Origin: an uncultured Clostridia bacterium
Lineage (GTDB): Bacteria; Bacillota; Clostridia; Christensenellales; Borkfalkiaceae
DNA length: 64,000 nucleotides
Direction: 5' to 3'
NCBI GenBank assembly: GCA_944330115.1
Contig: CALVIN010000003.1
Span: 62,001 to 126,000 of the forward strand
Shown here: piece by piece, positions 1 through 64,000 of the stretch
Layout of the letters: every line of letters starts with the position of its first letter
Position numbering within the stretch: position 1 is the first letter of the stretch
The notes under the pieces: generated by a model
The model's input: the letters and a program-made list of their open reading frames with translations, nothing else
The model's database searches: none
Told to the model about the DNA's origin: nothing
Made by a program: the position numbers and the translations under genes

Positions 1-754
1 GGGGCATTTCGAGGTCCTCCCCAGCCCTTACGCCTGCGGCGCGGTCGCTCGTGCCCACCCAGTCGGATACGACTATGCCGTCGAAGCCCCATTCGCCGCG
101 CAGGATATCGGTTATCAGCCGCCCGTTTTGCGAGCAGTATGTGCCGTTTACCTTGTTGTATGCCGTCATAACGGCGGACGCGCCGCCCCGCCTTACGGCT
201 GCCTCGAACGGGGCGAGGTATATCTCCCTGAGCGCGCGGGCGGAGACGTTGCTTGAATATACCGTGCGCGCCCATTCGCGGTTGTTGCAGCAGAAGTGCT
301 TTACGCAGCACGCCACCCCCTCAGACTGCACGCCGCGCACATAGTTTGCCGCAAGCTCGCCAGCAAGGTATGCGTCCTCGGAGAGGTATTCAAAATTACG
401 GCCGCAGAGAGGGTTGCGCTTTATGTTTACGCCCGGGCCGAGCAGCACGTTTACGCCGAAGTACGCCGCCTCCTCGCCGAGGCGCTCGCCCGCGGCGCGC
501 ACAAGTTCGCCGTTCCACGAACAGCCGAGCGCGGCGAGCGTGGGGAAGCATGTGGCGGGGAGGGAATTTTTTAAATCGAAGTTGTATGTGCCGCCCGCCT
601 GAACGCGCAGCCCGTGCGGGCCGTCGGCAAAGCGGAGGGGCGCAATGCCCTCTTCCTCCCACCCGCGGGAGTGCCAGAAGTCGGCCCCCGTGAGCATGCA
701 TGCCTTTTTATAGAGGAGCGCGCGGCCGTGCGCCCCCTTTGGAATATCTTTCAT
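1..754 (-). CDS. Glycoside hydrolase family 3 N-terminal domain, partial (C-terminus outside window)
   Basis: Reads from ATG at 754 into the window edge, 251 codons without a stop. The protein opens MKDIPKGAHGRALLYKKA and carries GH3 N-terminal landmarks: FADGPHGLR, GVNVLLGPGVNIKRNPLCGRN, FEYLSEDAYLAG, CVKHFCCNN and, near the truncated end, GIVVSDWVG, whose Asp is the expected catalytic nucleophile. Such enzymes release beta-linked glucose, xylose or GlcNAc from oligosaccharides. There is no signal peptide or membrane segment, so it is probably cytoplasmic. Its catalytic domain comes first, the usual order, unlike the two GH3 enzymes at 6148 and 52921. Substrate cannot be told. Confidence 0.9.
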   Translation of the reverse strand, partial: MKDIPKGAHGRALLYKKACMLTGADFWHSRGWEEEGIAPLRFADGPHGLRVQAGGTYNFDLKNSLPATCFPTLAALGCSWNGELVRAAGERLGEEAAYFGVNVLLGPGVNIKRNPLCGRNFEYLSEDAYLAGELAANYVRGVQSEGVACCVKHFCCNNREWARTVYSSNVSARALREIYLAPFEAAVRRGGASAVMTAYNKVNGTYCSQNGRLITDILRGEWGFDGIVVSDWVGTSDRAAGVRAGEDLEMP

Positions 755-872
755 ACACATTTATTTTAACACATGGCGGGCCGTAATGCAACAGCTAAAT
801 TAGAGGCCGCTTTGCCGCGGGCGCATAACGCGCGCATTTGTGCGCATACTTAATTGCAAGGAGATGTAATTT

Positions 873-1118
873 ATGATAATTGCTAACTTTATCGCCTATA
901 TCCTCTGCATAATAGGCGCACTCAACTGGGGGCTTTACGGCATATTTGACTTCAACCTCGTCAGCTGGATATTCCAAGGCCCGAGGACGGCGGGTTCGAT
1001 AACGCTGTACGTGATAATAGCCGTGGCGGCGCTTTGGCTGATAATATCGCCCATAATAAGCGGGCGCGGCCTTATGCTCTCGCGCACGGAGATGCACGAC
1101 AATAAGGCACACAGGTAA
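873..1118 (+). CDS. DUF378-family small membrane protein
   Basis: An 81-residue protein with two membrane segments (about residues 4-24 and 42-60). The motif ALNWGLYGIFDFNLV is characteristic of the DUF378 family, whose function is unknown. A strong ribosome site (AAGGAGATG, 856-864) precedes the ATG. One of the few plus-strand genes here; it is divergent from the GH3 gene to its left and is followed at once by an intrinsic terminator, so it is a single-gene transcript. Confidence 0.85.
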   Translation: MIIANFIAYILCIIGALNWGLYGIFDFNLVSWIFQGPRTAGSITLYVIIAVAALWLIISPIISGRGLMLSRTEMHDNKAHR

Positions 1119-1136
1119 CTTAAAAAGGCAAAAAAT

Positions 1137-1169
1137 AAGGCCCGTATTTATACGGACCTTGTTTTTTTA
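1137..1169 (+). terminator. Intrinsic terminator of the DUF378 gene
   Basis: Stem AAGGCCCGTA / TACGGACCTT with a TTTA loop and one mismatch, followed by a run of seven T. Confidence 0.8.
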
Positions 1170-1199
1170 TTTGCAGAATTTTTTGCGGAGATATACCGG

Positions 1200-1345
1200 A
1201 AATGAAACCCCTCCGGGTTTCGCTGACGCTCAACCCACCTCCACTCGAAGGGGAGGTACTTTGGCGCTTACTCTCCCTCCACTCGAAGGGGAGGTACTTT
1301 GGCGCTTACTCTCCCTCCCGCTCAATGGGGAGGTGATTGGGCGCT
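1200..1345. repeat. Tandem palindromic 'CTCGAAGGGGAGG' units (family R2)
   Basis: Three adjacent units of about 45 bp share the text CTCGAAGGGGAGGTACTTTGG followed by CGCTTACTCTCCCTCC or a variant. Each unit is a partial palindrome (CCTCC...GGAGG). The block opens with a GAAACCCCTCCGGGTTTCGCT segment that recurs near 24540 and 34625. The same family fills many other intergenic spaces in this window. Confidence 0.75.
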
Positions 1346-1791
1346 TACTGCACCCCGCCGAAGCGGCGCATAAGTTCGCTCTCGCTGTCGGCAGTTATTT
1401 TTAAGAGGGCGGTGAGGTTGGAGATATTCTCCTCTCCCAGCACCTCGACATACTTATCGAAATAGCCCTCGAGATAGGTGTGCTTATCCAGAAGGTGCTG
1501 CCTGCCCGCGTCCGTAAGGGTTACGAGCATCTTGCGCCTGTCATCGGCGGCGACCTCCATGGCAACAAAGCCCTTGCCGCGCAGGGTGCGCAATATGTTT
1601 GCCGTGCGGGCGCGGCTGAGGTGCATCTTTTCGCTTATTTCTCCGGGCGTGAGCGTTTTGCCGGCCGAGGCGAGGCACTCCAAAAGCGCCGTTTCGCCCA
1701 CCAAAAATTCGCGCAGGTACAGCATTATATCCATGCTGTACATACGCCACAGCTGCGCCATCAAGGCGTCGCGTAAATTCTTTTTATCCAT
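1345..1791 (-). CDS. MarR-family transcriptional regulator
   Basis: 148 residues from ATG at 1791, chosen because GGGGAGAAAG lies just upstream; an in-frame extension to 1878 has no ribosome site. The winged helix is plain: LTPGEISEKMHLSRARTANI is the helix-turn-helix and VAADDRRKMLVTLTDAGRQHL the wing. MarR proteins bind palindromic operators as dimers and are often released by small hydrophobic compounds. It is the last gene of an apparent operon with the ABC permease (1880) and ATPase (4770), so it probably autoregulates an export system; a near-palindrome at 5487-5511 is the candidate operator. Confidence 0.9.
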   Translation of the reverse strand: MDKKNLRDALMAQLWRMYSMDIMLYLREFLVGETALLECLASAGKTLTPGEISEKMHLSRARTANILRTLRGKGFVAMEVAADDRRKMLVTLTDAGRQHLLDKHTYLEGYFDKYVEVLGEENISNLTALLKITADSESELMRRFGGVQ

Positions 1792-1879
1792 AAACTTTCT
1801 CCCCGAAAGCGCGCGGTGCGCGCGTGTATTTTTATGGCAAGAGCGGCGCCCGTGTTTAAAGCGCGGGCGCCGCGCCATA

Positions 1880-4573
1880 TCATTCGTTTGACTTCAACGA
1901 TTCGGCCATATCTATCTTATACAGTTTTATGAGCATGAAGGCATATACCAGAATAGCAAAGCCGAGAGTTATTAAAAACGCCCACAGGAAGCTGAGCGGC
2001 GCTATCGCCTTGCCGAACATCATCCACACGCTGTTTACCCTGCCCACTATATACATGTGCAGCAGCCAGCCGACCAAAAGGCCGAACAGCGCGCCAACTA
2101 TGGTCAGAATTGAACTTTCGCGGTAGATATAGCCCGCCACCTCCCACTTTGTGTAGCCCAGAACGCGCAGGGTGGCGATCTCTTTGCGGCGCTCGTCGAT
2201 GTTTATGTTGGTGAGGTTATACAGCACTATGGCCGCCAGCGCGCCCGCGCACACGACGAGGATGAGTATTACAAAGCCCATAGTATCGTTGAGCGAATCG
2301 AAGGTGCGCAGCGTTGTGTAGGTGAACTCCACGCCCGTGACGGAGGCGTCGGTGAGCAGCCTTTCGGCGGCGGCGTCCATCGCCTCTTCGTCGGTGCCGT
2401 AGCCGTATTTTACGAGGTAGGTGTTGGGCGTGAGGTCTATGCTGCTGCCCGCCTCCTCCATTGCCGAGGCAAAGTTATCCGCGCCCATATAAACCAGCGA
2501 GCCCGTGTAATTTTCGCACACGCCCGATATTTTGAGCGCAAGCTCAGTGCCGTCGGCGGCGCGGTAGGTCACATCGTCCCCCGCCCGGATATCGTATACC
2601 ACGGCTATATTTTCGGGTATTATTATGCCTTCGGCAGAGATATCGAGCGCCTCGCCCGAAGTGCGCGAGTGCAGGCTTACGAAGTTTGCAAACTCCTCGG
2701 CGTCGTCGACGGCGTACAGGTCGACGCTCTCGCGCGAGTTGCCTATAACGAGCTGCCCGCTCTCGCTGAACACGTCGGTGTAGCTGTCCTTGTCGAGGCT
2801 GTCGATATATGCCGAGAGCTCCTCGCCCGCGCCCTCCTCCTGCGAGTCGGCGTGGGAAATTATCGTATCGTAGAACACCACCTTGCTGTATTGCAGGTCG
2901 GTGACGGCGGCGACGCTGTCGCCCAAACCGAAGCCGGTGAGTATGAGCGCCGTGCAGCCCATTACCGAGACGATGGTGAGTATCATGTTCTTTTTATAGC
3001 GGAAGATATTGCGGATGGTGGCCTTCCACTTGAACTTTATCCTCTTCCATATGGGGGTGCAGCGCTCCAAAAGTATGCGCTTGCCGGGCTTGGGGGCCTT
3101 TGGCTGCATAAGAACGGAGGGCTTTTCCTTTGTGGTGGCGCGGCAGGCTATCACCGTTACTATTATGGTGACGGCGAGCGAGCCGAATACCACCGCCAGC
3201 GCCAGCCACCACGAGAAGCCGAGGTAGAGCGAAGGCAAAAAGTACATCGTCTTGTATGCGTTCCAGAATATGTTGGGCATTATAGAGAAGCCCAAAAGTA
3301 TGCCCACGACGAGGCCCACGAGGCAGGCGAGTATGCAGTAGACGAGGTACTTTATCATTATGGTGCCCTCGTTGTAGCCGAGCGCCTTTAAGGTGCCTAT
3401 CTGCATGCGGTCCTGCTCGACCATTCGCGTCATCGAGGTGAGCGCGACGAGCGCCGCCACCACTATGAAGAACACGGGGAAGATGCCCGCTATGTCCTCC
3501 ACCTTTTCGACGTTCATATCGAAGCTGACGTAGCTTACGTTGGTGCTGGCCCTGTCTAAAAGATACCAGCTCGCGCTTGCGGGCAGCCCCGCCGACTGTG
3601 CGAGCCTGCTGTCCTCTATGGCGGCGTTTACTTCGGCGTTTATTTCGCCGCCGAGCTCGTCGATGTATTCGGCAAGCTCCAGAACGTGGTCCTTATAGTC
3701 GGTGTAGAAAAATTCATAGCCGTCGGAGCCCGCCACCTGCACCCACACATCGGTGTAGAGAATGCTCTCGTCGCGTATGGCGGGGGAGCCGAGTATGCTC
3801 ATGTCGAGGCTGAGCGACCAGAACAGCGTGCCCGACTTTGAGAAGTCGTAAACGTTGTTTTCGGTGTCGGCGACGTATTCCGTCTCGCCCTCGTCGTTCT
3901 CCTCGGCCTTTACCGAGTAGTTGCCGTACATCACCAGGCTGACGACGCCCGTGCCCACGGTGGTGACTTCGCGCGCGTCGCGGTAGTAGTAGTCGGGCGA
4001 GGAAACTATGCCCGTTATCGTGAGCTCCTTTTGGGCGTATATGTCGCCGTAGGTGCTGTTTGCGGTGTTTAATTCGTCGGCTATCACCACCTTGTCGCCT
4101 ATGTTCACATCCTCGAAGTAGTTGTTGGAGCGCTCGACTACCACTTCATCTGCAGCCGTCGGCCACTCGCCCTCTATAAGGGTGAGCTTGTTGAGATAAT
4201 CGCTTCCCTCCTTCACCTTTGAAAAGTCGAGGCCGATGAGATTTACGGCCGAGTCGTTTGCGCCGTCGATGCTGGCCATCACCGAGCTGGTAACGACGGG
4301 CATGTATTCGGTGACCACCTCGTCGCCGTCGTCGTCGGTGAGGGCGGCTATGCTGTCGACGTCGCCCCGGGTGAGGCCGTAGGTCGCCTTTACGTCGACG
4401 TCGTATGCGGCGTTTTCGTGCAGGTAGTCCGACATGGATGTCTTCATGTCGGGCGTGGCCTGCGTTACGCCGATCAGAAAGCCGACGCCGAGGGCGATTA
4501 TGGCCATTATGGCCAAAAACCTGCCGAAGCTGTTTTTAAATTCTTTAACAATATTTTTTGAAAACTTTTTCAT
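1880..4573 (-). CDS. FtsX/MacB-type ABC transporter permease
   Basis: 897 residues. The N-terminus has a cytoplasmic basic stretch and one membrane helix (about 18-38), then a large extracytoplasmic domain. A first FtsX block of three helices lies near 355-475 and a second near 770-890, both with the family's ALGYNEGTIM / VLGYTKWEV cytoplasmic signature. This is the two-FtsX-domain layout of peptide, lipid or antimicrobial exporters. It lies directly upstream of the MarR gene and about 200 bp downstream of its ATPase. The substrate is not evident. Confidence 0.9.
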   Translation of the reverse strand: MKKFSKNIVKEFKNSFGRFLAIMAIIALGVGFLIGVTQATPDMKTSMSDYLHENAAYDVDVKATYGLTRGDVDSIAALTDDDGDEVVTEYMPVVTSSVMASIDGANDSAVNLIGLDFSKVKEGSDYLNKLTLIEGEWPTAADEVVVERSNNYFEDVNIGDKVVIADELNTANSTYGDIYAQKELTITGIVSSPDYYYRDAREVTTVGTGVVSLVMYGNYSVKAEENDEGETEYVADTENNVYDFSKSGTLFWSLSLDMSILGSPAIRDESILYTDVWVQVAGSDGYEFFYTDYKDHVLELAEYIDELGGEINAEVNAAIEDSRLAQSAGLPASASWYLLDRASTNVSYVSFDMNVEKVEDIAGIFPVFFIVVAALVALTSMTRMVEQDRMQIGTLKALGYNEGTIMIKYLVYCILACLVGLVVGILLGFSIMPNIFWNAYKTMYFLPSLYLGFSWWLALAVVFGSLAVTIIVTVIACRATTKEKPSVLMQPKAPKPGKRILLERCTPIWKRIKFKWKATIRNIFRYKKNMILTIVSVMGCTALILTGFGLGDSVAAVTDLQYSKVVFYDTIISHADSQEEGAGEELSAYIDSLDKDSYTDVFSESGQLVIGNSRESVDLYAVDDAEEFANFVSLHSRTSGEALDISAEGIIIPENIAVVYDIRAGDDVTYRAADGTELALKISGVCENYTGSLVYMGADNFASAMEEAGSSIDLTPNTYLVKYGYGTDEEAMDAAAERLLTDASVTGVEFTYTTLRTFDSLNDTMGFVILILVVCAGALAAIVLYNLTNINIDERRKEIATLRVLGYTKWEVAGYIYRESSILTIVGALFGLLVGWLLHMYIVGRVNSVWMMFGKAIAPLSFLWAFLITLGFAILVYAFMLIKLYKIDMAESLKSNE

Positions 4574-4769
4574 ACAAAAACCTCGTAGCGGTTCAGTATA
4601 AGCCTTGAATCATGCGCGGAGCGCACCAAACGGCGCGTGTGCAAAGCGCAATATGCCCGCGCAAAAACATAGCTGCACGCGATGATCGCACGCGGTAAAA
4701 TTGCGCACAGGTACGGCAAAAATTGCACGCGGCAACGCAGAATGCCGAAAGGGGCGAACGCCGCGGCGA

Positions 4770-5471
<702 letters not shown>

Positions 5472-5600
5472 AATGCCTCCTGCTTATGTCATATAAAGAT
5501 GTTATATGTCAATCAAAAATATGACAATACTGCTAATTGTTTTTACCCTTTACATATTTTCAATTACATTATATGACGGGCAGCGCGGCATGTCAATAGC
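5472..5600 (-). promoter_or_regulatory. Control region of the exporter operon with a MarR-like operator
   Basis: Positions 5487-5511 read TGTCATATAA-AGATG-TTATATGTCA, an inverted repeat matching at 9 of 10 positions with a 5-nt spacer, a form expected of a MarR dimer site. It lies 16 bp before the ATPase start and overlaps a TTGACA on the minus strand. Further ATATGACA-like half sites occur at about 5518-5526 and 5570-5577. From there to 5872 I see no gene, only a TGCCCGC-TT-GCGGGCA hairpin near 5820-5836. Confidence 0.55.
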
Positions 5601-5872
5601 ATACCGTTAAATTTATGTGAAAGTTATTTCACTTTGCCGCCTTTATGCACAATTTTCATATACCCTCCGCACAAAATTTAAGCCGCGCAGCCGAAAAAAT
5701 TTATGGATAAAACCACATAAAAAAATGCAGAGGGCCGAGCGAAAACGCGCAGTCCCCCTGCAATGCAAATTGAAAATAGTTATTAAAGCCGCCCTCCGGC
5801 AGGAGCAGGTAAGGGCGCCCTGCCCGCAAGCGGGCAAGAGCGCCCCGTTGGCAGTCGGCATTTGAATGACGG

Positions 5873-6151
5873 TTATCCTATATCTTTTAAATTTACATAG
5901 TCTAAGACGGTGTATGCGGCAAACCCCGCGACGCTTGCCACAAACAGCACTATGCCTATGATGAAGGCAAGAAACACCAACAGCTCGCGCATGTTGAGGC
6001 GCCTTTCGAGCACCTTTGCAACTATGCCGCCCGCAAGGCCGACGGCGGCAAGTATCAGCCCGGGTAAAAGTACGTGACACGCCACCAGAACGGCGCCTAT
6101 AACGCTTACAGACAGCACCGAAACGGGTATAAAATTATATTTGTTTTTCAT
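5873..6151 (-). CDS. Small membrane protein coupled to a GH3 gene
   Basis: 92 residues with three hydrophobic stretches (about 8-28, 30-46 and 58-80) separated by a basic loop, LERRLNMRE. Its start overlaps the end of the GH3 gene by four bases, so the two are translationally coupled. I do not recognise the family. The context suggests a partner of the membrane-anchored glycosidase, for example in anchoring or export; the second GH3 module at 52.9 kb has no such gene. Confidence 0.7.
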   Translation of the reverse strand: MKNKYNFIPVSVLSVSVIGAVLVACHVLLPGLILAAVGLAGGIVAKVLERRLNMRELLVFLAFIIGIVLFVASVAGFAAYTVLDYVNLKDIG

Positions 6152-9021
6152 ACTTCCTCCAACAGCTTTTGTACGCGCTTGCTCTTTTTATAATCACGGA
6201 CATACACAATTTCGCCCGCCGCGCACGCCGCAACGGCGATCATATCGAGCAGCAGCACGAGGATTACCCACACGGGCACTCCGCCCGAAACGACGCCTAG
6301 ATCCATCATAAAGCTGTTTGCCACCATATAGCAGGTGTTCTTTGCAGCCCTCTGCAGCGCGTGCCTCACTACGTTCGACTCGGTATCGGTGAGGCTGTTT
6401 GCCGAAGTATCGAGCTGAAGATCGACGCCGGCGGCAAGAGCCATATCGGAATATTCGTTCTTTGTAGAGGTGAAGTCGGTTATTACCGCGCCTTCAAAGC
6501 CCCACTCCTCCCTTAAAAGAGAGGTCAGGAGCGCATAGCTGCCCCTCGTGTAGCGATAGCCTATCCTGTTCATGGAGGCCATCATGGCGTTGGTCTTTCC
6601 CTCTTTCACCGCATACTCGAAAGGTTTGAAGTATATTTCGCGCATGGTCTGCTCGTCCGCCCATACAGAGAGCGAGCTGCGCTCCGTCTCCACGTCGTTT
6701 ACGGCGAAATGCTTTACATAAGTGCACAGCCCCTTGCTGCGGCAGCCCTTTACCTCGGCTGCGCCGATGATGCCCGAAAGCACGGCGTCCTCAGAATAAT
6801 ATTCGTAATTCCTGCCCGAAAAAGGCGTGCGGTGTATGTTCATTGCGGGAGCATACCAGCCGCTTATGCCGGCGCGTATGCCGTCTTCGCCCACAAGCTC
6901 GCCCATGCGCTCGGCAAGTTCGGTATTCCACGAAGTGGCAAGCATTATGGTGCTGGGATAGGAATAGCTGGTCCAGCCGCTTATATAGCTCGTCAACCCG
7001 AGGGGGCCGTCGTAATCGTAAGTTCTCGGCTTGCCGATGCTGTCTATCTCGCGCGTGGAATAGCCCGCCTTGTTATAGAGCGAATGAAGGTCGCTTACAG
7101 AAATCTGCTCTATGAGTTCGTCCCAGCGGGGGTCGTCGTAGGGCACGCCGTCCATATCGTAAAATTTGATGTCGGCGGCCTTGCCGCACACCGCCTCGGA
7201 GGAATCTTCGGCGGAGGCGGGTATACCCGAGGCGTCCCAGCCTATGTCGTCGAGTTTTGCCTTGAGTTCGGGCGATACCGTCATGGTATAAACATTCTGC
7301 TCGGCGTCGGTGGTGTATGACACGCCGCTTTTAACGCCCGTGGCGTAGCGCAGGCCGTCGTTCTCCATCGCCGACCAGTCCGACCTGGAGAGATATACGG
7401 CGTCGGCCGCAACGGCGTCATCGAACAGATTGGTCACCGTGTTGCCGGTGGCGGCGTCTTTGTTGAGCACGGTAAGCTCCTGCACGCCGTAAGTGCCCAC
7501 CATATCGGCATTGCCGCCCGAAGTCATGCCGTCTTCGGCGGAGTATCCCTTTTTAGCGAGAATATTATCGAGCGCCTCATGCGCGTCGCGCGCCGCCGTT
7601 ATATAGTAGTCGCCCGCGTCCATTATGTAGCTCTTTGCCGTTGATGCGTCGTAAGACTTCATAACTTCTGCGGCGTTGAAGGTGAGCGATATATCCTGCG
7701 CGGCGCCAGGCTCGATTAGGCCGGTCTTAGCAAAGGCCGCAAGGCCTACCGAAGCCTTCTCTACGCCGTTTTCACGGTCGTAATCGGTATAGGGCGATTG
7801 GAAATATACCTGAACGGCGTCTTTGCCCGCCGCGGGACCGCTGTTGCGCACGGTGATATTCACCGTTATATTGCCGCCCTCCTCCGTCATGGAAAAGTTT
7901 TCGTAGGAGAAATCGGTGTATGAAAGGCCGTAGCCGAACGGGTATGCCACCGTTTCGGCATAGTCATAGTTGCCCGCATTGCCCGTGCCCATCACTACGT
8001 CTTCATAGCGGGTCTCGTAATATTTATAGCCCACATATATGCCTTCGGCGTAGTTCATATAGTTTTCGCCCGTAAGTTCGCCCGAGGCATCTATATAGCG
8101 GAAATCGCCGAAGTTCTGCATTGCGGGAGAGGAGAAGTTGTCATACACCAGCGTATCGGCGAGATGTCCCGAGGGGTTTACTTCGCCCTTTAATATCTTG
8201 CCGAGCTCCTCCACGCCGTTTATGCCCGTAGAAGCCACCCACATGCAGGCATCGGCAAGGTCGGTAAAGTCCATCTGCATCGCGTTGGAAGCTTTGAGTA
8301 TGACTATCACCTTTTTAAAGCCCGCCCCGCGTATGCCTTCGAGCAATCCGCGCTCCGTTGAACTCAGTTCGAGATAGTGCTCGGAAGCCAGCCCGTCGTA
8401 GCGCGACATTTCGCGCGGAAGATCGGCGCCCTCGCACCCGACGCGCGCAAAAACTACCACGGCGGCGTCGTTATAGCCGGCAAAAGAGGAGCCGCAGGCG
8501 GCGTTAAGTTCGCTCCAGTCGGTCTCGTTAAGGCTCCAGTCGGCATTTTTGCCGCTGCCGCCCGCGGCCATCTCTCTGCCTGAATTTTTATAGTAGTCCC
8601 AAACCGTTTGATTTACCGAAAAGCCGGCCTGTTCGAGCGCCTGCTTTAAATCGATGCCCGAAACGTCGCCCATGGCCGAAGAACCGGTGCCCTCGTTTGC
8701 CCAGTGCACGGACGACTGCCCGAACAGCGTTACGGCCTCGTCGCCGTTCAACGGAAGGGCGCCGTCGTTTTTAAGGAGCACGGTGCCCTCGTCGACCATG
8801 TCGCGCACCAGTTCTTCCTGTGCGGCGCGGAGGTCCTCGTCGCTCGCATAACTGCTCAGCGATACCTCGGTTGCGCTGCCGCCCACGGTGCCCAAAAACA
8901 AGAGCAGGGCTTGCTCATAATATACGGCCACAACGTTTACCGCGGCCACTATGGCTATGATAAATACTACGGCAACGTTGTAGATGATAAGTTTTATTTT
9001 TTTAACTTTCATAGAACTCAC
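6148..9021 (-). CDS. Membrane-anchored GH3 glycosidase with swapped domain order
   Basis: 957 residues. A membrane helix lies near 8-32. Then come the GH3 C-terminal domain (GTVLLKNDGALPL near 75), a fibronectin-III-like domain (YPFGYGLSYTDFSYENF onward), the GH3 catalytic domain (SGRNYEYYSEDAVLSG, YVKHFAVND, GAVITDFTS with the likely nucleophile Asp) and a second membrane helix near 915-937. The order C-domain, FnIII, catalytic domain is the reverse of ordinary GH3 enzymes, an arrangement known from some ruminal beta-glucosidases. The catalytic part probably faces outward. It follows a lipoprotein gene by 18 bp. Confidence 0.9.
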   Translation of the reverse strand: MSSMKVKKIKLIIYNVAVVFIIAIVAAVNVVAVYYEQALLLFLGTVGGSATEVSLSSYASDEDLRAAQEELVRDMVDEGTVLLKNDGALPLNGDEAVTLFGQSSVHWANEGTGSSAMGDVSGIDLKQALEQAGFSVNQTVWDYYKNSGREMAAGGSGKNADWSLNETDWSELNAACGSSFAGYNDAAVVVFARVGCEGADLPREMSRYDGLASEHYLELSSTERGLLEGIRGAGFKKVIVILKASNAMQMDFTDLADACMWVASTGINGVEELGKILKGEVNPSGHLADTLVYDNFSSPAMQNFGDFRYIDASGELTGENYMNYAEGIYVGYKYYETRYEDVVMGTGNAGNYDYAETVAYPFGYGLSYTDFSYENFSMTEEGGNITVNITVRNSGPAAGKDAVQVYFQSPYTDYDRENGVEKASVGLAAFAKTGLIEPGAAQDISLTFNAAEVMKSYDASTAKSYIMDAGDYYITAARDAHEALDNILAKKGYSAEDGMTSGGNADMVGTYGVQELTVLNKDAATGNTVTNLFDDAVAADAVYLSRSDWSAMENDGLRYATGVKSGVSYTTDAEQNVYTMTVSPELKAKLDDIGWDASGIPASAEDSSEAVCGKAADIKFYDMDGVPYDDPRWDELIEQISVSDLHSLYNKAGYSTREIDSIGKPRTYDYDGPLGLTSYISGWTSYSYPSTIMLATSWNTELAERMGELVGEDGIRAGISGWYAPAMNIHRTPFSGRNYEYYSEDAVLSGIIGAAEVKGCRSKGLCTYVKHFAVNDVETERSSLSVWADEQTMREIYFKPFEYAVKEGKTNAMMASMNRIGYRYTRGSYALLTSLLREEWGFEGAVITDFTSTKNEYSDMALAAGVDLQLDTSANSLTDTESNVVRHALQRAAKNTCYMVANSFMMDLGVVSGGVPVWVILVLLLDMIAVAACAAGEIVYVRDYKKSKRVQKLLEEV

Positions 9022-9039
9022 CGGACAGATACGCCCCCG

Positions 9040-9678
9040 TCAGGCCGAGGTGTTTATTTTGAAGGTAAAGTTTTCCTGATCGATGGTTACCGTCATAGCC
9101 TCGTGGCCGTAGTTATGGCGGTAATTGATTATCGAACCGTTGAAATTATCGACATACTCGTTGGACGAATCGAGCATATAGCCCGCGTCGCCTATAACAG
9201 CGGCGCCCGGCCTGCCTGCACCAGGCTCAAACATGAACGAGAAGCGTTCGGGCTCGCTGAGCGTGACGGTATCGCCCTCAAACGTATAGGTGCCGTAGAA
9301 CGTCGACCAGAAATACAGCCCCGTATACAGATCGCGGAACGACTTGGTGAGCTCGTACCTCTGCCCGGGTTCATACACATACTCGCATGCGTCGCGCACG
9401 GCATAGTCGTTGTTTCTTAAAATAAGTTCGTTCCAAGCTATGCACGACTGTTCATAGTTGGGATGATAGGTAAAGAGCGAACGTGCCTCCTCCCACTCGG
9501 CGTCGGTAAATTCCGTCTGGATATAATATCCCTGCACCGCGTCGCGCGTGTCCCAGCCGCCGTTGCTGCCGCCTATTTCGGCCTCACCCGGAGTACATGC
9601 CGCCGCCGTTACCGAAATACCTGCCGCAAGCACAGTGAGCGTAGCTATAGCCGCCGCTTTTTTTGCCAACTTTTTCAT
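9040..9678 (-). CDS. Secreted lipoprotein of a GH3/LytTR module
   Basis: 212 residues from ATG at 9678, chosen for the AAGGAGG site upstream; the longer frame to 9756 would cross the promoter. A basic N-terminus and hydrophobic core end in a lipobox, VTAAACTPG, so it should be lipid-anchored at the outer face. The mature part is rich in aromatic residues and has beta-hairpin-like text (FYGTYTFEGDTVTLSEPE). No family is recognised. A protein of the same plan at 55774 also directly precedes a swapped-order GH3 enzyme, so the two probably work together. Confidence 0.8.
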   Translation of the reverse strand: MKKLAKKAAAIATLTVLAAGISVTAAACTPGEAEIGGSNGGWDTRDAVQGYYIQTEFTDAEWEEARSLFTYHPNYEQSCIAWNELILRNNDYAVRDACEYVYEPGQRYELTKSFRDLYTGLYFWSTFYGTYTFEGDTVTLSEPERFSFMFEPGAGRPGAAVIGDAGYMLDSSNEYVDNFNGSIINYRHNYGHEAMTVTIDQENFTFKINTSA

Positions 9679-9732
9679 CTTAATTTTCCTCCTTAAATGA
9701 ATTATTGTGTGCACTTCTGCGTGCGCAATGTA

Positions 9733-9802
9733 ATTGTAGCCCGCAAATTTTCGCACCTCAATAGTTGATTTCTCAAAGTGTAATAAATTATGCGCAAAGT
9801 GT
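9733..9802 (-). promoter_or_regulatory. Promoter of the lipoprotein-GH3 operon with LytTR-type direct repeats
   Basis: On the minus strand a -35 TTGAGG (9756-9761) and a -10 TACAAT (9733-9738) are 17 bp apart. Upstream, ACACTTTG occurs twice (9774-9781 and 9795-9802), start to start 21 bp. LytTR regulators such as AgrA bind two short direct repeats two helical turns apart. The distal copy lies at the base of the hairpin at 9796-9829, so part of the match could be incidental. Confidence 0.6.
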
Positions 9803-9831
9803 GGGCGCGGAATTCCGCGCCCACACTTTTT
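9796..9831. terminator. Hairpin between histidine kinase and lipoprotein genes
   Basis: Perfect inverted repeat AAAGTGTGGGCGCGG / CCGCGCCCACACTTT around AATT. The T run is on the plus-strand side (TTTTT); on the minus strand only TTT follows, so termination of the kinase transcript may be partial. Confidence 0.6.
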
Positions 9832-9860
9832 GTTGCAATATCAAACTTATACAGTCCCGT

Positions 9861-11192
9861 TTAAACAGACCGCAAAAATACTATCTTTAGCGTAAACAGC
9901 TCATCGATACAACTCATTTTGCAATAGCCGCCGTATTTTTCGGTGACCGTCCTTATGCTCTTGGTGCCGTAGCCGTGCATGCCCCTGTCGCTCTTTGTGG
10001 TAACGGGCATGCCGTCGGCAAAATCGGGAGGCTCGGCACAGTAATTTTCTAAAACTATCGCCACCCCGTTATGCAGCCGCCGTATGTTGAGCGACATGTT
10101 GCGCTTATCCGGTTCGGCCTTTAAAAGGCTCTCTATGGCGTTATCTATGGCATTTGAAAAGAGGATATACAGGTCGAGCGGAGCCATAAAACCGAGGGCC
10201 GCGCCGTCGGCCATACACGAAAATTGTATGCTGCCGTCCCTGCACTTGAACATCTTTTCCATGAGCACAACGTCGAGCGTCTTGTTGCCAGTATCGAATT
10301 TCGACTCGTATATGCTCACCGAATCTTCAAGTTCGGCGATCGCCTGCTTGCGCTCGTCCTCGCCGGCAACAAGCTTTAAGGCGGCGATCTGCCGCTTTAG
10401 GTCGTGGCAGTTTATGTTCAGCCGCTCTATATTCTCCCTGGATATCTCATACTGCCTGCCCTGCACTTCGAGCATCCTGTTTACGACGGCATTTTCATGC
10501 AGCAGCCTGTTTTCGTTGAAGAATGCGAACTGAAAGCACAGAATGAACACGTCGACTATGGCGGCATATGTACGCGCCACCACGTTCATATAGCTCTCCA
10601 TGGTGCCGTAGTAGTTGAGGAATATTATTATCAGCAGGGTGACTATCTCTATGACGACCATGCTGGAATTTTTTAATCTGAAATCATAGTTCCGCTTATA
10701 CCGCTTGATAAAAAAGAACCATACGGCTATTATTATGGGCACCTCTAAAAGTTGCCTTATCATAGAATAGAGCAGCGGCTTGGGCGTATTGTATATATCC
10801 ACCTGCTCGGAGCCGTTGAAAAACAACAGGTTCAGAATGTTGCCTATCTGGCTGCCGAAATTTTCTATTATATATGCCGTGGTGCAAAAAAAGAGTATCC
10901 TCGAGAATTTTTCGTCGAAGCAGAACCATACGAGCAGCACCGATATGACAAAATAGAGCACATAGCCGAAGTGAAGATCGGACCATATGAGGTATTGATT
11001 GAAATAATTTACCACGCCTATCACGTTGTTGGTGAGCACTATATAGGGCACGAACACCAAACAGCGCACGAGCACGAGCTTTCGGCCGCGCATTATCGAA
11101 AAGCATATGAACAGCTCATAGAACACTATCACAAAGTTGGTGTCCTGCAAAAATCTGAGCAGAAGATTGAACCCGTCGAGAAATGCTTCCAT
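9861..11192 (-). CDS. AgrC-like sensor histidine kinase (GHKL)
   Basis: 443 residues. The first 215 or so are six membrane helices with almost no extracellular loops. A coiled linker follows, then the H-box NINCHDLKRQIAAL, in which the His is phosphorylated, an N-box NAIDNAIES and a G-box MHGYGTKSIRTV. This layout is that of the peptide-sensing AgrC/ComD (HPK10) class. It starts 8 bp after its LytTR regulator. No precursor-peptide gene was recognised nearby, so the signal is unknown. Confidence 0.9.
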   Translation of the reverse strand: MEAFLDGFNLLLRFLQDTNFVIVFYELFICFSIMRGRKLVLVRCLVFVPYIVLTNNVIGVVNYFNQYLIWSDLHFGYVLYFVISVLLVWFCFDEKFSRILFFCTTAYIIENFGSQIGNILNLLFFNGSEQVDIYNTPKPLLYSMIRQLLEVPIIIAVWFFFIKRYKRNYDFRLKNSSMVVIEIVTLLIIIFLNYYGTMESYMNVVARTYAAIVDVFILCFQFAFFNENRLLHENAVVNRMLEVQGRQYEISRENIERLNINCHDLKRQIAALKLVAGEDERKQAIAELEDSVSIYESKFDTGNKTLDVVLMEKMFKCRDGSIQFSCMADGAALGFMAPLDLYILFSNAIDNAIESLLKAEPDKRNMSLNIRRLHNGVAIVLENYCAEPPDFADGMPVTTKSDRGMHGYGTKSIRTVTEKYGGYCKMSCIDELFTLKIVFLRSV

Positions 11193-11200
11193 GGCGCACC

Positions 11201-11893
11201 TTACACATAATCGGTGAGGGACGCAAGAAAGGCCTTGCGCCTGTTTCTGCTTATCTTGAGCGCCGAGTTGCCCACTACGACGGTATCCTTATTTATTGCC
11301 CTAACATATTTCAAATTTACCAGATAACAATTATCGCAGCGGGCAAACTGCCACGACGGCAGCTGCTTTTCGACAGCGGAGAGCGAGCTCCACGCCTCTA
11401 TCGTTTCGCGCAGAGTATGTATCTTTAGCTCATGCCCGCAGATCTCGAGGTAGTAAATATCGTCGATGTCTATCTTGAGCAAATTTCGCTCCGACCTTAT
11501 TTGGATCTTTCGCTTATCCGCACGCATGACTGAAGCCATCGCCCTTCTGAACCGGAACACAAAGGACTGGTAATTGAGCGGCTTTAGCACATAGTCTACC
11601 GCGTCTACCGAATAGCCCTGAACGGCATACGACGAAAGATTTGTTATGAACATTATCACCGACAACATGTCGGTCTCACGTATTTTGCGCGCAACTTCCA
11701 TGCCGTTGCTATGCGGAAGCTCTATATCTAAAAGTATAATGGAATATTGCGCCTTATAGCCGTCTAAAAAATCGAGCCCGTCGCCGAATATGCTCACATC
11801 GAACTGTTCCCCGTTATCCTTGCCGAATTGCATGACGAACTCCCTTATTTGCAGGGCCGTAGCATTGTCGTCTTCCACTATAGCAACATTCAT
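11201..11893 (-). CDS. LytTR-family response regulator
   Basis: 230 residues. Receiver domain 1-120 has acidic residues VEDDN, phospho-acceptor Asp in LLDIELPHSNGME, Thr in MFITNLSS and Lys in YVLKPLNY. LytTR DNA-binding domain 130-230 includes FARCDNCYLVNLKYVRAI. It is the first gene of the two-component operon and starts with ATG after AAGGTG. The likely target is the lipoprotein-GH3 promoter at 9733-9802, which has the 21-bp direct repeat expected of LytTR sites. Confidence 0.92.
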   Translation of the reverse strand: MNVAIVEDDNATALQIREFVMQFGKDNGEQFDVSIFGDGLDFLDGYKAQYSIILLDIELPHSNGMEVARKIRETDMLSVIMFITNLSSYAVQGYSVDAVDYVLKPLNYQSFVFRFRRAMASVMRADKRKIQIRSERNLLKIDIDDIYYLEICGHELKIHTLRETIEAWSSLSAVEKQLPSWQFARCDNCYLVNLKYVRAINKDTVVVGNSALKISRNRRKAFLASLTDYV

Positions 11894-12019
11894 ATCCGCA
11901 CCTTATCCGCTGAAAATTTATTTGAATTATAGCAGACGGCATTATAAAAGTCAATATCTATAATTTTCCAAATAACTGTAGCTGCACAAAAAAACGGCGC
12001 CGTTCGCGGGGGCAGAAGC

Positions 12020-12059
12020 AAAAAAATGCCCCGAGGGCGGATGTTTGGGCGCCTCGGGG
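12020..12059 (-). terminator. Terminator after relQ
   Basis: On the minus strand stem CCCCGAGG / CCTCGGGG closes a GC-rich loop and is followed by CATTTTTTT. Confidence 0.75.
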
Positions 12060-12121
12060 AGATTGCTTGAAGTTGTTATGTTTGCCGCGTTTGCCGTGCG
12101 GGGCTTCCCTGCGATAAAGCT

Positions 12122-12829
12122 CTACACTCCCTCTATGGTGACGCGAATGCGCTGCATTTCGTCGTCCAAAAGGGCGCTGCGTTCGGCGCAGTCGTGCAGC
12201 CTTTTTGCCGTGGCGGCGGCGAGCTCTGGCGGGAGGTTCTTTTTATACCTCAGCTTGTGCTCGAGGTTGGCCCAGAACTCCATGGCGATAGTGCGAAGCT
12301 GCACCTCCACCTTCATCTGCCGCTTGCCGTCCTGCAAAAATATGGGAGTTTCGATGATGAGATGAAGGCTGCGGTAGCCGTTGCGCTTGGGATTTTTTAT
12401 GTAGTCCTTCGCCTCGATGAGCTTTACGTCGTCCTGCTGCAAAAAGCAGTCGGCGAGCATGTATATATCGTCCTTAAAGGGGCATATCACGCGCACGCCG
12501 GCGATATCGCTGAGGTTCTTTTCGACTGAGGAAAAAGTTTTGGGGTAGCCCTTGCGCTCCAGCTTTTCCAGAATGCTCTCCGGCGATTTGAGCCTCGACT
12601 TTATGGTATCTATGGGGTTGCGCGCGTGGCGCACGGAGAACTGCTCGTCGAGCACCCTGAATTTGGTCTCCGTCTCCATTATGGCGCAGCGGTAGTACGA
12701 CATCAGCCTGCGCAGCCGCTCAAGCATGTCGCGCATGCGCACGACGTCGCCCGAAGAGAGCACGGCGGCAAGTTTGCCCTCTACATCGAAATCTGTAATT
12801 ATTTCGTTTTCTCCGTAATTTTCCAGCAA
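12122..12829 (-). CDS. relQ: Small alarmone synthetase (RelQ/YjbM-like GTP pyrophosphokinase)
   Basis: About 235 residues, a stand-alone RelA/SpoT synthetase domain without the HD hydrolase or TGS regions: RLKSPESILEKLERKGYP, DIAGVRVICPFKDDIYML, NGYRSLHLIIETPIF and VEVQLRTIAMEFWANLEHKL are the pppGpp-synthetase motifs. It makes (p)ppGpp from ATP and GTP/GDP. I place the start at TTG 12829 after AAAGGGGGC; a GTG at 12850 gives 7 more residues but lies only a few bases behind a TATAAT box (about 12859-12864). The neighbouring polyphosphate genes are also stress-linked. Confidence 0.88.
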   Translation of the reverse strand: MLENYGENEIITDFDVEGKLAAVLSSGDVVRMRDMLERLRRLMSYYRCAIMETETKFRVLDEQFSVRHARNPIDTIKSRLKSPESILEKLERKGYPKTFSSVEKNLSDIAGVRVICPFKDDIYMLADCFLQQDDVKLIEAKDYIKNPKRNGYRSLHLIIETPIFLQDGKRQMKVEVQLRTIAMEFWANLEHKLRYKKNLPPELAAATAKRLHDCAERSALLDDEMQRIRVTIEGV

Positions 12830-12935
12830 GGCATTGCCCCCTTTACACACATATTACGGGCATATTATACACCGCCATTGTAAAGGTTTGGTGTATAACG
12901 CATAAAATTACGGGCAAAGTGCGCAAAAACATAAA

Positions 12936-12972
12936 GCGGCAGCCTGCGCGGGAAATCCCGCGCGGGCTGCCG
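12936..12972 (-). terminator. Terminator after ppk
   Basis: Long near-perfect inverted repeat GCGGCAGCC...GGCTGCCGC around GGAAATCCC; on the minus strand it is followed by TTTATGTTTTT. The 130 bp between it and the ppk stop hold no gene. Confidence 0.75.
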
Positions 12973-13102
12973 CCCTACGCTATGAAACCGCCTTTTTGCG
13001 GGCAGCTTTAAAACAAATCATATATATGGCGCGCGTCAAAATAAATACATGCTCTCTCAAAAAAACATATTCTCCCGAAAAAACGCATGCCGCGCTCAAA
13101 AA

Positions 13103-15172
13103 TTATACGTGCTTTAAGAAATAGTCCTGCGAATCTATCTTTTCGCCGTCGCTCTCCACGCGCACATAGGTGCCGTCGGGCATGAGCTTGCGCGCATTGA
13201 CGTTGTCGGCAAGCATTATCTCGAGCATCTTGTATATCTCTTTTGCGATATCCTTGTCGAGCACGGGGGTGGCTATCTCCACGCGGCGGTCGGTGTTGCG
13301 CGTCATGAGGTCTGCCGAGGAGATATACATCACGCGCTCCTCGCCCTCGCCGAAGCAGTATATGCGCGAGTGCTCCAAAAACCTGCCTACTATGCTTATC
13401 ACGCTGATATTTTCCGTCTTGCCAGCCTTGCCGGGAAGGAAGCAGCATATGCCGCGGATGATGAGCTTTATTTCCACGCCCGCGCACGAAGCCTCTACCA
13501 GCTTATCTATTATCACCTTGTCGGTAAGGCTGTTCATCTTGCCGATGAAAAGGCCCTTTTTGCCCGCCTTGGCCTTGGCTATCTCGCCGTCGAGGCACTC
13601 CAGAATTTTGCGCTTGAAGTACTTGGGCGCTATCTGCAGGCGGGAATATTCGCCGTCGACGTTGGAGATGGATACGTTGCGGAAGAAGGCCGCGCCGTCC
13701 TCGCCTATCTGCCTGTCGGCGGTGATTATATTGAGGTCGGTGTACTGCTTTGCAGTGCTCTCGTTATAGTTGCCCGTGCCGAGGTGGGTGATGTAGCTTA
13801 TGCCGCCCTCCTCGTCGGAAAATACTATCGAAATTATCTTTGAATGGACCTTGTAGTTATCCATTCCGTATATTATGTTACAGCCCGCGTCGTGCAGCTG
13901 GCCGGCAAAGTAGAGGTTGTTCTCCTCGTCGAACCTTGCGCACAGCTCGATGACCACCGTTACGTCGATGCCGTTTTCGCTGGCGCGCTTTAAAGCCTCG
14001 ACTATGCGCGAATGGTCGGCAAGGCGGTATATGGTTATCTTTATGGCGAGGCAGTCCTTGCGGTCGGCGCACTCGTTCAAGAGCTTGATGAGCGGCTCCA
14101 TGCTCTCGAAGGGGTAGCGGAGGAGCACGTCCTTCTTTCTCACCTCGTCTATCATGGAAGTGGCCTTGGCAAGCCTTTCGGAGATCTTGGGTTTGAAGGG
14201 CTGATATGAAAGCTTTGCCGCGAGCTCCTTATCTATGCGCCTGGGCAGCGAGAACAGGTATTTGAACGAAAAGTTTGAGCGCACCTTGTATATGAGGTTC
14301 TCCTCTATGCCGAGCGCCTCCACCACGAACTTCATGAGCGACTTGCTTTCGCCGAACACCTCCAGCCTTATGACGTTTTGCACGAGGCGCGTTTCGACCT
14401 TGCTCTTCATATACTGCGAGAAGTCGTTGTTATACTCCATGTCGGCGTCCTCGACGTACGTCTCGAAGTCGGCGTTGCGCGTCACCCTTATCATTATGGA
14501 CGACGAAGCCGTGTAGCCGGGGAAGGCGAGGTGGCCTAAGTTGCGTATTATCTCCTCCATGGTTATAAAGCTGCACTTTTTGCCCGTGGAGAAGCGGTAG
14601 AGCGTATCGAGCTTATCGGAAAACTCCATGACGCCTATCATGGTGTGGTCGTTCTTCTTGAGCTTATAGAGCATGTAGCAGCGCAGGTTTTCAAACCTGA
14701 AGAGGGGGTGCTTTGCGTCTATCACCATTGGCGAGAGAAGGGGCAGCACCTTTGCGTGGAACATCTTTTTGAGTTCGGCCTTCCTGCCCTCGGAGAGCTG
14801 CGCATAGGTGAGTATGTTTATGCCCTCCTCCGCAAGGTCGCGCTTTAAGTGCGTGAACACGTGCTCGCGCATCTCATACAGCCTGGGCGCCTTTTCGGCT
14901 ATGGCCTTGAGCTGCATGCCGAAGGTGAGCTTGGTCTTGTTGTCGCATGCGTCGGGGTGCAGCTTGTCCTCGTTGTATAGGCTGCCCATGCGCACCATGA
15001 AAAATTCGTCTAAATTGGAGGTAAATATCGAGAGAAATTTACCGCGCTCGAGTACGGGCGTATTTTCGTCGGAGGCCTGCTCCAAAACGCGCAGGTTGAA
15101 CTTTATCCACGAGAGCTCGCGGTTGACGTATATGCCCTTGATAAGTTTGATAGGTGATTTGTCGTTTGCCAT
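13103..15172 (-). CDS. ppk: Polyphosphate kinase 1
   Basis: 689 residues, the usual PPK1 length. The N-domain begins IYVNRELSWIKFNLRVLEQA, followed by SNLDEFFMVRMGSLYN. The two catalytic HKD-like sites are visible as NYKVHSKIISIVF (autophosphorylated His) and LEHSRIYCFGEGEERVMYISSADLM. It reversibly polymerises the gamma-phosphate of ATP into polyphosphate. The ribosome site AGGGAA precedes ATG at 15172. It lies directly downstream of ppx, the hydrolase for the same polymer. Confidence 0.96.
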   Translation of the reverse strand: MANDKSPIKLIKGIYVNRELSWIKFNLRVLEQASDENTPVLERGKFLSIFTSNLDEFFMVRMGSLYNEDKLHPDACDNKTKLTFGMQLKAIAEKAPRLYEMREHVFTHLKRDLAEEGINILTYAQLSEGRKAELKKMFHAKVLPLLSPMVIDAKHPLFRFENLRCYMLYKLKKNDHTMIGVMEFSDKLDTLYRFSTGKKCSFITMEEIIRNLGHLAFPGYTASSSIMIRVTRNADFETYVEDADMEYNNDFSQYMKSKVETRLVQNVIRLEVFGESKSLMKFVVEALGIEENLIYKVRSNFSFKYLFSLPRRIDKELAAKLSYQPFKPKISERLAKATSMIDEVRKKDVLLRYPFESMEPLIKLLNECADRKDCLAIKITIYRLADHSRIVEALKRASENGIDVTVVIELCARFDEENNLYFAGQLHDAGCNIIYGMDNYKVHSKIISIVFSDEEGGISYITHLGTGNYNESTAKQYTDLNIITADRQIGEDGAAFFRNVSISNVDGEYSRLQIAPKYFKRKILECLDGEIAKAKAGKKGLFIGKMNSLTDKVIIDKLVEASCAGVEIKLIIRGICCFLPGKAGKTENISVISIVGRFLEHSRIYCFGEGEERVMYISSADLMTRNTDRRVEIATPVLDKDIAKEIYKMLEIMLADNVNARKLMPDGTYVRVESDGEKIDSQDYFLKHV

Positions 15173-15274
15173 AATTCCCTGTTTGCGCGCCGCAGCGCGC
15201 CTTTTATTTATTGTTGCGCCTCCTTAAATGCGAGCGGCGCACGCGCGGGCGGCTGCGCCCGTGTATGCAAACCG

Positions 15275-16333
15275 TCATTCTGCGGAGGGTTCTTCGCTCT
15301 CTTCACTCTTTTCGGGTGCGGCCTGATCCTTCTTTTTGGAGGGCTTGCCGGCCTTCTGGCGGAGCTTGATGTGCTCTGCGAGCTCCTCCACCGACTTTAT
15401 CTCCTTTACCGGGCGCTCGGGAAAGAAGGGGGACTCCTCCGCCTTCTCCTCGCCGGAGAGGGCGAGCTTTAAATAGCCCTCCTTTACGCCGAAATCGCTT
15501 ACGGCGACGCTTGCAAAGCCGTACTTTTTCAACAGCTGAACGAGCGTGATGAGCGCCACGACGATGAAATATATCTTTTCGGGCGCGTTTTTGATGAGAA
15601 GGTGCGACCTGTCGGGCGCCTCTATCAGCTTTTTAGCCAGCTTTTTGAGCTTGGGCAGCTCTATTACCATATCTTCGGTGACGTCGATATCGTAGTAGTC
15701 GCGGTATATCTCGTATATCGAGCGGTTGGTGGCGCCCACGAGCACGGCCGTGCCGCCCGTATATGCGGGCACTTCCGCCTTAGAGAGCGCCTTTTTTAAA
15801 TACTTCTTTATGCGGGCGCACTCCTCCTTATCGGGATATACGCTCTTTACGAACTTGCGCTGCAACGTGAGCGCGCCGAAGTTGAAGCAATATATGCCCT
15901 CTTTGCCGCTCTTTGAAAGGTCGCACATCTCTATGCTGGCGCCGCCGATATCGATGAGCGCGGGGTTCTCCTTTGAGCGGAATTTTTCGTTGGCGATGAG
16001 GTCGCAATAGGCCTCCGTTTCGCCGTCGAGCTGGTTTATCACCGCGCCCGTCTTTGCGCGTATCTGCCTGAATACCTCTTCGGCATTCTCAACAAAGCGC
16101 ATTGCGGCGGTGGATACCACATAGAGCTTTTCAACGCCCAACTTTTTGCACTGGTCCTGGAAGACTGCGATTTTGTCGCATATCTTTTCAACGCCGTGCT
16201 CGGTGAGTTTGCCGCCCTCGGTATAGCTGAGCGCGGAGAGGCCCTCCCTGTATTTATACGCGGGGCGGGCTCCGTCTTTGCCGCAGACGAGCATGGATAT
16301 ACTCGTCGAGCTGATGTCTATTACTGCATACAT
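15275..16333 (-). CDS. ppx: Ppx/GppA-family phosphatase
   Basis: 352 residues with the ASKHA-fold phosphate motifs of exopolyphosphatases: AVIDISSTSISMLVC at the N-terminus, VVSTAAMRF, LDGETEAYCD and ALIDIGGASIEM. It lacks the long C-terminal domain of E. coli Ppx, as do many Clostridial members, and ends in a charged tail. It hydrolyses polyphosphate or pppGpp. The gene directly precedes ppk, with relQ next, so synthesis and breakdown of polyphosphate and alarmone lie together. The start follows AAAGGAT. Confidence 0.9.
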   Translation of the reverse strand: MYAVIDISSTSISMLVCGKDGARPAYKYREGLSALSYTEGGKLTEHGVEKICDKIAVFQDQCKKLGVEKLYVVSTAAMRFVENAEEVFRQIRAKTGAVINQLDGETEAYCDLIANEKFRSKENPALIDIGGASIEMCDLSKSGKEGIYCFNFGALTLQRKFVKSVYPDKEECARIKKYLKKALSKAEVPAYTGGTAVLVGATNRSIYEIYRDYYDIDVTEDMVIELPKLKKLAKKLIEAPDRSHLLIKNAPEKIYFIVVALITLVQLLKKYGFASVAVSDFGVKEGYLKLALSGEEKAEESPFFPERPVKEIKSVEELAEHIKLRQKAGKPSKKKDQAAPEKSEESEEPSAE

Positions 16334-16650
16334 ATCCTTTTTTTCCTCCTCGCAAAGCGCTTTTTTGTTACACGATGCGAATAATTATTTATAATTTGAT
16401 CTCCCCTGCGGGAGTAATTATGCCAAGTTATCTTTCCCGCTTCTCCGTACGGGAAATGAATGTGTTGTTTGCCTTTTATAAGGGGTGAAACCCCACCTTT
16501 AATTCCTCCCCTCAAAGGGGAGGTACTTAATAAGGCAAAGATTTAAAATAAATAATGTGCGCAAGGCTGAATTTAGTTCAGCCGTCAAGCGCGCCCCAAT
16601 ACCTCCCCTTCGAGGGGAGGTAAGCTGAAGGCGAAAGAGGGGTATTCCAA
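16334..16650. repeat. Intergenic palindromic repeats (families R2 and R2b)
   Basis: Two CCTCCCC-TTCGA/TCAAA-GGGGAGGT palindromes (about 16504-16530 and 16600-16621) flank a GGCTGAA-TTTAG-TTCAGCC hairpin at 16565-16583 set in TGTGCGCAA...GCGC. The same hairpin unit recurs at 27099-27117 and 34578-34596. A separate CTCCC-CTGC-GGGAG hairpin lies near 16402-16415. Confidence 0.7.
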
Positions 16651-16833
16651 AATAACTTATGTCGCAAGGCGGGTTTCCCGCCGCCGCAGGACTCAATTTG
16701 CGCATACCTGCGCCTGAGCAGGGTGAATTCGCGCGACTATACGCTCCGTGGGCCCTTAAGGTCGCGCGAAGAGGGGCAGCGCCCCTCCCCTCACGAAATT
16801 TTTTGCGCGCGGCCCGCGCAAAAAATTTGTGAA
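16651..16833 (+). repeat. Structured intergenic repeat R1, copy 1
   Basis: Head hairpin GGCGGG-TTT-CCCGCC, central hairpin TCGCGCGAC...GTCGCGCGA, small hairpin GAGGGGC-AGC-GCCCCTC and tail hairpin CACGAAATTTTTTGCGCG...AAAAAATTTGTGAA. The tail ends 5 bp from the pfk stop codon, so on the minus strand it directly follows that gene. Confidence 0.85.
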
Positions 16834-16838
16834 CCGCG

Positions 16839-17906
16839 TTACTCTCCAAAATACACTCCCATGTCTTTGGCGAGCAGCACGAGCTGGCCGTCGGCGGGGA
16901 CGCGCTTGGTTTTACCCGCTATATCCACGAGCATGTTGTAGCTGAGTTTATTGTTGCGCACGCACACCGTTACGCCGTACCTGCCCACCTTTGCAAGGTG
17001 AGCGCCGAAGGCGCCTATTTCGGTAGAGATGAACTTATCGTACGCGCACGGTTCGCCGCCGCGCTGAATGTGCCCCAAAACGGTAGCGCGGCACTGCATT
17101 CCGGTGCGCTGCGTCATGAGCGCGCACAGCTTTTCGGCAGCCGAGCCCGACTCGAAGGCCGAGAGGTACTCCTTGCGCTCCTTTTTGCTCATCGCGGCCT
17201 CGCGCGAGCTGAGCGCGCCCTCCGCCACGGCTATCACCACCGAGCGCGACTGCGCCTTTTTATTGCATATGAACTGCGCGAGCTTCTCTTCATCGTAGGC
17301 GATCTCGGGAATGAGTATGGCGTCGGCGCCGGCGGCAAGGCCTGCATACAGCGTGAGCCAGCCCACCTTGTTGCCCATCACCTCCACGAAGAACACGCGG
17401 GAGTGGCTGTCGGCAGTGGTGCGTATGCGCTTTATGGCGCCCGCCGCTATATCCACCGCGGTGTGGAAGCCGAAGGTCACGTCGGTGCCGTATATATCGT
17501 TATCTATCGTCTTGGGCAGGCCTATCACGTTGCACCCCTCCACCGAGAGGAGAGAGGCCGTTTTGTGCGTGCCCGCACCGCCCAGCGTTACCAGACAGTC
17601 GAGTTTGAGCTTTTTATAGTTGTCCACCATAACCTGCAGCTTGGTGGGGGCGTCGCCCTCCTTCACCGTCATAAGCTTGTAGGGCTGACGGGAGGTGCCG
17701 AGTATGGTGCCGCCGATATCGAGTATGTTCTCCACGTCGGCGGGGGTGAGCAGGCGGTAGTTTTTGTTCATAAGGCCCGCATAGCCGTCGATAAAGCCGT
17801 ATATCTCCACGCCCTCCATTATGTTGAAGGCGCACTTGCAAAAGCCGCGCAGCACGGCGTTGAGCCCGGGGCAGTCGCCGCCGCTCGTAAGTATACCTAT
17901 CCTCAT
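16839..17906 (-). CDS. pfkA: 6-phosphofructokinase
   Basis: 355 residues of the PFK-A fold: GILTSGGDCPGLNAV at the nucleotide site, LGTSRQPYK, LPKTIDNDI at the fructose-6-phosphate site and GGEPCAYDK near the C-terminus. It phosphorylates fructose 6-phosphate in glycolysis. The loop that is GGDGS in E. coli reads VTLGGAGTHKTA here, so the Mg-binding Asp is Ala, and the PKTIDND Lys is a feature of the PPi-type and mixed group. Phosphate donor (ATP or PPi) is therefore uncertain. ATG at 17906 follows AAAAGGAA. Confidence 0.92.
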   Translation of the reverse strand: MRIGILTSGGDCPGLNAVLRGFCKCAFNIMEGVEIYGFIDGYAGLMNKNYRLLTPADVENILDIGGTILGTSRQPYKLMTVKEGDAPTKLQVMVDNYKKLKLDCLVTLGGAGTHKTASLLSVEGCNVIGLPKTIDNDIYGTDVTFGFHTAVDIAAGAIKRIRTTADSHSRVFFVEVMGNKVGWLTLYAGLAAGADAILIPEIAYDEEKLAQFICNKKAQSRSVVIAVAEGALSSREAAMSKKERKEYLSAFESGSAAEKLCALMTQRTGMQCRATVLGHIQRGGEPCAYDKFISTEIGAFGAHLAKVGRYGVTVCVRNNKLSYNMLVDIAGKTKRVPADGQLVLLAKDMGVYFGE

Positions 17907-18339
17907 TTCCTTTTCCTCTCCGCGCGCACCGCGCGCACTATGCTTTATATTTTTAATATGCTTAAAAATCGTCAGCCATATTATACCATAATTTTTTTAT
18001 TTGTGGAGATAAAAATTGAAGTTTTGCCAACTAAATTGTAAAAAAGTTGTAAAAAAATCGTTTACGCGCACTTAACCGCCTTTTATTTTATAAAAATTAT
18101 AAATAAAACTTGGCATAAATAACTTAAAATGCAGCAAAGGGGCGGCGGGGCGCAAAATTGCGCCCCGCCGCCCCGAATATTTATGATAATAAAACTTTAC
18201 AAATTTATATGGCCGCCCGAGGAGGCAAAATTTCACTTCTCCGCCCGCCAAAGGTGCAAAATTGCGCGCCGGCATACATGGCAGGCATTTTACGGGAAGT
18301 TTTTGCGGCCGACAAACGCCTCTGCCGAGGCATGGGTGC
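17907..18339. other. Intergenic region without a gene
   Basis: AT-rich from 17940 to 18130, then the hairpin at 18139-18174. The rest, to the stop of the PHP phosphatase gene, holds no supportable gene. Confidence 0.6.
18139..18174 (-). terminator. Terminator after the PHP histidinol phosphatase gene
   Basis: Perfect inverted repeat GGGGCGGCGGGGCGCAA / TTGCGCCCCGCCGCCCC; on the minus strand TTTGC follows. A terminator of the histidine locus or a structural end. Confidence 0.6.
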
Positions 18340-19140
18340 TTATAGCTCTATATCCACAAGCTCTTTGCCCTTATACCGCACGAGCGAGCGCACGCCGAGC
18401 GATTTCAGTTGCCTGCACGTCTCGTCGAACATATAGCCGAGCGCCTCGCACTTGTGGGCGTCGGAGGAGAGCATGAAGCGGCAGCCGCGCGCATTAAGCT
18501 CCCGCACGAGCCAGGGCGAGGGGTACATTCCGCCCGTGCCGCGGAACACGCGCCCCAAATTTATCTCCACCACCGAGCCGGGGCTTAAATTTTCGGCCGC
18601 GGAGAGCGCCGCCCTCTTATAGCGCGCGTCCTCCTCGCTGAAGAAGCCCTCGGAGTTGAAGCAGGTGATGAGGTCGAAGTGGCCGAACACGTCTGGCCGC
18701 ACATTTTGCGCAAGTTCCTTGACCTCGGCAAAAAAGCGCTCCGCGGCTGCGTAGCAGTCGCCCGCATACACCCTGTCTACAAGCATTTTAAAGCCGCGCG
18801 CCGAGTGGTCGACGGGGTAATACCTGCCGTCCTCCTTTAAGTAGTGCACCGAGCCTATCACATAGTCGCACACCGAGGGGCGCTCGCCGTACAGATCGAG
18901 CTCGACGCCGTTCAGAAGATAAATTTTATCGGCATACTTCGCCTTTAAGCGCTCAAACTCCTTCATATACGCGAGGTAGTCGCGTATGCAGTACGAGGGA
19001 TCGAAGGCTGTGTATGAATGAAAAGAGAGGCCGAGGGTATCGAAGCCCGCGGCTATCGCGGCCTGCACCATCTCTTCCATGGTGTTTTTGCCGTCGCAGA
19101 AGGTTGTATGCGTGTGCACGTTAGATTTTATAAGCGGCAT
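18340..19140 (-). CDS. hisK: Histidinol-phosphatase, PHP family
   Basis: 266 residues with the PHP metal motifs: NVHTHTTFCDG (first His pair and Asp), a His in LGLSFHSY, GVELDLYG, IGSVHYLK, GHFDLITCF and SSDAHKCEAL. It hydrolyses L-histidinol phosphate, step 8 of histidine synthesis; the his locus upstream has a monofunctional HisB and so needs it. It ends the locus, 24 bp after hisIE. The ribosome site is weak. Confidence 0.88.
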   Translation of the reverse strand: MPLIKSNVHTHTTFCDGKNTMEEMVQAAIAAGFDTLGLSFHSYTAFDPSYCIRDYLAYMKEFERLKAKYADKIYLLNGVELDLYGERPSVCDYVIGSVHYLKEDGRYYPVDHSARGFKMLVDRVYAGDCYAAAERFFAEVKELAQNVRPDVFGHFDLITCFNSEGFFSEEDARYKRAALSAAENLSPGSVVEINLGRVFRGTGGMYPSPWLVRELNARGCRFMLSSDAHKCEALGYMFDETCRQLKSLGVRSLVRYKGKELVDIEL

Positions 19141-19164
19141 GATATCACACTTTATGCGGTAAAA

Positions 19165-19818
19165 TTACTGCATCTTCTCCTGCTTTACCTTTTTATCGAC
19201 GACGTGGCGGGAGGCGAGCTGCGCCTTTATGTCGTTCAAGGTGATGCCGTATTCGGCCATGAGCACGAGCACGTGGTAGGTGAGGTCGGATATCTCGAAT
19301 ATCGTCTCCTCCTTGTCGCCGCCCTTTGCGGCGATGACTACCTCGGTGCACTCCTCGCCCACCTTTTTGAGTATCTTATCCAGCCCCTTATCGAAGAGGT
19401 AGGAGGTGTATGAACCGTCCTTGGGGTTGTCCTTTCTGCCCTTTATCAGGTCGTACAGCTCGTCTAAAGAGAAGTCGGAGAGGTCGTCGTTTTGGAACAC
19501 CTCGTTGGTAAAGCAGCTGTCGGTGCCGAGGTGGCAGGCGGGGCCGTCCTTTGCCACCTCTATTACCAGACTGTCCATGTCGCAGTCGGCGGTAATAGAG
19601 ACTATGTGCTGGAAGTTGCCCGAAGTTTCGCCCTTGAGCCACAGCTGTTTGCGCGAGCGCGAATAGAAGCAGGTGAGCTTGCGCTTTATGCTTATTTCGA
19701 GGCTCTCCCTGTTCATATACGCCACCGTGAGCACCTTTTTGGAGTATACGTCCTGCACCACGGCGGGTATGAGGCCGTTTTTATCGAATACAAGTTTATC
19801 TAAATCGAGAAGTTTCAT
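19165..19818 (-). CDS. hisIE: Bifunctional phosphoribosyl-AMP cyclohydrolase / phosphoribosyl-ATP pyrophosphatase
   Basis: 217 residues. HisI part about 1-115: [30 protein letters not shown], a metal-binding Asp cluster TADCDMDS and [10 protein letters not shown]. HisE part about 120-210: [20 protein letters not shown] and [10 protein letters not shown]. It performs steps 2 and 3 of histidine synthesis. GGAGG stands just before ATG at 19818. Confidence 0.95.
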
Positions 19819-20152
19819 ATGATCCTCCCATAAAATTTATACGGTTATTATGCGGTTATTATATTTTTATATTTATATATAGCGCGCCCGCGCGCGCATT
19901 GCTTACTTTATGTAATAACTTTGTTGATACGAGCAAGACGCGGCGTAATCTTCACCGCAGCAACCCGCCCGTAGTGACTTCATAGATACGAGCAAGACGC
20001 GGCGCACTACCTCCCCTGCCAATAACGGACTTGGAGAGGCGAGCAAGACAAGGCGTGTGCGGAAGGTTTGAGGGAGCGTACACAGACGTACGTGACCGAA
20101 AACACCCGTAAGCACAACGCAGTATTGCGAAGCCTATACAAGTCCGAGCGAT
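19819..20152. repeat. Direct repeats around GCGAGCAAGACRMGGCG in the his locus
   Basis: The text GAGCAAGACGCGGCG occurs near 19929 and 19990, and as GCGAGCAAGACAAGGCG near 20039. Each copy is preceded by a TTGTTGATAC / TTCATAGATAC / CTTGGAGAG variant. The segment closes with an arm, GGACTTG ... CAAGTCC (about 20028 and 20138). No open frame is credible. Confidence 0.55.
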
Positions 20153-20911
20153 TTATAAACGAACGTGCACGCCATTCTCACTCAAATACTTTTTCAACTC
20201 ACCTATCCCCACCTCTCCGAAGTGGAAGATAGAGGCGGCCAGGCCGGCATCGGCCTGGGGGACGCTTTGGAAGAGGGTCAAAAAGTCCTCTTTTTTGCCG
20301 GCGCCGCCGCTCGCTATTACGGGGATAGTCAGCCTTGCGCACACCTTTTGCAGCATTTCGCAGTCGAAGCCGCCCTTTACGCCGTCGGTATCGATGCTGT
20401 TTAAAACGAGCTCGCCCGCGCCCTCTTCCTGGCCGCGGTAGGCCCATTCCTCGGCGGATATGCCCGTATTAACGCGCCCGCCGTGCGAAAATACGGTGAA
20501 CTTGCCGTCTACGCGCTTTACGTCCATGGAGAGCACCACGCACTGATCGCCATACAGCTTTGCCGCCCTGCCTATGAGCGTTTTATCGCGTATGGCGCCC
20601 GTGTTTACGCTCACCTTGTCGGCGCCGCACTTTAAAACGCGGTCGAAATCGTCGAGCGAGTTTATGCCCCCGCCCACGGTGAGCGGAATGAATATGCAGG
20701 AGGCCACCGCCTTTAAAGTATCGGCAAACAGCGCCCTGCCCTCGGCCGAGGCCGTTATGTCGTAAAACACCAGCTCGTCAGCGCCCGAGAGATTGTAGCG
20801 CTGCGCGAGGGCGACGGGGCTCTCGACCTCGCGTATACCCTCAAAATTTTTACCCTTTACCACCATGCCGTCGCGCACGTCGAGGCAGGGGATTATTCTC
20901 TTAGCCAGCAT
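20153..20911 (-). CDS. hisF: Imidazole glycerol phosphate synthase, cyclase subunit
   Basis: 252 residues, TIM barrel with both phosphate sites and catalytic Asp residues: IIPCLDVRDGMVVKG (first Asp), LTVGGGINSLDDF and LNSIDTDGVKGGFD (second Asp), then IASGGAGKKEDF. With HisH it forms IGP and AICAR from PRFAR. Its start overlaps the hisA end by 11 bases. Confidence 0.96.
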   Translation of the reverse strand: MLAKRIIPCLDVRDGMVVKGKNFEGIREVESPVALAQRYNLSGADELVFYDITASAEGRALFADTLKAVASCIFIPLTVGGGINSLDDFDRVLKCGADKVSVNTGAIRDKTLIGRAAKLYGDQCVVLSMDVKRVDGKFTVFSHGGRVNTGISAEEWAYRGQEEGAGELVLNSIDTDGVKGGFDCEMLQKVCARLTIPVIASGGAGKKEDFLTLFQSVPQADAGLAASIFHFGEVGIGELKKYLSENGVHVRL

Positions 20912-21620
20912 CTTGCACCGCCGCTATCGCTTGTTTTAAGTCTATCTTGCCGTCGTATATCGCCTTGCCGAGTATGGCGCCCGCACAGCCGGTAGCTTTG
21001 AGCTTTTTGAGCTCGGCGATGTCGGCTATGCCGCCCGAGGCCACAATGTCGGCCCCTATCGGCACGAGGCGCTCGTACGCGGGGATATTTGTGCCCGAGA
21101 GCGTGCCGTCGCGCGAGATATCGGTGAAGATTATCGTGCGCACGCCGCTCTCTTTAAGTTTATAACAAAATTCAAAGGCGTCTACATCGGTGACGTTCTT
21201 CCAACCGCCTATCGCCACCTTGCCGCCGCAGGCGTCTACGCCCACGGCCACCCTGTCGCCGAAGAATTTGACCGCGTCAACGACGAGCGAGAAGTTTTGT
21301 ATGGCGGCCGAGCCGAGTATCACCCTCGCCGCGCCCGCCGAGAGGTATTGCTCTATGCGCGCAAGCGAGCGCACGCCGCCGCCCACTTCGGCAAAGAAGC
21401 CCGCCGTGGAGATGACGTCCTTTATAATATCGAAATTTACCGGCTTGCCCTCGAGCGCGCCGTCTAAATCGACGATGTGCAGGCAGGTAGCGCCCGCCGC
21501 GGCAAAACTTTCGGCAACGGCGCAGGGCGAGGCCGAATACACCCTCTCCTTGTTGTAGTCGCCCTGGTATAGGCGAACGGCGTTGCCGCCGCGTATATCT
21601 ATTGCGGGAAATATCTTCAT
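20901..21620 (-). CDS. hisA: ProFAR isomerase
   Basis: 239 residues from ATG at 21620, which follows GAGGT; the frame continues upstream into non-homologous sequence. A half-barrel duplicated fold: FPAIDIRGGNAVRLYQGDY with the catalytic Asp, VGGGVRSLARIEQYLSAGA, FTDISRDGTLSG with the second Asp and VASGGIADIAEL. It catalyses step 4 of histidine synthesis. Overlap with hisF shows coupling. Confidence 0.95.
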   Translation of the reverse strand: MKIFPAIDIRGGNAVRLYQGDYNKERVYSASPCAVAESFAAAGATCLHIVDLDGALEGKPVNFDIIKDVISTAGFFAEVGGGVRSLARIEQYLSAGAARVILGSAAIQNFSLVVDAVKFFGDRVAVGVDACGGKVAIGGWKNVTDVDAFEFCYKLKESGVRTIIFTDISRDGTLSGTNIPAYERLVPIGADIVASGGIADIAELKKLKATGCAGAILGKAIYDGKIDLKQAIAAVQDAG

Positions 21621-21639
21621 AAAAACCTCATATTTTTGC

Positions 21640-21829
21640 GTTATTTGCGTCATATATGCGGGGCAATCTGATTTTTGCCGCCCTTGCGCACATATTGCAA
21701 TAGTTCGGGCATATATAGGGGGCAATTACTTAAAACCGCCGTTATTTAAGGCATATACAAGGGTCAATTAAAAATGCAGCGCAAAAACGCGTTATTTGCG
21801 ACATGTATGCGGGGCAATTTGATTTCCAC
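21640..21829. repeat. Four degenerate tandem repeats before hisA
   Basis: Units begin near 21640, 21698, 21741 and 21791 and share GTTATTTGCGNCATATATGCGGGGCAATNTGATTT in more or less decayed form; the first and last are almost identical. They fill the space between the R1 copy behind hisH and the hisA start. Confidence 0.65.
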
Positions 21830-21846
21830 TATACTATTGTTTCTAA

Positions 21847-22036
21847 AATAAATAAACGTCGCAAGGCGGGTTTCCCGCCGCCGCAGGCCCCTATTTGCTG
21901 CGGTCAGCAGGCTCACCAAAGGGGGAATTGCCCCGATTATATGATATGAGAGCCCCTAAAATCGGGGCAAGGGGGAGCTGGCTCCCCAAAACCTCACGGA
22001 AATTATTCGGCGGCACCAGCCGAAGAATTTCGTGAA
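21847..22036 (+). repeat. Structured intergenic repeat R1, copy 2
   Basis: Same four-hairpin plan as copy 1 but with different stems: central TGCCCCGATT / AATCGGGGCA, small GGGGAGC-TG-GCTCCCC, tail TTCGGCGG...CCGCC-like arm (TTCGGCGGCACCAGCCGAA). The tail touches the hisH stop codon with no gap. Confidence 0.85.
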
Positions 22037-22651
22037 TTATCTTATCTCCGAAAATGCTCGCAAAATTTTCAAACCGGTGGAGCCGCTCTTTTCGGGGTGG
22101 AACTGCGTGCCGAACACGTTGCCGCGTTCCGCCGAGGCGGTCAGCTCTATGCCGCCGTAAGTGCACGTCGCCGTGACGCTGCTCTCGCAGTTTTTGGCGT
22201 AGTATGAGTGCACGAAATACACATACTCCCCGTCCGAAAGGTACTTATATATGGGCGAAGGACGCTTGAAGATAAGGCTGTTCCAGCCCATGTGCGGCAC
22301 CTTTAACTTCTGCTTTAAGTCGGGCGCTATCGGGCAGACGTCGCCGCCTATAAAACCCAGCCCCTCGTGCTCGCCGTACTCAAAACTTCTTTCAAACAGC
22401 AGCTGCATGCCGAGGCAGATGCCGAGCATCGGCTTGCCCTCCTCCGCCTGCTCGCGCAGTACGGGAATGAGGCCGCTGTTTTGCAGCTTTTTGCAGGCGT
22501 CGGCAAAGGCGCCCACGCCGGGCAGAATTATCGCCGAGCTGTTCTTTATTTTATTTACGTCGGCGGTTATTTCGCTCTGCGCGCCTATATATTTGAGCGA
22601 GGCCGAGAGCGAAAAGAGGTTGCCCACGCCGTAGTCTATTACGGCTATCAT
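22037..22651 (-). CDS. hisH: Imidazole glycerol phosphate synthase, glutaminase subunit
   Basis: 204 residues, class I glutamine amidotransferase: oxyanion strand LPGVGAFADA, nucleophile Cys in LGICLGMQLLFE, and the His-x-Glu pair in GTQFHPEKSG. It supplies ammonia to HisF. It overlaps hisB by four bases. Confidence 0.96.
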   Translation of the reverse strand: MIAVIDYGVGNLFSLSASLKYIGAQSEITADVNKIKNSSAIILPGVGAFADACKKLQNSGLIPVLREQAEEGKPMLGICLGMQLLFERSFEYGEHEGLGFIGGDVCPIAPDLKQKLKVPHMGWNSLIFKRPSPIYKYLSDGEYVYFVHSYYAKNCESSVTATCTYGGIELTASAERGNVFGTQFHPEKSGSTGLKILRAFSEIR

Positions 22652-23238
22652 AGCGCGCCCTTTGTGGTGGGCAGCTCGCCCGCCCTTTCGGGGTCTATTT
22701 TCACGGCCTGCGCCATCACCTTTGCAAAGGCCTTGAACGCGCCCTCGGCGACGTGGTGGTTGTTTTCGCCATACAGCTTTTTAAAGTGAAGCGCCATGGG
22801 GCAGGCGCGCGTGAAGGCAAGGAAGAACTCCTTGAACAGCTCGCAGTCGAAGTCGCCCAGGCGGTATTCCCCGGGGAAGGGGATATCGAAGTTGAGCGCC
22901 GTGCGGCCGCTTAAGTCTGCGGCACACAGAATGAGCGCCTCGTCCATTGGCAGCGCCGCCCAGCCGTAGCGGCATATGCCGCGCTTATCGCCCAGCGCCT
23001 CTTTAAATGCCGTGCCGAGCGCAATTCCGCAGTCCTCCGCCGAGTGGTGGAAATCGACGTTGACATCGCCCTTGCAGCGGAGATATAAGTCGAACCCGCT
23101 ATGGCGGGCAAACTGCTCGAGCATGTGGTCGAAAAAGCCGCTGCCCGACTGCACGTCATACAGCCCCGCGCCCTCGAGCGTGAGCTTTACCGTTATATCC
23201 GTTTCGTTGGTCTTTCGTTTGACTTCTGCGTATCTCAT
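22648..23238 (-). CDS. hisB: Imidazoleglycerol-phosphate dehydratase
   Basis: 196 residues, monofunctional HisB without a phosphatase domain. Manganese-binding signatures DVNVDFHHSAEDCGIALG and YGENNHHVAEGAFKAFA are both present, as is FFDHMLEQFARHSGFDL. Four-base overlaps with both hisC and hisH indicate tight coupling. Confidence 0.96.
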   Translation of the reverse strand: MRYAEVKRKTNETDITVKLTLEGAGLYDVQSGSGFFDHMLEQFARHSGFDLYLRCKGDVNVDFHHSAEDCGIALGTAFKEALGDKRGICRYGWAALPMDEALILCAADLSGRTALNFDIPFPGEYRLGDFDCELFKEFFLAFTRACPMALHFKKLYGENNHHVAEGAFKAFAKVMAQAVKIDPERAGELPTTKGAL

Positions 23239-24296
23239 ACATCCTCCGCTATCACGGCGCGCACCGCGCCTAAAAATGCGTCCATCTGCTCCCGCGTGCC
23301 TATGCTCACGCGGATATAGTCCTTTATCCGCTCGTCGCCGAAGTGGCGGACGAGTATGCCGCGCTCTTTGAGCGCGAGATATAGCTCTTCGCCGCCCTTT
23401 GCGGGGTGGCGGGCGAGCAGGAAGTTCGACATAGAGGGCAGCACCTCAAACCCCAGCTCATTTAAATTGATTGCGGTATATTGCCGCACCAACTGAATTT
23501 TTTTTGTGCAATCTGCAAAATAACCGCTGTCGCTCAAGCTTGCGGCTGCCGCCGCCATGCTCATTCTGTTTATGTTGTAGGGATTGAAGGAGGCGCGCAC
23601 CGCTTCGAGGTCGGCGATAAGCTCTGCGCAGGCGAAGGCAAAGCCCACCCTTGCGCCCGCGAGAGAGCGCGACTTCGACATCGTCTGCACGACGATGAGA
23701 TTTTTATATTTATTTACGAGGGGCGCGCACGACTGCCCGCCGAAATCGATGTAGGCCTCGTCGACTATCACAAGACGCGAGGCGCTCTGTTCTATCAGCC
23801 TTTGCACCTCTGCGGGAGGCAGATATATGCCCGTCTGCGCGTTTGGATTGGCAATACATACGGGGCAATCTACATCTTTATAGTCGCCTACGGCAATGGA
23901 AAAGTCGGCGCGCAGGGGCACGACTTTGTGCGCTATGCCCAAGAGCGAGCACAGCACGGGATAGAAGCCGTAGGTTATATCGGGGAAGGCGATACCCTTG
24001 TCGGTGAGAAAGGCGCGGAAGATGTGCGCGAGGTTCTCATCGGAGCCGTTGCCCGCCATCACGTTTTCGGGCGCAAGGCCGTATACATCAGCCGCCGCAC
24101 GCTTTAAGGGCAGGCAGGTGGGATCGGAGTAGAGGTTCAGATTTGCCGCCTGCTCCGCCGCTGCCACCACCGCCCCGGGCGCGGGGGGAAAGGGACTTTC
24201 GTTGGTGTTAAGTTTTATATAGCGCCTGTCCTGAGGCTGCTCGCCGGGGACATATGGCTGCAGATATTTAAGATCTGTGCTTAAAAAAATACTCAT
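23235..24296 (-). CDS. hisC: Histidinol-phosphate aminotransferase
   Basis: 353 residues from ATG at 24296. PLP-fold motifs include LNTNESPFPP, NGSDENLAHIF, IVDEAYIDF and TMSKSRSLAGARVG with the PLP-binding Lys. The frame can be read on to 24416, but that part is translated from an R1 repeat and is not homologous. No clear ribosome site precedes the ATG, and the R1 tail begins 12 bp upstream, so the repeat may have displaced the original leader. Confidence 0.94.
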   Translation of the reverse strand: MSIFLSTDLKYLQPYVPGEQPQDRRYIKLNTNESPFPPAPGAVVAAAEQAANLNLYSDPTCLPLKRAAADVYGLAPENVMAGNGSDENLAHIFRAFLTDKGIAFPDITYGFYPVLCSLLGIAHKVVPLRADFSIAVGDYKDVDCPVCIANPNAQTGIYLPPAEVQRLIEQSASRLVIVDEAYIDFGGQSCAPLVNKYKNLIVVQTMSKSRSLAGARVGFAFACAELIADLEAVRASFNPYNINRMSMAAAAASLSDSGYFADCTKKIQLVRQYTAINLNELGFEVLPSMSNFLLARHPAKGGEELYLALKERGILVRHFGDERIKDYIRVSIGTREQMDAFLGAVRAVIAEDV

Positions 24297-24308
24297 AAGA
24301 TAAAAGCG

Positions 24309-24494
24309 TTCACGAAATTCTTCGGCTGGTGCCGCCGAACAATTTCCGTGAGTTTTGGGGAGCCAGCCCCCCCTTGCCCCGATTTTAGGGGCTCTCGTAT
24401 TATATAATCGGGGCAATTCCCCCTTTGGTGAGCCTGCCGGCGCAGATAGGGTCTTTCGGCGCAGGGAAACCCTGCTTGAAACGTGATTTATTTA
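24309..24494 (-). repeat. Structured intergenic repeat R1, copy 3
   Basis: Inverted relative to copies 1 and 2. Tail hairpin begins 12 bp before the hisC start; central stem GCCCCGATT / AATCGGGGC, head CAGGGAAACCCTG. Confidence 0.85.
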
Positions 24495-24724
24495 TAAATA
24501 TTCACCTTATTGGGTACCTCACCTTCGAGGGAAGGTGGGTTGAGCGTAGCGAAACTCGGTGGGGTTTCACAGGCTCATATAAGCAAACAACAATGAAGCC
24601 CCTCCGTCGCATACTCACTATGTTCGTATGCGCCACCTCCCCTCGAAGGGGCGGTATTTTAACTGCTTACTCTCGCCTTTAAAGGGGCGGCATTATCAAT
24701 ATCGTGCCTACTAACTTAAAAAAA
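24495..24724. repeat. R2 palindromic repeat cluster between hisC and hisD
   Basis: Contains CACCTTCGAGGGAAGGTG, GAAACTCGGTGGGGTTTCAC, CTCCCCTCGAAGGGGCGG and TTTAAAGGGGCGG elements. No coding frame is credible. Confidence 0.65.
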
Positions 24725-25999
24725 TCAGTCCTTCTGCACCCTAACCCTTATGGCGTTGGCGTGGCCGTAGAGGCCCTCGCTTTCGGCAAACTTCATAACG
24801 CAGTCGGCGGCCTTTTTCAGCTCGCCCTCGGTGTAGTAGATATACGACGACTTTTTGACGAAGTCGTCCACCGAGAGCGGCGACGAAAACTTTGCCGCGC
24901 CGTTGGTGGGCAGCGTGTGGTTGGGGCCTGCGTAGTAGTCGCCGAGGGGCTCGGGCGTGTATCTGCCGAGGAATATCGAGCCGGCGTTCTTTATCTTGCC
25001 CAAATAGTTCATGGGCTCGTCCACGCACAGCTCGAGGTGCTCGGGCGCTATCTCGTTGGCCACCTCAATGGCGCTCTCTATGCTATCGCAAATAATTATT
25101 TTGCCGTTGTTTTCTATCGAGGCGCGCGCGATCTCCTGCCGCTGCATCGTGCCGAGCTGGCGCTCGAGCTCGGCCTGAACGGCGTATGCAAGCTGCTCGC
25201 TCTCGGTGACGAGCACCGCCGAAGCCAGCTTGTCGTGCTCGGCCTGGGAAAGAAGGTCGGCGGCGACGAACACGGGGTTTGACTTGCCGTCGGCAATGAC
25301 GAGTATCTCCGAGGGGCCGGCTATCATGTCGACGTTCACTATGCCGTATACAAGTTTTTTGGCGAGCGCGACGAAGATATTGCCCGGGCCGACTATCACA
25401 TCGGCCTTGGGTATGCTCTCGGTGCCGTAGGCAAGCGCGGCTATCGCCTGGGCGCCGCCCACCTTAAACACTCTGTCCGCCCCCGCGACGCGCGCGGCGT
25501 ACAAAATCTCCGGCTTTACCTTGCCGGAGGCCTTTACGGGGGTGGTCATTATTATCTGCCCCACGCCGGCTATCTTGGCGGGAATTACGTCCATGAGCAC
25601 GGTGGAGGGGTAGCTCGCCGTGCCGCCCGGCACATACACGCCGGCAACGGCGACGGGGGTATATTTTTGGCCGAGGACCACTCCCCCCTCCTTTTTTATC
25701 TCGAACCCCTCCTTCACCTGCCTTTTGTGAAAGAGGGCGATATTTGCCGCCGAAGCGCGCACGACGGCCTTGAAGTCCTCGGAGAGGGCGGCCTCCGCCT
25801 CGGCAAATTCCTGCTCGGAAACTTCGAGCTCACCGCCCGTGAAGCCGTCGAACTTGGCACAGTACTCTTTCAGCGCCTCGTCGCCGCGCTCCGATACCTC
25901 TTTTAAAATGTCCTTTACCACGGCCTCGTATTCGCTGTAGTCATCTATCTTGCGCGAGAGTATCTCGCTCTTTTTGCAGTTTTTTAAAATTTTAATCAT
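24725..25999 (-). CDS. hisD: Histidinol dehydrogenase
   Basis: 424 residues, the expected length. Landmarks are GVYVPGGTASYPSTVLM, GPGNIFVALAKKLV, DMIAGPSEILVIAD, SQAEHDKLASAVLVT and the C-terminal GPNHTLPTNGAAKFSSPLSV with zinc and catalytic His residues. It oxidises histidinol to histidine with two NAD+. It overlaps hisG by 8 bases. Confidence 0.97.
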   Translation of the reverse strand: MIKILKNCKKSEILSRKIDDYSEYEAVVKDILKEVSERGDEALKEYCAKFDGFTGGELEVSEQEFAEAEAALSEDFKAVVRASAANIALFHKRQVKEGFEIKKEGGVVLGQKYTPVAVAGVYVPGGTASYPSTVLMDVIPAKIAGVGQIIMTTPVKASGKVKPEILYAARVAGADRVFKVGGAQAIAALAYGTESIPKADVIVGPGNIFVALAKKLVYGIVNVDMIAGPSEILVIADGKSNPVFVAADLLSQAEHDKLASAVLVTESEQLAYAVQAELERQLGTMQRQEIARASIENNGKIIICDSIESAIEVANEIAPEHLELCVDEPMNYLGKIKNAGSIFLGRYTPEPLGDYYAGPNHTLPTNGAAKFSSPLSVDDFVKKSSYIYYTEGELKKAADCVMKFAESEGLYGHANAIRVRVQKD

Positions 26000-26618
26000 C
26001 GGGCAACTCCTCTTTGAGGCGCTTTACACAAGCCTCTATCTCCTCTCTCTTGAATTTATAGCGCGCCTTGTTGGCAATGAGACGCGCCGAAATGGGGAAA
26101 ATCTCCTCCAAAACGCTCATGTTGTTCTCTTTGAGCGTGGTACCCGTCTCGACGATATCGACTATGACGTCCGAAAGGCCGAGTATGGGCGCGAGCTCGA
26201 TAGAGCCGTACAGCTTTATCACCTCAATATCCCTGTTTTTTGAGGAAAAATAGCGCTCGGCGACGTGCGGGAACTTTGTTGCGACGCGCAGCGGGCGGGA
26301 GGTATCCTCCCTGAAGTCGTTTACCGACGCCACGCACATGCGGCACTTGCCCGTCTTTAAGTCGAGCAGTTCATACACGTCGGCGCCGCTTTCGGCGAGT
26401 ATGTCCTTGCCGGCAACACCGATATCTGCCACGCCGTGCTCGACGTACACGGTCACGTCGGTGGGCTTCACCCAAAAGTAGCTTACTCCGCTCTTTTCGT
26501 CGGTGAACACCAGTTTGCGCGTATCCTTTAACAGCTCCTCGCACGAGTAGCCCGCGCGCTCAAGCATCTTATATATTTTTTCACCAAGCCTGCCCTTAGG
26601 CAATGCCACATTAAGCAT
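25992..26618 (-). CDS. hisG: ATP phosphoribosyltransferase, short form
   Basis: 208 residues, lacking the C-terminal regulatory domain, so it is the HisGS type that needs HisZ, which is encoded next door. Landmarks: ALPKGRLGEKIYKMLERAGY, VADIGVAGKDILAES and the PRPP loop IVDIVETGTTLKENN. First step of histidine synthesis. AGAGGT, the ribosome site, lies in the short gap between the ATG and the R1 repeat tail. Confidence 0.96.
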   Translation of the reverse strand: MLNVALPKGRLGEKIYKMLERAGYSCEELLKDTRKLVFTDEKSGVSYFWVKPTDVTVYVEHGVADIGVAGKDILAESGADVYELLDLKTGKCRMCVASVNDFREDTSRPLRVATKFPHVAERYFSSKNRDIEVIKLYGSIELAPILGLSDVIVDIVETGTTLKENNMSVLEEIFPISARLIANKARYKFKREEIEACVKRLKEELPDD

Positions 26619-26631
26619 AAAATACCTCTGC

Positions 26632-26822
26632 TCACGAAATTCTTCGGCTGGTGCCGCCGAACAATTTCCGTGATTTTTGGGGGAGCCAGCTCCCCCTTGC
26701 CCCGATTTTAGGGGCTCTCTTATAATATAATCGGGGCAATTCCCCCTTTGGCGAGCCTGCTGACCGCAGCAAATAGGGTCTTTCGGCGCAGGGAAACCCT
26801 GCTTGAAACGTAATTTATTTTA
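26632..26822 (-). repeat. Structured intergenic repeat R1, copy 4
   Basis: Nearly identical to copy 3 and in the same orientation; tail starts 13 bp before the hisG ATG. Confidence 0.85.
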
Positions 26823-27157
26823 GAATTTTGCGGCGGCGGGTCGAATTGCACATTTCATAGAAAGGCGGACACCCGCCTTTCGTGTGCCGCGGAGAGACCG
26901 AGACATGCCGAGCGTAGCGTGAGGCGTCTCGGGGACGACCAACGAGGCACGAGGCGACCGCTGGCGCAGGGAAACTCTGCTTGCGCAGAGTTATTATTTT
27001 AAATATTCACCTTATTGGTACCGCCCCTTTGAGGGGAGGAATTAAAGGAGGGGTTTCACCACTCATCAAAGGGCAATGCAAATGCGGTTGCGCTTGACGG
27101 CTGAAATAAATTCAGCCTTGCGCACATTATTAAAATCTTGCCGCCGTTGATGGCGCA
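26823..27157. repeat. R3, R2 and R2b repeat cluster between hisG and hisZ
   Basis: Holds an R3 hairpin GAAAGGCGG-ACAC-CCGCCTTTC (26860-26881) preceded by ATTTCATA, a GCGCAGGGAAACTCTGC fragment, an R2 palindrome CCCCTTTGAGGGG (about 27028-27040) and an inverted R2b hairpin GGCTGAA-ATAAA-TTCAGCC (27099-27117). Confidence 0.7.
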
Positions 27158-28231
27158 TCACAGCCTTATTATCTCTTTAAAGGTGCGGTTTTCGGGGATG
27201 AAGGGCAGGGCGCATACGCGCTTGCCCTGCGATATCAGCGAACGGACGGCCTGCAGCACGTCCTCGCTCGGCGTGGCCTCGCTGTACAAAAGCAGACAGT
27301 CGCAGTCGACATCGCTTTGGCCGCCGTAATAGAGGCCGAGCTCGTCGGGATAGAGCGCAAACCCTGCGCCGCCACTGCCCGCGCCGAATTTTTTTACCAG
27401 ATTATCGTACCTGCCGCCCGAGAGCACCGCGCGGGGGAACTTTTCGATATAGCCCTGAAATATGACGCCGTTGTAATAGACGGGGTCATTTAAAAGCGAA
27501 AAATCTACCTCCAACTGCGCCTCCCCGAGCGAGGATATGAGTCCCTCGAGCTCGTCGGCCGCCTCCACGCACTTTTCGCTTGTGGGGAATAGAGAGCGCA
27601 GGGCGGTAAGCTTTTTTTTGTTGCTGCCCGCCGCCGAAAGCAGCGTGCGCAGCTTGCCCGCCGCGTCCTCGCCCATGCCGCACGCCATGCACACGGCCTT
27701 CATATCGTGCAGGTTGCGGGCGCGTATGCAGTCCATAACTTCCTCGGGAAGGGAAGTCATGCCGCAGCTCTCGGCAATGCCCTCGAGCGCGCCCATGTGC
27801 GAGATATCCATCACATACCCGCCGCCCACGGCCTTAAGCGTCTGCGCCGCCAGCGCGAGCACCTCCAGCATACAGTAGCTGTCGAGCTCGCCAACGCACT
27901 CCAAGCCTATCTGATTTATCTCTTTGAACTGCCCGCCGGGGCGGTCGGTGCGGTAGACGCTCTCGCGGTAATACACCTTGCGCACGCGCTCTTTGAGCCC
28001 CTTGCAGTTTTTTACTATAGAGAGCGTTACGTCGGGCTTTAGCGCGAGCAGCCTGCCGTCGCGCCCGCCGAAAGTTATTATATCGGGGCTCTTTAAAAAG
28101 TTTAAGTTATCGGAATAGAGCGAATACTCCTCGAACCGCCGCATATGAAAGCGTGTGTAGCCGAAACTTTCGTACAGCGATTTCAGGGTGAGGTATAGGC
28201 GCTCCTCTCCGCTTAAAACAGCATCAGCCAT
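27158..28231 (-). CDS. hisZ: ATP phosphoribosyltransferase regulatory subunit
   Basis: 357 residues, class II aminoacyl-tRNA synthetase-like fold related to HisRS: FGGRDGRLLALKPDVTLSIVKN, KVYYRESVYR, EINQIGLECVG and VLSGGRYDNLVKKFG. It lacks the anticodon-binding domain, which separates HisZ from HisS. It activates the short HisG and carries histidine feedback. It overlaps the YerC gene by 8 bases. Confidence 0.94.
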   Translation of the reverse strand: MADAVLSGEERLYLTLKSLYESFGYTRFHMRRFEEYSLYSDNLNFLKSPDIITFGGRDGRLLALKPDVTLSIVKNCKGLKERVRKVYYRESVYRTDRPGGQFKEINQIGLECVGELDSYCMLEVLALAAQTLKAVGGGYVMDISHMGALEGIAESCGMTSLPEEVMDCIRARNLHDMKAVCMACGMGEDAAGKLRTLLSAAGSNKKKLTALRSLFPTSEKCVEAADELEGLISSLGEAQLEVDFSLLNDPVYYNGVIFQGYIEKFPRAVLSGGRYDNLVKKFGAGSGGAGFALYPDELGLYYGGQSDVDCDCLLLYSEATPSEDVLQAVRSLISQGKRVCALPFIPENRTFKEIIRL

Positions 28232-28541
28232 CTGATTTATCTCCGGGATATTTACCGAGTATCTCGCGGTAGCCCCCGCTGCCGTGCTGCAAGCAGCGCG
28301 ACACGCGCGAGAGCGTGGCCGAGGAGATATCGGTTATCTCAATTATCTTGTTGTATGTATAGCCCTTTAAAAGCAGCTTTGCGCACAGCAGGCGCTGGGC
28401 GAGCTGCTCCACTTCTGTATAGGTGCACAGGTCCGCGAGCAACTTTTCGAAGTCGTCGGCAGAGGTTATGCCGGCAAACAGCTCGTACAAATCGCGCCTG
28501 GCCTGCTCCTTGTCAAACTTTTCGTTTTCATGATCGTTCAT
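28224..28541 (-). CDS. yerC: YerC/YecD TrpR-like regulator
   Basis: 105 residues of the TrpR superfamily YerC/YecD subgroup: LCTYTEVEQLAQRLLCAKLLLKG then the helix-turn-helix TYNKIIEITDISSATLSRVSRCL. Such proteins often head his operons and are thought to repress them. It is the first gene of the his locus and follows GGGAAGGG. Confidence 0.9.
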   Translation of the reverse strand: MNDHENEKFDKEQARRDLYELFAGITSADDFEKLLADLCTYTEVEQLAQRLLCAKLLLKGYTYNKIIEITDISSATLSRVSRCLQHGSGGYREILGKYPGDKSDG

Positions 28542-28581
28542 GTTTTTCCCTTCCCAAACTTTATTTGTGTGTTACATGTAT

Positions 28582-28610
28582 ATTTTACTTTCATACTTTA
28601 AATTTGTAAA
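28582..28610 (-). promoter_or_regulatory. Promoter of the his locus
   Basis: Minus-strand -35 TTTACA (28605-28610) and -10 TAAAAT (28582-28587), 17 bp apart, 40 bp before the yerC start. Confidence 0.6.
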
Positions 28611-28639
28611 GCATTTTGCGCCGCTATATAAAATTTTTT

Positions 28640-28962
28640 TAAAGAGATAAAAAAGAGCCCTGCGCCGCCTGTAAAATTGGTGGCGCATACAATAAAAAAT
28701 TACCGCCCCTTTGAGGGACGAGGGTGTATTTGCGCCGCTTCCCTTTATTTGCTTTCAACAGTCGAGCAAATGAAACCCCACCCTGCCCTCCCCTCGAAGG
28801 GGAGGTAAATTGGTAGTATGACTGCTCAAAGGGGAGGTAAGCAGGTTGGCCTCCCGCTCGAAGGGGGGCGCATACAATAAAAAAATCACCTCCACACAAA
28901 AGCGCGGCGCATACAATAAAAAATCACCTCCATTTCGCGGGGAGGTACAAATAAAGTAAAAA
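28640..28962. repeat. Dense R2 palindromes and GGCGCATACAATAAAAAAT repeats
   Basis: GGCGCATACAATAAAAAAT occurs near 28682, 28867 and 28909, interleaved with CCTCCCCTCGAAGGGGAGG, CTCAAAGGGGAGG and TTTCGCGGGGAGG units. No gene seen. Confidence 0.65.
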
Positions 28963-28989
28963 AATGCCGTGCGCAAAACGCACGGCATT
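28963..28989 (-). terminator. Terminator of the P-type ATPase transcript
   Basis: AATGCCGTGCG / CGCACGGCATT stem; on the minus strand T7 follows. It lies beyond the R1 copy, so that R1 copy is transcribed as 3' UTR. Confidence 0.75.
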
Positions 28990-28996
28990 AAATTCT

Positions 28997-29183
28997 TAAA
29001 TAACTTACGTCGCAAGCAGGGTTCCCCTGCGCAGCAGGCCCCTATTTGCTGCGGTCAGCAGGCTCACCGGAGTGAATTGCCGCGATTATATATTTCGTGG
29101 GCCCTTAGAATCGCGGCAAGAGAGGCAGAGCCTCTCAAACTCACGAAAAATTCCGCGCTCGGCCAGCGCGGAATTTTTGTGAA
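28997..29183 (+). repeat. Structured intergenic repeat R1, copy 5
   Basis: Head CAGGG-TTC-CCCTG, central TTGCCGCGATT / AATCGCGGCAA, small GAGAGGC-AGA-GCCTCTC, tail TTCCGCGC...GCGCGGAA. Tail ends 3 bp from the ATPase stop codon. Confidence 0.85.
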
Positions 29184-29186
29184 CCC

Positions 29187-31964
29187 TTACTCTACATTTT
29201 CAGGTTGTGAAACTGTATGGTGCTTTCGCCAGAGGCGTATGAATATCTTGCTTATTTCTACCGCGACGAGCGGGAAGAGCGAGAGTGCAAGCACTATCAG
29301 ATACTGGTACCATTCGAGATATACCAGCTCGAAGAAGTCCATTACGCCGGGCACGAAGCATACGAACACCAAAATGACGAGCGAGGCCGCCATCGCGCCG
29401 TATAAGAAGCGGTTGTGCCCCTGGCCGGGACGGAACACGCTGTCGTAATTGGAGCGCTGGTTTATGGCGTGCACGAGCTGCGAGAGCGCGAGCACCATAA
29501 AGGTCATCGTCATGGCTATGGCGTGCTTGGAACCGTCGTCCCTGCTGCCGTAGCATTCTTCGGCTATCCAGTATGCCGCGAGCGAGGCGGCAGTTATAAA
29601 CAGGCCGTGCACCACTATTCGTATTATAACGCCCTTTTCAAACAGCGTACCGCTCTTTACCGGCGGCACCTTCATCACGTTGCGGTCGGCGGGGTCGACG
29701 CCGAGCGCTATCGCGGGGAGCGAGTCGGTTGCAAGGTTTATGAGCAGCACGTGGATGGCGAGTATAGGGTCTTCCCAGTTGAAGCAGAAGGCGAGAAAGA
29801 GCGTGAGTATTTCGGAAATGTTGCCCGCAACGAGGAACTGTATTACCTTTTGTATGTTGCGGTATACTCGCCTGCCCTCGCGTATGGCGTGCTCTATGGT
29901 GGTGAAGTTGTCGTCGAGCAGTATCATGTCGGCGGCCTGCTTGGCCACGTCGGTGCCCGTTATACCCATGGCAACGCCTATATCGGCCTCTTTCAGGGCG
30001 GGGCTGTCGTTGACGCCGTCGCCCGTCATGGCGGCCACTTCGCCGTCGCGCTTTAACGACTTTATTATCCTGAGCTTATCGGAGGGGGACACGCGCGCAA
30101 ACACTACGCACGTCTTTACCGCCTCGTCGAGCTGCTCATCGGTCATTTCGTCGAGCTCGGGGCCGGTTATAACGGTGTTGCCCTTGCGGAAGATGTGCAG
30201 CTGCTTGGCTATTGCGAGCGCCGTCACCTTGTGGTCGCCCGTTATCATTATAACGCGTATGCCCGCGTCGTGGCAGGCCTCCACCGCGCCTATAACCTCC
30301 CTGCGGGGAGGGTCTATCATGCCCACGGCGCCCACGAAGGTCATATCGAACTCCACGTCCTCCGTTTCGTCCTCGGGCACCTTGGTAAGGGTGCGCCTTG
30401 CAAAGCCCAATACGCGCAGCGCGTCGTTCGACATCTTGTTGCACAGCTCGAGTATCCTGCGCCTGTCGGAATCGGTCATCTCGCGCACGCCCGAGCTTGT
30501 GAGTATGTGCGTGCACAGCGGCAGCATCTCGTCTACGGCGCCCTTTGTATAGGCCACCAGCCCCTCCTCCATCTTGTTGAGCGTCGTCATGCGCTTGCGG
30601 TCGGAGTCGAAGGGCTGCTCGAACAGCCTGGGGTGCGCCTCTTCATAGTCCTCGGAATTTATGCCGAACTTATCGGCAAAGAGTATGAGCGCGCCCTCGG
30701 TGGGGTCGCCCATCGTTTCGCCGGGGCGGTCGGGGTCCATGTGCGCGTTGCCGCACAGCGCGCAGCCGTCGAGGAGGTCCTTATACGCCTCCGGCCCGTA
30801 TTTTTTCTGCAGGTCCTCGGTGCGGGTGGTCATGCCCATCTCGAAGTCGGCGCCCACGGCGACGTGCGTCACCGTCATCTTATTCAACGTGAGCGTGCCC
30901 GTCTTGTCGCAGCAGACGACGGTGGCCGAGCCCAGCGTTTCGACGGCGGGCAGGCTCTTTACGAGCGCGTTCTTTTTGGCCATTCGCTGTACGCCGAACG
31001 CCATTATTATGGTGGCGGTTGCGGGCAGGCCCTCGGGTATTATCGATATAGCGAGCGATATGCCGAGGAACACGAGGTCTATCCACTCCCTTCCGCGCAG
31101 CAGGCCGATGAGCACTATAATAAGGCAGACGGCCACGCCGACGGCTGTGAGTATCTTGCCAACGGAGTTGAGCTTGCGCTTTATGGGCGTCTGGAACTCG
31201 TCCTGAGTTTTGAGCATATCGGCTATTTTGCCGACTTCGGTGTTCATGCCCGTGCCGACGACTATGCCCACGGCGTTGCCGTACATTACTATCGACGAGG
31301 AGTATGCCATGTTCACCCTGTCGCCCAAGGGGGCGTCCTCGGGGAGCACGGTGGGGCCGTCTTTTGCCACGGGCACGCTTTCACCCGTGAGCGAGGCCTC
31401 CTGTATGCTCATGTTGTTGTCGTTTATTATCCTTATATCGGCGGGGACGATAGTGCCGTCCTCGAGATATACGATATCGCCCGGCACGAGCTCGCTTGCG
31501 GGGACTATGCTCTCCTCGCCGTTGCGCAGCACGCGCGCGTTGGGCGCCGTCATATTTTTGAGCGCTTCGAGCGCGTCGGCGGCCTTCTTCTCCTGAATTA
31601 CGCCCACCGTGGCGTTGAGCACTATTACGCACAGAATAACTATGGCCTCGGGCAGACCCTCGTTGATGTCCTGCTCGATTATGCAGGTTATCACCGAAAA
31701 TATCATGGCGATAAACAGAATTATTACCATGATGTCGGAGATCTGCTCCCAGATCATCTTTAAAACGCTCTTTTGCTTTACCTCTTTTAATACGTTTTTG
31801 CCGTATTTTTGCAATCGGGCCGCCGCTTCCTCGTCGGAAAGGCCCTCTTCGCTGGTCTTTAAGACCTCTTCGGTCTCCCGGTAAGACATCGCGTGCCAAG
31901 GCCGCTTGAGTTGCTCTTCGTGCTCGGAATTTTTGCCCGAAGATCGCCGCTTATGGTCTTCCAT
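29187..31964 (-). CDS. P-type cation ATPase, Ca2+ type (IIA)
   Basis: 925 residues, full P-ATPase: cation N-terminal domain, actuator loop ASLTGESVPV, M4 ion site SIIPEGLPA, phosphorylation site CCDKTGTLTLNKMTV, hinge TGDGVNDSPALKEADIG and M6 site INLATDSLPAIALG. The M4 and M6 residues (Glu, Asn, Asp) are those of SERCA/PMCA pumps, so Ca2+ or Mn2+ export is likely. GGAGG lies 18 bp before the ATG, further than usual. A long attenuated leader precedes it, so expression probably responds to a ligand. Confidence 0.95.
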   Translation of the reverse strand: MEDHKRRSSGKNSEHEEQLKRPWHAMSYRETEEVLKTSEEGLSDEEAAARLQKYGKNVLKEVKQKSVLKMIWEQISDIMVIILFIAMIFSVITCIIEQDINEGLPEAIVILCVIVLNATVGVIQEKKAADALEALKNMTAPNARVLRNGEESIVPASELVPGDIVYLEDGTIVPADIRIINDNNMSIQEASLTGESVPVAKDGPTVLPEDAPLGDRVNMAYSSSIVMYGNAVGIVVGTGMNTEVGKIADMLKTQDEFQTPIKRKLNSVGKILTAVGVAVCLIIVLIGLLRGREWIDLVFLGISLAISIIPEGLPATATIIMAFGVQRMAKKNALVKSLPAVETLGSATVVCCDKTGTLTLNKMTVTHVAVGADFEMGMTTRTEDLQKKYGPEAYKDLLDGCALCGNAHMDPDRPGETMGDPTEGALILFADKFGINSEDYEEAHPRLFEQPFDSDRKRMTTLNKMEEGLVAYTKGAVDEMLPLCTHILTSSGVREMTDSDRRRILELCNKMSNDALRVLGFARRTLTKVPEDETEDVEFDMTFVGAVGMIDPPRREVIGAVEACHDAGIRVIMITGDHKVTALAIAKQLHIFRKGNTVITGPELDEMTDEQLDEAVKTCVVFARVSPSDKLRIIKSLKRDGEVAAMTGDGVNDSPALKEADIGVAMGITGTDVAKQAADMILLDDNFTTIEHAIREGRRVYRNIQKVIQFLVAGNISEILTLFLAFCFNWEDPILAIHVLLINLATDSLPAIALGVDPADRNVMKVPPVKSGTLFEKGVIIRIVVHGLFITAASLAAYWIAEECYGSRDDGSKHAIAMTMTFMVLALSQLVHAINQRSNYDSVFRPGQGHNRFLYGAMAASLVILVFVCFVPGVMDFFELVYLEWYQYLIVLALSLFPLVAVEISKIFIRLWRKHHTVSQPENVE

Positions 31965-32012
31965 GGTGTCTTGTTTTTATATCCTCCTGAAACAAAAAAT
32001 TTTTTAAAACGC

Positions 32013-32160
32013 AAAAAGACATAACCATGAGGGTACGCCCTATGGTTATGCCTTATAAAGAAATTTTTAAGTTGTTACATATTCGTGGGTTGGCGCCGCT
32101 ACAGTCGCCCGAACCTTCCGACATGACTTTACTATATCCCCTTGCGTTAGTTGTATAGTA
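32013..32160 (-). promoter_or_regulatory. Leader RNA with attenuator before the P-type ATPase (riboswitch candidate)
   Basis: From the promoter at 32160-32188 to the start codon is about 190 nt. The 5' part reads ACGCAAGGGGATATAGTAAA, then GTCG-GAAGGTTCGGG-CGAC and a GGTT...AACCC arm. The 3' part is an intrinsic terminator: ATAACCAT / ATGGTTAT stem (32020-32050) followed on the minus strand by GTCTTTTT. A structured leader ending in a terminator before a metal pump suggests transcription attenuation by an ion. I could not match it to yybP-ykoY, NiCo, M-box or other classes I know. Confidence 0.6.
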
Positions 32161-32188
32161 TTCTATCATATACATGCGGCGCTGTCAA
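32160..32188 (-). promoter_or_regulatory. Promoter of the P-type ATPase leader
   Basis: -35 TTGACA (32183-32188), 17-bp spacer, -10 TAGAAT (32160-32165) on the minus strand. Confidence 0.8.
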
Positions 32189-32279
32189 CTGTTTGCGCGC
32201 ATTATGCCGCCCGCACGCCGCAATACATGCATTTGGGCGATATTTTTGAAATATTTTTGCCTGTATATTGCATAAAAGG

Positions 32280-32316
32280 GCGCAGGCGCGCCGCAAAAAT
32301 TGCGGCGCGCCTGCGC
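32280..32316 (-). terminator. Terminator after the 133-residue membrane protein gene
   Basis: GCGCAGGCGCGCCGCAA / TTGCGGCGCGCCTGCGC, a perfect long stem 41 bp past the stop codon. Confidence 0.65.
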
Positions 32317-32357
32317 TGTAAAACTTATAAATGCAGGAGCAAAAGGTGAATACAATG

Positions 32358-32759
32358 TTATTTGTTTTCTTCGGGCTGCGCGCCGTCCGTGTTGCCGTCC
32401 TCGCCGAGTATCTTGTTTGAAAGGGCGATTATCTCGGCGGAGTACTTGCGCTTGCGACTCTTAAGCACCGCCCTGTATATAGGGTAGTTGACGGCGGCGA
32501 GAATTATGCCGGCTGCGCCGACGGCCACGCCGAGGTAAAAGAGGTTTTCGGCGCCTATCTCGCCCATGCATATGCACATGCCCACGCCGAGCAGCAGCGC
32601 GGCGGCGACGCCGAGAATATACGCGAGCGCCGCGGCGGGGCGCTTTACCCTGCCGTCTAACTTGCGCAGCCTTTCGAGGTCGCTCTCCCTCTTTTCGCCG
32701 TAACTTTCGCGGATATGTTCGGTAAATTTTATCTGCCTTGCATCGTATGAACTCTGCAT
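32358..32759 (-). CDS. Two-helix membrane protein, paralogue of the protein at 37017
   Basis: 133 residues. A charged N-terminal region (SDLERLRKLDGRVKRPAAALA), two membrane helices (about 42-65 and 70-92) and a basic post-helix segment (LKSRKRKYSAEIIALSNKILGE). The protein at 37017-37523 has the same plan and matching signatures (KLEQLRKLNKRVHSVPKAAAV; LKRAKKKYADTVIKLTSELLGE). Database entries for this family are sometimes called dihydropteridine reductase, with no visible support. Function unknown. AAAGGAGATGA precedes the ATG. Confidence 0.8.
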   Translation of the reverse strand: MQSSYDARQIKFTEHIRESYGEKRESDLERLRKLDGRVKRPAAALAYILGVAAALLLGVGMCICMGEIGAENLFYLGVAVGAAGIILAAVNYPIYRAVLKSRKRKYSAEIIALSNKILGEDGNTDGAQPEENK

Positions 32760-33545
32760 GATTTTTCATCTCCTTTGTTTTTATGGCCGCATTATACAGC
32801 CGCAATGTTTACCAAAGGATAATATACCGTAAATATTTTGTTTTTGTTTTGTTAAAAAATTATTAACGCCAAATTTATGCTCGCCGCCTCTTGAGAGGAG
32901 GTGTCACGAAGTGACGGAGGGGTTTCACTTGCACGGCTTGTCAACCCCTTTTGCCTATTAGTGTAGGCGGGTAAACGCGCTTCCGCCTGCCCGCGGCACG
33001 CTTTGTCACGGGTAAAATACAAGGTATTTAAGGGGTACCGTCCCGACGCATTATAAAGGGACGCGTGCAGCTTGTTTACCCCTCGTTGCAATGTAAAGGG
33101 AAGGGAAACGGCAGTTTGTCAACACCGCCCTCTCTCGCCTCCCCTTCGAGGGACGGGCGAGGCATTTCATAGCACAGCGGACACCCGCTGTGCGTGCCGA
33201 GCGAGATGAGCGAGCGCATATGTAAGCCCGAGCGGTGACCGAGCAGTGCGGTTTATTTTCCGCACGCACTGCGAGACGGTGGCGCGCGCCGTGCAACGGA
33301 GCGTGACGGAGGGGTTTCATTTACTCCACCCTGCCTACACCCTCGTTACAAGGTTAAGGGAAGGGAAACGGTAGTTTGTTACCCCCTTAAAGCAAGATTA
33401 AGGGAGAGAGGCAACGCTTTTTGTGTCCCCCTTGTTACTCATATATATGACCGCGCTATGTGCGGGCGCAAAAACAGATAGTAGAGCGGCAGCTTTTAAA
33501 AGGGCGGCCGCTTTATTAAATACATTTTTTTAAAGGAGTTTCACC
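32760..33545. repeat. Intergenic repeat cluster (R2, R3 and a 45-bp direct repeat)
   Basis: R3 hairpin GCACAGCGG-ACAC-CCGCTGTGC at 33172-33193, next to ATTTCATA. A direct repeat CCCTCGTTRCAA-GT-AAGGGAAGGG plus AAACGGYAGTTTGT occurs near 33080-33126 and 33340-33386. R2-like GTGACGGAGGGGTTTCA lies near 32910 and 33304. A hairpin GCGGC...GCCGC (about 33485-33512) precedes the gene at 33546. No gene seen. Confidence 0.6.
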
Positions 33546-34088
33546 ATGCGAAACAATTTTTTTGAAAATTACGAAGACGACGAATTTGACGAGTTCCTCG
33601 AAGACTGCGAGATCGCCCGCTTTATGGAAGAATACGGGTTTGACGAGTCTGAAAACGGCGAAGCCGACGACCGGGCGGACGAAGCTGAAAACGGCGAAAC
33701 CGAAGAGCCCGGCGACCTTGACGACGAAAGCGAAGAGATGTTCGACATGATCGTAGAGCTTTTCAAAAACCTTACGGACGTCGACTTTTCAAACGTAAAG
33801 TATGTGCCGAACATGCGCAAGCTGAACAAGCTGACAGAGCTCATTGCGGAGTTTACCGAGGCGCTCGAAAATGACAACCTAGGCGAGGCGCATGTGAGGG
33901 CGAAGCGCGACGACCTTACGCACACGGCGCTGCACCTTATCGTGCGCAGCGATATAATCTCTTTCAACAAGCCCAAACTGCTCGCCAAACTGTGCAAACT
34001 TGCCGACTGCGTGGAGATAGTCACCCTTACAAGCGGCGAGAGCGAACTGGGCTTTACCTTTGAAAATGTGTGGAAGATCGTGCTCTGA
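33546..34088 (+). CDS. Acidic hypothetical protein
   Basis: 180 residues, ATG after AAAGGAG. The first 65 residues are extremely acidic (ENYEDDEFDEFLEDCE, then repeats of ENGEADD / ENGETEE). The C-terminal part (about 67-180) looks helical: MRKLNKLTELIAEFTEALEN and HTALHLIVRSDIISFNKPKLLAKLCKLADC. Gene body composition and a good ribosome site support it as real. No family recognised; the acidic tail-plus-helical-domain plan would fit a nucleic-acid mimic or a chaperone-like binder, which is speculation. Confidence 0.75.
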   Translation: MRNNFFENYEDDEFDEFLEDCEIARFMEEYGFDESENGEADDRADEAENGETEEPGDLDDESEEMFDMIVELFKNLTDVDFSNVKYVPNMRKLNKLTELIAEFTEALENDNLGEAHVRAKRDDLTHTALHLIVRSDIISFNKPKLLAKLCKLADCVEIVTLTSGESELGFTFENVWKIVL

Positions 34089-34112
34089 CGCCTTGGGCAT
34101 AAAGTGCGCCCG

Positions 34113-34391
34113 TTACCTTGCCGAGCGCTCCTTTGCCAGCCTTGCGCGGGATATCAGTACAGCGGGAAGGGAAAACAGCGCCACGACCGCGAGCACCAAG
34201 TATACGGGCAGGCCCATAACAACTTCAAACGCCACGCCGAGCACGGCTGCCGCCGCCGCTATAAAGCCGACGCCCTTTTTGCCGCGCTTTGCCGCGTCCT
34301 TTTTTGCTATCCTGCGTTCGGCGCGCTTCTGCTCGCCTTTGTCCACGGAGAGAACGCCCTCTCCGTTATCTTCAAGTTCATAGACCTTCAT
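34113..34391 (-). CDS. Small two-helix membrane protein
   Basis: 92 residues. A basic stretch (EQKRAERRIAKKDAAKRGKKG) precedes two membrane helices (about 42-60 and 64-82). AAGGAGG lies before the ATG at 34391. It is convergent with the acidic-protein gene, 24 bp apart. Family not recognised. Confidence 0.7.
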   Translation of the reverse strand: MKVYELEDNGEGVLSVDKGEQKRAERRIAKKDAAKRGKKGVGFIAAAAAVLGVAFEVVMGLPVYLVLAVVALFSLPAVLISRARLAKERSAR

Positions 34392-34537
34392 AAACTGCCT
34401 CCTTGGGTATATAAAAAATAGTGCATCTTAATTTGTTATTACCATTATATGGCAGCAATATATAAGGCGCGCAACAGCCGCGTAAATATACCGTATAAAT
34501 TTAATGAAAACGACGTTAAAAGGCGGCAAAAGAGCAT

Positions 34538-34562
34538 AAAAAATGCCGCGCACCGCACGGCA
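34538..34562 (-). terminator. Terminator of the cardiolipin synthase operon
   Basis: Minus-strand stem GCCGTGC-GGT-GCGCGGC (one G-U pair) followed by ATTTTTT; it lies beyond R1 copy 6 and overlaps the start of an R2b hairpin unit. Confidence 0.6.
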
Positions 34563-34700
34563 AAAAAATGTGCGCAAGGCTGAATTTAGTTCAGCCGTTA
34601 AGCGCGATACAATTTGCGCCGCTTGTGAAACCCCTCCGAGTTTCGCTGCGCTCAACCCACCTCCCCTCAAAGGGGAGGTACCAATGCGGTAAAATTTCTA
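34563..34700. repeat. R2b hairpin plus R2 palindrome
   Basis: GGCTGAA-TTTAG-TTCAGCC at 34578-34596 in the TGTGCGCAA...GCGC frame, then GAAACCCCTCCGAGTTTCGCT and CCTCCCCTCAAAGGGGAGG (about 34661-34679). Confidence 0.75.
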
Positions 34701-34885
34701 AAACAAATAATGTCGCAAGGCGGGTTTCCCGCCGCAGCAGGACTCAATTTGCGCATACCTGCGCCTCAGCAGGGTGAATTCGCGCGACTATACGTTCCGT
34801 GGGCTCTTAAGGTCGCGCGAAGAGGGGCAGCGCCCCTCAAAATCACGAAAAATGCCGCTCTCGGCCAGAGCGGCATTTTTGTGAA
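34701..34885 (+). repeat. Structured intergenic repeat R1, copy 6
   Basis: Central TCGCGCGAC / GTCGCGCGA as in copy 1, but tail ATGCCGCTC...GAGCGGCAT. Tail ends 5 bp from the cls stop codon. Confidence 0.85.
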
Positions 34886-34890
34886 CAGTA

Positions 34891-36486
34891 TTACATCATC
34901 GGTGCAAATATCTGCAATACGGCGGTGAGAAGGCGGCGGAAAAAGCCTACGTCGCGCTTTATATACTTTCGCTGCACGCTCTCGGGGAAGGCGGCGGCAA
35001 AGTCGCGCGCAAGTCCCTCCATCACGTCCTTATCGTCGGTATACAGCGCGTTTTCGTACTGCTGGAAGAAGGAGCGCAGATCGAAGTTGGCCGAGCCTAT
35101 CACCGCGCAGTTTTCGGTGAGCACCGACTTGGTGTGCACGAAGGTATCGGACATGGTGTATACCTTTACGCCGCTCTTTATGAGTTTATAGGCGTTGTCG
35201 AGCGAGATGAGGTACACATACTTTTTATCGGGTATGCCCGGCAGCACCATGCGCACGTCGACGCCCGAACGCGCCTTGCCCGCGAGCAGGTCGGTTATAG
35301 TTTCGTCGGGGACGAAATAGGGCGTCATTATATACAGCTTTTTATCGGCGTGAGATATCACGTTTGCATACATATCGCGCACCACGGGATCGCGGTATTC
35401 CAGCCCCGCGGCGTACGGCAGAAATACCGAGCCGTCGTCTTTTTCGCGCTGCACGCCCTTGAGCTGCAAGAAGGGCGAATAGTCGAAGGGCTTTTTGGTG
35501 ACAAACTCCCACTGGCGCAAAAACATCAGCGTGAAGCCCTGAACGGCGTCGCCGTCCACGCGCACGGCGTTGTCCTTCCAATAGCCGTACATGCGCTTTT
35601 CGTTTACGTATTCATCGGCTATGTTTATGCCGCCCGTATACGCCGTTTCGCCGTCCACCACCGTTATTTTGCGGTGGTCGCGGTAGTTCATGCCTATCTT
35701 ATAGAGCGGCACCAGCCTGTTGAAGGCATATATCTTTATGCCGGATGCGCGCACCTGCTTTTTTAACTTGTGCGAAAGCCTGCCGTTGGAGCCCATGTCG
35801 TCGTAAATGACGCGCACGTCCACCCCCGCGCGGGCGCGCTCTTCGAGCACGTCAAAGAGGCGGGTAAAGAGGGCGCCTTCGGCGATTATGAAGTATTCTA
35901 TGAATATAAAGCTGCGCGCCGAGGCACAGCGGACGAGCATGTCGTCGAAGGCCTGCGCGCCCGAGGGGAAGTAGCGCGCCGCCGTGTTTTTGTAGGGCAC
36001 ATAGCCCGTGACGTTCTTTAAATAAGCGCACGAGCGGGCGGTGACCTCGCTCATACCCTCCTCACCGCAGCCCTTTACCAGCCCCTGCGAGGCGGAGAGT
36101 ATGTCGCCGTACCTCTTGCGCGAGCCGCGGAAAAATATATTTTCGTCGGAGAGAAAGTAGATAAGAAAGCCCACGGGGAAGAGTATGAGCACTATCATTA
36201 TCCACACCGCCTTGGAGCGGCCGTTCTTCGACGAGCCGAGGATATAGAAGCAGGTGATCACGTCGAGCACTATCGACAATATGAGGTAGCTTTGAAAGGC
36301 CGCGGCAAACAGCAGGTGCAGCGCGGCGAGCAGGCAGAGCTGAAGTAAAGCCACAAAGAGTATGAGCATGGCCTTCAACTTGCCCATGCCCTTGCGCTCG
36401 GTCTTTATGCGGATGACGTCGCCGTCGGGCGACTTGAACATCAGCGGACTGCGCTGGCGCCTTAAAGTTTTGTTCTCAATCTTCAT
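34891..36486 (-). CDS. cls: Cardiolipin synthase
   Basis: 531 residues, phospholipase D superfamily. Two N-terminal membrane helices (about 38-60 and 66-85) plus a third near 95-115. HKD site one is RDHRKITVVDGETAYTGG, site two VHTKSVLTENCAVIGSANFD. It joins two phosphatidylglycerols (or uses another donor) to make cardiolipin. Its start overlaps the 179-residue membrane protein gene by 11 bases, so the four genes 38448-34891 form one operon. Confidence 0.93.
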   Translation of the reverse strand: MKIENKTLRRQRSPLMFKSPDGDVIRIKTERKGMGKLKAMLILFVALLQLCLLAALHLLFAAAFQSYLILSIVLDVITCFYILGSSKNGRSKAVWIMIVLILFPVGFLIYFLSDENIFFRGSRKRYGDILSASQGLVKGCGEEGMSEVTARSCAYLKNVTGYVPYKNTAARYFPSGAQAFDDMLVRCASARSFIFIEYFIIAEGALFTRLFDVLEERARAGVDVRVIYDDMGSNGRLSHKLKKQVRASGIKIYAFNRLVPLYKIGMNYRDHRKITVVDGETAYTGGINIADEYVNEKRMYGYWKDNAVRVDGDAVQGFTLMFLRQWEFVTKKPFDYSPFLQLKGVQREKDDGSVFLPYAAGLEYRDPVVRDMYANVISHADKKLYIMTPYFVPDETITDLLAGKARSGVDVRMVLPGIPDKKYVYLISLDNAYKLIKSGVKVYTMSDTFVHTKSVLTENCAVIGSANFDLRSFFQQYENALYTDDKDVMEGLARDFAAAFPESVQRKYIKRDVGFFRRLLTAVLQIFAPMM

Positions 36487-37015
36487 AGCGCACCCCCGTG
36501 ATATTGGCGGCCTCGCTTATTATCGAGGAGATGTTGGCCTGTAATATGGAAACTATCGAGGAATAGCGCTCTCTGTCGCGCGAGTACAGCAGGCGGCAGC
36601 AATATACCGCCAGAAAGAAGAATATCGCGCCCGAAATGATGAGCGCAATGCCGCTGCCGACGAGCACGCCCGAGGGCGCAAACGCCACGCTTATGGCGCC
36701 GAACGTTATTAGCGCCGTGCCCAAAATTATAAGCAGCGCGGCGATCACGGCGGCGCGGGCACCCACCCTGCGGCGGGCGCGGGCAATAAAGTTTAAAGCC
36801 ACCTCATAGCGCACCTGCAGCAGCTGAAGCCTGTCCTTGCCCGCAATGAGGTGCGGACGGGAAAAGTCCATGTGTATTATGTCGCGGTAGCTGCCGTCGG
36901 CGTACTCATCCTCCGGCACCCAGCCGAGCGCGCAATACGCCCGCTTTATCTCATCTGCGGCGGCGGCCTTTACGGCGACCGCGAGTTTGTCGTCTTTGAA
37001 CAGTTCTTCGCTCAT
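36476..37015 (-). CDS. Membrane protein of the cls operon
   Basis: 179 residues: a soluble N-terminal region (about 1-85, with IIHMDFSRPHLIAG), two membrane helices (88-110 and 115-140) and an amphipathic tail. One base separates it from the upstream gene's stop and it overlaps cls. Family not recognised. Confidence 0.75.
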   Translation of the reverse strand: MSEELFKDDKLAVAVKAAAADEIKRAYCALGWVPEDEYADGSYRDIIHMDFSRPHLIAGKDRLQLLQVRYEVALNFIARARRRVGARAAVIAALLIILGTALITFGAISVAFAPSGVLVGSGIALIISGAIFFFLAVYCCRLLYSRDRERYSSIVSILQANISSIISEAANITGVRYED

Positions 37016-37016
37016 A

Positions 37017-37523
37017 CTATATATCCTTCTCCTCGCCCAACAGTTCGGAAGTAAGCTTTATCACAGTATCTGCGTATTTTTTCTTTGCGCGCTTTAAAAG
37101 CGCCGTATATAGCGGCTTGGCGCACGCCATCACGGCTATGCCGCACACAGATATGGCTATGCCCGCCGCAAGCGCCCACCCGAAGGGCTGCTCCAGACTG
37201 AGCGAAAGCCCGCCGCCGAACATCAAAAGGCCGGCTATGCCCAGGGCAACGGCGGCCGCCTTGGGGACGGAGTGCACCCGCTTGTTGAGCTTGCGCAGCT
37301 GCTCGAGCTTGCTTTCGGCGCTGCCCGAGGGCAGGTATTGGCTGCGAATAGATTCTATCTCCCTGCGCTCATCCTCGGTGGGGGCGGAGTATGCAAAGGT
37401 AAAGCCGCCCGCCGCGCCATTGAAATCGCCGCTCTGCGGCGTACTTGCGCCGTTGTTGCCGCCCGCCGCGCCGTATTTGCCCTTTTCGGCGCCCTCTTCG
37501 GGGCGCATATCACTTTTGTCCAT
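37017..37523 (-). CDS. Two-helix membrane protein, paralogue of the protein at 32358
   Basis: 168 residues from ATG 37523 after GAGGTG. A Gly/Ala/Asn-rich N-terminal third, then IRSQYLPSGSAESKLEQL, two membrane helices and a basic tail LKRAKKKYADTVIKLTSELLGE. The core matches the protein at 32358. The longer frame to 37595 is rejected because it lies inside the upstream gene and has no ribosome site. Confidence 0.8.
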   Translation of the reverse strand: MDKSDMRPEEGAEKGKYGAAGGNNGASTPQSGDFNGAAGGFTFAYSAPTEDERREIESIRSQYLPSGSAESKLEQLRKLNKRVHSVPKAAAVALGIAGLLMFGGGLSLSLEQPFGWALAAGIAISVCGIAVMACAKPLYTALLKRAKKKYADTVIKLTSELLGEEKDI

Positions 37524-38448
37524 CGTACACCTCACCGGAAGGCTCCGCCTTATCCTCTTCCGCGGTCTCCTTATCTGTGCGCTTAAGCCTTGCAAGCCCG
37601 CACGCCGAGCGTATCATCATGTATATGCCCATGCCCGCGGTGCAGGCGACCACCGCCGCGCCGACCACAACATTAAGCAGCCACATCTCCTCGCCGCCGC
37701 CGAATGTGGCCACCATGGATATCTGCAACGCGAATATCGAAACGACGGCGTCGGCGAAGCTGATGTTGCGCAGCGCCTGCAGCGAAAAGCTGCCGTATTT
37801 TCTGTTCTTTACTATGTGTATTGCGGCGGCAATTATCTTGTAAAAGGCGTACGCCGCCATGGATATTACAGTGATCTCGCCGCTGTGCACGGTGCTGCCG
37901 CTGGTTATTAAATAACCCGCAAGGGTGGCGAGCGAAACGGAGAGTATCAAAAACATGCAGCCGCAGGCGAGATATACTTTGTAGCCGCCCGAAACTTCCT
38001 TTGCAAACTTGCGCGTGCCGAGGAATATTATCACGGCGCGCAGCGCGCTCAACACCATGTAGTAGCCGGCAAAGAGGCCGTACCATGCCGAGCGGAAGAC
38101 TATGCCGAGCACGCCCTGATATACGGCGTACGCCACGTTTATCGCCAGCGATATGATTGACAGGGCCACCGTGCGGTAGCCGTAGTCGGCGGCGATGTGC
38201 GAGAGCAGCTTGTTTGAGGCGACCATGCGTGAAAATGCCGCGCGCGCAGGGCGGACGCTTACGCATATGCAGTACACAAGAAGGGCGAGGCAGACGGCAT
38301 ACAGCGCGCAGGTAACAGGGTGCGTGCCGCCTAAAAACCATGCGCAGAGCGCGGCCGCGACGGCGCACAGCACGAGCGCCGCCCAGAACGCCCACACCCA
38401 CGCGCCCGGTGACTTTATGAAGTTGATAAATTTATTGTCGCCGCGCAA
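37510..38448 (-). CDS. Polytopic membrane protein, first gene of the cls operon
   Basis: 312 residues, about eight membrane helices and a charged C-terminus (RLKRTDKETAEEDKAEPSGE). The start is TTG at 38448: GGAGGG lies seven bases upstream. It overlaps the next gene by 14 bases. No family recognised; co-transcription with cls suggests a role in the membrane. Confidence 0.78.
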   Translation of the reverse strand: MRGDNKFINFIKSPGAWVWAFWAALVLCAVAAALCAWFLGGTHPVTCALYAVCLALLVYCICVSVRPARAAFSRMVASNKLLSHIAADYGYRTVALSIISLAINVAYAVYQGVLGIVFRSAWYGLFAGYYMVLSALRAVIIFLGTRKFAKEVSGGYKVYLACGCMFLILSVSLATLAGYLITSGSTVHSGEITVISMAAYAFYKIIAAAIHIVKNRKYGSFSLQALRNISFADAVVSIFALQISMVATFGGGEEMWLLNVVVGAAVVACTAGMGIYMMIRSACGLARLKRTDKETAEEDKAEPSGEVYDGQK

Positions 38449-38459
38449 TATATGCCCTC

Positions 38460-38535
38460 CGGTATTTTATGATAAATAAAATATTATTTTTAATTTAATT
38501 ATTTGATTATTTTTAAATTCAATTTAATTTATTTT
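38460..38535. other. AT-only tract
   Basis: Nearly pure A/T of the TTTAATTTAATTATTT type between the histidine kinase stop and the membrane protein start. Similar tracts are at 42640-42755 and 61840-61960. It may help as a T-rich transcript end or promoter UP-like sequence. Confidence 0.6.
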
Positions 38536-39608
38536 TTTATTTTTACGGTAAACGTGGTACCCTCGCCCTCGCGGCTGTTCACCGATATCTCACCGCCGAG
38601 GATATCTATCACGCGCTTTACGAGCGCAAGCCCCAGGCCGTTGCCCTCCTGCGAATGGGAGGTATCGCCCTGATAGAATTTATCGAATATGTGCGCGCCC
38701 GTTTCGGCCGACATGCCGCAGCCGCTGTCGCGCACGGTGGCGACGAAATAAGCTCCCTCCTCTTTGAGGGAAATAAACATACTGCCGCCGCCTTCGGTAA
38801 ACTTTACGGCATTTGAGATGAGGTTGTTGAAAATTATCTCCAAAAAGCCGGCGTCGGATACCGCCTCCACGTCGTCGATGTCGCAGTCGAGCGATATGCC
38901 CTTATTTTCTATCTTTTCATCGAAAGACAGCACGCACTCACGCATGACCTCGCCGGCGTTTAGCGCGCACTTCTGCGGGAATATCTTTTGATTTTCGAGC
39001 TTGTTGAGCTTTAAGATATCCACCACGAGCGCGGTGAGCCTGTTCGACGCCGAAACGATGGTATCTGCGCACGCGGCGCGCTCCTCGGGCGGCAGGTCCT
39101 TTATGCGCAGCATCTGCGCGTAGCTCGATATGACCGAGAGGGGCGTCTTTATTTCGTGCGAGACGTTTGCGATAAAGTCGGAGCGCAGCATCTCGTTTTT
39201 TGAAAGTTCTGCCGCCATGCGGTTGATATTTTCGAATATGACGTCGTATTCGTCGTATTTGCCCCACATGTGGCGGGGTTTTAAACTTATTTTGAAGTCG
39301 CCGCGCGCCATTCTGTCGGTGGCGCGGAGTATCTCCTTTACCGGCCGCTCGGCCTCGGCGCGCCTATATACCGCAGATATCAGCGTGAGCACGACGGAGA
39401 GCACGATGAGTATGACAGCCGTGCCTATAGCCGCGGCGAGCGTACTCTCCGCCAAAGAGAGTATCAGCTCGTATGAGAGTATCGAGAGGGTGGCCGTGGC
39501 CGCCACCGCAGCGAAGAAGAATATGTACGAAGAAAAGCTGAACGACGAGCGCTGCGCGCCCATATTATTTTGCGCGCCCGCGGCGCTGTTTTTTTTGCCG
39601 CCCTTCAT
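38529..39608 (-). CDS. Sensor histidine kinase (HAMP/HisKA/HATPase)
   Basis: 359 residues with two membrane helices (about 25-50 and 58-80) and hardly any extracellular loop, a HAMP segment (RRAEAERPVKEILRATDRMARGD), H-box FIANVSHEIKTPLSVISSY, N-box FNNLISNAVKFTEGG and G-boxes DSGCGMS and NGLGLALVK. It overlaps the regulator gene by four bases. Its short sensing part suggests it detects membrane state or works with a partner. Confidence 0.93.
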   Translation of the reverse strand: MKGGKKNSAAGAQNNMGAQRSSFSFSSYIFFFAAVAATATLSILSYELILSLAESTLAAAIGTAVILIVLSVVLTLISAVYRRAEAERPVKEILRATDRMARGDFKISLKPRHMWGKYDEYDVIFENINRMAAELSKNEMLRSDFIANVSHEIKTPLSVISSYAQMLRIKDLPPEERAACADTIVSASNRLTALVVDILKLNKLENQKIFPQKCALNAGEVMRECVLSFDEKIENKGISLDCDIDDVEAVSDAGFLEIIFNNLISNAVKFTEGGGSMFISLKEEGAYFVATVRDSGCGMSAETGAHIFDKFYQGDTSHSQEGNGLGLALVKRVIDILGGEISVNSREGEGTTFTVKIKK

Positions 39609-40276
39609 TTGAGTACCGCCTTATAGCCGAGGCCGTGCACGGTCACAATTTCAAAGCCCGTGCAGGCGGCCGTCTTTTCGCGCAGTTTGGCCATATACAC
39701 GTCGACGGTGCGCGAGGTGGCGGAGCTGTCGTAATCCCACAGCTCCTCCATAAGTTTGGCGCGCGTGAACGTCTTTTTGGGGTAGGAGAGCAGTTTGAAG
39801 AGTATGTCGAACTCGCGCACGGTGAGGGGAAGTTCCTCGCCGTCGACATAGGCGGTGTGCTCGTCCTCGTCCATCACAAGGTTGCCGAGCTCAAGTTTTT
39901 TGCTCCTGCCGATGTCGGCGCGGCGCAGTATGGCGCGCACGCGCAGAACGAGCTCGCCCAGATCGAAGGGCTTTACTATATAGTCATCGATGCCCAGCCT
40001 GAAGCCGCGCTGTTTGGAGGGCATGTCGTCGCGCGCGGTCATAAACAGTATGGGTATACTCTTATCGGACGAGCGCACGGCCGCCGCGAGGGCAAACCCG
40101 TCGACGGCGGGCATCATTATGTCGCTTATTATCATGTCGAACTTGCGCTCGGCAAGTTTTTCGAGCGCGGCGGCGCCGTTCGGGCAGCCGCAGGGCGAAT
40201 ACCCCTCCGCCGAAAGGCAGGAGCACACAAGTTTGTTTAAATTTTCGTCGTCCTCTGCAACAAGAATGTTTACCAT
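39605..40276 (-). CDS. OmpR/PhoB-family response regulator
   Basis: 223 residues. Receiver domain with AEDDENL, phospho-Asp in MIISDIMMPAVDGF, FMTARDD and IVKPFDLGEL. Winged helix domain with LTVREFDILFKLLSYPKKTF and SRTVDVYMAKLREK. It heads the two-component operon. Confidence 0.94.
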   Translation of the reverse strand: MVNILVAEDDENLNKLVCSCLSAEGYSPCGCPNGAAALEKLAERKFDMIISDIMMPAVDGFALAAAVRSSDKSIPILFMTARDDMPSKQRGFRLGIDDYIVKPFDLGELVLRVRAILRRADIGRSKKLELGNLVMDEDEHTAYVDGEELPLTVREFDILFKLLSYPKKTFTRAKLMEELWDYDSSATSRTVDVYMAKLREKTAACTGFEIVTVHGLGYKAVLK

Positions 40277-40370
40277 AGTCCACCGCCGCGCCGCACTTTT
40301 GATACACGGCGCTTAATTTTTATTTTTCAACGGAAAATATTGCAAATATAAATTTTTTTATATTATAAAA

Positions 40371-40397
40371 GCGCGGCCGCACCGCGTGCGGCCGCGC
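40371..40397 (-). terminator. Terminator after the 104-residue membrane protein gene
   Basis: Perfect stem GCGCGGCCGCAC / GTGCGGCCGCGC; TTTTATAATATAAAAAAA follows on the minus strand. Confidence 0.75.
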
Positions 40398-40479
40398 ATA
40401 CCTATACGCAGGCGCACCTTTCCATTGTTTTATTGCAGTATAGCGCCCATTCTTTAATAAATTGTTAAAAGGGGCGCCA

Positions 40480-40794
40480 TTATTCAAATTTTTTTAAGAA
40501 TTTTTTGAATGTGACCATATTTACGATGACGGCGACGAGCAGCGCTGCCGAGGCGGCCGCAAGCACGGCCGTGACCGCCCAGAACACGGCGGGGTAGTCT
40601 GCAATTATTTCGGCCGCGCGGGCGATGGTGACAAACAGCATGAGCGCGACGAAGCACGCGCTGAACGCAATGGTTACCGCGCGCGTGAGCTTGCTCTTGT
40701 GCATGATGTATTTTTTGATGAGCGCGGCATACTCCGCCTCTCTGCCCGCAGGTATCGAATGTTTATCGAGTTTGTAAATTTCTCTGTAAGTCAT
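40480..40794 (-). CDS. Small two-helix membrane protein
   Basis: 104 residues from ATG 40794 after GGAGTT; an in-frame extension to 40995 runs through repeats and is rejected. A basic cytoplasmic start (MTYREIYKLDKHSIPAGRE), helices about 42-62 and 72-94, and a basic end (FKKFLKKFE). Family not recognised. Confidence 0.72.
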   Translation of the reverse strand: MTYREIYKLDKHSIPAGREAEYAALIKKYIMHKSKLTRAVTIAFSACFVALMLFVTIARAAEIIADYPAVFWAVTAVLAAASAALLVAVIVNMVTFKKFLKKFE

Positions 40795-40960
40795 AATAAC
40801 TCCGGATTTTATATGTGGCAATGCGCCAAAATCAACCCCCTCCGCCCCGTCTGCACAGGTGCATACGCGCCACCCCCACTTAATGGGTGACGAGAGTAAG
40901 CACCCAAAGTACCGCCCATTTGAGGGGAGGTAAGCCGAAGGCGAAAGAGGGGTTATTTCC
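40795..40960. repeat. R2 palindromic repeat region
   Basis: Contains CCACCCCCACTTAATGGGTG and CCGCCCATTTGAGGGGAGG units, then GGCGAAAGAGGGGTTATTTCC, which matches the text before R1 copy 1. Confidence 0.6.
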
Positions 40961-41214
40961 AAATAAATAATGTCGCAAGGCGGGGTCTCAAGCAATGTAA
41001 GGGCAACATTGCATTCTGCCGTTTCCCAAAGGGAACCCTCGGCAGAGTGTCGTCGCTTACGCTCCTCGCGCGGTCACCGTTCGCGCTTTTGTCTATGCGC
41101 TCACTCATCTCATTGCACACGAAAGGCGGGTGTCCACCTTTCTATGAAATGTGCAATTCGACCCGCCGCCCTCACGAAATTTTTTGCGCGCGGCCCGCGC
41201 AAAAAATTTGTGAA
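40961..41214 (+). repeat. Composite R1 element (copy 7) with an R3 element in place of its centre
   Basis: Starts with the R1 head (AAATAAATAATGTCGCAAGG) and ends with the complete R1 tail hairpin (41171-41214), but the middle is R3 sequence, including GAAAGGCGG-GTGT-CCACCTTTC (41121-41142) and CTATGAAAT. The tail ends 4 bp from the aldehyde dehydrogenase stop. Confidence 0.8.
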
Positions 41215-41218
41215 CCTC

Positions 41219-42583
41219 TCACTTCATAAACATTTTCAGCAGCTTATATTTCAGCTTGGTGTAGGGCTGATAGCGCACAGGCATGTCGAAGAAGGTGGCC
41301 TTATCGACGATCGACTTTTTATGCGTGAAGCAATCGAAGCCCTCTTTGCCGTGGTATGCGCCCATGCCGCTCGCGCCGAAGCCGCCAAAGCCCATCTGCG
41401 AGGTGGCGAGGTGAATTATAGTGTCGTTCACGCAGCCGCCGCCGAAGGCGCAGCGGTCTAAAATGCTGTTTGCAAACTTACTGTCCGACGAGAACACATA
41501 CAGCGCGAGCGGGTGGGGCTGCGCGTTTATTTCGGCTATCAGCTCCTCGGTATTTTCAAAGGTGAGTATGGGCATGACGGGGCCGAAGATCTCCTCCCCC
41601 ATCACCGCGTCGTCGCGGGTGACGTTGTCCATCACGGTGGGCTCTATGCGCAGAGTTTGCGCGTCGCTGCCGCCGCCGAACACCACCTTTTGGCCATCTA
41701 TGAGCGAAAGTATCCTGTCGAAGTGCTTTTTGTTTACTATCTTGCCGTAGGCGGCGTTTTCGAGCGGGTGCTCGCCGAACTGCAGCACGATCTCCTTTTT
41801 TACCGCCTCGATAAACTTCTCCTTTACCGAGGAATGCACGACAACATAGTCGGGCGCGACGCACGTCTGGCCGCAATTTAAGTATTTGCCGAACACTATG
41901 CGCCTTGCGGCGAGCCGTATGTTGGCCGACTTGCCCACTATGCAGGGGCTCTTGCCGCCGAGCTCAAGCGTTACGGGCGTAAGCCTTTCGGCGGCGTGCC
42001 GCATCACCTCTTTGCCGACCGCCACGCTGCCCGTGAAGAAAATTTTATCGAAGGGCATATCGAGCAGGGCGGAATTTTCTTTTCTGCCGCCCAAAACTGT
42101 GGTGGCGAGCTCGGGCGGGAAGGCCTCCCTTATCACCTCGGCGACTATGGCGCTGGTGGCGGGGGAATATGCCGAGGGCTTTACTATCACCGTGTTGCCG
42201 GCGGCTATCGCGTCGATGAGCGGCTCCATGGAGAGCATGAAGGGGTAGTTCCACGGGCTCATGACGAGCACGCAGCCGTAGGGCGACTTTTTTACGTAGC
42301 TGGTTGCGGGATACTGCGCGAGCGGCGTGGGAACGACGGTATTGCGCGCCCAGCGGCGGGTACGCTTTATCATGTATGAGAGCTCGGAGAGCGTCATGCC
42401 CACTTCGCACATATAGCTTTCGAACCCGCCCTTGCCGAGATCGGCCTTTAAGGCCTCGTTTATATCCTTTTCGCGCGCAAGTATAACATCTTTTAATTTT
42501 TTGAGCGCCGCCACCCTCGCTTTGGCGGGAAGTGTTGCGCCCGTGGCAAAATATTCACGCTGTTTTTCAAGTAATTCTATCAT
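41219..42583 (-). CDS. Aldehyde dehydrogenase (ALDH3-like)
   Basis: 454 residues, a length typical of the class 3 fatty-aldehyde group. Motifs: VLVMSPWNYPFMLSMEPL, FTGSVAVGKEVM, catalytic Glu in TLELGGKSPCIVG and catalytic Cys in NCGQTCVAPDYV. It oxidises aldehydes with NAD(P)+. The gene directly upstream is a lysoplasmalogenase-like/alcohol dehydrogenase fusion, so a long-chain aldehyde is a plausible substrate. ATG 42583 follows GAGGTAT. Confidence 0.93.
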   Translation of the reverse strand: MIELLEKQREYFATGATLPAKARVAALKKLKDVILAREKDINEALKADLGKGGFESYMCEVGMTLSELSYMIKRTRRWARNTVVPTPLAQYPATSYVKKSPYGCVLVMSPWNYPFMLSMEPLIDAIAAGNTVIVKPSAYSPATSAIVAEVIREAFPPELATTVLGGRKENSALLDMPFDKIFFTGSVAVGKEVMRHAAERLTPVTLELGGKSPCIVGKSANIRLAARRIVFGKYLNCGQTCVAPDYVVVHSSVKEKFIEAVKKEIVLQFGEHPLENAAYGKIVNKKHFDRILSLIDGQKVVFGGGSDAQTLRIEPTVMDNVTRDDAVMGEEIFGPVMPILTFENTEELIAEINAQPHPLALYVFSSDSKFANSILDRCAFGGGCVNDTIIHLATSQMGFGGFGASGMGAYHGKEGFDCFTHKKSIVDKATFFDMPVRYQPYTKLKYKLLKMFMK

Positions 42584-42635
42584 AATATACCTCGCATATA
42601 ATGTAACTGCGTTACAAAACGCCGCAAAAATACCG

Positions 42636-42760
42636 ATTTAATTAAAAATTAAATTATTTTTTATTTTTGCGGAATTTTTTTGATTATTTTTATTTTGATA
42701 AAAATTAAATTAAAAATTATTTTTTATTTATTTTTAAATTATTTTTTATTTGGTAATAAA
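42636..42760. other. AT-only tract
   Basis: Over 100 bp of TTAAATTATTTTTTATTT-type sequence that reaches into the last codons of the fusion gene (which end NNLKINKK). Confidence 0.6.
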
Positions 42761-44654
42761 TTTTTTCGAGCGCGCGGGCGTTCATAAGCTTGGGCACGGG
42801 ATAGAGGGGATTGGCCTCTTTATCGGCGTGGCGGGCGAGCTCGGGAATGTCGCCCTCCTCCACCTCCAACTTTTCGGGTATGTTCATCGAGGCGTTGAGT
42901 TCGCGCACGAAGGTTATAAATGCCCCGGCAGCCTCCTTGTCGCTCAGAACGACGTCGGCGACGCCGCTCTCGCGGGCGAGGCGGGCCAGCCTCTTTTGGC
43001 AGGTGACGCCGTAATCTTCGAGCACGTATGGCAGTATCACGGCGTTCGCAAGGCCGTGGGGGGTGTTATACTTGCCGCCGAGAGAATGCGCCACGGCGTG
43101 CACATACCCCACATACGATATGGTGAACGCCAGCCCCGCGCAGTAGGCGGCGTACTGCATGCGCCTGCGCGCATACTTATTTTTGCCGTCGGTATAGGCT
43201 GTATACAGGTTTGCGCGTATTATTCTAACGGCCTCCACCGCCATTTTGCGCGTAAGACGGGTGGTAGAGCCGCCTATGTATGCCTCCACCGCGTGCGTGA
43301 GCGCGTCCATGCCCGTTGTGGAAGTTACGTTTGCAGGCAGGCCTACCGTCATTTCGGGATCGAGTATGGCATAGTGCGGCGCGAGGCAGAATGAGATAAT
43401 AGTGAACTTGTCGCGCGTTTTATCGTCGACTATGACGGCGGCGATGGTTGTTTCGCTGCCCGTGCCCGCCGTGGTGGGTACGGCTATAAAGAGGGGCAGC
43501 TTGCCGAATACGCGGAGCACGCCGCGCATCTGCTGCAGCGTGCGCTTGGGCTTGATTATAAGCGCGCCCGCGCCCTTTGCGCAGTCCATGGCGCTGCCGC
43601 CGCCCACGGCTATCATACTGTCGCACCCGCGCTCTTTAAACAGGCGCGCAGCCTCCTCGCAGTTGGCCGTGGTGGGGTTGGCGACGGTATCGGAATACAC
43701 GCAGCTCTCTATTCCGCGCTCTTCAAGAGCGGCTATTATGGGCGCGCACAGGCCGAGTTTGTATATATTTGCGTCGGTGACGATGAGCACGCGCTTTTTA
43801 TTTTTGCTAACTAAAAGTTCGGCCGCCTCGGCGCTGCCCGAGAGGGGCTTGGGCTGACGGTAGGGAAGAAGGGGTATCGCCACCTTGAAGCAAAACTGAA
43901 AGGCGCGGCAAAACAGCCTTTTAAACACGTTCATCTGCGGCTTTAAGCGCCTGCCGCCGTTCATCGAGGCGAACAGCCCGAAGAATATCAGAAAGAACTG
44001 GGCGAGGTAGTATGTGGATATGTTCAGCCTGCAATACAGCGTGCATTGACCCGAATGGCCGCTGCGTATGGTGAGAAACACGTCGGATACGGCAAAGAGC
44101 AGCGCGCCTGAAAATACCGATATGCGCGTCTTTGCATCGAGAGTGCCGTCGAAGGCCACTCCCATCGCCCTGCCGAACATTATGCAGATTATGAGTATGT
44201 ACAGCACCACCGCGGGGATGTAGGAGGCCTGCACCGTGTAGCGGGGCGTTATGAACACGGCCAGCCATATCACGGCGAACACCGCCACGACGAGCGCGGG
44301 CAGCACCGTGCGCCAGCCCACGGAATTTACCGACTGAAAGGCGGCGATATACAGCACGTTGCCGAGCGCGAAGAACGCCACGCCGACGATAAGGTTGCGC
44401 TCTATGGCGATGTCGCCTATGCAGCAACACACCGCCGCTGCGAGCACGAGGTATTTTACCGCGGGAAAGCCGCCGTGCGCGCGCAGGCGCGCGAAGAGCA
44501 AAAAGCCGAGTGCGAATAAAACGAATACCGCGCTTGCCGCACCTTTGTATGCGAGCGACTGCGTGAGCATGTACTCGGCCGCAAATACGGCGAGCAATGC
44601 AAGGAAAATTACGCCTGCAATTGCAAGGGGCAGGCATCTGAGTTTTGCTTTCAA
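42717..44654 (-). CDS. Fusion of a YhhN/TMEM86 lysoplasmalogenase-like domain with an iron-type alcohol dehydrogenase
   Basis: 645 residues from TTG at 44654, chosen because GGAGG (44665-44669) stands upstream; the longer frame to 44789 is R1 repeat. Residues 1-230: about eight membrane helices with YhhN marks (CCIGDIAIE, ALGNVLYIAAF, GALLFAVSDVFL). Residues 250-645: group III alcohol dehydrogenase with AVGGGSAMDCAKG, PTTAGTGSETT, TTGMDALTHAVEAY and the metal-binding His run VHAVAHSLGGKYNTPHG. YhhN/TMEM86 proteins cleave the vinyl ether of lysoplasmalogen to a fatty aldehyde; the fused enzyme could reduce it at once. Confidence 0.85.
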   Translation of the reverse strand: MKAKLRCLPLAIAGVIFLALLAVFAAEYMLTQSLAYKGAASAVFVLFALGFLLFARLRAHGGFPAVKYLVLAAAVCCCIGDIAIERNLIVGVAFFALGNVLYIAAFQSVNSVGWRTVLPALVVAVFAVIWLAVFITPRYTVQASYIPAVVLYILIICIMFGRAMGVAFDGTLDAKTRISVFSGALLFAVSDVFLTIRSGHSGQCTLYCRLNISTYYLAQFFLIFFGLFASMNGGRRLKPQMNVFKRLFCRAFQFCFKVAIPLLPYRQPKPLSGSAEAAELLVSKNKKRVLIVTDANIYKLGLCAPIIAALEERGIESCVYSDTVANPTTANCEEAARLFKERGCDSMIAVGGGSAMDCAKGAGALIIKPKRTLQQMRGVLRVFGKLPLFIAVPTTAGTGSETTIAAVIVDDKTRDKFTIISFCLAPHYAILDPEMTVGLPANVTSTTGMDALTHAVEAYIGGSTTRLTRKMAVEAVRIIRANLYTAYTDGKNKYARRRMQYAAYCAGLAFTISYVGYVHAVAHSLGGKYNTPHGLANAVILPYVLEDYGVTCQKRLARLARESGVADVVLSDKEAAGAFITFVRELNASMNIPEKLEVEEGDIPELARHADKEANPLYPVPKLMNARALEKIYYQIKNNLKINKK

Positions 44655-44678
44655 CTTTTTATATCCTCCAAGAAATAG

Positions 44679-44866
44679 TTCACAAATTTTTTGCGCGGGC
44701 CGCGCGCAAAAAATTTCGTGATCTGAGAGGCTCTGCCTCTCTTGCCGCGATTCTAAGGGCCCACGAATTATATAATCGCGGCAATTCACTCCGGTGAGCC
44801 GCAGGTATGCGCAAATTGAGTCCTGCTGCGCAGGGAAACCCTGCTTGCGACGTTAATTATTTTATA
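44679..44866 (-). repeat. Structured intergenic repeat R1, copy 8
   Basis: Inverted; central stem TTGCCGCGATT / AATCGCGGCAA, tail AAATTTTTTGCGCG arm. Tail starts 24 bp before the fusion gene start, whose ribosome site lies in the gap. A GCAGGGCACGCCCTGC hairpin (about 44881-44896) follows the head. Confidence 0.85.
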
Positions 44867-44902
44867 AAATTGCGCTTCCGCAGGGCACGCCCTGCTTGCG
44901 CA

Positions 44903-45703
44903 TCACCTTCCCTTCGAGCGGGAGAGGGCGCGCACAATAAATGATATTGCAAGCAGCACGAGCGATATCACCAAAAATATGCAGAAGAAAAAGAGCATAA
45001 ACGCACCCGCCGCCGCAACGCCGCCCGTGAACGCCGAGAGCGCCGCGGGACTTACGAAAAACAGGATAATGTCGGCGATGAGGAATATCAGCACATATGC
45101 GGCGAGCCCCGAGAGGGCGCCCTTTATATCCTCGCGGCTGAGCGTCATGTGGGTGGCTATAAAGCTGCCGATAAGCAAAAACACCCACCACTGCCAGCTG
45201 CCTATATACGAGAACATCAACGCAAAAGACCGCCACATATGGCCGAACGAACCGCCTAAATCGCCGATGAAATCTATCTGCGATATCTCCGCGGAAACGC
45301 CGGCGAACAGTTCGGGCAGCAGCAGATACAAAAGGCCCGCGAGTATGAGCGCGCCGACGAGCACGGGCGCTATGCCTATGAACAGGTTGCCCACGCGCTG
45401 ATAGATGCTGCGCGGGTTGTATGCGTGGCGCACATAGCCGAGCACGCCGTCGGACGAGTTGAGCTGAAAGAACTTTATTTCGAGTATCTTATGCCCGAAT
45501 ATCAGGCAGAACAGCGCGTGCGAGGCCTCGTGCACGGGAGTGCCGATAAAGCCCGTTATATAGCACACCGCGCGCCCGTGCGTGGCGAGGTTGCGGTAGA
45601 ACGCGCCGTTGCACAGCGCTATCACGAAGCCGAACAGAAATATAAAGCCGAGCGTGAACAGCATCTGCAATAAAAAACTTAAAATAAAAGTGCCGAAGTC
45701 CAT
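44903..45703 (-). CDS. Membrane protein with an HExxH motif (M50-like)
   Basis: 266 residues from ATG 45703. Six to seven membrane helices. GTPVHEASHALFCLIFGHKI carries an HExxH zinc site at the start of a helix, as in site-2-type peptidases, but I see no typical NxxPxxxLDG second motif; a non-peptidase relative is possible. The open frame upstream of 45703 is antisense-like reading of the neighbouring dehydrogenase and is discarded. Its own promoter lies at 45740-45768. Confidence 0.75.
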   Translation of the reverse strand: MDFGTFILSFLLQMLFTLGFIFLFGFVIALCNGAFYRNLATHGRAVCYITGFIGTPVHEASHALFCLIFGHKILEIKFFQLNSSDGVLGYVRHAYNPRSIYQRVGNLFIGIAPVLVGALILAGLLYLLLPELFAGVSAEISQIDFIGDLGGSFGHMWRSFALMFSYIGSWQWWVFLLIGSFIATHMTLSREDIKGALSGLAAYVLIFLIADIILFFVSPAALSAFTGGVAAAGAFMLFFFCIFLVISLVLLAISFIVRALSRSKGR

Positions 45704-45739
45704 GGCATTTACCGCCGAAAGTAAAAATATGTGTATTTT

Positions 45740-45768
45740 ATTGTATAAAAAAAGAGCGCCGCTGTCAA
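45740..45768 (-). promoter_or_regulatory. Promoter of the HExxH membrane protein gene
   Basis: TTGACA (45763-45768), 17 bp, TACAAT (45740-45745) on the minus strand, 37 bp before the start codon. Confidence 0.75.
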
Positions 45769-45844
45769 GGCGCCGCGCCCCTAAATAAAATACCCGCAAC
45801 CCGGGCGGCAAGGCAACGCGCCCGCCCTTTGCCACGGTTACAGC

Positions 45845-45879
45845 GCGGCGGGGCGGGCAAAATTTGCCCGCCCCGCCGC
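45845..45879 (-). terminator. Terminator after the zinc alcohol dehydrogenase gene
   Basis: Perfect stem GCGGCGGGGCGGGCAAA / TTTGCCCGCCCCGCCGC, 24 bp after the stop codon; no clear T run. Confidence 0.55.
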
Positions 45880-45903
45880 AATTGACCCGCATATATCCCG
45901 CAA

Positions 45904-46935
45904 CTATGGACGCACGGCCACCTTCAATACGCCGTCTTTTCCGCTTTCGAACAGCGCATACGCTTTGGCTATGTCTTTGAGCGCAAAGGTGTGCGTTATC
46001 AGCGGAGAGGCGTCGAGCCTGCCCTCCGAGATGAGCCGCAGTATTTCGGCGCAGTCGCAGCCGTCGACGCCGCCGAATTTTATCGTGAGGTTTTTGCCGT
46101 ACATATCGGGCAGCGGCAGAATTTGCGGCCGCTCGTACATGGCCGCGACGACTACGACGGCGTTGGGACGGGCATACCGCCACGCCATTTCGAATGTATC
46201 CTCGTTGCCGCCGCACTCCAGCACCCTGTCGGCCCCGCCTCGCGCAAGTTTGGCCGTTATTTCGGGCATATCCTCGGGGCAAACGCACTCCGCCCAGGGC
46301 AGCATGCGCGCCGCAAAGCCGCGCCGCCAGCCGTTCTTTTCGCATATTATCACGCGCGAGGGGTTTTTGAGCCGTGCGCACATGGCGGCGCACAGCCCCA
46401 CCGGGCCCGCGCCTATCACCAGCACGACGTCGCCCTCCTCCGCCTCGGAAATTTTTACCGACCAATAGCCCGTGGCAAGTATGTCGCCCGTGAACAGCGC
46501 GCGTTCGTCGCTCACGCTTTCGGGTATTTTTACGAGATTGGTGTCGGCAAACGGCACGCGCACGTACTCCGCCTGACCGCCGTCTATCCTGCACCCGAGC
46601 ACCCATCCGCCGTTTTTATCGGTGCAGTTGTTCACATAGCCGCGCTTGCAGAACCAACATTCGCCGCAGTATGTCTCTACATTTATGCACACCCTGTCGC
46701 CAGGGCGCACGTTGTGCACGGCGGGGCCGGCCTCCTCCACCACGCCCACAAGCTCGTGGCCGACGGTTATGCCCTTCACCGCGCGCGGCACCGCGCCCCG
46801 CTTTATGTGCAGGTCGCTCGTGCAGATGCTCGCGAGCGTCACCTTCACCACCGCGTCGCGCGGGTCGCAGAGCTTTGGCACGGGCTTTTGCGTGAGTTCA
46901 AATTTTCCGTCGTCTATGTATGTATATGCCAGCAT
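45904..46935 (-). CDS. Zinc-dependent alcohol dehydrogenase, medium-chain family
   Basis: 343 residues from ATG 46935, preceded by AAGGGGGC. Catalytic zinc residues in ICTSDLHIKRG and VGHELVGVV, structural zinc cluster CGECWFCKRGYVNNC, Rossmann loop VIGAGPVGLCAA. The pattern resembles threonine/sorbitol-type dehydrogenases. Single-gene transcript between a terminator and the tRNA region. Substrate cannot be given. Confidence 0.92.
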   Translation of the reverse strand: MLAYTYIDDGKFELTQKPVPKLCDPRDAVVKVTLASICTSDLHIKRGAVPRAVKGITVGHELVGVVEEAGPAVHNVRPGDRVCINVETYCGECWFCKRGYVNNCTDKNGGWVLGCRIDGGQAEYVRVPFADTNLVKIPESVSDERALFTGDILATGYWSVKISEAEEGDVVLVIGAGPVGLCAAMCARLKNPSRVIICEKNGWRRGFAARMLPWAECVCPEDMPEITAKLARGGADRVLECGGNEDTFEMAWRYARPNAVVVVAAMYERPQILPLPDMYGKNLTIKFGGVDGCDCAEILRLISEGRLDASPLITHTFALKDIAKAYALFESGKDGVLKVAVRP

Positions 46936-47239
46936 TTTTGCCCCCTTATCATCGTTTATTGCGCCGCCCTGCGGCAATCTTGTGTATAATTTTTTATAAT
47001 ATACCGCCCGACGCGCCGGGCTGAACGGGCATCAGCTTGCAAGCCGCGCTTTACGCATGCCGTGCTGCGCCCACATATTATACCGCAGACGGCGCGCTTT
47101 TGCAATACCCATATGCGCGCGTATACGCGAAAAATATCCGCATATAAAACAAAGGAGCGCAAACATGACGCCGCATGCGCCCGCGCGCCCGCGATACGGC
47201 ATTTTTTTAAAAAACTTGCAAAAGAGCGGGCAAAATCGC

Positions 47240-47268
47240 TTGTTTTTTTGTGTTCAGTTATATATAAT
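47240..47268 (+). promoter_or_regulatory. Promoter of tRNA-Gln
   Basis: TTGTTT (47240-47245), 17 bp, TATAAT (47263-47268). Start of transcription would be about 80 bp before the tRNA. Confidence 0.55.
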
Positions 47269-47356
47269 AGATAGGCGTTGACAAGGCAGCGGCCCGTTTT
47301 CCTTTCGCGCAACCTGCGCGGCGGAAACTTTTTCGGCCGGCCGAACAACTTTATAT

Positions 47357-47431
47357 TGGGGCGTCGCCAAGCGGTAAGGCAACGGACTCTGACTCCGTCA
47401 TTCGGGTGTTCAAATCACTTCGCCCCAGCCA
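47357..47431 (+). tRNA. tRNA-Gln (CUG anticodon)
   Basis: 75 nt with encoded CCA. Acceptor TGGGGCG pairs with CGCCCCA, anticodon arm ACGGA-CTCTGAC-TCCGT gives anticodon CTG, T-loop TTCAAAT. It borders the AT-rich island that starts just downstream, a usual position for integrated elements. Confidence 0.93.
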
Positions 47432-47437
47432 TTTTGG

Positions 47438-47486
47438 AATAATTCGAACTTCTTCATCATTCGCAAGACGTTCGGATTATTTTTAT
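47438..47486 (+). terminator. Terminator after tRNA-Gln
   Basis: AATAATTCGAAC / GTTCGGATTATT stem followed by TTTTATTATT. Confidence 0.65.
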
Positions 47487-47501
47487 TATTGAAGAATTTC
47501 A

Positions 47502-47540
47502 ATAAATAATGGGGATAGCTTCGCTAACCCCATTATTTAT
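47502..47540. terminator. Bidirectional terminator hairpin
   Basis: Perfect 13-bp stem ATAAATAATGGGG / CCCCATTATTTAT around a TAGC-TTCG-CTA core. It starts at the stop codon of the 37-residue frame on the minus strand. Confidence 0.7.
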
Positions 47541-47650
47541 TCTAACACATTCTGTGATATAGTTGATATTCTGCCCGATTCTTTTATAACCGCATCCATA
47601 ACCAAGGCCCCACGAAGTATCAGGCAGAATAAAATGAATGATAGTCTCAT
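47537..47650 (-). CDS. Candidate 37-residue membrane peptide
   Basis: MRLSFILFCLILRGALVMD begins the peptide, a single hydrophobic helix at about 3-19, then a polar tail ending SGRISTISQNVLE. AAAAGGAGG precedes the ATG by nine bases and a strong terminator begins at the stop codon, so the gene boundaries are well marked. It could be a type I toxin-like or signalling peptide; no family is recognised. The frame is open further upstream to 47824 but that part overlaps a tRNA-like fragment. Confidence 0.5.
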   Translation of the reverse strand: MRLSFILFCLILRGALVMDAVIKESGRISTISQNVLE

Positions 47651-47774
47651 ATAGCTTATCCTCCTTTTCCCTTTATTACTTTTCTCAAATAAGATTTCTA
47701 TGATTACGTTGACCACAGATTTCATAAAGATAAATAATAAAGTTTCCCAAAAGATATTTTCGACCAAACATCCA

Positions 47775-47806
47775 AGGTTATGGGGATTGGGATTCGAACC
47801 CAAAAT
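47775..47806 (-). other. tRNA 3'-end-like fragment
   Basis: On the minus strand TTGGGTTCGAATCCCAATCC plus CCATAACC looks like a T-arm (GGG-TTCGAAT-CCC) and the 3' strand of an acceptor stem. No matching 5' half is found, and it does not match the tRNA-Gln end. It may be a relic of an integration site. Confidence 0.45.
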
Positions 47807-48238
47807 GCGATATAAACTATACAATTAGATAGATCATAACGCTTAGATAATAAAAAATCAACTAATTTTGCATATAAGAGGCGGCGCGACGGCAGTGCGC
47901 CCGCCGGTTACGCGAGGCGAAAGCCCTACGCACGCTGTCAGACCACAATACGCCCGGTCTGCCGCAAAAATTTATTTAGTTAGCCTAACTAATTTTTTAT
48001 TTATGTCATATGACAACGGGCTCGTCAACCAAAGTTGCACATATTTTTTTAATATACTGCAAAAAAATCAAAGAGCAAATACACTTGCGGCTTGGGAATT
48101 TGTCCGTTTGTCATATTAGAAATGTAAAAACAACTTACCCGGGTAACTACCCGATCGGGACTTAGGGAATATATATATAATAGTAACTATACGAAGGTTA
48201 TAACTTTGTGCCGATTGATGCCTCCACAGCATAAAAAA

Positions 48239-48281
48239 GCGCAGAAAACTTGAACGCCTAAAAATGTTCCGTCTTCTGCGC
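48239..48281 (-). terminator. Terminator of a short minus-strand transcript
   Basis: GCGCAGAA / TTCTGCGC with an inner GAAC / GTTC pair; T6 follows on the minus strand. It overlaps the end of the 29-residue frame. Confidence 0.7.
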
Positions 48282-48347
48282 AATCTTTATCCGCTCAAAC
48301 TTGATCGTTAAGCAAAATATTGCTTTACTTGTCAAAGCAGCATACAT
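48258..48347 (-). CDS. Candidate 29-residue peptide
   Basis: MYAALTSKAIFCLTIKF begins the frame; it ends KTEHF. GAGGAG lies seven bases before the ATG, a TATAAT box at 48410-48415 lies about 65 bp upstream, and its last codons run into a terminator stem. The small self-contained unit resembles a type I toxin gene or a leader peptide, but codon evidence on 29 residues is thin. Confidence 0.4.
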   Translation of the reverse strand: MYAALTSKAIFCLTIKFERIKIAQKTEHF

Positions 48348-48449
48348 TTCATTACTCCTCAATAAAAATCGCCAATGACATTTAATAGCCTCTTAACAAC
48401 AATAGCAGTATTATATAAGACAATGTAGCATAAAAAATTCATTCAAAAT

Positions 48450-48478
48450 TTGACAGAGCAATAGATATTTGCTATAAT
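48450..48478 (+). promoter_or_regulatory. Consensus promoter of the PfkB kinase gene
   Basis: TTGACA (48450-48455), 17 bp, TATAAT (48473-48478): a perfect consensus, 28 bp before the ATG. Confidence 0.85.
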
Positions 48479-48506
48479 AATAAAAATATTTATTATAAGT
48501 GTAATT

Positions 48507-49469
48507 ATGCCCGATATATCATTGATTGGCAATGCCATTATAGATGTCATTGCAAAACCCATAGATAGAAATATTTTTAAAGATGAATCGTCGTCAGTTG
48601 ATTCTATTAAACTTACTTATGGCGGCGATGCTTTAAATGAATGCGTAATTCTATCGCGCTTTGGAAAACAAACTGAGCTTATTTCAAAAGTCGGCGGTGA
48701 TGAAGCTGGCTCAAAAATACTTGAGTTTTTAGATAAAAATAAAATAATAACTTCTAAAATAATCATAGATTCGAACGTTGAAACATCGATCAACCTCGTA
48801 TTAGTAGATAGCTGCGGAGAACGATTTTTTATTTCTAACCCATCAAGCAGCCAACGGCAACTTTCCAAAGACGATATTATTTGCCAACTTGAATCCACTG
48901 GGGAAATCATCAGTTTTGCAAGCATGTTCATCTCTCCACTTCTTGATATACCGGCAATGACCGAACTCTTCAAAACTATTAAAACAGATCACAAAAAAAT
49001 TCTTTCTGTCGACTTGGTTCGTGCAAAAAATGGATTGACACTACGCAATCTCGATGGACTTCTTCCTTATGTAGATTTTATTATGCCGAATGAAGAAGAA
49101 ATTTCAGCACTTACCGGCACTAACGATATTTGCAAAAATGCAAATGCTCTTCTTGACGCTGGCTGCAGTTGCGTCATTATAAAACGCGGAAAAAACGGAT
49201 GCTATATAAAATCCAAATCATTGGAATGTCACATTCCGGCTTATCCTGTGAAAAACTGCATAGATACTACCGGTGCCGGAGATAGTTTTGCTGCCGGTTT
49301 CCTTTGGGCGCTCTCTGAACATTGGACAATTCCAGATTGCGGTTGCTTCGGCACCGCCGTTGCCTCTTGTTCAATAGAACACATGGGAGCAACTGATGGT
49401 GTTCACTCTATTGATGAAGCATTGTCGCGATTTGATATCGTTAAAAATATGATGCTACATAAAAGATAG
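48507..49469 (+). CDS. PfkB-family carbohydrate kinase
   Basis: 320 residues. First signature GGDALNECVILSRFGKQTELISKVGGDEAG is present in register, second signature DTTGAGDSFAAGFLWAL carries the catalytic Asp and anion hole. Relatives phosphorylate fructose, ribose or similar sugars. It is AT-rich, has its own consensus promoter and faces the ROK gene of the island. Substrate cannot be told. Confidence 0.92.
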   Translation: MPDISLIGNAIIDVIAKPIDRNIFKDESSSVDSIKLTYGGDALNECVILSRFGKQTELISKVGGDEAGSKILEFLDKNKIITSKIIIDSNVETSINLVLVDSCGERFFISNPSSSQRQLSKDDIICQLESTGEIISFASMFISPLLDIPAMTELFKTIKTDHKKILSVDLVRAKNGLTLRNLDGLLPYVDFIMPNEEEISALTGTNDICKNANALLDAGCSCVIIKRGKNGCYIKSKSLECHIPAYPVKNCIDTTGAGDSFAAGFLWALSEHWTIPDCGCFGTAVASCSIEHMGATDGVHSIDEALSRFDIVKNMMLHKR

Positions 49470-49511
49470 TTTAAAAATGCATCTATCAATACTAAAATAA
49501 ATAATATATTC

Positions 49512-49549
49512 TAAATTGCTCCAAATGTTTAAACATTTGGAGCAATTTA
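49512..49549. terminator. 38-bp perfect palindrome between convergent kinase genes
   Basis: TAAATTGCTCCAAATGTTT followed by its exact reverse complement with no loop. It lies between the stops of PfkB (+) and ROK (-) and probably ends transcription both ways. Confidence 0.75.
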
Positions 49550-49647
49550 ACTTGATAAAATAATAAATTTTAAATGAAAATATTATTTATATACCACTTC
49601 TTCAAATATTTATCAAAACCATAAATTACACCGAAAAAATAATATTT

Positions 49648-50604
49648 TCAATCATTCATATGAATCTTTTTATACTTTCGCAAAGCAATAGCCGCCGCTC
49701 CTTTAAGCGCTGCATAATATCCTAAATTAGTACGCTCTATTGGCACATTTCTGGCAAACTCTACTGTTCCGAGTTCTATTTGTCGTCTTATTTCCGGCAA
49801 CAACAAATCAAGCGATTGCGAAACACCTCCACCAACAAATACGCGCGGCGGATTCAATACATTTAATCCTATAGCTATCGACCGACCTATATACTTCCCT
49901 GCTTCACGAAAAACATCAAGACTCTTTACATCATTTTCTCGCGCTAGCAATGATGCGCCATAAGCATTTACAGGATAATTTTTCCGCTTAAACAATTCCG
50001 CATAACTTGGGTCGTCATGAGCAAGCTGTTGTACTCTTCTGCCTATAGCCGCGCCGCTTGCATGAGCCTCACAACATCCTACCTGTCCACATGGACATGG
50101 ACGAGGATGCTCATACTCAACTTTGACGTGTCCTAATTCTCCAGAAACTCCATTGGCACCTGGCATATTTTCACCGTTCATAATAATTGCAGCCCCAATG
50201 CCGTTGGAAATATTATACCATAAAAAATCACGTTCGCCCGTAATATCAGCTTCAGCTATTGCGCTGGCATTAACATCACAATCAGTTGCAATAATTTCAA
50301 AACCTGTACGTTTGCTATATTCATCTAACATATCTAAATTTCGCCATCCGGTTGCCGGAGCAAGCAAAAGATATCTTTCATTTCTTACCATGCCAGGCGG
50401 TACAACCCCAAGCGCAGATAAACTATCGAAAGTCATTCCCAGTTCAGCAGTGCAAGCATGCAATAATTCAACAGTACGGTCAAAGTGTATATGCCAATCT
50501 TTTTCATGGCCCTCAAAACGTTTTGTCGCTAAAATTTCAAATTTATCATCTAAAACAGCAACTACAGTTTTGCTGCCACCCATATCAATAGCACCAAGAT
50601 ACAT
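49648..50604 (-). CDS. ROK-family sugar kinase
   Basis: 318 residues: ATP loop AIDMGGSKTVVAVLD, catalytic Asp in ATDCDVNASAIAE, GANGVSGELGHVKVE and the ROK zinc site CPCGQVGCCEAHASG. There is no N-terminal helix-turn-helix, so it is a kinase and not a repressor. Relatives act on glucose, N-acetylglucosamine or N-acetylmannosamine. It is the last gene of the TIR-NagB/HAD/ROK group, 25 bp after the HAD gene. Confidence 0.92.
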   Translation of the reverse strand: MYLGAIDMGGSKTVVAVLDDKFEILATKRFEGHEKDWHIHFDRTVELLHACTAELGMTFDSLSALGVVPPGMVRNERYLLLAPATGWRNLDMLDEYSKRTGFEIIATDCDVNASAIAEADITGERDFLWYNISNGIGAAIIMNGENMPGANGVSGELGHVKVEYEHPRPCPCGQVGCCEAHASGAAIGRRVQQLAHDDPSYAELFKRKNYPVNAYGASLLARENDVKSLDVFREAGKYIGRSIAIGLNVLNPPRVFVGGGVSQSLDLLLPEIRRQIELGTVEFARNVPIERTNLGYYAALKGAAAIALRKYKKIHMND

Positions 50605-50629
50605 AATCTTCTCCTAACAATATTAGAAT

Positions 50630-51298
50630 TTATATTTTATACAATTTACTCAATTTATCAACCAGCTCATAATAATCCGATACTATCATATCGTCCATAA
50701 GAAACTTTTGCATATATTGCTTTTTAGTTTGATTATAAGCCATTCCTATAAACGCACAACCTACACAGCAACTGCAAGCGTAATCATTCATTGTATCACC
50801 AATAAAAACTATATTTTCAACAGGGGTATGCAATTTTTCTGCAACTTTCAGAAGAGACCATGGCGCAGGCTTCATCTTCTCTGGCATATCGGGTACTCGC
50901 CCTACAATAGGAACAATGCAACCATTGCAAAAATCGTTTAAAAATGTTTGCACACAAGCTGACGAATTATTTGTCGCTATTCCCACGGCATAATTGTTAT
51001 CATATGCAAGCTGCAAAAAAATTTTTTCAACCCCTCTTATGGGCTGACAAGTTTTTACGGCTTCCGATTCTGCCACAGAAATAATGGAATCTGCAACACG
51101 AAAAGCGCTAAGTCTGACATCTTTTTTACTAATCTGACAACGAATAACATTAAAAACATCAAACGCATCACAATCGGGAGAAAAATTAACCCCGTATTCA
51201 CGCATTTTTTCATGCAGAATCAAACTAGTATGTGCAAGATTATAATTGTTAAAAAGCCGGCACATTGTACCATCAAAATCAAAAACGACTGAAATCAT
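50630..51298 (-). CDS. HAD-superfamily phosphatase
   Basis: 222 residues. Motif I VFDFDGTMCRLF with both Asp, motif II GIATNNSSA, Lys in EKMKPAPWSLLK and motif IV FIGDTMNDYACS. It resembles phosphoglycolate/sugar-phosphate phosphatases. Its ATG begins on the base after the stop codon of the TIR-NagB gene, so the two are coupled. Confidence 0.9.
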   Translation of the reverse strand: MISVVFDFDGTMCRLFNNYNLAHTSLILHEKMREYGVNFSPDCDAFDVFNVIRCQISKKDVRLSAFRVADSIISVAESEAVKTCQPIRGVEKIFLQLAYDNNYAVGIATNNSSACVQTFLNDFCNGCIVPIVGRVPDMPEKMKPAPWSLLKVAEKLHTPVENIVFIGDTMNDYACSCCVGCAFIGMAYNQTKKQYMQKFLMDDMIVSDYYELVDKLSKLYKI

Positions 51299-52597
51299 TT
51301 ACTTTGAGACTATCCATTCAGCTGTTTTTTTAGGATCACTCTCACTTATAGCAATATCATCAAGTCCCGCTTCGTGAGCAATAGTCTTTGTCGTTAAAAT
51401 ATAGGCATTGGGATGATTTCTCAATAAGGTAGCCGGCAACCCTGCTGTCATCGGACCGTTGAACATTCTTTTCAATATATTTGTTTTTTGTATATCAAAT
51501 ACAAGAATCAATAAAACGGATGACGACATTGCTACGCCAAGCCCTATTGTTATTATAGATTTTGACGGTTGATTGGGATCAATATATTTTTTACTATGCT
51601 CGCCGACCTCAACTATGCGCGGACCGTCATCTATTATTTCATCAATATCTGTATATGTGCCAACTTCATATGCAAGCACTTCGCCAACTGGTGAAATAGA
51701 TACAGCATGAACGCAAGGCGGAAACTCACGCAATAATTTTTGCATTTTTTGTAGAGGATCACTGTCAGTATATATACCGCTTAGCAAATGTAGCTGACTT
51801 TTTAATGGCGCCTTGTTCATCTCTCTCAGTGGCTCTATAAGTTTTTCATTGATATGTTTTGTGCGACTCGTTTCATGTTCTGACCATACTCCAAATGTTT
51901 CCGTATCTGAAAGAACAGTAGCCTCACCAAACGGACACCCGTCAAACTCATTAACAATGCGTCTCATCGCTCTAAAAATTGCCGAGGCACTTCGCCCTGT
52001 AGGAAGGATAACAGAAGATTCAGGATTCTTTTGAGCCATACTGAAATAAACACGCGCAGCACATTCCGCAGCGGCGCGGTCAGTATCGAATGCTAAAAGA
52101 CCTTTTGTCCAAACTTCATTTTTTATCCCGCGCTCAACCACCTTTTCATTGCTAGAGGTAATAGCAGGCTCAGCAAACTCTTTAGAAATACTATCAAGCG
52201 ATTTAACATCTTCAACCAGTTTTTCCAGCGTGTTATCACGCGTATCCAACCAGTCCAGCCACTGTGTAGATGTTAGAAAATAACTTAAATTATTTGGTTC
52301 TACTCGCTCTATGCGTAACCAGAATACAGGTTTTTTATATTTGTCAGCCAAAGATAATTCTCTTTTAACTTGCCGACTTGAATCCGCCTGCGCACAAAAC
52401 AACAATACAAGTGCCTTACAGTCTTTAATAGCATCATTTATAGCCTCATCCCACTGCTGTCCGGCTCGAATATCACGAGGCGCATACCATGTTTTTACAC
52501 CATTTTTTTCTAAATATTTAGAAAGATGCGCTACTAATTCTATTTTGCTAGAATGATAACTAATGAAAATACTTTTGTTTTTAAGTTCAGCATCCAT
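51299..52597 (-). CDS. TIR domain fused to a glucosamine-6-phosphate deaminase-like (NagB) domain
   Basis: 432 residues from ATG 52597 (a GTG at 52600 adds one). Residues 9-120 are a TIR domain: KSIFISYHSSKIELVAHLSK, TWYAPRDIRAGQQWDEAI, VLLFCAQADSSRQVKREL with a Glu at the NADase position. Residues 160-430 are NagB-like: LPTGRSASAIFRAM, LSDTETFGVWSEHETSRTKH, GPMTAGLPATLLRNHP. The NagB catalytic GxGxxGH appears as ISPVGE, so the key His seems lost; the domain may bind a sugar phosphate without turning it over. It heads a group with HAD and ROK genes. A TIR sensor/effector is inferred. Confidence 0.88.
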   Translation of the reverse strand: MDAELKNKSIFISYHSSKIELVAHLSKYLEKNGVKTWYAPRDIRAGQQWDEAINDAIKDCKALVLLFCAQADSSRQVKRELSLADKYKKPVFWLRIERVEPNNLSYFLTSTQWLDWLDTRDNTLEKLVEDVKSLDSISKEFAEPAITSSNEKVVERGIKNEVWTKGLLAFDTDRAAAECAARVYFSMAQKNPESSVILPTGRSASAIFRAMRRIVNEFDGCPFGEATVLSDTETFGVWSEHETSRTKHINEKLIEPLREMNKAPLKSQLHLLSGIYTDSDPLQKMQKLLREFPPCVHAVSISPVGEVLAYEVGTYTDIDEIIDDGPRIVEVGEHSKKYIDPNQPSKSIITIGLGVAMSSSVLLILVFDIQKTNILKRMFNGPMTAGLPATLLRNHPNAYILTTKTIAHEAGLDDIAISESDPKKTAEWIVSK

Positions 52598-52627
52598 CAC
52601 TAAAAAATCCCCTGCTGTAATATAATA

Positions 52628-52656
52628 ATTACACTTACAATATTCTTATTTGTTAA
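52628..52656 (-). promoter_or_regulatory. Likely promoter of the TIR-NagB operon
   Basis: TTAACA (52651-52656), 17 bp, TGTAAT (52628-52633) on the minus strand, 31 bp before the start codon. Confidence 0.5.
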
Positions 52657-52793
52657 AATTATATCATATATTTACATTAAACGCAACAATGCACATAAAT
52701 TTTTAACACTAAATATTGATATTTTATGATCTATTACAATCACACAATCTTAAAACATTAAATCATGCTAATAAATATCAAATACATAAAACT

Positions 52794-52831
52794 GCCGTGC
52801 GGCGGGAGGCGAAGGCCTCTCGCCGCACGGC
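52794..52831 (-). terminator. Terminator after the second swapped GH3 gene
   Basis: GCCGTGCGGCGGGAGGC / GCCTCTCGCCGCACGGC stem with a GAAG loop, at the right edge of the AT-rich island. Between it and the TIR-NagB promoter I see nothing else. Confidence 0.65.
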
Positions 52832-52920
52832 GGTTCTATAACAGGAGCGTATAAAACATGAATTTATCATTTATACACTGATGAACGGATATTTCACGGC
52901 TTAAATTTGCCGCGCTTTAT

Positions 52921-55743
52921 TTAATTTGCGCGCTTGCCGTTTTTACCTGCCGCTATGAACGAATATGTCGACACTGCTATGCCGAACAGCGCCGCCGCGC
53001 CCAGTATGCCGTCGGTAACATACAGCGCTATCTGCCAGGAAGCGGGGCCGGTCATGCCGGTGGAATCGAGGCCGGCGTAGCTCTGCACGGCGTTGGAGTT
53101 GGTTATGGTATACACGATATTTTTTGCCGCGCGCGCAACGTTTGCCATTACGGTGGGGTTATCGCGGTACTCTTCGAGTGACCAGAACGAGCTGTTGGTG
53201 TTCAGCCAGAGGTCGGTGCCAGCCCAGAGGCCGGAGATCATATCCTGATAGAACATCGCCGAAACGGAGGCCTGATCGGTTATCACCATGCCCTCGAAGC
53301 CCCATTCATTGCGGAGCACCTCGGTCATGAGCCCGCGATGAGCGCCCGCCCAGCGCGCGCCTATGCGGCTCATTGCGGCCATGGCGGCGTTTGCACCGCC
53401 CTCTACCGTGATATACTCAAACGGCTCGAGATAGAGCTCGCGTATGGTCTGTTCGTTTGCAAATATTGCGCCGCCGTAGCGGTTGGTCTCCTGATCGTTG
53501 AGGGCAAAGTGCTTCATATAGGCTATTACGCCGCGGGAACGCACGCCGCGCATTTCGGCAGCGCCTATCTTGCCGGAGAGGAAGCCATCCTCGGAATAGT
53601 ACTCGAAGTTTCTGCCCGAATAGGGGCTGCGGTGAATGTTTGCGCCGGGAGCGTACCAGCCAGTGACGCCCGCGCCTATGCTGTCTTCGCCGATGAGTTC
53701 GCCCATGCGCTCCATCAGCTCTTCGTTCCAAGTGGAGGCCATTACTACCTCTACAGGCCATGCCATGGTGCTGGTGCCGCCTACGAGGGTACCCGATATG
53801 CCCGAAGGGCCGTCTTTATCCTGCGTGGCGGGCAGGCCTATCGCGTCGATCTGTATGGTCGAATAGCCGCCGAGGCGCACGAGGCGCGTTATCTGACTCC
53901 AGCTGAGCTGGCTGAGAAGGTCGTCCCACCTCTCGTCGTCGTAGTCGGCCTCGGTCATGTCCTGCACTTTGAACGAGGTGTCCGTGGAACCCAGCTCGGG
54001 CATAACGGCGGAACTGTCGTTTATCACCTCGTCGCCGCGGTACCAGTTGAGGTCGGCTATCATCTCATCGCTCGCCTCCCAGCTGCCGTTTTTGAAGGCG
54101 GAAGCCGGCATGGTGCCCTGCCAGTCGCTGCGCGAAAGGTAGGTGCATTCCTCGTAATAATTTACGTCGGCGTCGTCGAATTGGTTGGTTATTTCATAAC
54201 CCGTTGCCGTCGACTTTGAATAAGTTTGGGTATCGAGCTCGGCCTGTTCGTACTTATACACGAGGCCGTCGTTGCCCTCGACATCCGCGCCCTTGGCGGC
54301 GAGTATGTTGTTGAGCGCGTCGTGCGCGTTTTTGCCTGCGGCTATGTAGTAGTCGCCCGCGTCCACGATATAAGTTTTTGCGCTCTTGGAATCATACGCC
54401 TTGAGCTGCTCCTTTTCGACGGTGACAGTCACCTCCTCCGATTCGCCGGGAGCGAGAGAGGCCGTCTTGTGGAAGCCTGCAAGCTCTACCGCGGGCTTTT
54501 CGATGCCGTTTTCAACGTCGTATTCGGTGTAGGGCGACTGCATATACACCTGCACCACCTCTTTGCCCGCCATACTGCCGCTGTTTGTTACGGTGAGGCT
54601 TACGGTGAAGCTGTCGTCATTTTCGGTGACGGTATAGCCGCTCCAATCAAAGGTGGTGTATGAGAGGCCGTAGCCGAAGGGGAACTGCACCACCTCGTCG
54701 TAGTTGAAGTCGCCCGCGTTGCCCTGGCCTAAAACGGCGTCTTCATACCTTGTCTCGTAGTAGCGGTAGCCGACATACACGCCCTCCTGATATACAATAT
54801 AGTGCGAGGCGTTGTTTGCATAGTCGGTAACTTCGGCGCTATTGGTTATGTCGAAGCTGCCCATGTTGTATGCCGAGGGCGCGCTGAGCGAATCGTAGGC
54901 ATAGGTATCTACCAGCCTGCCAGAGGGGTTTACGTTGCCGTTTAAAATTTCGCCTATGGCGTACATGCCCTCCTGGCCGACGCCGCCCACCCACATGGCC
55001 GCCTTTACGTTGGCGTATGCGGGGTCGTCTAAAACGCCCAGCTCCATGGGGTTGTTGGCATTTATTAAAAGTATGACTTTATCGAATTTTTCGCACGCAA
55101 GCGCGAGGGTGTCGAGCTCATCCTTGTCCGGTTCGAGATAGAGATATCCGCTTGCAAGAGGCGTTGTGGGGATATCGGCACTCTCGCCGCCGTTGCGCCC
55201 CCATACCACTATGCCCACGTCGTCGTTGTTGAGGCTGTTCTTTACAGAATCGGTAAACACGCTCTGCGGCACCTCGTTTACGGCAAAGTCGCCTTCGCCC
55301 GAGGCGTTGGGCACTTCCTTGCGGTAGGAGCTGCCCGCGCCCGTGGCATAGAAGTCCCAAAGCGTGGAGTTTACCGTAAAGCCGCTCTCTTCGAGCGCCT
55401 CCTTTAAGGTGGGTGCCTTGGAAGAATCTACCGAACCCGAGCCTGCGCCGCCATATACGAAATCGACGCTGTTCTGGCCGAGAAGGGCCACATTCTTTTC
55501 GTCTTCGCCGAGGGGAAGAGCGCTATCTTCATTTTTGAGAAGTACGAGCCCCTCCGCCACTATCTGTTCGCAGGCCTCCTGTCCCTCTTCGGACGAAACG
55601 GTGCCGCCGTCGCTTAAGAACACCGTTATAAGGCCGCTGTATATACCCGTCACCACCGTGGCGACGATGAGAAGCACGGCAACGAACACGCTGACGGCCA
55701 TCACCACTATCGCCTTGGTTTTAGACAAAAGTAATTTTTTCAA
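52921..55743 (-). CDS. Membrane-anchored GH3 glycosidase with swapped domain order (second copy)
   Basis: 940 residues, same plan as the protein at 6148: membrane helix near 12-38, GH3 C-domain (EGLVLLKNEDSALPL), FnIII-like domain (FPFGYGLSYTTFDW), then the catalytic domain (SGRNFEYYSEDGFLSG, YMKHFALNDQETNRYGG, GMVITDQAS with the nucleophile Asp) and a second helix near 905-930 before a basic tail (AAGKNGKRAN). It lies 30 bp after its lipoprotein gene. A small coupled membrane protein, as at 5873, is absent. Confidence 0.9.
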   Translation of the reverse strand: MKKLLLSKTKAIVVMAVSVFVAVLLIVATVVTGIYSGLITVFLSDGGTVSSEEGQEACEQIVAEGLVLLKNEDSALPLGEDEKNVALLGQNSVDFVYGGAGSGSVDSSKAPTLKEALEESGFTVNSTLWDFYATGAGSSYRKEVPNASGEGDFAVNEVPQSVFTDSVKNSLNNDDVGIVVWGRNGGESADIPTTPLASGYLYLEPDKDELDTLALACEKFDKVILLINANNPMELGVLDDPAYANVKAAMWVGGVGQEGMYAIGEILNGNVNPSGRLVDTYAYDSLSAPSAYNMGSFDITNSAEVTDYANNASHYIVYQEGVYVGYRYYETRYEDAVLGQGNAGDFNYDEVVQFPFGYGLSYTTFDWSGYTVTENDDSFTVSLTVTNSGSMAGKEVVQVYMQSPYTEYDVENGIEKPAVELAGFHKTASLAPGESEEVTVTVEKEQLKAYDSKSAKTYIVDAGDYYIAAGKNAHDALNNILAAKGADVEGNDGLVYKYEQAELDTQTYSKSTATGYEITNQFDDADVNYYEECTYLSRSDWQGTMPASAFKNGSWEASDEMIADLNWYRGDEVINDSSAVMPELGSTDTSFKVQDMTEADYDDERWDDLLSQLSWSQITRLVRLGGYSTIQIDAIGLPATQDKDGPSGISGTLVGGTSTMAWPVEVVMASTWNEELMERMGELIGEDSIGAGVTGWYAPGANIHRSPYSGRNFEYYSEDGFLSGKIGAAEMRGVRSRGVIAYMKHFALNDQETNRYGGAIFANEQTIRELYLEPFEYITVEGGANAAMAAMSRIGARWAGAHRGLMTEVLRNEWGFEGMVITDQASVSAMFYQDMISGLWAGTDLWLNTNSSFWSLEEYRDNPTVMANVARAAKNIVYTITNSNAVQSYAGLDSTGMTGPASWQIALYVTDGILGAAALFGIAVSTYSFIAAGKNGKRAN

Positions 55744-55773
55744 CTTATATTCCTCCCTTTTGCCGTATGCCGA

Positions 55774-56319
55774 TTATGCGTTGGGGTTGGTGAGCGAGAG
55801 AATGTTGCCGTCGGTAGCAACGTATACAGTCATGGCTGCGCCGTATGCGTCGATGACGTCGTCGGCGGACTGCGCCATGTTCTGCTCGCCCTCTGTCTGT
55901 GCGGGCATCTCTACGGGATAGGTGGAAGTTTGCGTATCGATATGTATATCGAAGCCGCCGGCAAGCGAATAGGCGTTGAGTATAACGCGCGTTGCCTCGG
56001 AAAGTTCGTAAGGGGTGTAGCCGTCTACGCTGGTGCCCGCCGTGTAGGTGCCGAATGTCTGATATGTGTAGGTGCCGAGATTCATGCTGTAGGCATATAC
56101 ATATACCGTCTTCACCATTTCATAGGTGCCGTCGCTCATGATATTGAGGCCGTATACGGTGTAGTCAGAGCCGCCGTAGGCATTCTCGCCCGTTTCGCTC
56201 ACAACAAAGGTGTTCTCTATTTCGGCGCTCTCGCCCGAGCAGGCCGCAAGGCTTGCCGTCACCGCCGTTAAAGATGCCACCGCTGCCGCCACCGCAACAA
56301 TTTTGCCAAGTTTTTTCAT
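55774..56319 (-). CDS. Secreted lipoprotein of the second GH3/LytTR module
   Basis: 181 residues: signal peptide with lipobox SLAACSGES at about 24-32, then beta-rich sequence with aromatic repeats (SDGTYEMVKTVYVYAYS, LGTYTYQTFGTYT). Same size class, position and FGTYT-like hairpins as the lipoprotein at 9040, so probably a distant homologue. AGGAGG precedes the ATG. Confidence 0.8.
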   Translation of the reverse strand: MKKLGKIVAVAAAVASLTAVTASLAACSGESAEIENTFVVSETGENAYGGSDYTVYGLNIMSDGTYEMVKTVYVYAYSMNLGTYTYQTFGTYTAGTSVDGYTPYELSEATRVILNAYSLAGGFDIHIDTQTSTYPVEMPAQTEGEQNMAQSADDVIDAYGAAMTVYVATDGNILSLTNPNA

Positions 56320-56376
56320 AATAATTTTCCTCCTGTCATTTCAGTGTGCCCGAAATGTTAATTTTTTTACACGCAT

Positions 56377-56440
56377 ATGATAATGCCAAACATTTAAAAG
56401 CACAATACCGCTGGCACGGTTGCCCCCGATTTAGGCACGG
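56377..56440 (-). promoter_or_regulatory. Promoter of the second lipoprotein-GH3 operon with LytTR-type direct repeats
   Basis: On the minus strand TTGTGC (56400-56405), 17 bp, TATCAT (56377-56382). Upstream, CCGTGCC occurs twice, at 56413-56419 and 56434-56440, start to start exactly 21 bp. Spacing equals that before the lipoprotein gene at 9678 although the repeat text differs, as expected if each pair has its own regulator. Confidence 0.65.
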
Positions 56441-56444
56441 AATT

Positions 56445-56466
56445 AAAAAAACGCGCCGAAGGCGCG
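56445..56466 (-). terminator. Terminator after the GNAT gene, distal
   Basis: CGCGCC-TTC-GGCGCG stem followed on the minus strand by T7. Confidence 0.85.
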
Positions 56467-56479
56467 CGAAACATAGAAA

Positions 56480-56504
56480 GAGGCGCCGCAAACTGCGGCG
56501 CCTC
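56480..56504 (-). terminator. Hairpin between GNAT and lipoprotein genes
   Basis: Perfect stem GAGGCGCCGCA / TGCGGCGCCTC; second of three stacked hairpins that insulate the two transcripts. Confidence 0.6.
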
Positions 56505-56524
56505 CTTAAACTTAATATAGAAAG

Positions 56525-56557
56525 TAAAAAACAAAGCGGGCGGCTTTGGCCGCCCGC
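56525..56557 (-). terminator. Terminator after the GNAT gene, proximal
   Basis: GCGGGCGGC / GCCGCCCGC stem followed on the minus strand by TTTGTTTTTT. Nearly the same hairpin ends the kinase gene at 58734-58755. Confidence 0.8.
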
Positions 56558-56666
56558 CATTGATCGCTGACAATATATAATTATTATATATCAAATGTAT
56601 CGGCCGCCAATTATGCAACTTGCGCTCTGCTATGCAGCCGTCTTTTAATATCAAACCATATTGGCG

Positions 56667-57188
56667 CTATTCTATATTTTTATAGTAGAGATATCTCTCT
56701 TTACCACCATACTTTTTAAGTTCCTTCACCACTTTAAAGCCACTCATCTCAAGATTCCTGCTGCTGTATCCGTTCAGAGGGGAAACGGTGGAAAGCAGCA
56801 CCTTTATGCCGGCGTTCTTAGAATATTCTTCAAAAAGTTTTACAAACCTGCGCTGCAATCCGTTGCCCCGGTAGCCTTCGCGCACGATCACTAACTTTAC
56901 GTTTGCGTACTCGCACAAATCGCCGTGGCTATCGAGCGAATATGCAAGATTTTCGCTGTCTTCCCCGGCAATATACAGAATACCGAAACCTACAAATTTA
57001 TCACCGTCAAAGGCGCCCAGCACAAGCGAGGGCGGCAAAAAACACACTTCCAGCGTCTGATAGGTATTGCGCCTGAGAAGATCGGGATTGGGAAGCGCCG
57101 CAATTACTTCCTCCTGAATATCGAGCATTGCCCCGATATAACCAACATCCAATTTTCTTATGGTCAAATTATCGTTCTTCATATGCAT
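56667..57188 (-). CDS. GNAT-family N-acetyltransferase
   Basis: 173 residues. Acetyl-CoA site in VREGYRGNGLQRRFVKLFEE (R/Q-x-x-G-x-G/A pattern), preceding strand NVKLVIV and C-terminal NLEMSGFKVVKELKKYG. It starts 8 bp after the TIR-methyltransferase stop, so it is co-transcribed with it. Acceptor unknown. Confidence 0.85.
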   Translation of the reverse strand: MHMKNDNLTIRKLDVGYIGAMLDIQEEVIAALPNPDLLRRNTYQTLEVCFLPPSLVLGAFDGDKFVGFGILYIAGEDSENLAYSLDSHGDLCEYANVKLVIVREGYRGNGLQRRFVKLFEEYSKNAGIKVLLSTVSPLNGYSSRNLEMSGFKVVKELKKYGGKERYLYYKNIE

Positions 57189-57196
57189 GCATTCTT

Positions 57197-58576
57197 TTAC
57201 ACCGTAGCGCTGAATAAAATAAAGCCGAACAGCATGAAAAAGTCGTTTGACATAAACTCTTCTTCAAGTTCGTCATACTCCTCTTCCAGCCATTCCTTTT
57301 CTCTGCGGAGCTTTATATCCGCGGGATTGTTTGCCGCCTCGGTGCGTATTCCTTGTTTTATAAATTTAAATATGACGTCAAAAAAAGCTTCGCGCTCCTC
57401 ATAGGTCATGCCGGCAGTCGAAAGCCCGCACTTTTCAAGCGTTATATCCCTATACCCCCTACGCGTCATCAGAGTGTAGAGTTCACGGCCGGAATAACGG
57501 TAGCCGGTGGCCTCGCATTGCGATAACAGCGAAATAGCATGTTCGAAGCGCTGATTCTCGTCGGGATAAAAAATATTCATTCCGTCATCGATATTGCGCA
57601 CAATAAGTTTTGCGCCCAAACTTGTGTATTTTTTTACTGTTTTCAATACCTTTGACGGCGATTTTAAGTGGGAAATAATGGCGAGCATATTTATAAAATC
57701 GAACTTTTCTATGCCCATTTCTTCCATTATGCCCGCAAGCCTGTCCTCGAAATCTTCCGCCTCAATATCGCAACAAAAAAATTTTACGTTTTCGCTGCCG
57801 TATTTCTCATTAGCGTGCTGCACGGATACGCTGTCAAATTCCAAACCTACGATTTTTGCTATTTCCTGCCTGCCGCCCAGCCTGCTCATCAGCGCCGTGC
57901 CGTTGCTAGAACCGAGGTCGAGCACGCACAAATTTTTCTTTCCCTTAAGCAGTTTTTCATAAACGGGCATATCGAATTTCAGCAACAGCTGCTGCTGTTC
58001 TTTAAGCCTGTTCTTTTCGGTGGCGTTTGTGTCTGAAAACATCTTATTCCTTTCAGACTGTGTGATATGAGTGCGCCTTTTAAATTTTTCTTCGTTCCTG
58101 GCGGCATACTCAAAGCCTGCCCTCTCCCGCAAAATAGGCGCAAGCAATTCAACGGAACTGAATGAATACACATCGGTATATTTTATTGGATTGATATGTA
58201 TTATTCTGTCTATCTCTATGTCGGAAAAGTACTGTGTAAGATCCACATCTTTAAAGTCAAACTCCGGCATGATTATAGGCAAAAAACGGGTATTTTCGTT
58301 GTGCAAGGCAGACTGCAGTTCGCACATTACGATGTCGTCAGCATTTTTGCAATCGTCAAAAAAGCCGAGGGAAAGAATAATTATCATAAGATTGACATTC
58401 CCTGCGACTTCCATGCAGCGATTTTTAAAATTTTCACCTTTGCTGATGCATTTAGGCGCAAAAAACAGTTTTAACTTGTCCTTTGTATATAGTTTTAATT
58501 CAGAATATATGTTAGAACCTAACCAGCCACCCTTATCGCCTCTGTAACATATAAATACATTGTATCCCGTGTCCAT
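57197..58576 (-). CDS. TIR-like domain fused to a SAM-dependent methyltransferase
   Basis: 459 residues. Residues 5-150: TIR fold, with YNVFICYRGDKGGWLGSNIY, KLFFAPKCISKGENFKNR, LMIIILSLGFFDD and a Glu in DDIVMCELQSAL at the catalytic position. Residues 205-360: class I methyltransferase with motif I VLDLGSSNGTALMS (about 218-231), acidic VGLEFDS and FFCCDIEAED. The C-terminal 90 residues end in an acidic coil and a hydrophobic tail. The TIR part is divergent. A GNAT gene follows. Together they look like a defence or modification cassette set inside a GH3/LytTR module. Confidence 0.85.
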   Translation of the reverse strand: MDTGYNVFICYRGDKGGWLGSNIYSELKLYTKDKLKLFFAPKCISKGENFKNRCMEVAGNVNLMIIILSLGFFDDCKNADDIVMCELQSALHNENTRFLPIIMPEFDFKDVDLTQYFSDIEIDRIIHINPIKYTDVYSFSSVELLAPILRERAGFEYAARNEEKFKRRTHITQSERNKMFSDTNATEKNRLKEQQQLLLKFDMPVYEKLLKGKKNLCVLDLGSSNGTALMSRLGGRQEIAKIVGLEFDSVSVQHANEKYGSENVKFFCCDIEAEDFEDRLAGIMEEMGIEKFDFINMLAIISHLKSPSKVLKTVKKYTSLGAKLIVRNIDDGMNIFYPDENQRFEHAISLLSQCEATGYRYSGRELYTLMTRRGYRDITLEKCGLSTAGMTYEEREAFFDVIFKFIKQGIRTEAANNPADIKLRREKEWLEEEYDELEEEFMSNDFFMLFGFILFSATV

Positions 58577-58631
58577 CTTCCGTCACCGCTGATTCTGCTT
58601 TTAAGCAGACAGCAAAAATTATTCTTATAAA

Positions 58632-58661
58632 ATTGTAGCACAATTTGTTGTTTTTTGTCAA
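58632..58661 (-). promoter_or_regulatory. Promoter of the TIR-methyltransferase gene
   Basis: TTGACA (58656-58661), 18 bp, TACAAT (58632-58637) on the minus strand. A CTGCTTTTAAGCAG hairpin (about 58597-58610) lies in the leader. Confidence 0.7.
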
Positions 58662-58724
58662 TTAACTTGCCATTTATCTTTTAAGTAATAACAAACTCTT
58701 ACAAATTTTTTGGCATACACAATT

Positions 58725-58755
58725 AAAAGCAAAGCGGGCGGCTTTAGCCGCCCGC
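58725..58755 (-). terminator. Terminator after the second LytTR histidine kinase
   Basis: GCGGGCGGC-TAAA-GCCGCCCGC stem followed on the minus strand by TTTGCTTTTAATT. Confidence 0.75.
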
Positions 58756-58760
58756 ATATT

Positions 58761-60086
58761 TTATCTGCTGAAGGTTATATTTACGTTAAAAATGCCGTCG
58801 TCGGCGCTCATATATACCGAACCGCCGTATTTTTCGACTATCCTGCGTATACTGCGCGTGCCGAAGCCGTGGCTCGTTTTGTCGCTCTTGGAGGTCTGCG
58901 GCAAACCGTCCTTTATTGCGAGTTCTCCCGAAAAATAGTTCTTTGTGGCCACCGACACGACGCCGGAATGATCGGCTATGTTGCACGATATCACGCGCTG
59001 TTCGGCACTCTCCAGCCCCTCCACCGCCTCTATGCAGTTATCGAGCAGGTTGCCGAGCAGCGAATATACGTCGATATTCTCCATAAAGCCGAGCGCATCG
59101 GCATTTAACATACACGAAAGATTTATGCCGTGCGCCTTGCAATACATCCACTTTTCGGAGATGACTATGTTTACGGCGGTGTTGTCCGTCTTTATCACCG
59201 TGTCATACGCGCCCGTAACGTCCTCTATCGAGCGCAACAGCTTTTCGGCCTCCTCGCCGCCCGCGCGCAATACCGCCACCTGGTGCTTTAAGTCGTGCGC
59301 TTTTATGCTCAAAAGTTCGGCGTTCACTTCGGCAAACTTATATTGTTTCTCCTGCTGCTCCAGAATGGTGTTTACTATCTGCTTTTCGTGCGTGAGCTGA
59401 AGCCTGTCTAAAAGCAGCGTCTGCACAAAAAGAATGAGCGTCATGCACACTATTTCGATTATCAGCCCTATTACATATAACTGAAAATGCTCCTGGCTGT
59501 ATAGTTCGCTCACGGCGTTGACTATTACGTTTACAAAGAGCACGACGGCAAACATGACGAGCACGCTTACGCCAACGTCGTAGTCGCGGCTGCGCGATAT
59601 GGGCCGCACGAAGATAAAGAAGCACAACGCAAACAAAGCGGCGTAAATGAACAGATATATACCGGCGGCCGCCCAGCTTGTGTATTCTATGTTCAGCAGA
59701 TTAAATTCTGGCAAGAGCACGGTTATTATAAAGATATAGCAGCAGAATATGAGCTGGCGCATACAGTAGCCCGAAACGGCGCAAAACCACAGCTGCCTTG
59801 CGCGTATGCGGTAGCAGGCGAAATAGCCGCACACGCTAGCCAAAAATGTCGTAAAGTAACATATGCAGGACATCACCGTGTAGTTGCCGTCCTCTATGCC
59901 CGTTATGGTAAAAGACATAAGATGACCGCAGCCGACGGCGACCAACATAACGCCTAAAAAAGCCAAAACGGCGCGCAGCCAGAATTTTTTGCGGCGCTCA
60001 TAGCCATATATGAAAACAAATTCACAGAGCAACACTTCGGCGGCTACCAGAATATGCCGCATTGTGCAAAAGCCGATTATCGACAT
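58761..60086 (-). CDS. AgrC-like sensor histidine kinase (GHKL), second copy
   Basis: 441 residues. Six to seven membrane helices to about 215, a coiled linker, H-box SIKAHDLKHQVAVL, N-box LLDNCIEAVEGL and G-box HGFGTRSIRRIVEKYGG. Same plan as the kinase at 9861. Its ATG overlaps the regulator's stop codon by one base. The signal is unknown. Confidence 0.9.
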   Translation of the reverse strand: MSIIGFCTMRHILVAAEVLLCEFVFIYGYERRKKFWLRAVLAFLGVMLVAVGCGHLMSFTITGIEDGNYTVMSCICYFTTFLASVCGYFACYRIRARQLWFCAVSGYCMRQLIFCCYIFIITVLLPEFNLLNIEYTSWAAAGIYLFIYAALFALCFFIFVRPISRSRDYDVGVSVLVMFAVVLFVNVIVNAVSELYSQEHFQLYVIGLIIEIVCMTLILFVQTLLLDRLQLTHEKQIVNTILEQQEKQYKFAEVNAELLSIKAHDLKHQVAVLRAGGEEAEKLLRSIEDVTGAYDTVIKTDNTAVNIVISEKWMYCKAHGINLSCMLNADALGFMENIDVYSLLGNLLDNCIEAVEGLESAEQRVISCNIADHSGVVSVATKNYFSGELAIKDGLPQTSKSDKTSHGFGTRSIRRIVEKYGGSVYMSADDGIFNVNITFSR

Positions 60087-60802
60087 TACATCACTCCGTT
60101 ATAGGCGCTGAACGCGCGCAGAAATTCCGCCTTGTACGACTTTGTTATGGGTACGGGCACGCCGTGAACGGTGACGGTGTTATCCTTTACGTTTTCAACG
60201 TGGCGCAGGTTTACTATGTAGCTGTTGGCGCTGCGCGCAAAACTTGCCGAAAGAAGGGGCAATATGCTCTTCATGCTGCCGCGCACGGTGATGTCGCCCT
60301 TTTTTGTGTGCACCACAAGGTAGTGCAGCATCACTTCGATATAATATATCCTGCTCTCGCCTATGCGCACGGCGCCGCCTTTGGTGTTGAGAACGATGAA
60401 CTTTTCGGTGTGCAGCAGAATGTAGCGCATGGCCTTTTTTAATTTTAATGCGAAATCTTCATACACGAGCGGCTTTACCACATAGTCGACGGCGTCCACC
60501 TCGTAGCCGTTTATGGCAAACTGTACCGTCTTTGTTATGAACATTATGGCAACGTCGCGGTTGGCCTTGCGCACCTCGCGCGCAAGGTCGATGCCGTTTT
60601 GCCTGCTGCCGGGAAGTATTATATCCATCAGCAGCAGATGAAAATCGGTAAACGCGCTGCCGTGCGACAAAAAACTTTCGGCATCCACAAAGTGGACTAT
60701 TTCATAGTCGATACCCGCGGCCGAAAAGAACCGCCCGAGCATGCTCTCAGTGAGGACGCACTCCTCTTCTTCGTCCTCCAAAAGGGCTATTTTAACTATC
60801 AT
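60086..60802 (-). CDS. LytTR-family response regulator, second copy
   Basis: 238 residues from ATG 60802 after GGGAAG. Receiver with LLEDEEEE, phospho-Asp in LLLMDIILPGSRQNGID, FITKTVQFA and YVVKPLVY; LytTR domain with YYIEVMLHYLVVHT and FARSANSYIVNLRHVENV. Likely target is the lipoprotein-GH3 promoter at 56377-56440, now separated from it by the TIR cassette. Confidence 0.92.
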   Translation of the reverse strand: MIVKIALLEDEEEECVLTESMLGRFFSAAGIDYEIVHFVDAESFLSHGSAFTDFHLLLMDIILPGSRQNGIDLAREVRKANRDVAIMFITKTVQFAINGYEVDAVDYVVKPLVYEDFALKLKKAMRYILLHTEKFIVLNTKGGAVRIGESRIYYIEVMLHYLVVHTKKGDITVRGSMKSILPLLSASFARSANSYIVNLRHVENVKDNTVTVHGVPVPITKSYKAEFLRAFSAYNGVM

Positions 60803-60910
60803 GTCTTCCCACTGACGCAAATAATTAAAAATTTATCTTATTATAACATGAGTTTTTATATATTTCAATACAGGTATAAAAAAATAATTGTGCGAAAATA
60901 AATTCAGCTG

Positions 60911-60939
60911 TTGCAATCGCGCAAGGGATGTGTTAAAAT
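60911..60939 (+). promoter_or_regulatory. Promoter of the aldolase gene
   Basis: TTGCAA (60911-60916), 17 bp, TAAAAT (60934-60939). About 104 nt of leader, with a GC-rich stretch, precede the start codon. Confidence 0.7.
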
Positions 60940-61049
60940 ACTGAGTGAACGGGGGCGGTGAAAATTACCCCTCCCCCACCGCGCGCGGCGAAGAGGCTGC
61001 GGCGGAACTTAAAATACATAAAAAAATCTGTATATACGGAGGTTATATC

Positions 61050-61670
61050 ATGACAAAAGAGCAGATGCTTGAAAAAATAGCTCAGACAAAAGTGGTACCC
61101 GTCGTAGTTTTCAACTCTATCGACGAGGTTATGCCCAAGATGACGGCGCTCGTTAAGGGCGGCCTGCCCTGCGCGGAGATCACCTTCCGCACCGAGTGCG
61201 CGGCCGAGGCCATCAAACTTGCCGCAGACAACTTCCCCGAGGCGCTCATCGGCGCGGGCACGGTTATAAACAAGAACCAGTGCGAGCAGGCGATAGTTGC
61301 AGGCGCGCAGTTCATCGTTTCCCCCGGCTTCTCGCCCGAAGTTGCCGACTGCTGCGCGGAGCACGAAATGCTCTACCTGCCCGGCATAGTTACCCCCACC
61401 GAGGCAATGGCTGCCATTGCAAAGGGCCTTACCACCCTCAAGTTCTTCCCCGCATCCAACTACGGCGGACTTAAGACGATAAAGGCCATCTGCGCGGCAT
61501 TCCCCTATCTTAAGATAATGCCCACCGGCGGCATCTCTGCCGACAACATCCTTGAGTATCTTGCATACGACAAGATAATCGCCTGCGGCGGCAGCTGGAT
61601 GATGAAGGGCACGCCCGAAGAGATAGAGGCAAAGACCAAGGAAGTTGTTGAGCTTGTTAAAAACGCGTAA
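61050..61670 (+). CDS. eda: KDPG/KHG aldolase
   Basis: 206 residues from ATG 61050, after CGGAGG; the frame is open upstream to 60945 but has no ribosome site there. Motifs: VVPVVVFNSIDE, catalytic Glu in CAEITFRTECA, LIGAGTVINK, FIVSPGFSPEV and the Schiff-base Lys in TTLKFFPASNYGG. It splits 2-keto-3-deoxy-6-phosphogluconate or 4-hydroxy-2-oxoglutarate. Codons are strongly C-ending, unlike its AT-rich neighbours, which suggests high expression. No Entner-Doudoroff or uronate genes are near. Confidence 0.95.
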   Translation: MTKEQMLEKIAQTKVVPVVVFNSIDEVMPKMTALVKGGLPCAEITFRTECAAEAIKLAADNFPEALIGAGTVINKNQCEQAIVAGAQFIVSPGFSPEVADCCAEHEMLYLPGIVTPTEAMAAIAKGLTTLKFFPASNYGGLKTIKAICAAFPYLKIMPTGGISADNILEYLAYDKIIACGGSWMMKGTPEEIEAKTKEVVELVKNA

Positions 61671-61798
61671 ATAACTTAAATTAGCCGAAAAAAGCTTAAA
61701 ATAAGCCGCGGCGCGAACCGCATTAACGGCCGAAAAAATAACGGCCATAATGGCCTTATTTATAAAAATAAACAGCTGCACGGTCAAATTAAAAGAAC

Positions 61799-61838
61799 GG
61801 GCGGCGCGCAAATTTTTGCGCGCCGCCCTTAATTTTTA
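61799..61838 (+). terminator. Terminator after eda
   Basis: Perfect stem GGGCGGCGCGCAAA / TTTGCGCGCCGCCC followed by TTAATTTTTATT. Confidence 0.75.
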
Positions 61839-61839
61839 T

Positions 61840-61960
61840 TTAATTAAATATTTAATTTATTTTTTAATTTTATTTAAATTTTATTTAAATTTTAATTTGA
61901 TTTTATTTTTTATTTGATTTGATTTTTGATTTGTTTTTTATTAAGCATTGTAATAAATTT
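61840..61960. other. AT-only tract
   Basis: Over 100 bp of TTTAATTTTATTTAAATTTT-type sequence without a G/C-containing feature until the promoter at 61973. Confidence 0.6.
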
Positions 61961-61972
61961 ATTTGTTGTCCA

Positions 61973-62001
61973 TTGACAGCAAAACAAAATTGTGTTAAAA
62001 T
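61973..62001 (+). promoter_or_regulatory. Promoter of the third TIR gene
   Basis: TTGACA (61973-61978), 17 bp, TAAAAT (61996-62001), 55 bp before the start codon. Confidence 0.8.
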
Positions 62002-62056
62002 AGAAATGTATTTATATGTTTAAATATCTTTATAATTTGTGATAAAGGAGAAATTT

Positions 62057-63415
62057 ATGCTTTGTGTTAGAACTTATGAAGATCTTTGTCAAGAAACTAT
62101 ATACAACAGAAATCAGTTTTGGTATTATGTAATTATTTTTAATCCAAAAGATCTAACACCTGCAAGCATAAAGCTGCTTGATAATCTGTATTATTTTCAT
62201 AAAGATTCTGGTGCCGACTGCGTATATTTTATACCAGGTTTTATAAATACGACTGAAGGTATTTCAAAAATAAATATCGACTTTGGGGGACCTCATGATA
62301 ATTTTGAAATACCCAAATATGGTACTGTGCAATTTTATGTAGATGATTTCCTTGATTGCTACAAAAAAATTGAAGAGAATAATGCCATACAGTGGCGTTA
62401 TAGCGGTGAATGCGAATTACTTCTTTTCAATTTAGATAAAAACGGCAAAATTATTCCTAATGATTTTGCAGCATACAACCTTGACGACATAATTAGAAAT
62501 AACAGAACCATAACACCATTTATACGCTATACTATAAATTTAGGAAAAGATGCATATGATAAGATAGTGGCAAAAAGAGATCTGGATAATTTTTATGCCG
62601 AACTAATAATGCCTTCCTTTAATGATTTTAGCGAGCAAACAATTAGAGATATGTTGGGAACAATGCGTGATGGAGGATTCCAAAAAGATAATTACTATTT
62701 TTTAAGCTACTCATCTAAAGACTATAAATTTGTTTACCAAATACGAAATGCTATCGAACGAGCCGGCATAAAATGTTGGATGGCTCCGCGTGACATTCCG
62801 CATGGAATGAATTATGCACACATAATAGAACTTGCAATACAGAATGCTCAACAATTTATAATAATTCTTTCAAATTCTTCTATTTGGTCTGTTTGGGTAG
62901 AAAAAGAGCTATTACGAGCGATTCATTATTTTCAACATGAGCATTCAGATAAAATAGTTGCTGTTTGGCTAAACCATCAAATTGACCTCGATGCTACTCC
63001 CATGGCTTATCCGGTAGAAGGCATACAAATTCGCGGATGTTTAAGCTCGGTAGATGATTATAGAATACTTTTACCTGATGAGCTACAAAAAAAGCTTAAA
63101 ATGCAAGATAAAATAAAGCAATCTTTAAATTATTTTGAAACCAATTTAGTTACTTCTACTTCTCTGCAGAAGCAATTTACTAAATTATTGTCCATTGCTC
63201 TATCAATTAAAAATCATATTAACTACAAAGCGGAAAATCCTCTATGCAATCAATTTAACAACCAATGCAACCAACTTAAACTTGCGATACAAAACATGGA
63301 AAATCTATCGGAGGAAGATGAAAACTATTGCGCAATACTTCACTCTGCCTTTAAATTAGAAAATGAAATATTACAAGCAATTAAGCAAATAGAAGAAATT
63401 TGCACTCAAAATTAA
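62057..63415 (+). CDS. TIR-domain protein with an unrecognised N-terminal domain
   Basis: 452 residues from ATG 62057, six bases after AAAGGAG. Residues 1-205 form a domain I do not recognise, rich in aromatic residues (NRNQFWYYVIIFNPKDLTPA, VQFYVDDFLDCYKK). Residues 212-340 are a TIR domain: NYYFLSYSSKDYKFVYQI, CWMAPRDIPHGMNYAHII, IILSNSSIWSVWVEKELLRA with the likely catalytic Glu (about 284). The last 110 residues are helical. The gene is AT-rich with its own consensus promoter. It stands alone, as some NAD-cleaving TIR effectors do; a defence role is inferred. Confidence 0.85.
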   Translation: MLCVRTYEDLCQETIYNRNQFWYYVIIFNPKDLTPASIKLLDNLYYFHKDSGADCVYFIPGFINTTEGISKINIDFGGPHDNFEIPKYGTVQFYVDDFLDCYKKIEENNAIQWRYSGECELLLFNLDKNGKIIPNDFAAYNLDDIIRNNRTITPFIRYTINLGKDAYDKIVAKRDLDNFYAELIMPSFNDFSEQTIRDMLGTMRDGGFQKDNYYFLSYSSKDYKFVYQIRNAIERAGIKCWMAPRDIPHGMNYAHIIELAIQNAQQFIIILSNSSIWSVWVEKELLRAIHYFQHEHSDKIVAVWLNHQIDLDATPMAYPVEGIQIRGCLSSVDDYRILLPDELQKKLKMQDKIKQSLNYFETNLVTSTSLQKQFTKLLSIALSIKNHINYKAENPLCNQFNNQCNQLKLAIQNMENLSEEDENYCAILHSAFKLENEILQAIKQIEEICTQN

Positions 63416-63905
63416 AGATATTAATTAAAATAACGTATAAGTAAAAATATTTATCGCAACCATCCCTATGGCATACAATGTTACACTCCTATCGTCTCCC
63501 TTTTGAAGGACGACAAGGCGTGCCGCTTTTTCATCTCCCACTATAGGGGCGACAAGTGAAGCCCTTCCTTCAATTCCGTCTCGCATGGTGCAAGATAAAC
63601 ACCGCCGCGTTCTGCCGTTTCCCAAAGGGGCCATCGCCGAAACCCCTAAATGGGTCTCCTTGGCAGAGCAGCGCTTCGCTCACGCGGCAGAGTGTCGTCG
63701 CTTGCGCTCCTCGCGCGGTCACCGTTCGCGCCTGACATATGCGCTTTACTTTGTCGCTCGGCACGCACAGTGGGTGTCCGCTGTGCTATGAAATGCCTCG
63801 CTCGTCCCACAAAGGGGAGGTACCAATACGGCAAAAAAATAACCTCCCGCTCAAAAGGGAGGTAGATTTGCCGAATCGAAGCAAGGCAAATCGGGAGGGG
63901 TATTT
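63416..63905. repeat. R3 and R2 repeat cluster
   Basis: Shares with the 40.98-41.16 kb block the text TTCTGCCGTTTCCCAAAGGG, GGCAGAGTGTCGTCGCTT and GCTCCTCGCGCGGTCACCGT. R3 hairpin GCACAGTGG-GTGT-CCGCTGTGC at 63765-63786 followed by TATGAAAT, then R2 units AAAGGGGAGGTACC and CTCCCGCTCAAAAGGGAGG. No credible gene. Confidence 0.7.
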
Positions 63906-64000
63906 CAAAAATAAATAACGTCGCAAGCAGGATTTCCCTGCGCCGCAGGCCCCTATTTGCTGCGGTCAGCAGGCTCACCAAAGGGAGAATTGCCCCGATT
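63906..64000 (+). repeat. Structured intergenic repeat R1, copy 9 (cut by the window end)
   Basis: Head CAGGA-TTT-CCCTG, the linker CCCCTATTTGCTGCGGTCAG and the first arm of the central stem (ATTGCCCCGATT) are present; the rest lies outside. Confidence 0.8.

Follow-up and report, generated by a model that had tools for sequence, protein, structure and literature searches.

Known Systems for the Formation and Disposal of Fatty Aldehydes

Plasmalogen breakdown in anaerobic bacteria is largely an open question; the bacterial genes for plasmalogen synthesis, plsA and plsR, were reportedly identified in 2021. In animals, fatty aldehyde derived from plasmalogens is oxidised by FALDH, and the mammalian fatty alcohol:NAD+ oxidoreductase (FALDH/ALDH3A2 together with a fatty alcohol dehydrogenase) is a membrane-associated system that acts on fatty aldehydes, including those of plasmalogen origin. 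Within a single chain, an aldehyde dehydrogenase (ALDH) is joined to an iron-type alcohol dehydrogenase (Fe-ADH) in AdhE and BdhE, which are thought to channel the reactive aldehyde (PMC12454647). The characterised lysoplasmalogenases of the YhhN/TMEM86 family, i.e., human TMEM86A/B, L. pneumophila YhhN and M. tuberculosis Rv1401, are stand-alone proteins with a PF07947 domain and eight transmembrane (TM) helices. Their candidate catalytic set comprises eight residues (K, G, D, H, G, S, D, Y), and alanine changes at these residues in human TMEM86A/B nearly all lower activity, most of them to <10% (PMC11994398). The glycine equivalent to G80 of the protein described below tolerates alanine, and alanine at the conserved His lowers activity, but outside the <10% group (PMC11994398).

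Here, we compare these systems with a locus in a window of 64,000 nucleotides (the whole stretch of DNA analysed, to which all coordinates refer) from an uncultured Clostridia bacterium. One gene joins a YhhN domain to an Fe-ADH, a combination for which no description was found in open-licence PMC text, and which is a new domain architecture made from known enzymes. We consider it moderately probable, judging from the sequences, that the product is a membrane-embedded lysoplasmalogenase joined to an enzyme that disposes of its aldehyde product. The architecture would thereby provide a candidate enzyme set for plasmalogen breakdown: the fusion ties YhhN to aldehyde-consuming partners, and the genes can be directly expressed and assayed.

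The Fusion Gene and Its Neighbors

The fusion gene (42717..44654, minus strand) encodes 645 aa. Direct reading of the sequence gives a TTG start at 44654, preceded by 10 bases by a GGAGG ribosome-binding site (44665..44669, minus strand), and a stop codon that ends at 42717. Membership of the YhhN/TMEM86 family was judged by a PF07947 match above the curated Pfam cut-off, and residues 50-223 score 73.8 bits against a cut-off of 25.6 (E 2e-20). The Fe-ADH models PF00465/PF25137 match residues 275-433 (144 bits) and 445-633 (155 bits), likewise above cut-off. The order of domains is an eight-TM YhhN domain, a basic amphipathic helix and the Fe-ADH. An earlier sequence-only reading, which had placed a YhhN-like domain and an iron-type alcohol dehydrogenase in one chain at 42717-44654, is therefore correct in its coordinates and in both domains. 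A frameshift or assembly artefact is ruled out by the one open frame and by the occurrence of the in-frame fusion in 28 genomes.

The next gene (41219..42583, minus strand) lies 133 bases downstream on the same strand and encodes an ALDH (Aldedh PF00171, 328 bits, E 1e-97). It had been read as ALDH3-like, and this holds: among solved structures, the highest-ranking matches belong to the ALDH3 class, human FALDH (4qgk, E 3e-117) being second, and the candidate catalytic Cys and Glu (C241 and E207) are conserved, as expected of class 3. The scores against FALDH (395 bits) and ALDH3A1 (388 bits) are nearly equal, and long-chain specificity is not readable from them. Throughout the genus, the ALDH adjoins or is fused to the ADH wherever the sequence is long enough, whereas in the family f28 it follows the ADH in only one of four fusion genomes.

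Like the mammalian oxidoreductase, the locus pairs an ADH with an ALDH3 enzyme, but the ADH is iron-type and genetically joined to a candidate aldehyde-generating hydrolase. AdhE and BdhE likewise join an ALDH to an Fe-ADH. In those enzymes, however, the ALDH is N-terminal to the Fe-ADH in one chain, an arrangement that the fusion family does not share: the order is YhhN-ADH-ALDH in eight triple fusions among its relatives, and in the window the ALDH has a gene of its own. Moreover, the ALDH here belongs to the ALDH3/FALDH class, and a candidate membrane lipid hydrolase leads the chain. The family thus represents another way of joining Fe-ADH to ALDH, in the order opposite to AdhE and BdhE.

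Upstream of the fusion, the product of a gene at 44903-45700 (minus strand) is a membrane protein that weakly resembles zincin peptidases (DUF3267, below cut-off), and the position of this gene is conserved in several relatives. A cardiolipin-synthase-like PLD protein is encoded at 34891..36486 (minus strand; TIGR04265 275.5 bits, just below the cut-off of 290); by synteny, such a gene also neighbors the locus in G029, G002 and G069, where a contig end cuts it in the last.

Topology and Candidate Active Site of the YhhN Domain

The YhhN domain occupies residues 1-231 (43962..44654, minus strand). Hydropathy and AlphaFold2 (pLDDT about 60-87 by block for this domain) agree on eight predicted TM helices, and hydropathy analysis places both termini in the cytoplasm, on the basis of the positive-inside count and of a highly basic stretch that follows the final TM helix. 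With the basic linker behind the TM helices, the ADH would thus lie on the cytoplasmic side, together with the NAD pool. For the fusion as a whole, AlphaFold2 provides a model of only moderate quality (pLDDT 65, pTM 0.46, alignment of 7 sequences), in which the junction between the domains and some of the ADH are poorly predicted, and domain packing is for this reason left out of our claims.

In an alignment of 28 fused and 28 other YhhN domains, seven of the eight proposed catalytic positions are invariant among all 28 fused domains. These are the proposed catalytic Lys K37 (TMEM86A K43; 44544..44546; role per PMC11994398), G80-D81 (TMEM86A G81-D82; 44412..44417), G183 (TMEM86A G182; 44106..44108), S190-D191 (TMEM86A S189-D190; 44082..44087) and Y215 (TMEM86A Y213; 44010..44012), all on the minus strand. 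Only 16 of 232 columns are invariant, and the chance of finding seven of the eight positions among them is about 1e-8 (hypergeometric P). The eighth position departs from the family: the conserved His (TMEM86A H104), present in 26/28 fused domains, is Asn in the window protein (N99; 44358..44360, minus strand) and in its close relative in G116. The sequence-only reading had named missing YhhN active-site residues as one of two points that would speak against it; with seven of the eight in place and a departure at the His position alone, the reading is not refuted on this point. The window domain accordingly shares PF07947, eight TM helices and seven of eight residues with the characterised lysoplasmalogenases, and differs from them in this His-to-Asn change and in being joined to an Fe-ADH, in some relatives also to an ALDH.

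The same alignment bears on the possibility that the YhhN part is an enzymatically inactive membrane anchor for a fatty-aldehyde or fatty-alcohol dehydrogenase. The Asn at the His position would be compatible with such a role, but a mere anchor has no need to keep K, G-D, G, S-D and Y invariant in 28/28 domains whose mean pairwise identity is 40%, and we regard this explanation as unlikely; evidence on its two sides from the linker and the phylogeny is given below.

Apart from the fused domains, a second, divergent YhhN paralogue occurs in the genus, in which several of the proposed catalytic residues are lost. In L203/L040 (G003:C9, 2637-4157, plus strand) and L204 (G023:C19), it is fused to or lies near a Y_phosphatase3 protein (PF13350).

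The Linker Helix and the Fe-ADH Domain

Between the two domains, residues 241-258 (43881..43934, minus strand) form a basic amphipathic helix with a hydrophobic moment of 0.60. In the alignment, the start codon of unfused ADH relatives falls at M241, and the conserved motif MNIFKRxYCRxYQ...LPYRxPK stands at the N-terminus of these unfused ADHs, too. Since the motif is kept there, the ADH subfamily may sit on the membrane unaided. That unfused relatives already have such a helix, and manage without YhhN, is a further argument for those who would see the YhhN part as an anchor.

The Fe-ADH domain (residues 275-633; 42756..43832, minus strand) can be assigned to the iron-containing (type III) ADHs by its PF00465/PF25137 matches, by D450, H454, H519 and H533, which we take to be the metal ligands by comparison with FucO, and by a GGGS nucleotide-binding motif (351-354). 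All four ligands and G351-S354 are invariant in a seven-sequence alignment. An ordinary AdhE, above the equivalog cut-off, is also encoded in the genome, so that the ADH of the fusion is not needed for ethanol fermentation and a fermentative role is disfavored.

A further alternative is that the ADH-ALDH pair handles some other aldehyde, e.g., from short-chain fermentation or lipid peroxidation, and that YhhN now acts on a different lipid, of the vinyl-ether or a related type. Such a role could explain why the ADH subfamily is found in 132/297 genomes of the order, often without ALDH, YhhN or plsA nearby, and it would be in line with the named Fe-ADH models of NCBIfam (lactaldehyde reductase, ErcA), which match only far below their cut-offs. 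Nevertheless, we consider it quite improbable: we saw no consistent linkage of the pair to any other gene for aldehyde production, the partner ALDH is ALDH3/FALDH-like, and a substrate in the membrane would agree with the conservation of the amphipathic helix. One member of the same ADH subfamily, L178 (G251:C2, 4312-7059, minus strand), follows a partial PfkB kinase match in frame, which may reflect an overlong frame.

Distribution and Evolution of the Fusion

The closest relatives of the fusion protein are encoded in MAGs of Candidatus Coproplasma (gut Clostridia) and of uncultured Clostridia. A search for the fusion in other genomes, which had been proposed together with the initial assignment, recovered it in 27 besides the window genome. 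The resulting 28 comprise 22/93 genomes of the genus (complete in 21 and truncated at a contig end in G013), two of a sister genus (G270, G302) and four of the family f28 (G364, G241, G252, G229); no fusion was found outside the order in samples of about 390 genomes of the class and about 400 of the phylum. In 21 more genomes of the genus, the ADH occurs without the fusion; in G022, the sequence is cut where the YhhN part would lie.

Eight genomes from two genera encode YhhN, ADH and ALDH as a single chain, with frames that span about 1,055 to 1,174 aa (G009, G076, G081, G093, G098, G103, G270, G302), with the contig ending inside the ALDH in G093 and G098. The recurrence of the fusion, together with the presence of the ALDH in the same chain in these eight genomes, argues that the three activities belong together. 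In other genera of f28, the link also exists without fusion: an unfused YhhN gene follows ADH-ALDH in G325 and G314 and ADH in G373 and G295, and lies about 3 kb from the ADH in G274. Such proximity in five genomes, where 0.34 would be expected by chance, implies a functional rather than a mechanical link between YhhN and ADH, which speaks against an inactive anchor.

On the ADH tree, the fused state requires 10 changes, at least 7 of them on well-supported branches, and the length of the junction between the domains differs among clades. Both observations indicate that fusion and loss occurred repeatedly. Repeated gain and loss of the YhhN domain would also be compatible with a mere anchor. 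An unfused ancestor is suggested by distant unfused ADHs, whose first residue is the Met that corresponds to M241. Several close relatives have ADH-ALDH (ADH 68-76% identical) without YhhN in the gene, and no YhhN was seen anywhere in four such genomes (G001, G028, G031, G035). Evidently, ADH-ALDH has some use of its own in these relatives, and either it has other sources of aldehyde or the YhhN part is dispensable. The neighbors of plasmid-borne relatives provided no useful partner gene.

In another family of the order, L191 (G310:C17, 1821-4751, plus strand) encodes a class 3 lipase (PF01764, E 6e-8) and, C-terminal to it, YhhN (E 1e-16) in a single frame of 977 aa, which possibly couples a deacylation step with a lysoplasmalogenase. 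The Lipase_3 match in L191 is real, whereas an apparent YhhN-lipase fusion in L190 proved to be an artefact of an overlong open frame.

Probable Plasmalogen Synthesis and the Possible Origin of the Substrate

Candidate plasmalogen synthase genes, whose presence the sequence-only reading had suggested checking, do occur in the window genome. Two BcrAD_BadFG stretches and DUF2229 are combined in an ORF of 990 aa, which precedes a 435-aa HgdD-like ORF, whose sole match is weak (HGD-D, E 0.17). This agrees with the layout expected of PlsA, in which two activation domains and a reductase domain are combined, and of PlsR as the gene behind it. The second point named against the sequence-only reading, an organism that lacks plasmalogens, is thus not borne out at the level of gene content. 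We liken this plsA-plsR-like operon by its arrangement and total length to plsA-plsR of Clostridium perfringens, a two-gene arrangement of about 4.2 kb (PMC12838417). PF09989 is present in 87/93 genomes of the genus. PlsA-PlsR represents the biosynthetic side, and the window fusion would belong to breakdown.

These genes matter for the question whether the enzyme set serves the turnover of the cell's own plasmalogens, or rather scavenges or detoxifies lysoplasmalogens in the gut that derive from the host, the diet or neighboring cells. M. tuberculosis offers a precedent for the latter, since it has an active YhhN although it lacks plasmalogen synthesis, and uses it for protection against host lysolipids (PMC9052158). 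Furthermore, no match to plsA was found in the four f28 fusion genomes, and several related MAGs bear names given to chicken-gut species. However, the plsA-plsR-like genes in the window genome and in nearly the whole genus make an endogenous substrate likely to be available, and no uptake genes were identified; scavenging is, in our judgment, an improbable main role.

Co-occurrence with plsA failed as order-wide support: in 297 genomes of the order, both YhhN and the ADH subfamily show an anticorrelation with plsA, in a comparison that ignores kinship. This anticorrelation is at odds with YhhN mainly turning over endogenous plasmalogens. Adjacency of the ALDH appeared to correlate with plsA (13/17 vs. 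2/24 before allowing for relatedness), a link that was not upheld in a relatedness-aware test with too few independent pairs.

A Proposed Route for Aldehyde Disposal

What we observe directly is how the domains are arranged, that the proposed catalytic residues are largely retained, that the fusion recurs and that the genes for the three activities are linked. On this basis, the favored reading, a lysoplasmalogenase coupled to aldehyde disposal, can be spelled out. A phospholipase would take off the sn-2 acyl chain of a plasmalogen, and the resulting lysoplasmalogen, the presumed substrate of the YhhN domain, would be cleaved in the membrane to release a fatty aldehyde. The aldehyde may stay at the inner membrane face, where the amphipathic helix would hold the Fe-ADH domain and thereby permit channeling. 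Working in the reductive direction, the Fe-ADH would convert the fatty aldehyde to fatty alcohol with NADH, and the ALDH3-type partner (a separate gene here, part of the same chain in eight relatives) would oxidise it to fatty acid with NAD+. The earlier proposal that the aldehyde is captured as alcohol or acid gains support from the recurring fusion and the triple fusions.

With one enzyme for reduction and one for oxidation at hand, a dismutation suggests itself: 2 RCHO -> RCH2OH + RCOOH, with no net demand for NAD and little free reactive aldehyde. Such a reaction would suit an anaerobe, and either enzyme could also work alone. More tentatively, the three activities might constitute a one-polypeptide plasmalogen-disposal machine (split in two in the window) that combines hydrolysis and dismutation around an internally recycled pool of NAD. 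If true, anaerobes could turn over an ether lipid at no cost in reductant and with no release of reactive aldehyde.

Other Features of the Window

Elsewhere in the window, a gene at 51299-52600 (minus strand) encodes a TIR domain (PF13676, E 5e-19) and a C-terminal part that by eye resembles glucosamine-6-phosphate isomerase. The stretch around it is low in G+C (0.35-0.39), and genes of sugar-kinase type lie nearby, i.e., a PfkB match at 48507-49469 (plus strand) and another whose product reads as ROK-like.

Follow-up and report, generated by a model that had tools for sequence, protein, structure and literature searches.

Within a 64,000-nucleotide stretch of gut-bacterial DNA, which we call the window, we found a two-gene unit in which a TIR domain fused to a class I methyltransferase (MTase) is encoded beside a GNAT acetyltransferase, whose reading frame starts 8 bp past the stop codon of the fusion gene (Table 1). 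The interpretation we tentatively favour, short of holding it probable, is that the pair forms a mobile cassette for a TIR effector, whose C-terminal sensor is exchangeable and whose partner is the GNAT, and that it likely serves defence. Its directly observed basis consists of the domains themselves, the conservation of a glutamate in the TIR, the GNAT pairing, the partial independence of the family from SAM and an empty collinear locus in a related genome. A chance open reading frame was considered as a reading of the fusion gene and rejected.

Table 1. Features of the TIR-MTase and GNAT gene pair and its flanks, in window coordinates
Feature	Position	Strand	Basis
TIR-MTase fusion gene, 459 aa	57197..58576	-	Pfam, motif alignment, ~90 relatives
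TIR domain, residues 1-152	58121..58576	-	SARM1/TIR-1 profile, E ~1e-7; AF2 topology, Z 13.3
E86 codon, putative catalytic Glu	58319..58321	-	Alignment to SARM1 catalytic Glu; Glu family-wide
Class I MTase-fold domain, residues 184-459	57200..58027	-	Pfam, sequence and fold comparison
SAM motif I VLDLGSSNG, residues 218-226, intact	57899..57925	-	Family alignment
GNAT acetyltransferase partner, 173 aa, R-G-x-G acetyl-CoA motif	56667..57188	-	Pfam, alignment, neighbourhood
Sigma-70-type promoter TTGACA-18-TACAAT	58632..58661	-	11/12 consensus match
Stacked terminator hairpins 3' of GNAT gene	56451..56558	-	Terminator search
41-nt repeat with terminator hairpin, left copy	56517..56557	+	Repeat comparison
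41-nt repeat, right copy, 85% identical to left	58715..58755	+	Repeat comparison

An earlier note, made from the letters of this DNA, had described the first 150 residues as TIR-like. Pfam reports no TIR in the whole 459-residue protein, and the TIR part alone matches TIR_2 with an E value of 6.5e-5, which falls short of the Pfam cut-off. All 11 relatives that share the TIR type of the window protein match TIR_2 in Pfam, and a profile of this type retrieves both SARM1 and C. elegans TIR-1 (E ~1e-7). An AlphaFold model of the TIR alone (pLDDT 65, pTM 0.63) has the alternating beta-alpha order of TIR domains and aligns with SARM1 at Z 13.3 across 133 residues, with SPARTA TIRs also among its structure matches. 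By fold and by sequence profile the domain thus belongs to the TIR superfamily, as the note had supposed, and the structure prediction it had named as a possible refutation, an N-domain that is not TIR-like, yielded a TIR fold instead. The Glu of DDIVMCELQSAL, which it had also singled out, was well chosen: this residue, E86, lies on helix alpha-C and aligns with the catalytic Glu of SARM1, the placement that marks TIR NADases. A Glu is kept in this column in 84/84 TIR-bearing members of the family, despite a division of their TIRs into about seven classes that differ greatly. Because this residue is conserved and the domain resembles SARM1, we consider NADase activity of the TIR likely.

The C-terminal part matches Methyltransf_31/23 of Pfam over residues 208-379 (E ~1e-10), and with its Rossmann-like fold and intact Gly-rich motif I it is a class I SAM methyltransferase, again in line with what had been proposed; these Pfam families and the SARM1/TIR-1 profile together substantiate the fusion. 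The full-length AlphaFold2 model, made with four sequences, is poor (pLDDT 57, with ~36-53 in the TIR part), and we drew on its MTase core alone. A search model built on the MTase region found matches in 35/396 genomes of the window's order, from 17 genera, and in 41/398 genomes of the window's family; across the phylum it returned two weak matches to ordinary MTases in 398 genomes. We collected 93 ORFs, nearly all with an N-terminal TIR and ~425-495 aa in total length, and the TIR-MTases are a family of about 90 proteins from one order, of Christensenellales type; the named relatives, Candidatus Ornithoclostridium faecavium and an uncultured Christensenella, both belong to the Christensenellales. 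The family is apparently undescribed: the 5.39 million open papers that we searched contain no mention of a TIR-methyltransferase fusion, with a passing mention in a 2015 nucleotide-centred survey still possible, and methyltransferases and GNAT are absent from the closest searchable survey of NAD and ADP-ribose systems. Each MTase subfamily has mostly kept its own TIR type, and the tree has 8 changes of TIR against a minimum of 6, which indicates only a few swaps among subfamilies. The window's genome encodes a second copy (L002/L037, 451 aa) that is followed by an ATP-grasp gene, and the same holds for close relatives of this copy, where the ATP-grasp is of the RimK type.

The MTase domain has lost its cofactor site in part of the family. 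Motif I is gone from 11 members, which read, for example, ALDFSVLNP or IFNPAVYEI at this position; the loss occurred at least twice (2 changes on the tree). In these pseudo-MTases the SAM residues G222, G226, G244 and H303 are mostly missing, E187, R190, D330, D331, G332, R360, R364 and F403 are kept at 91-100%, and the TIR Glu is retained. Both halves of the TIR-MTases are under strong purifying selection, and dN/dS of the pseudo-MTase part, at 0.03-0.05 in the two measurable pairs, matches the low values of the rest of the family. Since the motif was lost while selection was maintained, methyl transfer cannot be a property of the family as a whole, and selection together with the kept residues means that the MTase fold holds a function with no need for methyl transfer, the simplest inference being that it binds a ligand or a partner. 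The proposal that the methyltransferase makes or modifies a signal therefore fails as a general account, although it is possible for members with an intact SAM site.

The downstream gene scores 26.7 bits against Acetyltransf_1 (cut-off 20.7) and has the R-G-x-G acetyl-CoA loop, which confirms the GNAT that the earlier note had placed 8 bp away; the promoter and stacked terminators that it had drawn around the pair are also present, and terminator-like sites number 13 versus 3.2 expected. A GNAT adjoins 23/93 TIR-MTases compared with 11/558 other genes of the same stretches, with 7 gains or losses of this adjacency on the tree, and it lies directly downstream in 8/8 TIR-MTases with the window's TIR type (type A), so the search for the fusion in other genomes that the note had suggested revealed a conserved TIR-MTase-GNAT association. 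A search with the type-A TIR also retrieved proteins that join a TIR of this type (~40-46% identical) to another C-terminal domain in place of the MTase. This domain is DUF6273 in one of them (L038), and the other TIR-DUF6273 proteins have an L038-like C-terminal sequence; a GNAT comes next in 4/5 of those with a type-A TIR (L189-L192 yes, L039 no). As the GNAT also accompanies TIR-DUF6273 proteins, it goes with the TIR, and the pairing of these two either predates the methyltransferase or does not depend on it. A GNAT adjoins 9/11 pseudo-MTases versus 13/79 others, but the pseudo-MTases are mostly one clade and an independent-pairs test is powerless, so we claim no link between SAM loss and the GNAT.

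These patterns bear on two alternatives that assign tasks to the partner enzymes. In the first, the whole would be one chemical pathway in which the TIR makes an NAD-derived molecule that is decorated by the MTase, the GNAT or, elsewhere, ATP-grasp and radical-SAM enzymes. Such a pathway would suit the SAM-binding residues that 79/90 members retain, the recurrence of group-transfer neighbours (GNAT, RimK-type ATP-grasp, ATP-grasp with radical SAM) and the HD-RyR protein, SLOG-like by eye at its C-terminus, that is adjacent in two genomes; we nevertheless judge it unlikely, because 11 members lost the SAM motif under purifying selection, the neighbouring enzymes are of unrelated kinds and none stands beside most members, and the GNAT is found with the same TIR where DUF6273 replaces the MTase. 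This last point also undercuts the narrower suggestion that the MTase and GNAT act together on one product. In the second alternative, the GNAT, the MTase or both would be an immunity or self-marking factor that silences the TIR in the style of a toxin-antitoxin system. The GNAT is indeed tightly coupled to the TIR and not to the C-terminal domain, and both genes are missing together from the empty locus described below, yet most TIR-MTases have no GNAT, the acetyl-CoA loop has lost its second Gly in the GNATs of TIR-DUF6273 proteins, and the GNATs of the type-B group lie upstream and are two in number, which makes this account quite unlikely as a whole; self-marking by the GNAT to block the TIR is possible.

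Some members occur in larger arrangements. In one operon (L027:7186-13236), two GNATs are encoded together with an HD-RyR protein, whose end is SLOG-like by eye, and with two fusion proteins that are possibly an active/inactive pair: a TIR-MTase with an intact SAM motif and a SAM-less TIR-pseudo-MTase. At another locus (L166:1952-12123), two different TIR-MTases share a gene row with a pentapeptide-repeat protein and two ATP-grasp-radical SAM proteins, one of which was assigned by similarity.

Our cassette interpretation also holds that the pair is mobile, and several observations are relevant here. First, in a related genome (G027) the genes for a GH3 protein, a lipoprotein, a GHKL kinase and a LytTR regulator, which are the neighbours of the pair, are collinear with window positions 52921-60820, and G027 has ~215 bp in place of the 2.4-kb unit formed by the TIR-MTase and GNAT genes. 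Second, the genes of the pair have a GC content of 42% and 45% compared with 52% for the window. Third, the hairpin core of the flanking repeat has only two occurrences in the 1.77-Mb genome, one at each end of the pair. Fourth, cassettes of other genomes that are ~60% identical have unrelated surroundings. Finally, two genera share another family member at 95% DNA identity, against 83% identity for the housekeeping gene next to it, and horizontal transfer of this member appears likely from that comparison. Direct repeats were seen elsewhere too: at L110:6471-9430 the beginning of another gene is present in two near-identical copies (>200 bp), one on each side of the TIR-MTase, and a 25-nt direct repeat flanks the TIR-MTase of L024 on both sides. 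No shared integration mechanism emerged from the direct repeats at our locus, L024 and L110, and a search of phage, plasmid and viral-contig collections returned no copy of a TIR-MTase.

A third alternative is that the fusion is a physiological regulator outside defence, in which an enzyme-fold sensor would control NAD+ turnover or a TIR-mediated assembly. It draws on the housekeeping surroundings, on the strong purifying selection and on the presence in the same genome of a TIR fused to a NagB-like domain (by eye) in a sugar gene cluster. However, the presence of the family in only 13/101 of the nearest genomes is patchy and better fits an accessory conflict gene, and the empty site in G027, the likely horizontal transfer and the many TIR subtypes also argue against such a regulator, which we consider improbable.

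Other TIR genes lie in the vicinity. A second TIR fusion, 5 kb away at 51299-52600(-), matches TIR_2 with an E value of 5e-19, continues into the NagB-like domain, which resembles glucosamine-6-phosphate isomerase by eye, and stands in a row with genes for a HAD phosphatase (50630-51298) and a ROK kinase (49648-50604). A third TIR gene at 62039-63415(+) has a GC content of 32%, an N-terminal domain with no assignment and its TIR at residues 221-313 (E 4e-18). About 11-13 kb past the window end (L185:13399-15150(-)), a gene encodes a protein with two TIRs, one at either end. The 1.77-Mb genome has 7 TIR_2 matches, several of them near the TIR-MTase locus.

In the cassette reading that we favour, the N-terminal TIR would be the catalytic output, probably cleaving NAD+ or converting it to an ADP-ribose-type product through E86. 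The C-terminal MTase fold would be an exchangeable sensor or regulator that restrains the TIR in the absence of a bound ligand or partner, a role suggested by the loss of the SAM site under selection and by the exchange with DUF6273; the MTase of the window copy probably also binds SAM and perhaps still methylates. The GNAT would be a dedicated partner of this TIR type, and from the gene pairing we think that acetylation by it most likely regulates the TIR or its substrate. The whole would likely serve defence against phages or other genetic invaders through NAD+ depletion or signalling. NADase activity, the sensor role, the direction in which the GNAT acts and the defence role are thus the parts of this scheme that we infer.

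A role in defence is plausible, given the patchiness and mobility of the family and the known uses of bacterial TIR domains (for example PMC12578639; PMC10022894). Other observations weaken it. No classical defence genes stand beside the pair, PADLOC gave fold-level matches only, and there is no defence island; most TIR-MTases are solitary among housekeeping genes. Strong purifying selection on both halves is also not the signature of an arms race and counts against a defence cassette. A wider generalization, that one gut-bacterial order carries modular, mobile TIR immune genes in which the sensor of a TIR NADase is either an MTase fold, more than once SAM-less, or DUF6273, with a GNAT as dedicated partner, is possible, and we put it forward more tentatively than the reading of the pair itself.

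TIR domains are central to immunity in organisms from bacteria to humans, and how bacterial TIRs are triggered is the main open question about them. The family described here offers a large natural series in which one kind of effector is joined to interchangeable C-terminal domains, including SAM-less MTase copies that keep most other conserved residues, and would allow the trigger question to be addressed directly by domain swaps and motif mutants. The GNAT pairing, in turn, suggests that acetylation is a partner activity of TIRs that has gone unrecognised.

Comparison with known systems places the pair near, but not within, several of them. We rejected a DNA-methylation or restriction system, as only general MTase families exceed the Pfam cut-off and no DNA-MTase or nuclease family does. 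The nearest solved sequence relative of the C-terminal domain, a class I MTase of the 3mgg type from Methanosarcina mazei whose function is unknown, shares its D-x-G...P and GR-x-I-Y regions but is a stand-alone enzyme without a TIR. For MADS there is a local Mad2 match on the MTase fold only (residues 207-326), and the pair has no match to another MADS protein. Burroughs et al. reportedly described, in 2015, nucleotide-centred conflict systems with TIR, SLOG, RyR and HD domains, and in L027 and L035 the gene immediately 5' of a TIR-MTase encodes an HD-RyR protein (RyR by Pfam, HD and the SLOG-like end by eye); none was found at the window locus or elsewhere in its genome. Like Thoeris ThsB, the window protein has a bacterial TIR by which an ADP-ribose signal could be made, and PADLOC reports fold-level ThsB similarity in some relatives, but here the TIR and MTase form one chain with a GNAT partner, and identity with Thoeris was rejected as the flanking genes include no ThsA-like effector and PADLOC gives no ThsA for the pair. 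The NADases SARM1 and C. elegans TIR-1 are the best profile and structure match, with a common TIR fold and an aligned catalytic Glu, whereas their regulatory part consists of ARM and sterile-alpha-motif domains and that of the window protein is a methyltransferase fold. TIR-STING, TIR-SAVED and SPARTA (TIR-APAZ/Ago) likewise fuse or pair a TIR effector with a sensor; Pfam and PADLOC found none of the parts of CBASS, TIR-STING, TIR-SAVED or SPARTA (STING, SAVED, Ago/APAZ) in the protein or its partner, and the sensor in our family would instead be an MTase fold or DUF6273.
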